Below are positions 1 to 36,568 of a stretch of 36,568 bases of DNA, piece by piece (within the stretch, counting starts at the first letter, position 1; every line of letters begins with the position of its first letter). The position numbers and the translations under genes were made by a program. Source of the stretch: Peptococcaceae bacterium (GTDB taxonomy: Bacteria; Bacillota; DSM-12270; Thermacetogeniales; Thermacetogeniaceae); contig JAHFCR010000029.1 in NCBI GenBank assembly GCA_023249405.1, positions 1 through 36,568 of the forward strand, read 5' to 3'. Under the pieces are notes generated by a model. The model ran no database searches and had not been told where the DNA came from. It worked only from the letters and a program-made list of their open reading frames with translations.

Positions 1-639
1 CAGGGCGAGCATCATGATGAAGTGGGTGACGCCGCCGGCGCTGACAAACAGGTGAAAGACCTCGTGGAAGCCAAAGCGCCGCGGCCAGAAATCGCAGCAC
101 TTGGTAGCGTAGATCACGGCTCCGATCGTATAGGCCACCCCGCCGCCAATCATCAGAACCAGCACGATGTGAGGCAGAGTATGCGCCAGTTGGACGAAGG
201 GCACGATGGCGATCCAGCCCAGCAGCAGATAAAAGACCGTGGAAATCCAGCGGGGCAGCCCGATAAACCACAGCTTCAGCAGCATCCCGGCGATGGCCAC
301 GCCCCAGACCGCTCCCAGCATGGCCCATCTCCAGGCCCCCGACAGGGCAAAGTAAAACAATGGGGTATACGAACCGGCAATCAGAAAGTAAATGGAAACG
401 TGATCAAGTTTTTTCAGCAGCAACTCCCTGGGCGGCGTCGTTTTGGCCCAATGGTAGAGGGAGCTGGCCCCAAACAGGGTGATCACGCTCACCCCGTATA
501 TCACCATGGGAATCAGTCTGGCGGCGTCCCTGTGGGTCGCGGTCACGATAAACACCAGCCCGGCAATAGCAGCCAGAAAGGTGGCAAAGTGGGTCCAGGT
601 ATTTACCGGTTCCTTCATATTCAAGAAATTGCTCATCAT
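1..639 (-). CDS. trhA: Hemolysin III / PAQR-family membrane protein (3' end off the window)
   Basis: An integral membrane protein of the hemolysin III (YqfA/TrhA, PAQR-like) family, thought to act in membrane homeostasis; it is not an established haemolysin. The minus-strand translation has about seven hydrophobic segments and the family's conserved polar positions: NTWTH near the N-terminus, SSLYHW, LDH before the third segment, and HEVFHLF...THF near the end. These His and Asp residues form the putative metal site in PAQR proteins. About 213 codons are visible, close to the usual family length, so only a few residues should be missing beyond position 1. I chose ATG 639 because an AAGAG motif lies about 6 bases upstream; ATG 645 and ATG 618 are in-frame alternatives. 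It lies downstream of the isocitrate dehydrogenase gene but is separated from it by a terminator-like hairpin, so it is probably transcribed on its own. Confidence 0.85.
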   Translation of the reverse strand, partial: MMSNFLNMKEPVNTWTHFATFLAAIAGLVFIVTATHRDAARLIPMVIYGVSVITLFGASSLYHWAKTTPPRELLLKKLDHVSIYFLIAGSYTPLFYFALSGAWRWAMLGAVWGVAIAGMLLKLWFIGLPRWISTVFYLLLGWIAIVPFVQLAHTLPHIVLVLMIGGGVAYTIGAVIYATKCCDFWPRRFGFHEVFHLFVSAGGVTHFIMMLAL

Positions 640-665
640 CGGCATCTCTTTTACACTCAAAATTA

Positions 666-697
666 CCCTAGCCCGGGCTTTCAAGCCCGGGCTAGGG
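666..697 (-). terminator. Strong palindromic hairpin, probable terminator of the citrate/isocitrate operon
   Basis: Two perfectly complementary 15-base arms (666-680 and 683-697) flank a two-base centre. The stem is very GC-rich. Read on the minus strand it comes directly after the stop of the isocitrate dehydrogenase gene and is followed by TAATTTT, a modest U-tract. On the plus strand it is followed by a G-run, so it would only terminate in the minus direction. Confidence 0.6.
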
Positions 698-721
698 GGG
701 GCGAACTCCATGTATATTAGA

Positions 722-1723
722 TTATAGCTTGTCGGCAATCGCCCTGGCCATCTCCGAGGATTTGGCGCTGCCGCCGAGGTCGTAAGTCAGTGTTTTACCT
801 TCGGTTAATACTGCTTCTACAGCTCGCGCGACGCGGGCAGCGGCCTCGTTCTCTCCGAGATGCTTGAGCATCAGAACCCCCGACAGAATAGTGGCCAGAG
901 GGTTCACCTTGTCCATCCCGGTGTATTTAGGGGCGCTGCCATGCACCGGTTCGAAGAGCGCTATCTGATCCCCGATGTTGGCTCCGGGCGCCACACCGAG
1001 ACCGCCGATCAGGCCGGCGCACAGGTCCGACAGGATATCCCCATACAGGTTGGGCATCACCAGCACGTCAAAATCTCCAGGGTTCTGAACCAGCTTCATG
1101 GAGCAGGCATCCACAATCCGGTCCTCAAAGGTGATCTCCGGATACTCCCGGGCGATCTCCCTGGCTACGTCGAGAAACAAGCCATCAGTGCACTTCATGA
1201 TATTGGCCTTGTGGACCGCAGTCACTTTGTGGCGCCCCTCTTTCCGGGCCAACTCGAAGGCAAAGCGCACGATCCGGTCACAGCCGAAACGGGTGATGAT
1301 CTTGATGCTCTCGGCAGCGTCCTTGCCCACCATGTGCTCAATGCCGGCGTAGACGTCCTCGGTATTTTCCCGCACCAGCAGGATGTCTACATCCTCATAC
1401 CTGGTCTTGACGTTGGGCAGGCTCTTGGCCGGCCGCAGATTGGCGTACAGGTCGAGTTCCTTGCGCAAAGCCACATTGACGCTGCGGAAGCCCTTGCCCA
1501 CCGGCGTGGTCAATGGTCCCTTCAGGGCCACCCGGTTGCGCCGGATCGATTCCAGCACATGTTCCGGCAGCGGTGTGCCATACTGATCGATCACTGCTTC
1601 CCCGGCCTCTACAACCTCCCACTCGATCCCGGCGTTGGCGGCATCGATCACGATCCGGGCCGCCCTGGTCACATCAGGGCCCGTACCGTCACCAGGGATC
1701 AGAGTTACTTTATGCTTAGCCAT
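722..1723 (-). CDS. icd: Isocitrate dehydrogenase (isocitrate/isopropylmalate dehydrogenase family)
   Basis: A beta-decarboxylating dehydrogenase of 333 residues, predicted to convert isocitrate to 2-oxoglutarate. The substrate loop reads S81-V-N83 followed by [13 protein letters not shown]. The Ser and Asn are the isocitrate-binding signature; isopropylmalate and homoisocitrate dehydrogenases have other residues here. The nucleotide loop HGSAPKYTG carries Lys266-Tyr267, which in E. coli ICDH (K344/Y345) select NADP; NAD enzymes usually have Asp-Ile. The third E. coli NADP contact (R395) looks like Gly here, so the coenzyme remains open. ATG 1723 is preferred because GGAGG sits 6 bases upstream; ATG 1729 would abut the Shine-Dalgarno sequence. 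It is the last gene of the four-gene operon, 131 bases after the small aconitase subunit. Annotation as leuB is the main alternative and fits the loop poorly. Confidence 0.85.
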
Positions 1724-1854
1724 ATCCATCCTCCATGTCAGTGATTATCTACTCCATAGAAACAGCCTGTTGGCACTACAGTCAGCAGCGCTATATACTT
1801 CTTGCGCCATGCCGGCAGGATAGTGCTCCGTCTCGGCCGGAGAGGTAATCCTCT

Positions 1855-2355
1855 TTAATCGATATTGAAAGTCCCATACTTGCGGAAATGAGCGGCCAGG
1901 CCGCCATCCCCCAGCACCTTGAGCATGAATGCGGGCAGGGGCTTGATCGGCGTCTCGGCTTTTCTAGTCAGGTTTCTGAGCACCCCATTTTCCAGGTCCA
2001 CCAGCAGTTCATCGCCGGCGGAGATCCCCGAAGTGTCGCATTCTACCACCGGCAACCCCGTATTGATGGCGTTCCGGTAGAAGATGCGGGCAAAGGACGG
2101 CGCCAGCACCGCCCCCACCCCGGCATTCAATAGGGCCAATGGCGCCTGCTCCCTGGAGGAACCGCAGCCGAAGTTGCGGCCGGCGATTACCAGATCGCCG
2201 GGCTGCACTCTTGTGGCGAAGTCCGGGTCCAGATCCTCCATGACGTGGCAGGCCAGCTCTTTCATGTCCAGTGTTTTAAACTTGTACTTGCCCGAGATGA
2301 TGTAATCGGTGTTGACGTCAGCACCGAAGCAGTGTGCTTTTCCCTGCAGCTTCAT
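1855..2355 (-). CDS. Aconitase-family small subunit (LeuD/homoaconitase type)
   Basis: The swivel-domain subunit (166 residues) of a two-part hydro-lyase related to isopropylmalate isomerase, archaeal homoaconitase and LeuCD-like aconitase. It should pair with the product of the gene just upstream. Visible motifs are GADVNTDYI near residue 11, the substrate-specificity loop YKFKT at 24-28, and GCGSSRE at 63-69, the typical active-site Ser/Arg segment. The specificity loop resembles the YLRT type of homoaconitase more than a standard LeuD loop (recalled from family work, not computed). A strong AAGGAGG lies 8 to 9 bases before the ATG. The substrate is inferred from the neighbours: with an isocitrate-type dehydrogenase next to it, citrate/isocitrate is most likely. 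LeuD of leucine synthesis is the alternative, but no leuA- or leuB-type gene is beside it. Confidence 0.8.
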   Translation of the reverse strand: MKLQGKAHCFGADVNTDYIISGKYKFKTLDMKELACHVMEDLDPDFATRVQPGDLVIAGRNFGCGSSREQAPLALLNAGVGAVLAPSFARIFYRNAINTGLPVVECDTSGISAGDELLVDLENGVLRNLTRKAETPIKPLPAFMLKVLGDGGLAAHFRKYGTFNID

Positions 2356-2410
2356 CCCGCCTACCTCCTTTTACTGGGATGTGAGAGATACGAGGCGCGA
2401 GGTGAGATTC

Positions 2411-3679
2411 TCATTTCACATATTCCCTGGGATCGGTGATAGCGCCGGTGAGGGCGGAGGCCGCCACAGTCGCCGGGGAGGCCAGGTAGATAAAGGCCTT
2501 GTTGTTGGCCATCCGCCCCTTGAAATTACGATTGGCCGTGGAGATCACGTTCTCACCGTCGGCGGGAATACCGTTGTGCGTCCCCACACAGGGGCCGCAA
2601 CCCGGTGTCACCAGCGCCGCTCCGGCCTTCACCAGATCCTGGATAATTCCCTCGTCCATGGCCTCCAGCAGGATGCGCCGGGAGGCCGGGGCTACGATCA
2701 ACCGCACCTCCGGGTGCACCCGGCGCCCCCTGAGAATGCCGGCGGCAATCCTCAGGTCTTCAATACGGCCATTGGTGCAGGTGCCCAGAACCGCCTGTTG
2801 GATGGGAGTGCCGGCAACCTCGCCGATCGGCGACACGTTATCCACCCGGTGCGGTTTGGCCACCTGCGGTTCCAGCTTGCCGGCATCATATTCCAGAACG
2901 CGGGCATAGACCGCATCCCGGTCCGGGCTGACCGCTTCAAAACTCCTGTCCCCGGAGAGCGCCCGATGCTCCCGCACCCAGGCCCAGACCTTGTCATCGG
3001 CCTCCATCAGGCCGGCCTTGGCCCCCATCTCGATCGCCATATTGGCAATGGTAAAACGGGCATCCACGGACAGGGCGTCGATCGCCTCACCGGTATACTC
3101 GGCCGCCATATAGGTGGCGCCATCGGCGGTGACCTGGCCGATCAGGAACAGGATCAGGTCCTTGGAGTAAACTCCGGCCGGCAATAGTCCGTTGCAGACA
3201 AACTTGATGCTTTCCGGCACCTTGAACCACATCTGGCCGGAGATCAGTCCGGCTGCCAGGTCGGTGGAGCCCACCCCCGTGGCAAAGGCGTTCAGGGCGC
3301 CGTAGGTGCAGGTGTGGGAATCGGCGCCGATCACCAGATCTCCGGGGCCGACGTGGCCTTTCTCGGGCATCAGTTGGTGGCAGACCCCCTCGCCGATGTC
3401 GTAGCAGATCATCTGCTGTTCTTTGGCAAACGCCCGCATCAGGTGGTGGAGGGCGGAGACCCCCTCGATCGGGCTGGGGGCGCTGTGATCGATCACCAGG
3501 GCCGCCTGCTCCGGGTTGGACACCTGTTGCCCCCCCATCTCCTCGAACGCCCGGATCGCCAGGGGGGATGTTCCATCCTGCCCCATGCGAAAATCCAGCG
3601 TGGCGACCACCAGGTCGTTGGTATAGGCATCCTGGCCGCTCTTCCGGCTCAGGATCTTCTCTGCTATGGTCTTTCCCAA
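2411..3679 (-). CDS. Aconitase-family large subunit (LeuC/homoaconitase type)
   Basis: The [4Fe-4S] catalytic subunit (422 residues) of a heterodimeric hydro-lyase. Three cluster-binding cysteines are visible: Cys301 in GTCTNGR, and Cys361 and Cys364 in PGCGPC. GADSHTCTYG, a family hallmark, lies near residue 124. The length matches the bacterial/archaeal LeuC2-HacA subfamily. The start is set at TTG 3679 because AGGAGG lies 8 bases upstream and the product then begins MGKTIAEKIL, as LeuC-family proteins do; a TTG at 3697 would overlap the ribosome site. It follows the NifV-like synthase by 26 bases and precedes the small subunit by 55 bases, so all are surely co-transcribed. The predicted role is citrate-isocitrate interconversion; homoaconitate or isopropylmalate hydration cannot be excluded from sequence. 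Confidence 0.82.
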   Translation of the reverse strand: MGKTIAEKILSRKSGQDAYTNDLVVATLDFRMGQDGTSPLAIRAFEEMGGQQVSNPEQAALVIDHSAPSPIEGVSALHHLMRAFAKEQQMICYDIGEGVCHQLMPEKGHVGPGDLVIGADSHTCTYGALNAFATGVGSTDLAAGLISGQMWFKVPESIKFVCNGLLPAGVYSKDLILFLIGQVTADGATYMAAEYTGEAIDALSVDARFTIANMAIEMGAKAGLMEADDKVWAWVREHRALSGDRSFEAVSPDRDAVYARVLEYDAGKLEPQVAKPHRVDNVSPIGEVAGTPIQQAVLGTCTNGRIEDLRIAAGILRGRRVHPEVRLIVAPASRRILLEAMDEGIIQDLVKAGAALVTPGCGPCVGTHNGIPADGENVISTANRNFKGRMANNKAFIYLASPATVAASALTGAITDPREYVK

Positions 3680-3705
3680 ACGATTGTCCTCCTGCAAGTA
3701 GTTAA

Positions 3706-4836
3706 TTATCGGCTTTTAGCCTTGAGATAATCCTCGTAGATGAAGACCAGTTCCTTGTCGAACAGGGGACGTTTGAGTTCCACGGCAGCCTTCTTGACAT
3801 AGACCAGAATGTCGTTGGCCTCCTCGTCCGTCAGGTAATGCCCGTATTCCTCGAACTTGGCCTTGATGGAGTGGCTGCCGGAATGCTTCCCGATCACGAT
3901 CTGGCGGGTCAGACCGACCTCTTCGGGGCGGAAGGCCTCGTAGTTGCCCGGGTTTTTCAGGACGCCGTCGGCGTGGATGCCGGATTCATGGGCAAACACG
4001 TTGGAGCCCACGATCGCCTTCCAGACCGGCAGCTCCCGGCTGGAGGCCAGCGACACATACTCGGCCAATTCCCGGAACTTGGCGGTCTTAAAACTCAGGT
4101 CGATCCCGCCCAGGCACTTCAGAGCCATGACCACCTCTTCCAGGGCGGCATTGCCGGCCCGCTCCCCCAACCCGATCACGGTCACCCCGACCCATTTGGC
4201 ACCGGCTCTGACACCGGCCAGGGCATTGGCCGTGGCCATGCCGAAATCGTTGTGGGTGTGCATCTCCACGTCGATGCCCACCGTGCTGATCAGGTTTTCC
4301 ACCTGCGACAGGGTGGTAAAGGGGTCGAGGATGCCGACGGTATCGCAGAAACGCAACCGGTCGGCGCCGGCATCCTTGGCAGCCTGGGCAAATTCGGACA
4401 GGAAGGCGGGATCGGTTCTGGAGGCGTCTTCAGCGTTTACCGATACGTAAACATCGTGCTGCTTGGCAAATTCAGTAGCCCTGGCCATGTTCGACAGCAC
4501 CTGGCTTCTGGTGCTGCGCAGCTTGTGCTCGATGTGAATGTCCGAGGTGGGGGTGGAGATGGCCACCGCGTCCACGCCGCAATCCAAGGATGCCTCGATA
4601 TCCCTGATCTCGGCGCGGTTCCAGCCCATGATGCTGGCCCGCAGGCCCAGCTTGCAGATCTCCGTGATCGCTTCTTTCTCATGGCCACCCATCACCGGAA
4701 CTCCGGCTTCGATCTGATCCACACCGACATCGTCCAACATCTTAGCGATGCGGACCTTTTCCGGATTGGAAAAAACCACGCCTGCCGTCTGTTCACCGTC
4801 TCGCAGCGTGGTATCGACAATCTTGATCTGGCTCAT
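3706..4836 (-). CDS. NifV/homocitrate synthase-like enzyme, candidate Re-citrate synthase
   Basis: A TIM-barrel acyl-CoA condensing enzyme of 376 residues in the isopropylmalate/homocitrate synthase family. The N-terminus carries DTTLRDGEQ with the catalytic Arg12-Asp13, and the metal-binding HTHND has His193 and His195. GIHADG occurs near residue 287. The protein lacks the long C-terminal LeuA regulatory domain, so leucine-type feedback is unlikely. The closest recognisable type is NifV, but no nitrogenase gene is nearby. It is the first gene of an operon with aconitase-like subunits and an isocitrate-type dehydrogenase. Known Re-citrate synthases of anaerobes (Clostridium kluyveri, Dehalococcoides) belong to this family and are often mis-annotated as homocitrate synthase. 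The ATG has AGAGGTGA about 7 bases upstream. The family is certain; the substrate is inferred from context. Confidence 0.8.
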   Translation of the reverse strand: MSQIKIVDTTLRDGEQTAGVVFSNPEKVRIAKMLDDVGVDQIEAGVPVMGGHEKEAITEICKLGLRASIMGWNRAEIRDIEASLDCGVDAVAISTPTSDIHIEHKLRSTRSQVLSNMARATEFAKQHDVYVSVNAEDASRTDPAFLSEFAQAAKDAGADRLRFCDTVGILDPFTTLSQVENLISTVGIDVEMHTHNDFGMATANALAGVRAGAKWVGVTVIGLGERAGNAALEEVVMALKCLGGIDLSFKTAKFRELAEYVSLASSRELPVWKAIVGSNVFAHESGIHADGVLKNPGNYEAFRPEEVGLTRQIVIGKHSGSHSIKAKFEEYGHYLTDEEANDILVYVKKAAVELKRPLFDKELVFIYEDYLKAKSR

Positions 4837-4966
4837 ACCATCTCACCTCTCTCATCTGTTCTAGCCAATCCCAACTGCTCTGCCATTGCCACTATTTACA
4901 TGCAGCCAACCTGTCGCTGCAGTGATCCTTGCCAGTTTGCCTGACGGCTATTGGCCGCGGCTCTGA

Positions 4967-4992
4967 CAAAAGCCCGATCATCGTTGATCAGG
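4967..4992 (-). terminator. Probable intrinsic terminator after gatB
   Basis: On the minus strand an 8-base stem (one G-T pair), a 4-base loop and then CTTTTG follow the gatB stop within about 5 bases. The arms are 4973-4980 and 4985-4992. The U-tract is short. It separates gatCAB from the downstream citrate-type operon. Confidence 0.55.
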
Positions 4993-4996
4993 AATG

Positions 4997-6451
4997 TCAT
5001 ACTCGCTCTTTGATCAGCCTGTTGACCAGTTGCGGGTTGGCCTGGCCCCGGGTCGCCTTCATGACCTGGCCGACCAGGAAGGTCAGCGCCTTCTCTTTCC
5101 CATTGCGATAATCCTCCGCCACGCCGGGGTGGTCCTCCAGCACCTGCCGCACCACGGCGCCCAGTTCCCCCTCGTCGCTGATCTGCACCAGGCCTCTGGC
5201 CTTGACGATCTCTTCAGGCCTGCCGCCGGAAAGAAACATCTCCTCAAAGATGGTCTTGGCGATCTTGCCGCTGATAGTCCCCTGATCGATCAGTTTCAGC
5301 ATCGCCACCAGGTGCGACGGGGTCAGCCTGCTGGCCGCCACTTCCAGGTTGTGCGCCTTCAACAGCTTAAGGAACTCGCCCATCACCCAGTTGCTGACCA
5401 CTTTCTGGTCGTGATAGGCGGCGACACAGGCCTCGTAGAAGTCGGCGAGCGCCCGGGAACCGGTGAGCACGCCGGCATCGTAGGCAGGCAGGCCGTAATT
5501 TGCCATGAAGCGCTGCTGTTTGGCGGCCGGCAGTTCCGGCAGTTCAGAGCGCACCCGATCGATCAGCTCAGGACCGATCACCAGGGGAACCAGGTCCGGA
5601 TCGGGGAAATAGCGGTAATCAGAGGCCTCTTCCTTGATGCGCATCTGCACCGTGAGGCCTGACGCCTCATCCCATCCTCTGGTCTCCAGGAGAAACTGCC
5701 CGCCCTCTGCCAGGATGGCGCTCAAGCGCTCCGCTTCTCCAGCCAGAGCATGCTGCACCGCCCGGAAGGAGTTCATGTTCTTGACCTCCGATTTCGGGTT
5801 CAGCACCGTGGATCCCACCGGCCGGACCGAGATGTTGGCGTCGCAGCGCAGTGAGCCCTCCTCCATCTTGCAGTCGGAGATATCGATATATTCCAGAATA
5901 GCCTTCAGCTTCTCCAGGTAAGCCCGGGCCTCTTCCGGCGTCCGCAGATCCGGTTCGGAGACGATCTCCAGCAGCGGCACTCCGCAGCGGTTGACATCAA
6001 CCAGGGAGTAGTCGGTCCCGGCCTCCCCGTGCATCAGCTTGCCGGCGTCCTCTTCCATGTGCACCCTGGTAATGCCGATGCGCCGCGCCCCCGGACGTTC
6101 GCCGCCATCCACCGCTACGTCCAGGTAGCCGTTCCGGCAGAGGGGCAGGTCATACTGGGAGATCTGGTAGTTCTTGGGCAGGTCCGGGTAGTAGTAGTTC
6201 TTCCGGTCAAATTTGCTGAACGAGGCGATCTCGCAGTTCAGGGCCAGGCCGGCCCGCAGGGCATACTCCAGCACGGTCCGGTTGATCACCGGCAACACGC
6301 CGGGCAAACCCATACAGACCGGACAGACGTTGGTGTTCGGCTCGCTGCCGAACTCGTTGGGGCAGGAGCAGAAGGCCTTGGTTCTGGTATGCAGTTCAAC
6401 GTGCACTTCCAGACCGATGACCACCTCATACCGGTCATTATAGCCGGCCAT
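4997..6451 (-). CDS. gatB: Asp-tRNA(Asn)/Glu-tRNA(Gln) amidotransferase subunit B
   Basis: The tRNA-binding and kinase-like subunit (484 residues) of the GatCAB complex. GatCAB amidates misacylated Glu-tRNA(Gln) and/or Asp-tRNA(Asn), so that glutamine or asparagine enters translation without a dedicated synthetase. The N-terminus [13 protein letters not shown] and the zinc cysteines (CSC near residue 28, CPVC near residue 43) are diagnostic. [16 protein letters not shown] follows near residue 91. The C-terminal part ([15 protein letters not shown]) is the helical/YqeY-like tail that contacts tRNA. Its ATG overlaps the end of gatA by 14 bases, which suggests translational coupling, and a G-rich ribosome site precedes it. 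Length and order (gatC-gatA-gatB) are typical of Firmicutes. Confidence 0.97.
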
Positions 6452-7982
6452 GGCTGTCCCCCCCTTCCCGCCCGGCCGGGCTTACAGCAGCATGGCCCCG
6501 TTTGAGGGGGGCCCGGTCCTGATGATAGGGCGTGTCCTGTTCAAAGGCATGGGCGATACGCAGCAGTGTTCCCTCCGAGAAAACCGGCCCCATCAACTGG
6601 AGCCCCACCGGCAGGCCATCTGTATAGCCGCAGGGAATGGAGATGGCAGGAATGCCGGCCAGGTTCACCGGAATCGTATAGACATCCGAGAGGTACATGG
6701 ACAGGGGATCATCCGACTTTTCCCCCAACCGGAAGGGAGGCGTGGGAGATGTCGGCGAGACTATGGCGTCAAACTGGTCGAACAGTCGATTGAAGTCATC
6801 CCTGATCAGGGTTCTGAGCTTCAGGGCCTGCAGGTAGTAGGCATCGTAATAGCCGGAACTGAGGGCGTAGGTGCCCAGCATGATGCGGCGCTTGACCTCC
6901 GCTCCGAAACCCTGGCTGCGGGTGTTCGTGTACATCTCCATCAGGTCGTAGGCGCCGCCGTTCTCCGCCACTGCCCGGTAGCCGTAATGAACACCGTCAT
7001 AACGGGCCAGGTTGGAACTGGCCTCGGCGGGAGCGATCAGATAATAGCAGGGCACGGAATATTCAGCGTGGGGGAAGGAGCACTCATCCACTACTGCACC
7101 CAGACCGGCCAGCTTACCCAGGGATGCTTTCACCGCTTCAGCCACGGCAGAATCCAGGCCGTCGCCAAAAAACTCCCGGGGTACGCCGATCCGCAACCCC
7201 CTGATCTCTCCGGTGAGGAAAGCGGTATAGTCGGGCACCGCCCCGAGCCCGGCGCCGGGCGCCGAAGTGGAATCCAGGGGGTCGTAGCCGGCGATCAGGT
7301 TGAGTACCAGGGCACAGTCCCTGACGTCCTTGGTCATGGGGCCGATCTGGTCGAGGGACGAGGCGAAGGCCACCATCCCGTAGCGGGAGACCAACCCGTA
7401 GGTGGGCTTGAGCCCGACGATGCCGCACAGGGAGGCGGGTTGCCTGATGGAACCACCGGTGTCGGTGCCCAGAGCGTAGGGAGCCTCTCCCGCAGCCACC
7501 GCTGCCGCTGGCCCGCCGCTGGAGCCTCCCGGAACGCGGCTCAAGTCCCAGGGGTTGTGGGTGGGGAAAAAGGCCGAGTTCTCTGTGGATGAGCCCATGG
7601 CGAACTCGTCCATGTTCAGTTTGCCGGTAAAGACCGCCCCCGCCGCCGCCAGTTTCTCTACTACCGTAGCGCTGTAGGGCGGTATAAAATGCTCCAGCAT
7701 GCGGGAAGAGCAGGTAGTACGTATACCACGCGTGCAGAGCACGTCTTTTAGACCGGCCGGAACCCCGGCCAGGTAAGGCAAGTCCTTGCCCTGTCTGCGT
7801 TCCCCGTCAACCTGGCGGGCAGCCTCGTAAGCCTGTTCCTCGGTAATGGTGACGTAGGCTTGTATATCCGGCTCCACGTCATGGATCCGCTGGAAGATCG
7901 CCCCGGTCACCTCTTCGGAGGTCATCTCGCCCCGCTGAAGCAGGTCTGCCAGTTCATGGGCTGTGAGATCATAAATCTCCAT
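6438..7982 (-). CDS. gatA: Asp-tRNA(Asn)/Glu-tRNA(Gln) amidotransferase subunit A
   Basis: The glutaminase subunit of GatCAB, an amidase-signature enzyme that frees ammonia from glutamine and channels it to GatB. With the start at ATG 7982 the Ser-cisSer-Lys triad falls at Lys79, Ser154 and Ser178, the numbering known for the S. aureus enzyme. The supporting motifs are [16 protein letters not shown] and [14 protein letters not shown] lies 7 bases before this ATG; an ATG at 7985 is the close alternative, and the in-frame ATG at 8000 has no ribosome site. The product is 514 residues, slightly longer than average at the C-terminus, where an Arg/Gly-rich tail reads through the gatB start. It lies 94 bases after gatC. 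Confidence 0.97.
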
Positions 7983-8076
7983 CATCAAGCCTCTTTTCAT
8001 TCGCTAAAGCCATAGCGAGAATTGCCTTGCCGGATGTATTTTTATGGCCATCAGACGGGGCATCGATTGCGGATTA

Positions 8077-8361
8077 TTAGAGGATGCGCGGCACCCTGAA
8101 GTAGCTTCCGTCCCGGTCCGGAGCGTTCTGGAAGACGTCGTCCGGCGCCAGCGTCGCCCCTCTCTCGTCCAGGCGGGAGACATTCTGCAGCGGTAAAACG
8201 TGGTAGGTCGGATCGACCCTGGTGGTATCCAACTGGTTGATCCGGTCGGCATATTCCAGGATAGAGCTTAACTGCGCCCCGAAACGCTCTTTCTCCTCCT
8301 CGCTCAGGGCAAGGCGAGCCAACAGGGCCACGTGCTCTACTTCCTCCATGCTGAGCTTCAC
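8077..8361 (-). CDS. gatC: Asp-tRNA(Asn)/Glu-tRNA(Gln) amidotransferase subunit C
   Basis: The small subunit (94 residues) that wraps around and stabilises GatA in the GatCAB complex. The sequence begins VKLSMEEVEHVALLARLAL and contains the helix pair and the DPTYHV-like linker (TRVDPTYHVLP) of the family, ending in the short VPRIL tail. I chose GTG 8361 because AAGGTGG lies 9 bases upstream and the resulting N-terminus matches GatC proteins; a longer reading from 8406 adds 15 unsupported residues. It is the first gene of the gatCAB operon, with a sigma-A-like promoter about 50 bases upstream. Confidence 0.95.
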   Translation of the reverse strand: MKLSMEEVEHVALLARLALSEEEKERFGAQLSSILEYADRINQLDTTRVDPTYHVLPLQNVSRLDERGATLAPDDVFQNAPDRDGSYFRVPRIL

Positions 8362-8411
8362 TAGAAATCGCCACCTTAAAATGCTGCTTAACCTGACAAA
8401 AACCATGCCTA

Positions 8412-8440
8412 ATTATAGCAGAAGCGCCAAAACCCCGCAA
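8412..8440 (-). promoter_or_regulatory. Sigma-A-type promoter of gatCAB
   Basis: On the minus strand TTGCGG (8435-8440), a 17-base spacer and TATAAT (8412-8417) with an extended-10 TGC just before it. This is close to the vegetative consensus. The predicted start is near 8405, giving a leader of about 44 bases to the gatC GTG. Confidence 0.7.
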
Positions 8441-8585
8441 CGTGCCAGGATGTTGAATGCTGTATACAATATTACGGCCAGTGCCCTGGGCTGGCGCTGC
8501 TAAAATATGGTATGCTATAAAAAATAGTAAGCGCTGAAGAAAGTGCTGCCGATCAGAGAAGATTTTTAATAAGGAGGTGCGATCA

Positions 8586-9080
8586 ATGCACGATCAAGAG
8601 CTGCAGATCCTTAAAACCGCCGTCATCAACGAGATGGAGGGCGAGCATTTCTACCGGCTGACCGCTGCCAGCAGTAAGGACGAGGGTGTACGCCAGGCGT
8701 TTCTGTTCCTGGCGGATGAGGAAAGCAAACATCAAGGCTGGTTGAGGGCAATGGCAAGTCAATTGACCACTGCCGATAGCACGGTCCCAGGCCCTCATGA
8801 CGTGGAACTGACGACACCGCAGCATGGCATCTTCGATCGATTTAAGCCAGGGCCGGAAACCGGCTCGCTGGCCGTCTCCGCCTTTCACATCGGCATTCTG
8901 CTGGAAAAGGCAGCGGTTGATTATTACCGTGAAGCGGCCCGGCAGACCACCCATGCAGCCACCCGCCAACTCTATGAGAAACTGGTAGAATGGGAGTTGC
9001 GGCATCTGGAGGCTTTTGAAAAAGTGTATGATGACCTGAAAGAGGAATGGTGGCAACAGCAGGGATTTTCGCCGTCCTGA
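8586..9080 (+). CDS. Ferritin-like (rubrerythrin-type) diiron protein
   Basis: A four-helix-bundle protein of 164 residues with the carboxylate-bridged diiron pattern. Helix one has Glu18 and Glu20 near HFY, then Glu46-x-x-His49 in ADEESKH. In the second half come a Glu in ILLEKAAVDYYR and a second ExxH in EWELRHLE. Rubrerythrin and related proteins use this pattern to reduce peroxide or handle iron. No C-terminal rubredoxin Cys4 domain is present, so an electron donor would have to be a separate protein. The start is ATG 8586, with a perfect AAGGAGG 8 bases upstream. It is a single gene, divergent from gatC and convergent with ligA. A possible promoter is GTGCCA-N17-TACAAT at 8442-8470, and an extended-10 TGCTATAAA lies near 8514-8521; neither is strong. 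The exact activity is unknown. Confidence 0.85.
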   Translation: MHDQELQILKTAVINEMEGEHFYRLTAASSKDEGVRQAFLFLADEESKHQGWLRAMASQLTTADSTVPGPHDVELTTPQHGIFDRFKPGPETGSLAVSAFHIGILLEKAAVDYYREAARQTTHAATRQLYEKLVEWELRHLEAFEKVYDDLKEEWWQQQGFSPS

Positions 9081-9117
9081 GCCCGCCCGTCTGGTTCTAC
9101 AGGTAAGTGATTGCTCG

Positions 9118-11172
<2,055 letters not shown>

Positions 11173-11302
11173 TTATCAAATAATTTTCGGCAACAGATTG
11201 TTAATAAGACTCCGGTGGATCGCCGGTAAATGGCAGCTGCTTACAAGGCATCCACTATCTATTATCCCCGCTATAGTCGCGCGCTATCACGGCAGGCCGG
11301 TC

Positions 11303-11989
11303 CTATTCAAACGTGTGAATGCTGATGCAGGGATCGGCCTTCAAGGCGTAATATCTTTTTTCCCGGCCGATGATATTGGACGCCTGTAATTCCTTGAGCG
11401 CTTTTACAACCATCACCCGTGAAGACCCGATCATATCCGCCAGTTCCTGCTGGGTGATTCTCAGATCGATCACCGTCGAGCCCGTCCCTTTCCGGCCATA
11501 CTGCTCAGCCAGGCTGTAGAAACGCCTCAACAGCCTCTCTTTTACCGTTTGGCCGGCACCCTTGCCGGTCTTGACAATGCTTTCATAGCGCTTCTGACCA
11601 AGGTAGCTGATGATCCTCAAGGCAAACGAGGGGTCCTGTTTGATCAGCGCCTCGAATTGCTGCTTGCTAAAACAGCAGATACAGGCCTCTTCCATAGCTA
11701 TCGCGCTGGATGGTTCCTGTTGTTCCCGATACAGCGACAACTCTCCGAGAACCTCGCCGGGGCCGCACACATCCAGGATCGCTTCACGGCCATCCTCGGC
11801 CGTTTGCACAAGCTTCAGCTTGCCTGATTTGATCAGGAAGATAGTGTTAGTGGTTTCTCCCTGGAGAAAGAGGCAGCCTCCCCTGGACAGCTTTTTTCTC
11901 GTCGCGCACCGGCACAGGCTGCCAAACTGTTCTTTATCAAGCCCCTGGAACAGTTCCAGCTCCTGCAGGCAGATAATGCAGTGCTTCAC
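11303..11989 (-). CDS. Crp/Fnr-family transcription regulator with a Cys-rich N-terminus
   Basis: A 228-residue one-component regulator. Residues about 12-125 form a cyclic-nucleotide-binding-type beta-roll (GEVLGELSLY is the phosphate-cassette-like segment). A long dimer helix follows, then a winged helix-turn-helix (TQQELADMIGSSRVMVVKALKELQ). Cysteines at 4, 7, 26, 28 and 39 crowd the N-terminus; FNR and some relatives use N-terminal cysteines for an Fe-S cluster, so redox or metal sensing is possible but unproven. The cAMP-contact Arg-Ser pair of true CRP is not evident (the segment reads EQQEPSSA). The start is a GTG after AGAGGGG. A possible extended-10 promoter lies about 45 bases upstream. 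Its neighbour, the DUF1638 operon, has a Crp/Fnr-like palindrome upstream, so it is a plausible target. Confidence 0.9.
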   Translation of the reverse strand: MKHCIICLQELELFQGLDKEQFGSLCRCATRKKLSRGGCLFLQGETTNTIFLIKSGKLKLVQTAEDGREAILDVCGPGEVLGELSLYREQQEPSSAIAMEEACICCFSKQQFEALIKQDPSFALRIISYLGQKRYESIVKTGKGAGQTVKERLLRRFYSLAEQYGRKGTGSTVIDLRITQQELADMIGSSRVMVVKALKELQASNIIGREKRYYALKADPCISIHTFE

Positions 11990-12029
11990 GGCCCCTCTAG
12001 CCCCCGTTCATCAAGCCAGTTCTTAGATT

Positions 12030-12038
12030 ATTGTACCA
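12030..12038 (-). promoter_or_regulatory. Possible extended-10 promoter of the Crp/Fnr gene
   Basis: On the minus strand TGG followed by TACAAT gives an extended -10 element 41 bases before the GTG start. No good -35 hexamer stands 17 bases upstream, which is common for extended-10 or activator-dependent promoters. The preceding operon's terminator lies just upstream. Confidence 0.4.
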
Positions 12039-12066
12039 AAAATATCAGAGCATTAACTATAAATCC

Positions 12067-12111
12067 AAAAAAAGCACGATGATCCCGCTTCCAGAGTTGG
12101 GATCATCGTGC
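12067..12111 (-). terminator. Strong intrinsic terminator of the DUF1638/FMN-barrel operon
   Basis: A perfect 13-base stem (12074-12086 paired with 12099-12111) with a 12-base loop, followed on the minus strand by a run of seven T (12067-12073). It lies 13 bases past the stop of the FMN-barrel gene and isolates that operon from the Crp/Fnr gene. Confidence 0.9.
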
Positions 12112-12124
12112 AGTTCAGAAAGAT

Positions 12125-12436
12125 CTACAGCAGGGGATCCGCCTGCTCGGCCTTGAACAGGACCAGTTGCCCCTCCACGCTGGCCTTGCCGGTCAGCCTG
12201 AAACCTTTGGGCCCGCCCTCCATCGAGGAGATGACCACCTGCATCCTGCCGTTTTCGCCAATATTTTTTCTGGTGACGTCCATCTTGTAGACGCCAAACC
12301 CTAAGACATCCCCATCCCTGACCTCCGCCACCTTCCCCACCACGATCAGATGCGGCTCTCCCTGGGCAGACACGGTGACGATCGGAACAAACGGGGCTTT
12401 GGTGATCAGGTCCTTGATCTCTTCGTTGACAACCAT
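12125..12436 (-). CDS. Small pyridoxamine-phosphate-oxidase-like FMN-barrel protein
   Basis: A compact split-barrel protein of 103 residues. It begins MVVNEEIKDLI, runs through the first strands (APFVPIVTVSAQGEPHLIVVGK) and has a further strand pair near GRMQVVISS. Proteins of this fold usually bind FMN, or sometimes F420 or haem, and reduce small molecules or act as flavin carriers; the exact substrate is not predictable. AAGGAG lies 9 bases before the ATG. It follows the DUF1638 gene by 55 bases and ends at a strong terminator, so the two form one operon. Co-transcription suggests a shared pathway, possibly flavin- or redox-linked. At 103 residues it is shorter than classic PdxH and lacks its C-terminal part, so it is not the vitamin B6 enzyme. 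Confidence 0.8.
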   Translation of the reverse strand: MVVNEEIKDLITKAPFVPIVTVSAQGEPHLIVVGKVAEVRDGDVLGFGVYKMDVTRKNIGENGRMQVVISSMEGGPKGFRLTGKASVEGQLVLFKAEQADPLL

Positions 12437-12491
12437 TTACTTTCACTCCTTCTCCTCAGGTTTTATTCCTGCTCTTTTTGAATCGAAGCAT

Positions 12492-13115
12492 TCAACCGCC
12501 GGCAGCACCGGCTGCCGGTAATTCCGCCAGAGCTGTTTTCAACATTGCAGTCACATTTTTTTGGAAATTAGTGAGTTCAACTTTTTCGATTTCGATCGGC
12601 ACCTGGGTGTATTCGAAGAATGACAGGATGGCATCATCTTCAATGCTGCCGACCCCTGTGTCCAGGAGCAGGATCTTGTCATAGAAACCGAAGTTCTGCC
12701 TGGCGTCTATATCATCCCAACCCTGGCCCTGCCTGAAGATCTGGTCCCAATTCTGCAGCCAGCCGGGGGTGAGATAGAATACCCGGGCGGATTTTTCGAT
12801 CTCCTGCATCCGCTCTTTGCCCAGGATCAGTTCGACGCAGTTGCCGGGGGTTGGTCTCACAACGCCATAATGCTCTGTAAACTCACCGATCTCCGGATGA
12901 CACATAGAGCCGAAAAGGAGCACTGTCCGGTCTGCGGTCACGGCATCCAGCGCTGCAGTGATACCTTCCTTGAGCCGGTCGTAGTCTACGTGCAAGGCCG
13001 GCGCCACGTATGCGATCTCGATCCCGTCCTCCAACGCCTGCTCCGCCTTGATCTGCTCCAGGACCAGTTCCAGTTCCGGCTGAAAGATACCGCAAGCCAC
13101 AATGCATGCCTCCAT
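12492..13115 (-). CDS. DUF1638 family protein of unknown function
   Basis: A 207-residue soluble protein that begins MEACIVACGIFQPELELV, which I recognise as the DUF1638 N-terminal strand and loop. Other conserved-looking segments are VLLFGSMCHPEIG (a Gly/Cys/His cluster about residue 90) and LTPGWLQNWDQIF. Cysteines sit near the N-terminus, in GSMCHP and in GNCVEL, and could bind a metal or a corrinoid; this is a guess. Homologues occur in methanogens and strict anaerobes; from memory some lie near corrinoid methyltransferase genes, but none is present here. The start is ATG 13115, since GGAGGTGAT lies about 7 bases upstream; a longer reading from 13193 has no ribosome site. It is the first gene of an operon with the FMN-barrel protein. 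A Crp/Fnr-like palindrome lies about 100 bases upstream. Confidence 0.78.
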   Translation of the reverse strand: MEACIVACGIFQPELELVLEQIKAEQALEDGIEIAYVAPALHVDYDRLKEGITAALDAVTADRTVLLFGSMCHPEIGEFTEHYGVVRPTPGNCVELILGKERMQEIEKSARVFYLTPGWLQNWDQIFRQGQGWDDIDARQNFGFYDKILLLDTGVGSIEDDAILSFFEYTQVPIEIEKVELTNFQKNVTAMLKTALAELPAAGAAGG

Positions 13116-13216
13116 CTTAGAAATCACCTCCTCCCCGAACTGTCTCGGAATCGAACCGTTGGGATCTGATAAAAAAGCCATCCTACGATGCATCTTAACG
13201 CGGTTTTACAAAATAA

Positions 13217-13236
13217 AATGTTAAATTTTTAACATT
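13217..13236. promoter_or_regulatory. Crp/Fnr-geometry palindrome upstream of the DUF1638 operon
   Basis: A 20-base inverted repeat with 8-base arms (AATGTTAA and TTAACATT) and a four-base centre. Written as half-sites it is TGTTA-N6-TAACA, the same spacing as CRP (TGTGA-N6-TCACA) and FNR sites. On the minus strand it directly follows a TTGATT hexamer that could be a -35 element, but no good -10 is spaced correctly. It could be an operator for the Crp/Fnr protein encoded about 1.2 kb away. Confidence 0.5.
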
Positions 13237-13500
13237 AATCAAAATATTTTTACAGGGGTATGAATACCACAACTACATAAATATCAATGATCGGGAAGCG
13301 TTCTAAATCAGAAGTCTCAACTTTGTTAAACATCTGAAAATTTTGGCGAAGATGCGATAGCCAGGCATGCCTAAGCAGGCCTGGCAGGGGGGGCATGGGT
13401 ATAACCGCACAATAGATGGCATGGATGTTCAAAATACCGGATAGGTAGCTGTCTGATTCTTCACGCCAGTCATCGCGCTCCGATGCATCGGTTGATCAGG
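13237..13500. other. Noncoding stretch between the aminomutase and the DUF1638 operon
   Basis: With the palindrome and the DUF1638 leader this gives 385 bases without a convincing gene. The part next to the palindrome is AT-rich. Two further small inverted repeats are visible: GCCAGGC...GCCTGGC around 13360-13386 and a 12-base palindrome at 13480-13491 just past the aminomutase stop. Neither is followed by a T-run, so neither is a clear terminator. Confidence 0.5.
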
Positions 13501-14796
13501 TTACCGGTCTGACGGGGCGTCCATGGCAATGATCCGGTTCTCCCAGGTACGCAGTAGCAGTCTACCGCCCTTCTTGCCGATCATATAGCGGGGAGCGATG
13601 GGTATTTTTCCGTAGCCACCGGGAGCGTTAATGATATAGGTAGGCACCGCCAGCCCGGAGGTAAAACCGCGCAGGTGTTCCATGATTTTCAGCCCATCAT
13701 CGACAGGGGTGATAAAATGGCTGGTTCCCTTAACGTTCTTGGCATGGAAAATGTAATACGGACGTACCCGTATTTTCAGCAGTTCCTGGTTGAGTTTTTT
13801 CATCACGTGCGGCTGGTTGTTGATCCCGCGCAGCAACACCGACTGGTTGCCGAGCACGGCTCCCGCCTTGGCTAACATGTCACACGCCTGCTTGGCCTCT
13901 GGAGTGATCTCCAGGGGGTGATTGAACTGGGTGTTGATATACAGAGGCGGGTACTTGTCCAGTATCGCGCAGAGGTTAGGGGTAACCCGCTGGGGCATGG
14001 TGACCGGCACTCGCGTCCCCAGGCGCTTGATCTCTACATGCGGGATGCTGTGCAACTCATGCAGCAGCCAGTCCAGGACCTGGTCGTCCAATAGCAGGGC
14101 ATCTCCCCCGGTGACCAGCACATCCCTGATCTCCTGGTTGGCACGCACATAGTTCAGAGCCGCTATCAACTGGAGATGCGCCAGGTGCTGGTCGCGCTGG
14201 CCAATGTTGCGGCGGCGCTGACAGTGACGGCAGAACATGGCGCACTGGTTGGTCACGTTGATGATCAACCGGTCCGGATAGCGCCTGGTCACGCCCGGGG
14301 CGGGCGAGGTCCACTGCTCGGCCATCGGATCATCCTCACCGTCCTGGTCGTTCACTTCCGGCAGCGAGGGAATCGCCTGCTTCCAGAGGGGGCCAAATGG
14401 CCGGTCACTCATGATCAGGGCCAGGTAATAGGGAGAAATTGCCCAGCGCAGGTGTTTGCCCACTTCAGCTAGTTCCTGCTTTGCAGCTTCATCCAGGGGC
14501 AGTAGGGCGGCCAGGGTCTCCACATCGGCGATCCGGTGCCGGAGCTGCCAACGCCAGTTGTTCCAATCGGTTTCCCAGCCGCTCAAATATTCCAGGATCT
14601 TAGCCTGCGCCGCGGCAAATTCATCCGCCAGGTCAAAACCGGTACGAATTGTTTTCTTCGCCTCAAGATACTCTTCAATCAGTTCTCTCAGGACGTCGGC
14701 TCTAGACAGAGCCGACGCAGCCCTGGCCGATTCTGTTGCCCTGCTAACGTCGTTGACAGGTAGCTCCTCAGCCATACTGTAAGCTCTGGCAGCCAT
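13501..14796 (-). CDS. KamA-family radical SAM aminomutase, probably glutamate 2,3-aminomutase
   Basis: A PLP- and radical-SAM-dependent 2,3-aminomutase of 431 residues. The Cys185-x3-Cys189-x2-Cys192 motif (CAMFCRHC) binds the [4Fe-4S] cluster and SAM. GWETDWNNWRWQ and the ending APGGYGKIPI (which holds the PLP-lysine region) are family landmarks. After the barrel strand the sequence reads YYIFHAKNVKG, where lysine aminomutases read YQCD. In glutamate 2,3-aminomutase the lysine-binding aspartates are replaced, one by Asn; the pattern here agrees. The likely product is then beta-glutamate, a compatible solute. No beta-lysine acetyltransferase (ablB) or lysine fermentation gene is adjacent. 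The start is ATG 14796, after AAAGAGGTG. It has about 40 extra N-terminal residues compared with lysine aminomutase, rich in Ala, Arg and Glu. It is apparently a single gene. Confidence 0.85.
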   Translation of the reverse strand: MAARAYSMAEELPVNDVSRATESARAASALSRADVLRELIEEYLEAKKTIRTGFDLADEFAAAQAKILEYLSGWETDWNNWRWQLRHRIADVETLAALLPLDEAAKQELAEVGKHLRWAISPYYLALIMSDRPFGPLWKQAIPSLPEVNDQDGEDDPMAEQWTSPAPGVTRRYPDRLIINVTNQCAMFCRHCQRRRNIGQRDQHLAHLQLIAALNYVRANQEIRDVLVTGGDALLLDDQVLDWLLHELHSIPHVEIKRLGTRVPVTMPQRVTPNLCAILDKYPPLYINTQFNHPLEITPEAKQACDMLAKAGAVLGNQSVLLRGINNQPHVMKKLNQELLKIRVRPYYIFHAKNVKGTSHFITPVDDGLKIMEHLRGFTSGLAVPTYIINAPGGYGKIPIAPRYMIGKKGGRLLLRTWENRIIAMDAPSDR

Positions 14797-14817
14797 CTCA
14801 TGCACCTCTTTTTTTTG

Positions 14818-14847
14818 AAAATAGTTCACTTATTCTTGCTTTGCCAA
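14818..14847 (-). promoter_or_regulatory. Possible promoter of the aminomutase gene
   Basis: On the minus strand TTGGCA (14842-14847), an 18-base spacer and TATTTT (14818-14823). The match is moderate, and the leader would be only about 15 bases, barely enough for the ribosome site at AAAGAGG. Confidence 0.35.
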
Positions 14848-15530
14848 TTTTTTACAGATCAAATCAGCCATCATTTGCCATCGCTCTATTACAACCGCTT
14901 TTCTGTTGGCAACAAGCACCAGGCACTGAATACATCAAAATATCTAGGTAATTACCTGCAACTTTTGTTATATAATAAGTTGTAGGTTCCAAAACAGGAG
15001 GTTCCAAAACAAATTTCTCCCTTCGTGCCGGGCGGTAGAGATAATTTCTTGAAGACTGTTCTACTTTATATACTTGCTATCGCTCAGATTTCTTACAATG
15101 GCAATGCCGTTTTCCCCTACGCCCGCGCCTGGCTGCGTTACGGCAAGGTACGAGATGGCAAAAACCAGTAATTATGACGTTATAAAAACTGCCGGGAACA
15201 AACCTTGGAAAAGCGCATTGCATCACGGCGTTCAGCGTAGTTTTCCAGACAGCATGATTGTCCTGTTTACTTTTACAACTTCCGACTTCTCTGTTTCGGG
15301 AGAGGGGGAGGGATGAGATCATCTGTCGAACTAATAGCGATAGATGATCCTGCAACAATTTTCTCACATCTGCTAAGGCTTCATAATAGTACCATCTACC
15401 CGTGGAAACCAGTATAGCTGGCTACTATTCTCGGGTTAGCCGGGAGGATCAAGCCTGCTCCCGATTGTATTGTAAGATTTCATCCCTGGCCTGGGTATTA
15501 TAAGTAAGGCCGGATGGGAAAGGCGGAAAC
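14848..15530. other. Long intergenic region without a recognisable gene
   Basis: About 680 bases between two divergently oriented genes, AT-richer than its surroundings. An open reading frame at 15074-15316 (+, 80 codons) has no good ribosome site and no family resemblance. A GGGAG...CTCCC hairpin lies near 15442-15462. An AT-rich TATAATAAG element lies at 14971-14979. The sigma-factor promoter should be near the right end: TATTAT occurs at 15496-15501, but its best -35 match is 20 bases away, so I do not call it. Confidence 0.5.
14984..15011. repeat. Tandem 13-base direct repeat in intergenic DNA
   Basis: AGGTTCCAAAACA occurs twice, at 14984-14996 and 14999-15011, with a 15-base period. It lies just downstream of an AT-rich TATAATAAG element. 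It could be a protein-binding iteron or a simple duplication; nothing shows which. Confidence 0.6.
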
Positions 15531-16196
15531 ATGTTGGAAGGGCATCCTACCGACCAGGAGTTGGTCAGGCAGACGCTCGGTGGTGATGTGCAGGCCTTCG
15601 AAACGCTCGTCGAGCGTCACCAGCAAGCAGTTTACCGCATCCTGTACCGGTTGCTGAAAAATAAACAGGAGGCCGAAGATATCGCCCAGGAAACCTTTTT
15701 GAGGTGTTATCGCCACCTGGAAAAGTTCGATCAGGACCGGCCGTTCGCGCCCTGGCTGTACCGGATTGCCACCAACCAGGCTCTGAGCTGTCTCCAGCGT
15801 CTTTCCCGGCGCCGTTTCGTATCATGGGACGACCAGGTTTCGGAGGCCCAGGCGGGAGACTTGGAACAGCAGTACATTCTGGCATCCGGGGACGGACCGG
15901 GCCAGAGCACCGATCCCGAGGCGGCATGGGAAAGGAAAGAGGTCAGCCAGGAGATCTTTAAGGCCCTGCAAAGCCTCAAACCATCAGACCGAATGATCGT
16001 CATCCTGCGTTATTGTGAGGAATTGAGCTACGAGGAGATCGCCTACATCATGCAAACCCGGCGCAACAGCATCGAGGTCCGCCTGTTCCGGGCCAAGCAA
16101 AAGCTGCGCAGCACGATGACGCAACTGCTGGGATGGGAGCATCCCCGGTGTCAGGACCAGAAAGGAGGGGCTTCATGTACGCCTGCAGGGAAATAG
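15531..16196 (+). CDS. ECF-type RNA polymerase sigma factor
   Basis: A group 4 sigma factor of 221 residues that would direct RNA polymerase to a stress or envelope regulon. Region 2 (ERHQQAVYRILYRLLKNKQEAEDIAQETFLRCYRHL, about residues 28-63, including the -10 helix) is followed by WLYRIATNQAL. A 50-residue linker rich in Gln, Gly and Asp comes next. Region 4 (LKPSDRMIVILRYCEELSYEEIAYIM, about 147-172) is a helix-turn-helix for the -35 element. The linker is a little long for the family. The ATG has AAAGGCGG just upstream. The gene overlaps the anti-sigma gene by 22 bases, so the pair is translationally coupled. ECF factors are commonly held inactive by the neighbouring membrane anti-sigma factor. 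The regulon cannot be named from this window. Confidence 0.95.
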   Translation: MLEGHPTDQELVRQTLGGDVQAFETLVERHQQAVYRILYRLLKNKQEAEDIAQETFLRCYRHLEKFDQDRPFAPWLYRIATNQALSCLQRLSRRRFVSWDDQVSEAQAGDLEQQYILASGDGPGQSTDPEAAWERKEVSQEIFKALQSLKPSDRMIVILRYCEELSYEEIAYIMQTRRNSIEVRLFRAKQKLRSTMTQLLGWEHPRCQDQKGGASCTPAGK

Positions 16197-17317
16197 AAAA
16201 ACTCCTCAATGCCTACGCTGACGGCGAACTTGATGATCCGGGCCGGCTCAGGGTGAAGGCCCATCTGCAGGAGTGCGCCTCCTGCAGCCAGTCGGTGCAG
16301 CGCAAGGAAGCTGAGGCCCGGTTACTCCACTCCGGCACCCTGGTGCCTGCGCTCTCTGCCGACTTCACCAGGCGGGTCATGTCGAATCTTAACCGCAGCA
16401 ATTACCAGGCGCGGGAGGGCTTTATTCCACCGAGTAAGTTGATCACCCGATCTTGGCTGGCTCCGGCCCTGGCAGGTCTGCTGCTCCTGGTAACGGTCTC
16501 CTGGGCGGCGTCAGGACACCTGCTGCCGCCCGGTCACGGAAAGGTCTCTTTGCAGGCCCCCATTCCATCCGCCAACAACCCAGCACCCACCTTACCGGCG
16601 ACCGGGGTGTCTGAACTGGCTGCCAAGTTTCCGGGCAAGAAAGCCAGCGGGGAATCTGCCAGGCCGTGGAGCAGCAGAAATACCGCCTTCTCTCCGGAAA
16701 ATCCGGATACCGTGAGCGAAGCTGTGTATAAGACAGTGGAGACGCAGACGGCCAACCAGGCGCCGCCACAGGCAACAAGCAAAGAAGAACTGGAGCGGCA
16801 AGGATATACGGTGTTTGAACCAGGCTACCTGCCCGCCGGCTACTCCCTGGCATCCTGCTACCTTCTTCCGCCAGGCCCTGGGACTGGGAGCGGAACTGCC
16901 AGCCAGGAGCCGTCCGGAAGCGGTGCAGCGCCACTACCCGGTTGGAGCAGTCTGCTGTTGACTTATCGCAATGCCCAGACCGGTGCGTGGCTCGTCCTGG
17001 AGATCCGGCCCGTGAACAGTCCGGCGCGAGCGCCGGGCAGCACCAAGGCGGGCATAGCATCACCTCCGGGCTCGCGCCCGGAAGTCTCGACCAAGGTGAC
17101 AGCAGACGCGGCTGCTGCATCGTCAGCCCCGCCATCGTCGGATGTGCCGGATGTCTCTCATAAGGTAGATTCGTCCGCCGGCACAACGGGAAGTCAACCG
17201 CCCGGCGCTGACCGGATCACCTGGCAGGCCCAGAAACATGGAGCCAGTTTCCTGCTGACGGTGAGCAGCAATTTGCCTGAAAAAGAGTTGCAAAAAGTGG
17301 CAGCTTCAGTGCAATGA
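16175..17317 (+). CDS. Membrane anti-sigma factor with zinc-finger domain
   Basis: A 380-residue single-pass protein that should sequester the upstream ECF sigma factor. The cytoplasmic N-terminus has the ZAS motif His30-x3-Cys34-x2-Cys37, with Cys4 as a possible fourth ligand. One transmembrane helix lies at about 93-112 (WLAPALAGLLLLVTVSW). The large outer part begins with a Pro/Ser/Ala-rich stretch. It then has a compact segment (ELERQGYTVFEPGYLPAGYSL) resembling the DUF4367-like domain of clostridial anti-sigma proteins, a second low-complexity insert, and an ending (WQAQKHGASFLLTVSSNLPEKEL) that looks like the last strands of the same domain. AAAGGAGG precedes ATG 16175. The outer domain probably senses an envelope signal, but the ligand is unknown. 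Confidence 0.9.
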   Translation: MYACREIEKLLNAYADGELDDPGRLRVKAHLQECASCSQSVQRKEAEARLLHSGTLVPALSADFTRRVMSNLNRSNYQAREGFIPPSKLITRSWLAPALAGLLLLVTVSWAASGHLLPPGHGKVSLQAPIPSANNPAPTLPATGVSELAAKFPGKKASGESARPWSSRNTAFSPENPDTVSEAVYKTVETQTANQAPPQATSKEELERQGYTVFEPGYLPAGYSLASCYLLPPGPGTGSGTASQEPSGSGAAPLPGWSSLLLTYRNAQTGAWLVLEIRPVNSPARAPGSTKAGIASPPGSRPEVSTKVTADAAAASSAPPSSDVPDVSHKVDSSAGTTGSQPPGADRITWQAQKHGASFLLTVSSNLPEKELQKVAASVQ

Positions 17318-17433
17318 CGGCCAGAAGTGCAGAGGAACACTGCGTTGATACCCTAAAGAGGACAAAATCGTAAAATTGATGCGGATATGATGATCGGATC
17401 AAACCGGAAAACGCTTGTTCGGCCATGCTAAAC

Positions 17434-19206
17434 TCAGACATCGGGTTCCTCGCCCCGGAGAATATGCCGGTTGTATGCACCGACAATATCGCTTCTGGTG
17501 ATGATGCCAATCACCCGCTGAAAACCTTCTCCGTCCACTACCGGCAGGCGTCCGATCTCCTTCAGCGCCATCTTGCGCGAGGCATCTGCCAACGTTTCCA
17601 ATGGAGTGACCGTGACCGGGCCGCGGGCCATGACGTCCCGCACCGGAGTCACCAGGCGATTGCTGACATCCACTCTGCGTATATCATCCAGCGTGATCAC
17701 CCCGGACAGCAGGCCATCCCTGTCGATGACGGGAAAACCGCCATGCCCGGTCTGCTGCATCAACTGGATAACGTCTTCTATCGCAGCATCGATATATACT
17801 GCATCCACCTCTGCAGACATGGCGTCCCGGACCAGCACCGAACGCATGGTATTCAGGTCCCAGCGGTGGCGGAGGTGGATGCCGCGCCTTGCCAGCCTGA
17901 TGGTGTTGATCGATTCCTTGCTGATTAAACGGTACAGGAGGGTGGATATTCCGCAGCAGAGCATGATCGGCAGAATGATGCGGTAATCTTGGGTCATCTC
18001 GAATAACATCAGGATGGCCGTGATCGGCGCCTGATTTGCGGCAGCGAACAGCGCCCCCATGCCGACGATGGCATAAGCGCCGCTCCCTGCCGTCAAAACC
18101 GGGAAAATGCCGTGAAATACACTGCCCAGCGACCCTCCCAGGCAGGCCCCGATGAACATGCTGGGGAACAGCGCCCCGCCGGAGCCGCCGGAGCCGAGAG
18201 TGATCGACGTGGTGATCAGCTTGGCGAAGCAGAGCAAGGCTAGAAATAAGGCCAGATGGATCTGTCCCTGCAAGACCTGGTTTATTACATCCTGCCCCCT
18301 CCCCAGGGTTTGGGGCAGTAAGATGCCGATCAGTCCGAACAGGATGCCGCCAATGGCGGGACGTGCCCATTCGGGAAGCCTGCCGAGGCGATCGAAAAGA
18401 TCTTCCGTCCAGTTGAGTGTATAGGCAAAAAGAAGCGATACCAAACCCGCGGCGATGCCCAGCACCGCGTACAACAAAAGTTCGAAGGGATGCGCCAGGT
18501 CATAGGGAACGATCAGGAAGGCGGGCAAGTTGCCCAGCAGCGCTCTGGCAATCATGGCGGCGCTGACGGATGAGATCACGACATAACCGAAGGTCGAGGC
18601 GTTAAAATCGTTCAGGATCACTTCCATGGCAAAAACGGCGCCGCCGAGGGGGGCGTTGAAGGTGGCCGCTATTCCCGCACCGGCGCCGCAGGCCACCAGC
18701 ATTATGGTATGCCGCTCTGAGATATGCAGCAACTGGCTGACAGTCGATCCGATGCCGGCGCCGATCTGAGCAATCGGCCCCTCCCTGCCTGCCGACCCGC
18801 CCGATCCGATAGTGAGCGCCGTCGTCACGGCCTTGACCAGGACCACCCGCGATCTGATTATTCCTCTCTGGCGCGCCACCGAAAGAATGACTTCTGATAT
18901 GCCGTGTCCCTTGGCTTCCCGTGCCAGAAAGTAAACGAGGACGCCAACGAGGATTCCCCCTATGCATCCGATAATGGGAATCCTCAAAGGGCCTAATAAA
19001 ACCAGGAAATCATTGATGGGACCGGAGAACAGCCAGTTGCTGAACTGGATCAGATAGAAAAGGAAAACCGCTCCCAGACCGCTAAGAATTCCGACCAGGA
19101 GAGCGATGAAGGCCAGGTAGAAGGCATAATTGGCTGCGAGGAGTCCTCTTGCCCGTTCCGCATACTTTGTCAATTGATCCTGAATCCTCTCCCATTCCAG
19201 ATTCAA
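17434..19206 (-). CDS. CLC-family chloride channel/transporter with C-terminal CBS pair
   Basis: A polytopic anion transport protein of 590 residues. The selectivity motifs are GSGGSAGREGP (134-144, gating Glu142) and GSGGSGGALFPSMF near 350. The internal proton glutamate of the E. coli exchanger (Glu203) aligns with Val196 in FAMEVIL, as in channel-type CLCs; the preceding Glu is kept. The filter tyrosine region EMTQDYRIILP is conserved. Two CBS domains (about residues 455-580: VRDAMSAEVDAVYID, and VRDVMARGPVTVTPL) may bind adenine nucleotides and gate the protein. The start is a TTG with a weak ribosome site; an in-frame stop lies just upstream, so a longer N-terminus is impossible. It is convergent with the anti-sigma gene and downstream of pcrA with a 57-base gap. 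Confidence 0.92.
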   Translation of the reverse strand: MNLEWERIQDQLTKYAERARGLLAANYAFYLAFIALLVGILSGLGAVFLFYLIQFSNWLFSGPINDFLVLLGPLRIPIIGCIGGILVGVLVYFLAREAKGHGISEVILSVARQRGIIRSRVVLVKAVTTALTIGSGGSAGREGPIAQIGAGIGSTVSQLLHISERHTIMLVACGAGAGIAATFNAPLGGAVFAMEVILNDFNASTFGYVVISSVSAAMIARALLGNLPAFLIVPYDLAHPFELLLYAVLGIAAGLVSLLFAYTLNWTEDLFDRLGRLPEWARPAIGGILFGLIGILLPQTLGRGQDVINQVLQGQIHLALFLALLCFAKLITTSITLGSGGSGGALFPSMFIGACLGGSLGSVFHGIFPVLTAGSGAYAIVGMGALFAAANQAPITAILMLFEMTQDYRIILPIMLCCGISTLLYRLISKESINTIRLARRGIHLRHRWDLNTMRSVLVRDAMSAEVDAVYIDAAIEDVIQLMQQTGHGGFPVIDRDGLLSGVITLDDIRRVDVSNRLVTPVRDVMARGPVTVTPLETLADASRKMALKEIGRLPVVDGEGFQRVIGIITRSDIVGAYNRHILRGEEPDV

Positions 19207-19262
19207 GCATCAGCTCATGACAAATAGCTGCCAGGTGTCGCTAAATACTACCTCTGCCCGGG

Positions 19263-21665
19263 CTACAGGCGGGTAAGCGGAGCGAACTTGACCAATAGGC
19301 GCTTGGGCCCTGCTGCCTCAAACTGGACCAGGGCTTCCAGGTCTCCACCCCGCCCGACCAGGGTTTCAGTAACTACGCCGCGGCCAAATTTTTTGTGTTC
19401 AACCAGGTCGCCTTTTTTAAAGACCTGTTCTCCTTGACCGTCGTACTCGGGATGGATCTCCGCCGGCTGCCTGGATACACCACGGCCCGCCCCCTTGCCC
19501 CCGGCCACCTTGAAGGCGCGCCCTTCCGGCGCGGCCGGAGAGGCTGTGCCGGTAACGGATTGCTGTACCTCTGTGACCGGAACACCGGCCGCGGCGGCCT
19601 CCAGGAGGGCGCGCCCGGTAAAGACCGGTGGCAGCTTCAGTTTCGAGGCGCCATCAGGCTGCCCGTTATCGCTGGCCTGGCCATCAGGCCCAGGTTCCCC
19701 ATTTGGTTCATGTTTACTGCCGGGGATGACGGCGTTCTTGCCGGCGCCGCCCGGTGTCACCGGGTACATGAACTCGTCGGGAATCTCCGCCAGAAAGCGT
19801 GAAGGTTCTTTATACATCCCGCTCCCATGTAAAAAGCGACGGTTCGCCCAGGACAGGAAAAGCCACTGCTGCGCCCTGGTAATCCCCACGTAGCACAGCC
19901 GGCGTTCCTCCTCCAGTTCCTGCTCTTCTCCCAGGGCACGGGTGTGCGGAAAGAGCCCCTCCTCCATACCGGTGAGGAAGACCGCTGGAAACTCCAGCCC
20001 TTTAGCGCTGTGCAGGGTCATCAGGACGATGGCATTTTCATCTTCGCTGTAGTTATCGACATCCGTTACCAGGGCCAACTGTTCCAGGAATCCAGTCAGT
20101 GATTTATCATCGCTCTGCTCGTCGTATTCCCTGATCGCCCCCAGGAACTCCTTGATGTTTTCCAGTCTGGTCTCGGCCTCCACTGGCGGTTCCGCCTGCA
20201 GCATGGCACGGTAACCGGTCTCCTCCAGGATAGCCTCGGTCAGGGCAGTCACTGTCGTAGTCTGCTGGCGCCAGCGCTCGATCATGGCAAAGAAACCCCT
20301 GATCGCTATGGCCGTGCGCCCCAAACCATTTAGCAAGTCGGGGTCTCCCAGTGCCTCCCGCAGGCTCCTGCCGCCGTCCCGGGCCAGCTGATCCGCCCGC
20401 GCCAGGGCCGTATCCCCAATCCCCCGCCGCGGAACGTTAAGCACCCGGCGCAGGGAGATATCGTCGGCCGGGTTGGCCACCAGCCGCAGGTAGGCGATAA
20501 TATCCTTGATCTCCTTGCGTTCATAGAACCTGATCCCCCCAAAAATCCGGTAGGGGATATTGCCTCTGATGCACTCCTCTTCAAAGGACCTTGATTGGGC
20601 GTTGGTGCGGTAGAAGACCGCACAATCCCGGTATCGCATCTCTTCCGACTGGCGCAGCCGTTCGATCATGGCCAGCACAAAACGGGCCTCGTCCCGCTCA
20701 TCATCGGCCTGATAATAGGAGACTGGCTCCCCGATCCGGTTGGAGGTCCACAACTGTTTTGGCTTTCTGCCTTTATTGTTGGCGATTATCGAATTGGCCA
20801 CGGTCAGGATACGCTGGGTTGACCGGTAATTCTGCTCCAGCTTGATCATCACGGCTTCAGGATAGTCCTTTTCAAACTCCAGGATATTGCTGATATCCGC
20901 CCCGCGCCACCCGTAGATGGACTGGTCATCATCCCCCACCACGCAGAGGTTTTCGAAACCGGCGGCGATCTGGTGCACCAGCATGTACTGAGCCCGGTTG
21001 GTGTCCTGGTATTCATCCACCATCACATATTGGAAACGGTGCTGGTAATGCTCCAGTACCAGCGGTTGCGTCCGGAACAGTTCCACCGTCTGAAACAACA
21101 AGTCGTCAAAATCCAGGGCATTCTGCTCGAGCAGCTTCGTCTGGTAGAGCTTATAGACCCTCGCCAGCACGGCATCCCGCTCACCCCGGCACTTCTGCTC
21201 CCACTCGTCAGGACCAACCAGCTCGTTTTTCAGGCCTCCGATGGCGGCCAGCAGGCTGCGCGGCCGGAACTTCTTATCGTCCACGCCCAGATCCCGCAGG
21301 CAGTGCTTCATCAGGGTCATCTGGTCGTCATCATCATAGATGGTGAAATTCCGGTCATATGGTGTATACTGCGCATCCTGGCGCAGTATACGCACCGCTA
21401 GGGAATGGAAGGTGCTGATCCAGACGTCGCGCCCCATCGTGCCTGCCAGGTTGACCATCCGCCGCCGCATCTCCGCCGCCGCCCGGTTGGTAAAGGTGAC
21501 CGCCAAGATCCTGAAGGGGGACACGCCCTGCTGCAAAAGATAGGCCACCCGGTAAGTAAGCACCCGGGTCTTGCCGGATCCGGCGCCGGCAAAGATGATC
21601 AGGGGCCCGTCAGTATGGCGCACTGCTTCGAGCTGCGCCGGATTGAGATCGTCGCTAAATAACAT
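19263..21665 (-). CDS. pcrA: ATP-dependent DNA helicase PcrA/UvrD
   Basis: A superfamily 1A 3'-5' helicase of 800 residues for replication restart, nucleotide excision repair and removal of RecA. Motif I (AGAGSGKT, about residue 26-33), Walker B (VDEYQDTN), motif III (GDDDQSIYGWRGA), QNYRS, and motif VI (CYVGITRAQ) are all present in order. A low-complexity Gly/Pro-rich stretch (about 650-740) joins a C-terminal tudor-like domain (KKGDLVEHKKFGRGVV) that binds RNA polymerase in PcrA. It starts only 9 bases after hisIE, so it appears to be the last gene of the his operon. AGGTGAT precedes the ATG. The linker is longer than in Bacillus PcrA (about 740 residues). Confidence 0.96.
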   Translation of the reverse strand: MLFSDDLNPAQLEAVRHTDGPLIIFAGAGSGKTRVLTYRVAYLLQQGVSPFRILAVTFTNRAAAEMRRRMVNLAGTMGRDVWISTFHSLAVRILRQDAQYTPYDRNFTIYDDDDQMTLMKHCLRDLGVDDKKFRPRSLLAAIGGLKNELVGPDEWEQKCRGERDAVLARVYKLYQTKLLEQNALDFDDLLFQTVELFRTQPLVLEHYQHRFQYVMVDEYQDTNRAQYMLVHQIAAGFENLCVVGDDDQSIYGWRGADISNILEFEKDYPEAVMIKLEQNYRSTQRILTVANSIIANNKGRKPKQLWTSNRIGEPVSYYQADDERDEARFVLAMIERLRQSEEMRYRDCAVFYRTNAQSRSFEEECIRGNIPYRIFGGIRFYERKEIKDIIAYLRLVANPADDISLRRVLNVPRRGIGDTALARADQLARDGGRSLREALGDPDLLNGLGRTAIAIRGFFAMIERWRQQTTTVTALTEAILEETGYRAMLQAEPPVEAETRLENIKEFLGAIREYDEQSDDKSLTGFLEQLALVTDVDNYSEDENAIVLMTLHSAKGLEFPAVFLTGMEEGLFPHTRALGEEQELEEERRLCYVGITRAQQWLFLSWANRRFLHGSGMYKEPSRFLAEIPDEFMYPVTPGGAGKNAVIPGSKHEPNGEPGPDGQASDNGQPDGASKLKLPPVFTGRALLEAAAAGVPVTEVQQSVTGTASPAAPEGRAFKVAGGKGAGRGVSRQPAEIHPEYDGQGEQVFKKGDLVEHKKFGRGVVTETLVGRGGDLEALVQFEAAGPKRLLVKFAPLTRL

Positions 21666-21674
21666 CTACATCAC

Positions 21675-22346
21675 CTACTGTCGCCGCTCGGCCAGTTTTG
21701 TCCTGATATCGTCCAGACTGACGTTACTCTCTGCCAACAGAACCAGAAGATGGTAGATCAGATCGGCCGACTCATTGATGATCTCGTCACGATCACGGTT
21801 TTTGCCGGCGATCACTACCTCGACTGCCTCTTCTCCTACTTTCTGCGCGATCCGGTCGATACCCTTCCGAAACAGTTCGGCAGTATAAGATTTTTCTGGC
21901 AGGGTCTGTTGACGTTCTCTGATCACTTCAAACAAGATATCCAGCATATCCCTGGCTGCCACGGGTTCGACAAGCCGCTCGCCGTCCTGGGTCAAGCGTT
22001 TGAAGAAGCAGGAGCGATAGCCCTCGTGGCAGGCAGCACCCACCTGGTCGACCTTCACCAGCAGGGTATCCCGGTCACAATCGGTCAGCACCTCACGGAT
22101 ATACTGGCGGTGCCCGCTGGTCTCACCTTTCTGCCATAGGCACTGCCGGCTCCGGCTATAGAACCAGGTCCTGCCGGTTTGCATGGAAAGCGTCAGGGAT
22201 TCCCGGTTCATGTAGGCCGCCATCAGCACTGTCCCGTCGGCCGTATCCTGTACCACGACCGGTATCAACCCCTCCGCTCCGAACTGCAGGGAATCACAAA
22301 ACGCTCTGATCTGTTCTGGGTCTGTCAGCACCGGTTCGGCTTTCAC
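21675..22346 (-). CDS. hisI: Bifunctional phosphoribosyl-AMP cyclohydrolase / phosphoribosyl-ATP pyrophosphatase
   Basis: Catalyses steps 2 and 3 of histidine synthesis: hydrolysis of PR-ATP to PR-AMP and opening of the ring. The N-terminal HisI domain (about 1-115) has the [24 protein letters not shown] and DCDRDTLL segments with zinc-binding cysteines ([14 protein letters not shown]). The C-terminal HisE domain (about 125-223) has [12 protein letters not shown] and [13 protein letters not shown], a MazG-like metal site. Fusion of the two (HisIE, 223 residues) is common in Firmicutes. GTG starts at 22346 within a GTGA overlap with the hisF stop, so it is translationally coupled to hisF. pcrA follows after 9 bases. 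Confidence 0.97.
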
Positions 22347-23119
22347 AGTCTAACGGGCACCCCTCTCTCGGCCAGGTATGTCTTGGCCTGCCTGATGGTA
22401 TATTCCTGATAGTGGAAGATGGAGGCGGCCAGGACCGCGTCTGCCGCCCCCAGGGTCAATCCCTCGTATAAGTGATTCAAATTGCCGGCGCCGCCTGAGG
22501 CGATCACCGGTATCCGCACCGCCTCGCTGACCGTCCGGGTCAGGTCCAGGTCATAGCCGTCCTTGGTGCCGTCCCGGTCATGGCTGGTCAGCAGGATCTC
22601 CCCCGCCCCGCGCTCCTCGGCCTCCCTGGCCCAGGCCACGGCGTCCAGGCCGCGGCCACCCTCGCCAGGCACCCGCTGCCGGCCACCGTGGGTCAGCACC
22701 TCCCAGCGGCCCGGCCCACACTGCCTGGCATCGATGGCCACCACGATGCACTGGCAGCCAAAACGCTTGGCGCCCTCGTTGATGATCTCCGGCTGCAGGA
22801 CCGCGGCCGTATTGACCGCAGTCTTGTCGGCCCCCGCCTGGAGCATCTCCCGGATATCCTCCAAGGTGCGGATGCCACCGCCCACCGTCAGGGGAATGAA
22901 CACCTGGTCGGCGGTGCGCCGCACCACATCCACCATCGTCTTGCGTCCGTCGGAGGAGGCGGTGATGTCCAGAAACACCAGCTCGTCCGCCCCGGAAGCA
23001 TCGTAAAATGCGCCCAATTCTACCGGGTCCCCGGCATCCCTCAGCGACACAAATTGTATTCCCTTCACCACCCGCCCCGCAGTCACGTCGAGACAGGGGA
23101 TGATCCGCTTGGCCAACAT
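22343..23119 (-). CDS. hisF: Imidazole glycerol phosphate synthase subunit HisF
   Basis: The cyclase half of IGP synthase (258 residues), a beta-alpha barrel that uses ammonia from HisH to make IGP and [25 protein letters not shown] holds the catalytic Asp of strand 1, and the second catalytic Asp lies in [15 protein letters not shown] near residue 180. [10 protein letters not shown]-type phosphate loops ([22 protein letters not shown]) are intact. A somewhat basic, Gly-rich loop ([13 protein letters not shown]) between strands is normal for the family. AGGAGGTG precedes the ATG. The AICAR by-product enters purine synthesis through PurH, which is also in this window. Confidence 0.97.
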
Positions 23120-23140
23120 CTCCAGGCACCTCCTCTGCTG

Positions 23141-23872
23141 TCAAACGCCGGCGGCCGCAATGAGAGCGTCTTCCAACTGTACCCGGCCCTCATAGAGGGC
23201 CTTGCCCAGGATCGCTCCCTCGACTCCCAACGGTTCCAATGCCCGCAACCTGGCCACATCATCCAGGCAGCTAACCCCGCCTGAGGCGATCAGGAGCAGA
23301 CCGGATTGCTCCGCCATCTCCCGGATCGCTGCAAAATTGGGGCCGGTCAGCATGCCGTCCCTGGCAGTGTCGGTAAAGACCAGGCGTTCCACGCCGCTCT
23401 CCCTGATCTCTGCAGCCACATCCAGGGCACGCCGGGAGGTCACATCCTGCCAGCCCTTCACCGCCACCATGCCGCCACGGGCATCCAGACCGACCAGGAT
23501 GCGGCTGCTGCCAAAGGTGCCGCAGGCCTCTCGCACCAGTCCGGGTTCAGTGACGGCGATTGTCCCGAGTACCACCCGGGCCACCCCTGCCCCCAGGGCC
23601 GACTCGATGTTGGCCAGAGTGCGCAGGCCGCCGCCCAACTGCACCGGGATATCGACTGCGGCGGCGATCTCTTTGACAATCTCCAGCTGCTGCGAGGCGC
23701 CCGCGAAGGCTCCGTCCAGGTCCACCAGGTGCAGCCACCGGGCGCCCTTGGATGCCCAGCGCCGGGCTACGGCTACCGGATCGGCGCCGTAGACGGTCTC
23801 CGCCTCGGCCCGGCCCTGCACAAGCCGGACACACCGGCCACCCCGGAGGTCGATCGCCGGAAAGATCAGCAC
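23141..23872 (-). CDS. hisA: ProFAR isomerase HisA
   Basis: A beta-alpha barrel isomerase (243 residues) that opens the ribose ring of ProFAR (step 4 of histidine synthesis). MLIFPAIDLRGGRCVRL holds the catalytic Asp, FTDTARDGMLTGPN the second, and GGLRTL and ASGGVS bind phosphates. It is shorter and more specialised than PriA of actinobacteria, and a separate trp pathway is not visible, so a HisA role is simplest. The start is a GTG that overlaps the end of hisH by 7 bases. Confidence 0.97.
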   Translation of the reverse strand: MLIFPAIDLRGGRCVRLVQGRAEAETVYGADPVAVARRWASKGARWLHLVDLDGAFAGASQQLEIVKEIAAAVDIPVQLGGGLRTLANIESALGAGVARVVLGTIAVTEPGLVREACGTFGSSRILVGLDARGGMVAVKGWQDVTSRRALDVAAEIRESGVERLVFTDTARDGMLTGPNFAAIREMAEQSGLLLIASGGVSCLDDVARLRALEPLGVEGAILGKALYEGRVQLEDALIAAAGV

Positions 23873-24483
23873 CCCGCCACCAGCTTCCCGAAGTTGGCGT
23901 ACACCCGCTGCCCCAGTTCGCTGCTTTTCTCCGGGTGGAACTGCACTCCGAACAGGTTGCCCCGGGCGATCATGCTGGTAAAGGTGCCGCCGTAATCAGT
24001 GCTGCCGCTGATGACAGCGTTGTCGTCCGACTCCACGTAGTAGGAATGGACAAAATAAAAATAGGAATGGTCAGGAATGCCTTGAAACAATGGATTATCC
24101 TGCCCTGGCCCGAGGTCAACCTGGTTCCAGCCCATGTGGGGCACTTTCAGCTCTCCCGTGAAGCGCCGCACCCGGCCCGGCAGAATTCCCAGCCCCGGAT
24201 GCGCCCCCATCTCCTCGCTGCTCTCGAACAGCACCTGCAACCCGAGACAGACTCCCAGAAAGGGTTTGTTGTTCGCTATCTCATCCTTGATCGCCATGTC
24301 CAGGCCCAGGGCCCGCAGATTGTCCATGGTGTCGCCGAAGGCGCCCACTCCCGGGAGCACGATCCCCCGGGCCTGTTTCAGGGCCTCCGGGGTGTTGACG
24401 ATCGCCGCCGGGTAACCGGCCGCTTCCAGAGCCTTCTGAACACTTCTCAGATTGCCCATGCCATAGTCGATGACTGCAATCAT
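23866..24483 (-). CDS. hisH: Imidazole glycerol phosphate synthase glutaminase subunit HisH
   Basis: A class I glutamine amidotransferase (205 residues) that supplies ammonia to HisF. The oxyanion region LPGVGAFGDTM, the nucleophile Cys in GVCLGLQVLFE, and the HisGlu of QFHPEKSSELG complete the triad. MIAVIDYGMGNLRSV at the N-terminus is typical. ATG 24483 is chosen because AGAGGAGAGGA lies about 7 bases upstream; a TTG at 24489 is an in-frame alternative. Seven bases overlap hisA, so the products are probably made in fixed ratio. Confidence 0.97.
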   Translation of the reverse strand: MIAVIDYGMGNLRSVQKALEAAGYPAAIVNTPEALKQARGIVLPGVGAFGDTMDNLRALGLDMAIKDEIANNKPFLGVCLGLQVLFESSEEMGAHPGLGILPGRVRRFTGELKVPHMGWNQVDLGPGQDNPLFQGIPDHSYFYFVHSYYVESDDNAVISGSTDYGGTFTSMIARGNLFGVQFHPEKSSELGQRVYANFGKLVAGC

Positions 24484-24505
24484 TGGCAATTCCTCTCCTC
24501 TATCC

Positions 24506-25096
24506 CTACAGGCTGCCCTTGGTGGATGGAACCTGACCCTCGGGTCCCGACAGGGCTGCCGCCTGCCGCAGCGCCCGGGCGCATCCTTTGAAGACCGCCT
24601 CGATGATGTGGTGGCTGTTGGTTCCCGCCAACAACTTGATATGCATAGTCAAGCCGGCGTTGTTGGCAAAAGCGCGCCAGAATTCGGGCACCAGTTCCAC
24701 CGGCAGTTCGCCCACCCGCCAGTCAGGCGCCTGCACATCGTAGGCCAAAAAGGGCCTGCCGCTGACGTCCACCGCCACCAGTACCAGAGCCTCGTCCATC
24801 GGCAGCAGGGAGGAACCGTAGCGGCCGATGCCGGCCTTGTCGCCCAGGGCGGTGTTAAAGGCCTGGCCGAGACAGATGCCGATGTCCTCAACGGTGTGAT
24901 GGGCATCCACCTGCAGGTCGCCGGCCGCCTCCAGGGTCAGGTCGAACAGGCCATGGCGCGCCCACAGGTGCAGCATGTGATCGAGAAAACCGATCCCCGT
25001 ACTGCCCTGAAAGTCCCCCTTGCCGTCCAGTCTCAGGCTGATCTTGACGTCGGTCTCCCCCGTTTTCCGGGCCACGCTCCCCATTCGGACGTTCAT
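24506..25096 (-). CDS. hisB: Imidazoleglycerol-phosphate dehydratase
   Basis: The monofunctional dehydratase (196 residues) for step 6 of histidine synthesis. GFLDHMLHLWARHG and DAHHTVEDIGICLGQAF, with two HHxxED/HxxxH-type manganese sites, are present, and the second set (GTNSHHIIEAVFKG) lies near the C-terminus. There is no fused histidinol phosphatase domain, so a separate phosphatase is needed. The ATG overlaps the hisG stop by one base (TGATG), and AGGGGAG lies about 8 bases upstream. A short Pro/Ser-rich C-terminal tail extends past the core. In most clostridial operons hisD stands between hisG and hisB; it does not here. Confidence 0.97.
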   Translation of the reverse strand: MNVRMGSVARKTGETDVKISLRLDGKGDFQGSTGIGFLDHMLHLWARHGLFDLTLEAAGDLQVDAHHTVEDIGICLGQAFNTALGDKAGIGRYGSSLLPMDEALVLVAVDVSGRPFLAYDVQAPDWRVGELPVELVPEFWRAFANNAGLTMHIKLLAGTNSHHIIEAVFKGCARALRQAAALSGPEGQVPSTKGSL

Positions 25097-25770
25097 CAGC
25101 GCTCCCCTTTCCCGATGACGCTCCTGATGGCTGCCACGATGGCGGCCAGGCGCTCATACTTAAGCCGGTAGGCCACCCGGTTGGCCACCAGTCTGGCGGT
25201 CGCTCCGGCAATTTCGGCCACCGGCACCAGGTTATTCTCCTGCAAAGTTCGGCCCGAGGAGACCAGGTCGATGATCACCTCGGCCAGGCCCACCAGGGGC
25301 GCCAGTTCCACGTTGCCTGAGAGCTTGATGATCTCTCCCGGCAAGCCCTGGCTGTAAAGATAGTTCTGGGCCACCCGGGGGAACTTGGTGGCCACCCGCA
25401 ATTGCCCGTAACGGGCCACATAGCCGGGCAGGCCGCCCTCAAAATCCTGCCGGCGGTCCGCCGGTACCGCCACCATAAACCGGCAAGCCCCGGCTTTCAA
25501 GTCTAACAGTTCGCAGATATCCTTGCCCTGTTCCAGGATCACATCCTTGCCTGCAATCCCCAGATCGGCCGCCCCATTTTCGATGAACGTGGGCACATCG
25601 GCGGCGCGGCAGATGAGATAGCGCAATCCAGCCTCCTCATCCACGACGATCAGCCGGCGCCCATTCTCATCCATGGGGTGGCGCATCAAACCGGCCTCAT
25701 GTAAAAGAGAGCTGGCGATCTCCAAGAGGCGGCCCTTGGAAAGGGCAAAAGTGATCATAGCCTGGCTCAT
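25096..25770 (-). CDS. hisG: ATP phosphoribosyltransferase, short form
   Basis: Catalyses the first committed step of histidine synthesis, PRPP + ATP to PR-ATP. The protein has 224 residues, the short form (HisGs) that lacks the C-terminal ACT-like regulatory domain and needs HisZ, encoded just upstream. FALSKGRLLE, ADVPTFIENGAADLGIAGKDVI and the PRPP motif VDLVSSGRTLQENNL are visible. The preferred start is ATG 25770 with AGGAG about 9 bases upstream. It follows hisZ by 18 bases and overlaps hisB by one base. Histidine feedback should act through the HisZ-HisG complex. Confidence 0.97.
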   Translation of the reverse strand: MSQAMITFALSKGRLLEIASSLLHEAGLMRHPMDENGRRLIVVDEEAGLRYLICRAADVPTFIENGAADLGIAGKDVILEQGKDICELLDLKAGACRFMVAVPADRRQDFEGGLPGYVARYGQLRVATKFPRVAQNYLYSQGLPGEIIKLSGNVELAPLVGLAEVIIDLVSSGRTLQENNLVPVAEIAGATARLVANRVAYRLKYERLAAIVAAIRSVIGKGER

Positions 25771-25788
25771 CCTGGCATCTCCTGTAGT

Positions 25789-26958
25789 CTAATCTTCCAC
25801 GATGATATGGGGAATTCCCTTACGGGACGCATAAGCGATGGCCTCGGCAACCGGAATGGACCTGACGGCGATCTCCACGCTCCGGCCCGACTCCCGCAGC
25901 GTCTGGGCTTTTTTAAACAGCCGGCAGGAATCGCTGCCGATGAGAAAGTAGTCCGGAGTCTTCTCTTCAGGCAGCCCGTTCTTCTCCAGGGCGGACATGA
26001 TCCGCTCGATGCCCAGGGCAAAGCCCGTAGCCGGGCAGGAGAATCCGAATCTGGACAGCAGATCGTCGTAACGGCCACCGCCGCAGAGCGGGTAGCCGAC
26101 CCCGTCAGCATAACCCTCGAAAACAATCCCCGTATAATAGCCCAAACCCCTGAGCAGGGTCAGGTCAATATACAGCTGGTCCCGAAAACCGCACTCGTTC
26201 ATGATCCGCCACACCTGCCGCAGACCCGCCAGGCCTACTTGAGCCCGGGGATTGTCGATCAGGCCGGCCACCCGGTCCAGGACCTCGATCCCGCCATGCA
26301 GGTATGGCAAGACATCCATGATCTCCTGGCCGGCGCTGCAGAGGCGCGCCGAAGAAGCCAACTGCTCCCAGGCAACCAGGTCTTTGCGGTTCAAGGCTTC
26401 CTTGGCCCGTTCCTGATCGTCCCCGGTCAGGCCGGAACTCTCCAGAATCCCGGACAGCACGTCCACCTGGCCGACCGCCAGCCGGAACTCCCCGATCCCC
26501 GCCAGCCTGAGCGCCTCGCCTGCCAGGCAGAGAGCCTCCGCATCGGCCTCCGGGCTGGCAGCGCCCAGCAGCTCGACACCTGCCTGATAAAACTCGCGCT
26601 GCTGACCGGCCTGGTCCTCACGCCGAAAAACGTCGGTGACATAACAGAAGCGTTGGGGAAGCTGCTGATCCTTAAGCCGGGTGCTTACCAGACGGGCGAT
26701 CGGCGTGGTCATATCCGGCCGCAGCAGCATGATCTGCCCATGGTCGTCTATAAAGCGGTAGAGGTGGTCATGCAGCAGCGCTCCCATGGCCGGCGCCAGG
26801 GCCTCATAGTATTCGAAGGTGGGCGTGACCACCTCCTGGTAACCCCAGGAGGCAAACAGGGCCAACAGCCGGTTTTCCAATTCCCGCTTGCACTGGGCCT
26901 CGGCAGGCAGCAGGTCTCTGACCCCGCCGGGCATCAATACCGAACCTGAGTTTTCCAT
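25789..26958 (-). CDS. hisZ: ATP phosphoribosyltransferase regulatory subunit
   Basis: A HisRS paralogue (389 residues) that activates short-form HisG and senses histidine; it does not charge tRNA. The class II synthetase motifs are partly kept (PEGVRDLLP-like GGVRDLLPAEA, the FEYYEAL motif-1 region, LLRPDMTTPIARL, and the motif 3 segment GGGRYDDLLSRFG, GFALGIERI). The C-terminal anticodon-binding domain of a true HisRS is missing or atypical, and the gene leads a his operon, so HisZ is the right call. AGGCGGAG sits just before the ATG. A near-consensus sigma-A promoter lies about 40 bases upstream. No T-box leader was found. Confidence 0.95.
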   Translation of the reverse strand: MENSGSVLMPGGVRDLLPAEAQCKRELENRLLALFASWGYQEVVTPTFEYYEALAPAMGALLHDHLYRFIDDHGQIMLLRPDMTTPIARLVSTRLKDQQLPQRFCYVTDVFRREDQAGQQREFYQAGVELLGAASPEADAEALCLAGEALRLAGIGEFRLAVGQVDVLSGILESSGLTGDDQERAKEALNRKDLVAWEQLASSARLCSAGQEIMDVLPYLHGGIEVLDRVAGLIDNPRAQVGLAGLRQVWRIMNECGFRDQLYIDLTLLRGLGYYTGIVFEGYADGVGYPLCGGGRYDDLLSRFGFSCPATGFALGIERIMSALEKNGLPEEKTPDYFLIGSDSCRLFKKAQTLRESGRSVEIAVRSIPVAEAIAYASRKGIPHIIVED

Positions 26959-26996
26959 CTCTCCGCCTCAATGCTCACAAGCCTTTTTCATGTGTC

Positions 26997-27025
26997 ATCA
27001 TAACAAGAATCTCCATTCTGGTCAA
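26997..27025 (-). promoter_or_regulatory. Sigma-A promoter of the his operon
   Basis: On the minus strand TTGACC (27020-27025), exactly 17 bases, then TATGAT (26997-27002). Both hexamers match the consensus in five of six positions. Transcription should begin near 26990, with a leader of about 30 bases. That is too short for a T-box or other riboswitch, so leader control of hisZ appears absent. Confidence 0.8.
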
Positions 27026-27310
27026 TTGCTTCTTCCAGATCGCCCAGCCGCGGAGCGCCTGCCGATCGCAGAAGCCCGCAGCCGCTTGTCACGAGTTCTT
27101 AGCTTCAGTTGGGGGCTTGCCTTCCAGCACCGAAGCTGATCGAAAAACTTACTTTAATGGAGTTTTAGCCAACTGAAGTTTAGTCGACCCGATCACGCCC
27201 AGAGGGCGTCCGGAGGCATCAACTGGCAAAAGGATGCATAATCACGTTCATATTTCAAATAATAACAGCCGTGGAGGTAGAATCTATCTCAGGTCTCAAC
27301 AACCTACGAA
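27026..27310. other. Intergenic region with nested inverted repeats
   Basis: With the flanking promoters this is 413 bases between divergent hisZ and the first sHSP gene. I see no gene here. An AGCTTC/GAAGCT pair (27101-27106 with 27132-27137) can form a hairpin. A 10-base inverted repeat (27103-27112 with 27169-27178) overlaps the left arm and could form an alternative hairpin. A third small hairpin with ACGCCC and GGGCGT arms lies near 27195-27210. The function is unknown. Confidence 0.5.
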
Positions 27311-27339
27311 TTGTCAGATAGCAAAACCTGGTTTCAAAT
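27311..27339 (+). promoter_or_regulatory. Possible promoter of the small heat-shock gene pair
   Basis: TTGTCA (27311-27316), a 17-base spacer and TCAAAT (27334-27339). The -35 matches five of six and the -10 four of six positions. The start would fall just before the AGGAGGT ribosome site of the first sHSP gene. Confidence 0.35.
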
Positions 27340-27371
27340 TTGGTTGAAAATTGAGGAGGTTGTCCAGTTAT

Positions 27372-27956
27372 ATGTATGTCCACAGTGTGAATCCCTACGG
27401 CTATACAGGCATGGGCGGTATTTCCCAGAACATCCCCACCAGCATCAACTATGGCTTCGCCCCTTCCGGGGCGGGCCTCTGGCAGGGGCTGATCAACCCG
27501 GCGTTCTCCCCGGCCAATCCAGGCCTGATCGGGATCAGCCAGACGCCCGGGTTCCAGTCCGGCATCAATCCAGCCGCCACAGGCTTCCAGTCCGGCTATA
27601 ATCCCGGGCTGAACTGGGGCGGCATCAACCAGCAGGGCGTCTCGTTCGCATCCTCCGGTCTGGCCCAGCCGCGGGTAGACCTCAGCGAGACTAACAGCGA
27701 CGTGGTGATAGCGGCGGAGTTGCCGAATATCAACCCGAACCAGTTGAACCTTACCGTCACCGATGACTCGATCACCATCAGCGCCAGCACTGCGGGCATC
27801 CCCGGGGTAACCGCCAGCAGCATCTACCGTACCGTTTCCCTCCCGACCAACGTGCGTGCTGAGCACTGCTCCGCATCATATAACAACGGCATCCTGGAGG
27901 TGCGGTGCCCCAAGGCAGACCTCACCGCCCGCCGCCGGATCCAGGTTACCAGCTAA
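27372..27956 (+). CDS. Small heat-shock protein with a Gly/Asn/Pro-rich N-terminus
   Basis: An Hsp20/alpha-crystallin protein of 194 residues. The C-terminal half (about 98-192) is the alpha-crystallin domain: PRVDLSETNSDVVIAAELPNI opens it and YNNGILEVRCPK is the conserved closing strand. The first 97 residues are low-complexity, rich in Gly, Asn, Pro, Ser and Tyr, with a repeated FQSG-x-NP element (PGFQSGINPA, TGFQSGYNPG). Small HSPs hold unfolding proteins in soluble complexes; such N-terminal sequences are also seen in spore-coat proteins of this fold (for example CotM), but that link is not proven. The start is ATG 27372 after AGGAGGT, with an 11-base spacer. It is followed by a second sHSP gene and, after a terminator, by the germination operon. 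Confidence 0.85.
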   Translation: MYVHSVNPYGYTGMGGISQNIPTSINYGFAPSGAGLWQGLINPAFSPANPGLIGISQTPGFQSGINPAATGFQSGYNPGLNWGGINQQGVSFASSGLAQPRVDLSETNSDVVIAAELPNINPNQLNLTVTDDSITISASTAGIPGVTASSIYRTVSLPTNVRAEHCSASYNNGILEVRCPKADLTARRRIQVTS

Positions 27957-28029
27957 TACACTATCCGATCCCAGATCTAGCCTGTGATCAGATTCTACCC
28001 CCCACACTTGTATTTTAAGGAGGTCAACC

Positions 28030-28545
28030 ATGCCTTTAGATAATATCAGCAATCAATCCACCAAATCCAAGCCTGCGGCAACTTCATCCCGGAATCGGGG
28101 CAAAAAACAACCGCGGCAGACCCCCGATCAGGAGCATCCGGCGTCACCGGGAGAGCCGGGTACATACCCGGGTATAGCGCCAAGCTTTTTCCCATACGCC
28201 CAGTACCCCAATCTGATCTGGCAGCCCCGGGTCGACATCTTTGAAAACCACGACAACTTCCTGGTCGTCGCAGAGGTCCCCGGAGTCAAGCCGGAGCAAC
28301 TGAACGTGGAAAACACATCCAACCTGCTGCTGATCCGCGGCCAAAACCAACCGCTGTCAAGCAGCATAGGCACAAATACGGTCCCCCGCTACCAGGAACG
28401 CGTCTGCGGGGGGTTCTTCAGGGAGATCCCCCTGCCTCCCTACACTGATATAGATCAGGCAGAGGCCAAGTGCCGCGATGGCCTGTTGGAGATCAGGATT
28501 CCCAAAAAACACCACTCCCCGCATCAGCCCGGCATCAGCCACTAA
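28030..28545 (+). CDS. Hsp20/alpha-crystallin family protein
   Basis: A second small heat-shock-type protein of 171 residues, 73 bases after the first. Residues 1-60 are hydrophilic and rich in Lys, Pro, Ser and Gln, unlike the first copy. The alpha-crystallin domain starts at WQPRVDIFENHDNFLVVAEVPG and ends at CRDGLLEIRIPKKH, with the typical EVPGVKPEQLNVE segment. A short His/Pro tail follows. AAGGAGG lies 7 bases before the ATG. The pair may form mixed oligomers. The two differ enough in the N-terminal arms that they are not recent duplicates. Stress or sporulation control is likely but no specific promoter is clear. Confidence 0.87.
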   Translation: MPLDNISNQSTKSKPAATSSRNRGKKQPRQTPDQEHPASPGEPGTYPGIAPSFFPYAQYPNLIWQPRVDIFENHDNFLVVAEVPGVKPEQLNVENTSNLLLIRGQNQPLSSSIGTNTVPRYQERVCGGFFREIPLPPYTDIDQAEAKCRDGLLEIRIPKKHHSPHQPGISH

Positions 28546-28572
28546 TATCCGCGCACAGGGCGGACCGTCTCC

Positions 28573-28612
28573 AAGCCCTTTGGCTCGATTCACTCCCAAG
28601 GGCTTCTATTTT
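28573..28612 (+). terminator. Probable terminator after the sHSP pair
   Basis: Arms 28573-28583 and 28595-28605 pair over 10 of 11 bases (AAGCCCTT with AAGGGCTT, plus two G-C pairs after one mismatch), with an 11-base loop. CTATTTT follows. It separates the sHSP genes from the germination operon. Confidence 0.65.
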
Positions 28613-28715
28613 GCCTGCTTCCCGACATCCGGCTGCTTTAATCCGTATACTTTTACCGTGAAAAAACAACAATGATCAGAAAGACTAAAAATACCCGGCA
28701 AGGGGCTGTCAGTTC

Positions 28716-30437
28716 ATGAGCGGTTTTTTTGACACCTTGAAAGGCTGGCTGTTGTTCACAGAGCCTGCTCCCCGAGAGCAATTCATTCTCCGGGAAAACG
28801 AGAACGAAGGGGACGGCAGCCTGAAAAACAGCCAGGAAGGCGCCCCCAAAAACAAGCGACGGCGCAGGCAGAAGGGCAATGGGAACGACGCCGGGACCGC
28901 GCAGCCGATCGGCCGGAGACTGGCGGACAATCTGAACGCCGTCAAGATACGGTTTAACGTTCCCACCAACTCCGACGTGATGATCCGGGAGTTCGACATC
29001 GTCGTCGGTAAAAAAGCGATCGCCGCTTTCATGATCTACTATGACGGCATGGTCGACCGTAAGGTCGTTAATGACGACATCCTGCTGCCGCTGATGCTGC
29101 TCTCGAATCTGGATGTCAAGAGCGATGAGGCCAGAGTGCCGGTATATATCCGCAGCCATCTGTTGACCCACAATCAGATCAAAGAGGCCTCAGAATTGGA
29201 CCAGGTGGTCGGGGAGATCAACTTCGGAGGCGTGGGCATCTTCGTGGACGGCATGGATTCCGCCTTCACCGCCGATGTCAAGGGTTTCGAACACCGGTCG
29301 GTGGAGCGGCCGAACACGGAGATGGTGATCCGGGGACCCCAGGAGGGCTTCACCGAAACGATCAGGGTCAACACCTCCCTGATCCGGAAGCGGCTGAAGG
29401 ACGAGGACCTGATCGTGGAGGACGTCCTGGTCGGCCTGCGCAGTAAAACCCCCTGCGCCATGCTGTACATCCGGGATATCGTCAACGACTCCCTGGTCGC
29501 CGAGGTGCGGCGCCGGCTCAAGAGCATCCAGGCCGATTACATCCACGACTCCGGGGAGATCGAGCAGTACATTGAAGACAGCACCTTTCTCGCCTCCCCC
29601 CATATGGTAGCCACGGAACGGCCCGACCGGGTGGCGGCCATGCTCACCGAGGGACGGGTGGCAGTGATCGTGCACGGCAGTCCCTTCGCCCTGGTCATGC
29701 CCACCACCGCCTTCGAACTGGTGCAGTCCCCGGAGGATCACTATGTGCGGGTTCCCTCCGCCAATCTGCTCCGCGCTGTCAGGCTCCTGGCCATGACCGT
29801 GGCTTTGCTGCTCCCGGGGCTGTATATAGCGATCACCAACTTTCACCAGGGGATGCTGCCCACGGGACTGCTGCTGTCGATCGAGGCAGCCAGGGAAAAG
29901 GTGCCCTTCCCCTCGATAGTGGAGATCCTGATCATGGAGATCTCCTTCGAGCTGATCCGGGAGGCCGGCATCCGCATACCAGGCACGATCGGCCCCACCC
30001 TGGGCATCATCGGGGCGCTGATCCTCGGTCAGGCAGCCGTGGCGGCCAGCATCGTCAGCCCGATCCTGATCATCGTGGTGGCGGCCACCGGCATCGGCTC
30101 CTTCGCCATTCCCAGCTTCGCCTATGCCTACTCCTTTAGAATACTCCGGTTCGGCTATATCATCCTGGGCGCCCTGGCGGGCTTTTTGGGGATCAGCCTG
30201 GGGCTCTTTCTGCACGGCCTGACCCTGGTCACCTCCAAGTCCTTCGGAGTGCCCTTCATGGCCCCCTTTGCCCCCCGGACGGCAGGAGGCCTGGGAGACG
30301 TGGTCTTTAAAGAGCCGATCTGGAAACAGGAGCGCCGGCCGGACTACCTCAATCCCAAGGATGAGGTCCGGCAGCCGAAGATCAGCCGGGGCTGGATCGG
30401 CCGACAGAATGGGGGTGAGGATCAGAATGGAGGGTGA
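28716..30437 (+). CDS. Spore germination receptor subunit A (GerA/GerKA family)
   Basis: The A subunit of a GerA-type germinant receptor in the inner spore membrane, 573 residues. Germinant receptors sense amino acids or sugars and start ion release. The N-terminal soluble half (about 1-330) has a basic, disordered head (residues 40-65, rich in Lys, Arg and Gly) and then the family's two-domain region (SDVMIREFDIVVGKKAI, VEGPREGFTETIRVN-like RGPQEGFTETIRVN, LIRKRLKDEDL). The membrane half has about five segments (for example LLRAVRLLAMTVALLLPGLYIAI, IGIIGALILGQAAV). ELIREAGIRIPGTIGPTLGIIGA is the most conserved motif. It precedes gerB with an 11-base overlap. The ligand cannot be read from sequence. 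The start codon is ATG with AAGGGG upstream. Confidence 0.95.
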   Translation: MSGFFDTLKGWLLFTEPAPREQFILRENENEGDGSLKNSQEGAPKNKRRRRQKGNGNDAGTAQPIGRRLADNLNAVKIRFNVPTNSDVMIREFDIVVGKKAIAAFMIYYDGMVDRKVVNDDILLPLMLLSNLDVKSDEARVPVYIRSHLLTHNQIKEASELDQVVGEINFGGVGIFVDGMDSAFTADVKGFEHRSVERPNTEMVIRGPQEGFTETIRVNTSLIRKRLKDEDLIVEDVLVGLRSKTPCAMLYIRDIVNDSLVAEVRRRLKSIQADYIHDSGEIEQYIEDSTFLASPHMVATERPDRVAAMLTEGRVAVIVHGSPFALVMPTTAFELVQSPEDHYVRVPSANLLRAVRLLAMTVALLLPGLYIAITNFHQGMLPTGLLLSIEAAREKVPFPSIVEILIMEISFELIREAGIRIPGTIGPTLGIIGALILGQAAVAASIVSPILIIVVAATGIGSFAIPSFAYAYSFRILRFGYIILGALAGFLGISLGLFLHGLTLVTSKSFGVPFMAPFAPRTAGGLGDVVFKEPIWKQERRPDYLNPKDEVRQPKISRGWIGRQNGGEDQNGG

Positions 30438-31602
30438 CATCGTATTTGGCAGCTGGGAGGCGATCGCCCTGATCGTCAATACCATCTGCGCCCGGATCTT
30501 TTTAAACTTTCCCCGGTCGATGGCCGAGGACGCCGGCACTGCCGGATGGCTGGAGACCGTCTACTTCACGATCATCGCCTTCCTGTTCTTCTGGCTGATC
30601 TCCAGGCTGTACGCCAGATTCAACCGCCAGGACCTGCTCGATATCGCCGAGCTGGGTGGCGGCGGCATCCTCAGGGTGGCCAGCGGCCTGATCATATTGG
30701 GGGTGCTGTTATTTATAGGCACGATCATCCTCAGAGAATACAGCGAAAACATGATGATCATCGCCCTCAGCGATTCACCGATCAGCTTTGTCATGGGCTT
30801 CTTTGCGGTGGCCATGGCCGTTGCCGCCTACCTGGGCCTGGAGGGGATCGTGCGTTCCCACGCCATTGTGGTCCCACAGATCATGCTGGCGCTCCTGTTC
30901 ATCCTGGTGGCGGTGGTTCCCTACTACCAACCCACCAACCTCCTGCCGGTGCTGGGAGGCGGCGGCTACAGCATCCTCGGCAAGGGCTTTTTCAGGCTGT
31001 CAACTTACTCGCCCCTGGTCTACCTCTTCCTGCTGCCCCCTTTTATCAAGGATCAGAAAAGCTTTAAAACAGTCGGCTACGCCGCTCTGGGGATCTCCGC
31101 CTTCCTGCTGCTGGCCTCGGTGCTGGCCTACCTGCTGGTCTATCCCTACCCCACTCAACTGGAATATTTTCTGCCGGTTTTTCAGCTGGCCAGACTGATC
31201 AACTATGGAAGAATATTTCAAAGAGTGGAATCCCTGTTCGTGATCACTTTTGCAGCGTCAGCCATGCATTACCTGAGCGCCATCCTGTTTTTTGCGGCGC
31301 ACATCTTTAAAAAGACCTTCAAACTTACTCATCACCGCCCGCTGATCCTGCCTTTTACAGCCATCATGTTCACCCTCGGCCTGCTCCCGAACAACCTGAT
31401 GGCAGTGATCGACCTGGAAAAGAAAGTTTCGGTCCGTTTTCTCTGGGGTACTACCTTCGTGTTGCCGATCATTCTCCTGCTGCTGGCTATAATTCGGGCA
31501 GCGCCCGGATCGGCGCCCGCCGGCCGGGTGAGCGGAACAGGCGGGGCTTCCGGCGGCGGGCGCCCTGCGGGAGCACCGAAAAGGGGTGGCCAAGATCAAT
31601 AG
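30427..31602 (+). CDS. Spore germination receptor subunit B (endospore germination permease)
   Basis: The B subunit of the germinant receptor, an APC-like 10-helix permease of 391 residues. It probably holds the germinant-binding pocket. EGDIVFGSWEAIALIVNTI opens the first helices; the rest is strongly hydrophobic, with the loop LPVLGGGGYSILGKGFF. The C-terminal 30 residues are an unusual Gly/Ala/Pro/Arg tail (GRVSGTGGASGGGRPAGAP). ATG 30427 is chosen because GAGG lies about 7 bases upstream and the product starts where GerB proteins do; a reading from 30268 would overlap gerA further. It overlaps gerA by 11 bases and gerC by 17 bases. Confidence 0.94.
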   Translation: MEGDIVFGSWEAIALIVNTICARIFLNFPRSMAEDAGTAGWLETVYFTIIAFLFFWLISRLYARFNRQDLLDIAELGGGGILRVASGLIILGVLLFIGTIILREYSENMMIIALSDSPISFVMGFFAVAMAVAAYLGLEGIVRSHAIVVPQIMLALLFILVAVVPYYQPTNLLPVLGGGGYSILGKGFFRLSTYSPLVYLFLLPPFIKDQKSFKTVGYAALGISAFLLLASVLAYLLVYPYPTQLEYFLPVFQLARLINYGRIFQRVESLFVITFAASAMHYLSAILFFAAHIFKKTFKLTHHRPLILPFTAIMFTLGLLPNNLMAVIDLEKKVSVRFLWGTTFVLPIILLLLAIIRAAPGSAPAGRVSGTGGASGGGRPAGAPKRGGQDQ

Positions 31603-33004
31603 GATTATCGCCATAATTCTGCTGCTCTCCCTGTGCCTCGGCCTTACCGGATGCTACGACAAAAAAGAGGTCGATGACCTGGCGTACGTGCTGGCTCTAG
31701 GGATAGACAACGGTAAGACCAATACGCTGAAGGTGACCCTACAGTATGCCGTACCCGGCAAGCTCGGGGGCAGCGGAGGCGGAGGCGGCGGTGGGGGCGG
31801 CGGAAGTGGCCAGGCTTCAAGCATCATCACGGTGGATTCAGCCTCGATCACCGATGCCCTGAGCATGGCCAACAATTTCTTAAGCAGGAGGCTGGATCTG
31901 TCCCACACCGAAATCGCCGTCTTTTCCGAGGAGATGGCCAGGGAAGGCAAGATTAGTATATATATGAATTTTATGAACAGAAATACCGAATTCCGGCCGA
32001 GCATGACCATCGCTGTCAGCAGGGGTTCGGCCGAGGACTACCTGAGGGGTATCAAACCGGTGCTCGACCTGGTGCCCTCAAAGTACTACGAGTTGACTTT
32101 TGCATCCTACAGGTACACCGGGCTCACCGTCAACTCCCAGTTTCTCAATTTCTACAGCCAGCTGGAATCTTCATCGATCCAACCGGTGGCGGTGCTGGTG
32201 GCGGCCAGTAAAAACAAGGCCTCAACGGACGGCCAATCCGGTGGCTCCCAGCAGGATGGCCAGGCTGGGGGTTCCGGGAAGGATGATAAATCCGGGGGTT
32301 CCGGGAAGGATACCCAAGCGCAAGCGCCCCAGCAGAATGAACAGCCGGGCGCAGCTACCAATAAAGAGAAGGGAAGGCCGAAGCCGCTGGGAGGAGACTT
32401 CCTGGCCGGAGACATACCCAAGACCGGGGATGTCGCCAGTGAGGCCGAAGGGTTGGCCGTCTTCGACGGCCCCAAGATGGTGGGGGAAGTTGACGGGGAG
32501 GGGGCGATGGACTACCTGCTGGCCACCGGGGCTTTTCATTCCGCCAATATTTCCTTTCCAGACCCCCGGAATAAAAAGCTATCTGTTTTTTTAACCGTGC
32601 GGCAAAGGCAAAAACCGCAGCGCCGGGTGGAGATCGCCGGCGGTAAACCGAAGATTCACCTGAAGATCGCTCTGGAAGCCGACATCACGGCAATCCAGAG
32701 CGGCTACAACTACGAGTCCCTCCAGAACCTGCCGCTAATCGAGCAGGCCTCAGCCGCTTATTTTGACGATACCATCCAAAAGTTTTTAACCAGGACCACG
32801 CAGGAATGGCATAGCGACATCTGTGGGTTTGGCCAGGAATCCAGAGGGTGTTTTCTGACCTGGAAGGACTGGGATGATTATAAGTGGCTGCAGCAATACA
32901 GGGACGCCACCTTCGATGTGAGTGTGAGTATGGACGTCAGGAGGCCGGGCCTGATGCTGCGCTCTGAACCTTTCACATCCTCCGGGGGAGATATCCGGCC
33001 ATGA
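31586..33004 (+). CDS. Spore germination receptor lipoprotein subunit C (Ger(x)C family)
   Basis: The lipoprotein subunit of the germinant receptor, 472 residues. The signal peptide ends in LTGC, with lipid-attached Cys23. YDKKEVDDLAYVLALGID follows, as in GerAC proteins. A Gly-run insert (ten Gly in a row, about residue 60-70) interrupts the first domain. A long Ser/Gly/Gln/Lys linker lies at about 210-265 with SGG repeats (QSGGSQQDGQAGGSGKD). The C-terminal domain (LKIALEADITAIQ, ending in VSVSMDVRRPGLM) is intact. The two low-complexity inserts make it longer than the usual 370 to 400 residues. The start is GTG 31586, whose ribosome site is weak. Its TGA overlaps the ATG of the next small gene (ATGA). 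Confidence 0.93.
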   Translation: MAKINRIIAIILLLSLCLGLTGCYDKKEVDDLAYVLALGIDNGKTNTLKVTLQYAVPGKLGGSGGGGGGGGGGSGQASSIITVDSASITDALSMANNFLSRRLDLSHTEIAVFSEEMAREGKISIYMNFMNRNTEFRPSMTIAVSRGSAEDYLRGIKPVLDLVPSKYYELTFASYRYTGLTVNSQFLNFYSQLESSSIQPVAVLVAASKNKASTDGQSGGSQQDGQAGGSGKDDKSGGSGKDTQAQAPQQNEQPGAATNKEKGRPKPLGGDFLAGDIPKTGDVASEAEGLAVFDGPKMVGEVDGEGAMDYLLATGAFHSANISFPDPRNKKLSVFLTVRQRQKPQRRVEIAGGKPKIHLKIALEADITAIQSGYNYESLQNLPLIEQASAAYFDDTIQKFLTRTTQEWHSDICGFGQESRGCFLTWKDWDDYKWLQQYRDATFDVSVSMDVRRPGLMLRSEPFTSSGGDIRP

Positions 33005-33177
33005 TCTCTCTGACCAGAATCCTCGTCTACCTCGTATTGATCGGCATCAGTTTTTACACGGCAAGCTATGGGATTTGGACCTGGAACATGAAAAACCGGC
33101 TGGGCGCCGCGATGGTCTTCCTGGTGGCCCTGGCCGTGCTGATCCTTCCGTTATTCGCCTTCTATGTGCGCAGGTAA
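33001..33177 (+). CDS. Two-helix small protein, candidate germinant receptor D subunit
   Basis: A 58-residue membrane protein too short for most gene finders. The ATG lies in an ATGA overlap with the gerC stop, so it must be translated by coupling. Two hydrophobic helices are visible: about 5-24 (RILVYLVLIGISFYTASYGI) and 36-54 (MVFLVALAVLILPLFAFYV). They are joined by WTWNMKNRLG, a short basic loop. The C-terminus is RR. D subunits of about 55-90 residues with two helices are known in some Bacillus ger operons and alter germination efficiency. Position, size and topology agree. I cannot confirm homology without a search; a chance ORF is unlikely given the perfect coupling and the pattern. 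Confidence 0.7.
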   Translation: MISLTRILVYLVLIGISFYTASYGIWTWNMKNRLGAAMVFLVALAVLILPLFAFYVRR

Positions 33178-33187
33178 TCCCTCATTT

Positions 33188-33847
33188 TTAAAGGAAGCGG
33201 GTGCCGTTGATCTCCAGGCCGAACTGGCACTTGAGGAAGTTGGCCGCCCGCCGGCAGAGCAGCATCTTGGTCAGGAAGATCTCGAAATAGTCGAACACGG
33301 ACACGATTGCCGAATCGATCTCCAGGTGCATCACGATCTCCCGCTGGTCCGGGTCAATCACCAGAAAGGATGTCGTCGCCGCATAATTGACCCGGTCGCG
33401 GGTGGTGAAGGTGGCGGCATCCTCCTTGCGCACCCGGGAGCGGTGGACGTTGGACTTGTCAGCCAGGATCACCGCCGCCGCGATGTTGCTCACGGCATAG
33501 CCGGATCTCTCTTCATGGTTGCCGATAGCGGCGATCACCGCAGCGATCTCCTCCGGAGGCATCCCCAGGCGCTTCAGCAGATCAAAGGCCAGTAAAGCGC
33601 CGCTGATGCCGTGCTGGTACCGGTTTACCACATTCCCGATGTCATGCAGATAGCCGGCGATCTCCGCCAACTGCTGTTCCCGCTCCGGATAATTCAGGGA
33701 CTTCAGGATGTGCACGCTGAGCCGCGCCACGTATATGGCATGCTCCTCGTCATGGGTGATCGCCCCCATCGTCCCCAGATACTCGTGCACCTTAACCATC
33801 AGCATGGCAATCTCCGGATCGTGCTGGATATCACATAGATTGATCAA
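33188..33847 (-). CDS. HD-domain protein (putative phosphohydrolase)
   Basis: A metal-dependent HD-superfamily protein of about 219 residues. The first metal His is in THDEEHAIYVARL, the HD dyad in AEIAGYLHDIGNV, and the NHEE stretch (AAIGNHEERSG) supplies later ligands. HD proteins hydrolyse phosphate esters of nucleotides, including (p)ppGpp and cyclic dinucleotides; the substrate here is unknown. The C-terminal half (DPDQREIVMHLEIDS ... YFEIFLTKML) is not recognised. A TTG at 33847 has AAAGGAG 8 to 9 bases upstream; GTG 33856 is the other option but abuts the ribosome site. It overlaps the end of purD by 17 bases, so it is translated in the purHD operon. It is convergent with the ger operon with a 10-base gap. 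Confidence 0.85.
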   Translation of the reverse strand: MINLCDIQHDPEIAMLMVKVHEYLGTMGAITHDEEHAIYVARLSVHILKSLNYPEREQQLAEIAGYLHDIGNVVNRYQHGISGALLAFDLLKRLGMPPEEIAAVIAAIGNHEERSGYAVSNIAAAVILADKSNVHRSRVRKEDAATFTTRDRVNYAATTSFLVIDPDQREIVMHLEIDSAIVSVFDYFEIFLTKMLLCRRAANFLKCQFGLEINGTRFL

Positions 33848-35126
33848 GCGATTCACTCCTTTCGCGGCTTAGGGCACAATGGGCGATATCCCGCCGGAAG
33901 TGCATCCCCTCAAATGAGATACCGCCGACTCCCTGGTAAGCGACCCGGACCGCCTGCCCGACAGTGGCGCCCAGGGCAGTCACGCCCAGTACCCGCCCCC
34001 CGGCTGTGGCCAGTTTGCTGCCGGCATTCCTGGTACCGGAGTGAAAAACCATGACTCCGGGCGGGACCTGCTCCAGGCCGGCAATTGCCTTCCCCGATTC
34101 ATACGGTCCCGGGTACCCTCCGGAGGCCAGCACCACGCAGGCAGCCGCACGAGTGTCCCAGTCCAGGGCGATCTCCGACAACCGTTCCGACACCACGGCA
34201 TCCAGCACTGCGAGCAGATCACTGCGCAGGCGCGGGATCACCACCTGAGTCTCCGGGTCACCGAAACGACAGTTAAATTCCAGAACATACGGACCATTGG
34301 CGGTGAGCATCAGCCCGGCGTAGATCACTCCCCGGTAGTTGATGCCATCGCCCCGCAGCCCCTGGATCAGGGGATTCAGGACCTGGGAACAGACCTGTTC
34401 GTGGAGCGCCCGGGTGTATACCGGCGGTGGGGAGTAGGCCCCCATCCCCCCGGTGTTCGGTCCGGTGTCGCCATCCCCCACCCGCTTGTGGTCCTGTGAA
34501 GCCACCATCGGCAGCACGGTCTGGCCGTCGGTAAAAGCCAGCACGCTGACCTCTTCCCCTTCCAGCCGCTCCTCGATGATCACGGCATCCCCTGCCGTGC
34601 CAAAAGCTCTTTCCTCCATGATCAGGCGTACGGCCGATTCCGCCTCTGCCCGGTTTTCCGCCACGATCACGCCTTTCCCCGCCGCCAGACCATCCGCCTT
34701 GACCACGCAGGGGCCATCCAGGGATCGGAGATAGCGGCAGGCAGGCTCGATCTCCCTGAAGACCTGAAAACCGGCGGTAGGGATCCCGTAGCGGACCATG
34801 GCCTCCTTGGCAAAGAGCTTGCTGCCCTCGAGCAGGGCGGCTCTGGCACCGGGGCCGAAGGCTCGCAGACCGGAGGCCTGAAACAGGTCGACGATACCGG
34901 CTACCAGCGGAGCCTCCGGCCCCACCACCGTCAGATCGATCTTTTCCGCCAGCGCAAAGTCGCGCAGCCCGATAATATCCTCTGCCTTGCAGGGAACACA
35001 CTCGGCATCAGCCGCAATCCCCCCGTTGCCGGGAGCGCAGTAAATTTTCGTGAGGCGCGGGCTCTGCCTCAACTTCCAGACCAGAGCATGCTCCCGGCCT
35101 CCACCGCCGACCACCAGTACCTTCAT
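33831..35126 (-). CDS. purD: Phosphoribosylamine-glycine ligase
   Basis: GAR synthetase, step 2 of de novo purine synthesis, an ATP-grasp enzyme of 431 residues. MKVLVVGGGGREHALVWKL opens the N-domain. VKADGLAAGKGVIVA is the ATP-grasp lysine region, and GGMGAYSPPP and NCRFGDPETQ are family signatures. The start is ATG 35126 with GGGAGGAGA about 5 bases upstream; a longer reading from 35165 is not supported. It follows purH by 44 bases. purD and purH act at different steps, and their pairing is common in Firmicutes pur operons. The HD-domain gene follows with an overlap. Confidence 0.97.
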   Translation of the reverse strand: MKVLVVGGGGREHALVWKLRQSPRLTKIYCAPGNGGIAADAECVPCKAEDIIGLRDFALAEKIDLTVVGPEAPLVAGIVDLFQASGLRAFGPGARAALLEGSKLFAKEAMVRYGIPTAGFQVFREIEPACRYLRSLDGPCVVKADGLAAGKGVIVAENRAEAESAVRLIMEERAFGTAGDAVIIEERLEGEEVSVLAFTDGQTVLPMVASQDHKRVGDGDTGPNTGGMGAYSPPPVYTRALHEQVCSQVLNPLIQGLRGDGINYRGVIYAGLMLTANGPYVLEFNCRFGDPETQVVIPRLRSDLLAVLDAVVSERLSEIALDWDTRAAACVVLASGGYPGPYESGKAIAGLEQVPPGVMVFHSGTRNAGSKLATAGGRVLGVTALGATVGQAVRVAYQGVGGISFEGMHFRRDIAHCALSRERSESLDQSM

Positions 35127-35170
35127 ACCGTCTCCTCCCAGGCTTGGCGCCTGCTGCCCATCCATCCCAA

Positions 35171-36568
35171 TCAGTGCTTGAAGTGCCGGCTTCCTGTAAA
35201 GACCATCGCCAGGCCGGCGGCATCGGCCGCCGCAACCGAATCCTGATCCCGCAGCGATCCGCCCGGCTGAATGACGGCCATCACTCCGGCGGCAGCAGCG
35301 CTGTGAACGGTGTCATCGAAGGGCAGGAAGCCGTCCGAGGCCAGCACCGCGCCCCTGGCCCGCTCGCCCGCCTTAGTCAGAGCGATATTGACGGCATCGA
35401 TCCGGCTCACCTGCCCCTGGCCGATGCCCAGAGTAGTTCCGCCCCGGGCAATGACAATCCCGTTGGAGGTCACATGCTTGGATACGGCCCAGGCAAACAG
35501 GAGATCGGCCCACTGCTCCGCAGACGGCGCCTGCCTGGTGACCACCCGGCAGGACTGCCTGACCCGATCCAGGTCCATGGGCGGATCCGGCTCCTGAAGC
35601 AGGAAGCCTCCGCTCACCCGCTTATAATCCAATTCCCGCTGCAGCCCCTGTTCACCGGTGGCCAGCAGGCGCAGCTTCTGCTTGCCGCTCAGCGCCGCTA
35701 AGGCCTCCTCGCTGAATGAAGGAGCGATCACCGCCTCAAAGAAGCTCTCCCGGATCGCTTCTGCCGTCGCCCGGTCGACAGGGCGGTTCAGGCCGACAAC
35801 GCCGCCGTAGGCGGCCACTGCATCGGCCTCCCGCGCCATTCTGAAGGCTTCGGCCAGGGCCGGTGCGCAGGCCACGCCCGAGGGTTTGCTATGCTTGATG
35901 ACCACCGCCGCGGTAGCCTGGAATTCCGAAGCGATCCGCAGGGCGGCGTCCAGGTCGAGGATGTTATTGAAAGAGAGTTCCTTCCCCTGCAGCTGTCTGG
36001 CCCCCGCCAGGCCATGGGGCATCCCGGTCTCATCGCGGTAGAAGGCGGCTTGCTGGTGCGGGTTCTCTCCATAGCGCAGACCGGATAGTTTGTTCAGAGG
36101 CAGCACCTCCCGGAGGGGAAACAGCGACTCTGACGGCGCTGCCCCGGCCAGTATCTCCGCCATGGTATCGCCCGCTCTATCCAGGTCATATCCGTAAAGG
36201 TAGCCGGCAATGGCGGCGTCATAGACGGCGGTGTGCCAGAAAACCTCCCGGGCCAGCCGGAGCCTGGTCGCCGGACTGGTGTCGCCCTGTGACCGCAGTT
36301 CGGCGATCACTTCCGGATAGCGCTCCGGGTTGACAATCACCGTCACCCTGGCAAAGTTCTTGGCAGCCGCCCGCAGCATGGAGGGGCCGCCGATATCGAT
36401 CTGCTCGATCGCCTGCTCGAGGCTGACCCCGTCCCGGGCAATGGTCTCCCGGAATGGGTACAGATTGACCACCACCAGATCGATCGGCTCGATCCCCAAC
36501 TGCTCCAACTGAGCCTCATCCAGTGGCAGGCGCCCCAGGATGCCGGCGTGCACCTTGGGATGCAGGGT
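35171..36568 (-). CDS. purH: Bifunctional AICAR transformylase / IMP cyclohydrolase (5' end off the window)
   Basis: Carries out the last two steps of IMP synthesis and re-uses the AICAR made by HisF. The visible 465 codons start within the conserved LHPKVHAGILG of the N-terminal MGS-like cyclohydrolase domain; roughly the first 50 to 60 residues lie beyond the window. NLYPFRETIA and IDIGGPSMLRAAAKN belong to that domain. The transformylase domain contains LRYGENPHQQA, IKHSKPSGVA (with the catalytic Lys-His), and SDGFLPFDDTV. It ends in FTGSRHFKH, the usual terminus. No frameshift is seen. Confidence 0.97.
   Translation of the reverse strand, partial: TLHPKVHAGILGRLPLDEAQLEQLGIEPIDLVVVNLYPFRETIARDGVSLEQAIEQIDIGGPSMLRAAAKNFARVTVIVNPERYPEVIAELRSQGDTSPATRLRLAREVFWHTAVYDAAIAGYLYGYDLDRAGDTMAEILAGAAPSESLFPLREVLPLNKLSGLRYGENPHQQAAFYRDETGMPHGLAGARQLQGKELSFNNILDLDAALRIASEFQATAAVVIKHSKPSGVACAPALAEAFRMAREADAVAAYGGVVGLNRPVDRATAEAIRESFFEAVIAPSFSEEALAALSGKQKLRLLATGEQGLQRELDYKRVSGGFLLQEPDPPMDLDRVRQSCRVVTRQAPSAEQWADLLFAWAVSKHVTSNGIVIARGGTTLGIGQGQVSRIDAVNIALTKAGERARGAVLASDGFLPFDDTVHSAAAAGVMAVIQPGGSLRDQDSVAAADAAGLAMVFTGSRHFKH

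Follow-up and report, generated by a model that had tools for sequence, protein, structure and literature searches.

The window analyzed here is the whole stretch of 36,568 nucleotides from the draft genome of a Peptococcaceae bacterium (3.57 Mb, 168 contigs, 98.76% complete). Three genes stand in a row on its minus strand. The first encodes a DUF1638 protein (12492-13115) that passes the Pfam cut-off for this family (PF07796, 107.6 bits, cut-off 27, E 7.5e-31). The second encodes a protein of 103 residues (12125-12436) that likewise passes the cut-off for the PNPOx superfamily (PF01243, PNPOx_N, 33.3 bits, cut-off 28.1, E 6.9e-8). The third encodes a regulator (11303-11989) that belongs to the Crp/Fnr superfamily, as it has both the cNMP_binding domain (PF00027, 80.1 bits, cut-off 27.5) and the HTH_Crp domain (PF13545, 46.6 bits, cut-off 27). 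A preliminary description of this DNA had named the three genes in this order, with an FMN-barrel type protein in second place, and the Pfam profiles confirm it. The strong terminator that had been claimed before the regulator gene was also found (12067-12111, minus strand). It is an intrinsic terminator with a hairpin (12074-12111; 13-bp stem, 12-nt loop, -23 kcal/mol) followed by T7. A simple terminator scanner that allows loops of 3-8 nt reported no terminator in the window; the loop of this stem is 12 nt. In 11 loci with the same gene order, folding gave a hairpin of -17 kcal/mol or lower before a T-rich stretch in five cases, a weaker one in five and none in one.

The start of the DUF1638 gene matters for the layout of the promoter. 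The open reading frame, when it is extended mechanically, reaches to 13193, and this start would lie inside a -10-like hexamer (13192-13197). A Shine-Dalgarno-like GGAGGTGA (13124-13131, minus strand) precedes the ATG at 13115, and homologous DUF1638 proteins begin near this ATG. Thus, the true start is probably 13115, not 13193, and about 104 nt would then separate the end of the operator described below from the start codon. A gene for a glutamate 2,3-aminomutase (13501-14829, minus strand; TIGR04368, 676.5 bits, cut-off 650) precedes the operator. At 722-4836, also on the minus strand, a gene for a NifV-type homocitrate synthase (TIGR02660, above cut-off) stands in a row with three others, encoding the large and small subunits of an aconitase-family enzyme and an isocitrate/isopropylmalate dehydrogenase. 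These four genes are perhaps a 2-oxoadipate-type pathway.

The candidate operator is an inverted repeat at 13217-13236, centered between 13226 and 13227, and its prediction rests on the palindrome and on conservation elsewhere. The TGTTA-N6-TAACA palindrome described earlier at this place is real. Its exact core, TGTTAAATTTTTAACA, lies at 13219-13234, and nine of the ten arm pairs match. In a scan of the window with up to two mismatches, five palindrome matches were found for 3.51 expected, which is the level of chance. A search for further sites in the genome had been proposed as a check. The exact form TGTTAA-N4-TTAACA occurs once, here; the forms with one mismatch occur at four places, as do those of the reversed control. 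When the site is combined with the motif TAnnnT of the -10-like element, the only exact match in this genome, among the matches listed, is the operator in the window. With up to one mismatch there are two matches against two for the reversed control, again among the matches listed. We did not use the one-mismatch composite matches as evidence, because in many genomes those listed were no clearer than the reversed control. Since the loose matches in the window and in its genome are at chance level, the case for a palindrome that is not due to chance rests on other genomes. One other exact TGTWAA-N4-TTWACA exists in this genome (contig C114, about position 1501). It precedes a Lin0512-family gene by about 240 nt and is absent from the listed matches to the site plus TAnnnT.

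We therefore turn to the relatives. The subfamily of DUF1638 seen in the window is present in 33 of 398 genomes drawn from the phylum. The scan of named genomes gave 71 loci, or 72 with the window. The named and unnamed sets of loci overlap and are not independent, and two of the loci (L031 and L124) are one contig. Profile searches of the 72 loci found a Crp/Fnr gene in 41, a PNPOx gene in 37 and a gene for an MTH865 protein in 20. The co-occurrence of DUF1638, PNPOx and Crp/Fnr genes in other genomes, suggested earlier as a check, is borne out, and in 11 of the 71 named relatives the three genes have the same order as in the window (L114, L115, L117-L121 and L123-L126; ten Desulfosporosinus and one Thermacetogenium). 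For example, this order is kept, with 60-62% identity, in a member of the same family (G016, whose contig is also that of L124, Thermacetogenium sp. UBA4966). Of the 33 genomes with the DUF1638 subfamily, 19 have MTH865, versus five of the 365 others (Fisher 2e-19), and none was found in the window's own genome. Two loci (L154 and L163) have two Crp/Fnr genes each, around genes for F3, DUF1638, F4 and MTH865, together with several sites. In another (L085, 7466-8050) the DUF1638 gene has an in-frame TGA at a glycine position, which marks a broken copy or a sequencing error. Selenocysteine in DUF1638 was considered from in-frame stops in tblastn matches and rejected. Four cases were translated; three stops lie outside the reading frame and the fourth is the one in L085 at the glycine position.

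Conservation of the palindrome before orthologous operons had been set beforehand as a test of the operator. The palindrome is conserved, and at a fixed distance to a -10-like element. We counted matches to TGTNAA-N4-TTNACA with up to one mismatch within 200 nt upstream, took 40 shuffles as the null, and kept only family hits with E of 1e-12 or lower and genes with at least 100 nt upstream. A site was found upstream of 30 of 75 DUF1638 genes, a count that includes second copies and fragments within one locus (shuffle mean 1.02, maximum 3), and 45 of the 75 have none at this threshold. The same holds for 15 of 20 MTH865 genes (shuffle mean 0.45), 9 of 36 PNPOx genes (0.78), 7 of 44 crp genes (0.55) and 3 of 6 genes for the Fer4 protein F3 (0.05). 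No site was found at MerR (0/3), F4 (0/12) and F7 (0/3), with shuffle means of 0.05, 0.10 and 0.03. Control genes had 4 sites in 262, none exact. In a non-redundant set of 43 loci, in which identity of DUF1638 was capped at 80% and the members are still related, the operator lies at 18 of 46 DUF1638 and 11 of 14 MTH865 genes. In a looser scan of the window and 35 loci, the counts were 23/34 for DUF1638, 14/16 for MTH865, 9/14 for PNPOx, 11/27 for crp and 58/411 for other genes.

The sites follow the regulator gene. Among the non-redundant loci, TGTWAA-N4-TTWACA was found before module genes in 25 of the 28 that have a local Crp/Fnr gene versus 1 of the 15 that have none (Fisher 1.2e-7). The tests used here ignore phylogeny, and where two genes diverge from one promoter its site may be counted twice. 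Among all 72 loci, five have a Crp/Fnr gene and no site (L151, L178, L180, L181 and L182), and five have a site with no Crp/Fnr gene detected (L122, L130, L139, L149 and L161). The exact site is rare, with 0 to 4 occurrences per genome in nine genomes. Fifteen of these were inspected. Six are at DUF1638 or MTH865 genes (G000, the genome of the window, and G016, G019, G132, G076 and G066), one in G219 is beside an open reading frame with the SRVMV helix discussed below, one in G076 appears by eye to lie between crp-like and PNPOx-like frames, and seven have no evident link to the module. The crp gene in the window has no site in the 300 nt before it and thus is not a predicted target there; the crp genes of some other lineages do have upstream sites. 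The earlier proposal that the local regulator controls the operon is supported, as the palindrome is conserved upstream of orthologous operons and tracks the local Crp/Fnr gene. From these comparisons, the palindrome is very probably the operator of the regulator encoded next door.

The distance between the operator and the promoter is also conserved. The -10-like hexamer TAAGAT (13192-13197, minus strand) starts 29 nt after the operator center. When the sites are aligned by their centers, TAnnnT begins 29 nt after the center in 83% of 63 sites. Counts of spacing need at least 40 nt downstream, which takes the sites from 67 to 60 and the non-redundant ones from 47 to 41. In these sets TAnnnT is at +29 in 49 of 60 and 32 of 41, compared with 0.033 (3.3%) at other offsets. 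By gene, the non-redundant counts are 12/15 for DUF1638, 7/8 for PNPOx, 10/11 for MTH865, 2/5 for crp and 1/2 for F3. Of the 11 DUF1638 sites listed for Desulfosporosinus, eight have TAAGAT at this offset as well. A -10 hexamer occupies -12 to -7, and an operator with this spacing is thus centered near -41.5 of the predicted start, which is the position of a class II activator. The target palindrome of CprK is described as centered 41.5 bp upstream of the transcription start (PMC7062800). We suggest that the promoter in the window is a class II Crp/Fnr-dependent promoter, a prediction made from its layout.

The recognition helix of the regulator agrees with the site. SRVMV, the helix of the regulator in the window, is found in 34 of 43 Crp rows, with one-letter variants in three more. 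In L180-L182, three of the loci without a site, the helix reads AHRVS. Of the remaining rows, two gave no helix match and one (L124) took a wrong stretch. Arg-180 of CRP is associated with G3 of the site (PMC1274295), and Val-192 of CprK, at the position of FNR Glu-209, is described as setting a pyrimidine requirement (PMC2610375). Thus, an Arg followed by a Val agrees with TGT followed by A/T pairs. The regulator in the window has cysteines at 4, 7, 26, 28 and 105, among others, and the proteins of this type in Desulfosporosinus and Thermacetogenium have C4, C7, C26, C28, C75 and C105. FNR proper has an N-terminal C-x2-C-x5-C and one distant cysteine. This spacing is not that of the regulator in the window, where C4 and C7 are followed by C26 and C28, and the FNR site TTGAT-N4-ATCAA is different from TGTTAA-N4-TTAACA. 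Thus, the regulator is probably not FNR proper, although it may have a cluster of another geometry. HcpR2 of Clostridium and others is also of the Crp/Fnr family with a small local regulon and, in the cited description, a similar consensus, GTAAC-N4-GTTAC (PMC1274295). However, where HcpR2 has C:G at the third base pair counted from the spacer and Pro at helix position 181 (PMC1274295), A:T and Val are found here, so that neither the site consensus nor the helix is that of HcpR2.

Other lineages use another regulator for the same genes. Among 36 named loci with PNPOx, 20 have Crp/Fnr only, 14 have HxlR only, none has both and two have neither; these counts cover redundant loci, several of which are near-identical. 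A cysteine-rich HxlR protein stands in for Crp beside the DUF1638/PNPOx pair in Treponema, Acetobacterium and others (L127, L131, L133, L134, L140, L142, L143, L166, L167, L171-L173, L175 and L176). All 14 of these adjoining regulators have an N-terminal cysteine cluster, and two were checked by Pfam (PF01638). Because Crp and HxlR were not found together in these loci, DUF1638 and PNPOx may be the working core of a module with an exchangeable regulator. The window-type Crp/Fnr proteins, the HxlR proteins and a MerR protein are all rich in cysteine, and they may plausibly respond to a redox or metal signal. Against such a signal stand the Crp/Fnr proteins of the other type, which mostly carry just one N-terminal cysteine together with a C-x-C near 105-107.

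What the operon does is approached through its company. The activase RACo (PF14574, RACo_C_ter) is found in 218 of the 398 genomes, that is, in 32 of the 33 with the DUF1638 subfamily versus 186 of the 365 without. The sole exception among the 33 (G358) has DUF1638, PNPOx and Crp/Fnr with no RACo match. A RACo gene lies immediately upstream of DUF1638 in two loci (L073 and L130); no Crp/Fnr gene was detected in either, and a site was found in L130 but not in L073. The window's own genome has a DUF1638 paralogue of the same subfamily (42% identical; contig C18, locus L032), with a cobalamin riboswitch about 310 nt before it. This contig of 11.9 kb has four cobalamin riboswitches (2168-11792) and also a gene for a corrinoid adenosyltransferase. 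The profiled genes of the window itself include no corrinoid gene. A DUF1638 mutant of Phaeobacter inhibens is rescued by methionine, and the gene distribution follows that of a RamA-like gene (PMC5764234); this fitness study made no specific functional proposal (PMC5764234). DUF1638 has been linked to RamA-type corrinoid reactivation in P. inhibens and Ruegeria pomeroyi (PMC5764234, PMC12478193). The protein in the window is likewise of PF07796. Unlike these, it is under predicted local Crp/Fnr control, and its branch is only about 20% identical to canonical copies of its own family. The canonical copies lie in repeated cassettes of shared gene clusters, and the genes around them look like corrinoid methyltransferase genes. 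In the subfamily, C34, C98 and C119 are invariant in both alignments (27 and 52 proteins) and H68 in the alignment of 27 proteins only; when canonical copies are aligned as well, all 12 proteins share C34, E40, H68, C119, G144 and W145. The C-terminal half of F3 matches PceA (E 9.3e-15) and QueG (E 9.6e-10). Our best guess, from co-occurrence, neighborhood and the published phenotype of other DUF1638 genes, is that the DUF1638/PNPOx operon may serve the maintenance of corrinoid (B12). The system had earlier been suggested to depend on redox state or anaerobiosis; the physiological evidence, which is indirect, favors upkeep of corrinoids over anaerobiosis as such.

The fold of DUF1638 was also considered as a guide to function. 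The structure model is confident (pLDDT 88.5). The best Foldseek match has E 7.9e-4 and TM 0.34. In VIA-align, the best match is an atypical asparaginase (Z 10.1 over 115 residues), and unrelated proteins with two lobes score nearly as high. We did not take a function from either. A sequence search of the PDB gave nothing better than E 0.11 with the DUF1638 profile and no matches with PNPOx.

A different function could be served by the same operator and regulator. DUF1638 and PNPOx could be a defense pair against oxidative, nitrosative or electrophile stress, and this would fit the cysteine-rich nature of the three regulator families beside the module and the FMN_red proteins in some loci. The methionine-rescued phenotype speaks against it, though it belongs to another DUF1638 gene and not to that of the window (PMC5764234), as do the co-occurrence with RACo and the riboswitch-linked paralogue, neither of which bears on the window gene directly. 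We regard defense against stress as unlikely.

A second alternative concerns the operator itself, which could be a Rex site by which the operon is repressed in response to NADH/NAD+. Its core equals the clostridial Rex consensus as given, TTGTTAA-N4-TTAACAA (PMC9600882), and 32 of the 33 genomes with the DUF1638 subfamily have a Rex domain. Among the matches listed, one genome (G247, C7:95736-95778) has a similar site about 130 nt before its rex domain, and a site in G219 (1645184) is within 1 kb of a Rex domain. Some of the genome-wide matches are thus probably Rex sites. However, no PF06971 (Rex) match was found in the window's own draft genome, which is 98.76% complete. The module sites track the local Crp/Fnr gene, their fixed distance of 29 nt to the -10 element resembles the geometry of an activator, and position 4 of the site is A, not T, in 35 of 47 non-redundant sites. 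Thus, control of this operon by Rex is improbable.

Similarly, the regulator could sense an organohalide or a similar aromatic compound, as CprK/RdhK of Desulfitobacterium does, with the module serving reductive dehalogenation. Both proteins are of the Crp/Fnr family and have Val at the position of FNR Glu-209, and the predicted position of the palindrome here, -41.5, is that given in the accounts of CprK (PMC2610375, PMC7062800). CprK (2h6c) is matched by the regulator in a PDB sequence search (E 1.3e-14), and F3 resembles PceA and QueG. However, GlxR-like and CRP chains outscore CprK in that search, and the dehalobox is given as TTAAT-N4-ATTAA (PMC2610375), which is not the TGTWAA-N4-TTWACA found here. 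F3 is short, occurs in 11 of 36 loci in one set and 6 of 72 in the named set, and is not beside the window genes, among which, as profiled, there is no full-length dehalogenase gene. We consider a dehalogenation module very improbable. That the palindrome is a functionless AT-rich repeat, as the chance level of loose matches in the window would allow, is hardly credible given how it is conserved across other genomes, where it goes with a nearby Crp/Fnr gene and keeps its spacing to the -10 element.

The computations show that the operator and the gene set are conserved, that the operator keeps a fixed distance to a -10-like element and that it goes with a Crp/Fnr gene nearby. Binding by this regulator, activation and a corrinoid role are what we infer. 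The Crp/Fnr dimer encoded at 11303-11989, switched on by some signal, would bind the palindrome at about -41.5 and, acting as a class II activator, recruit RNA polymerase to the DUF1638-PNPOx unit, which the terminator would partly set apart from the crp gene. The regulon would be very small in this genome, perhaps limited to this promoter. Together, DUF1638 and the small protein of the flavin family would most likely keep a corrinoid enzyme or protein active, alongside RACo-type activases. We consider this model as a whole, from operator to corrinoid upkeep, to be likely.

The kind of system is already known. In the open-licence literature, we found no description of this regulon as to its motif, its target set and the swap of its regulator. 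Tentatively, it may be an undescribed corrinoid-maintenance regulon of anaerobes, in which cysteine-rich sensors of the Crp/Fnr (SRVMV), HxlR and perhaps MerR families alternate over a divergent DUF1638 and a small PNPOx-type flavin protein. MTH865 and a short iron-sulphur protein like reductive dehalogenases and QueG would then be lineage-specific, and the signal would be the redox loss of, or damage to, the corrinoid. This wider proposal is possible, and we hold it with less confidence than the model for the window. DUF1638 and MTH865 are families without an assigned function, and they gain here a likely regulator, operator and promoter layout, all of them open to test in anaerobes that have been cultured, among them Desulfosporosinus, Sporomusa and Acetobacterium. 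If the corrinoid reading is true, the effector of the regulator would reveal how these bacteria sense the state of their B12-type cofactors.
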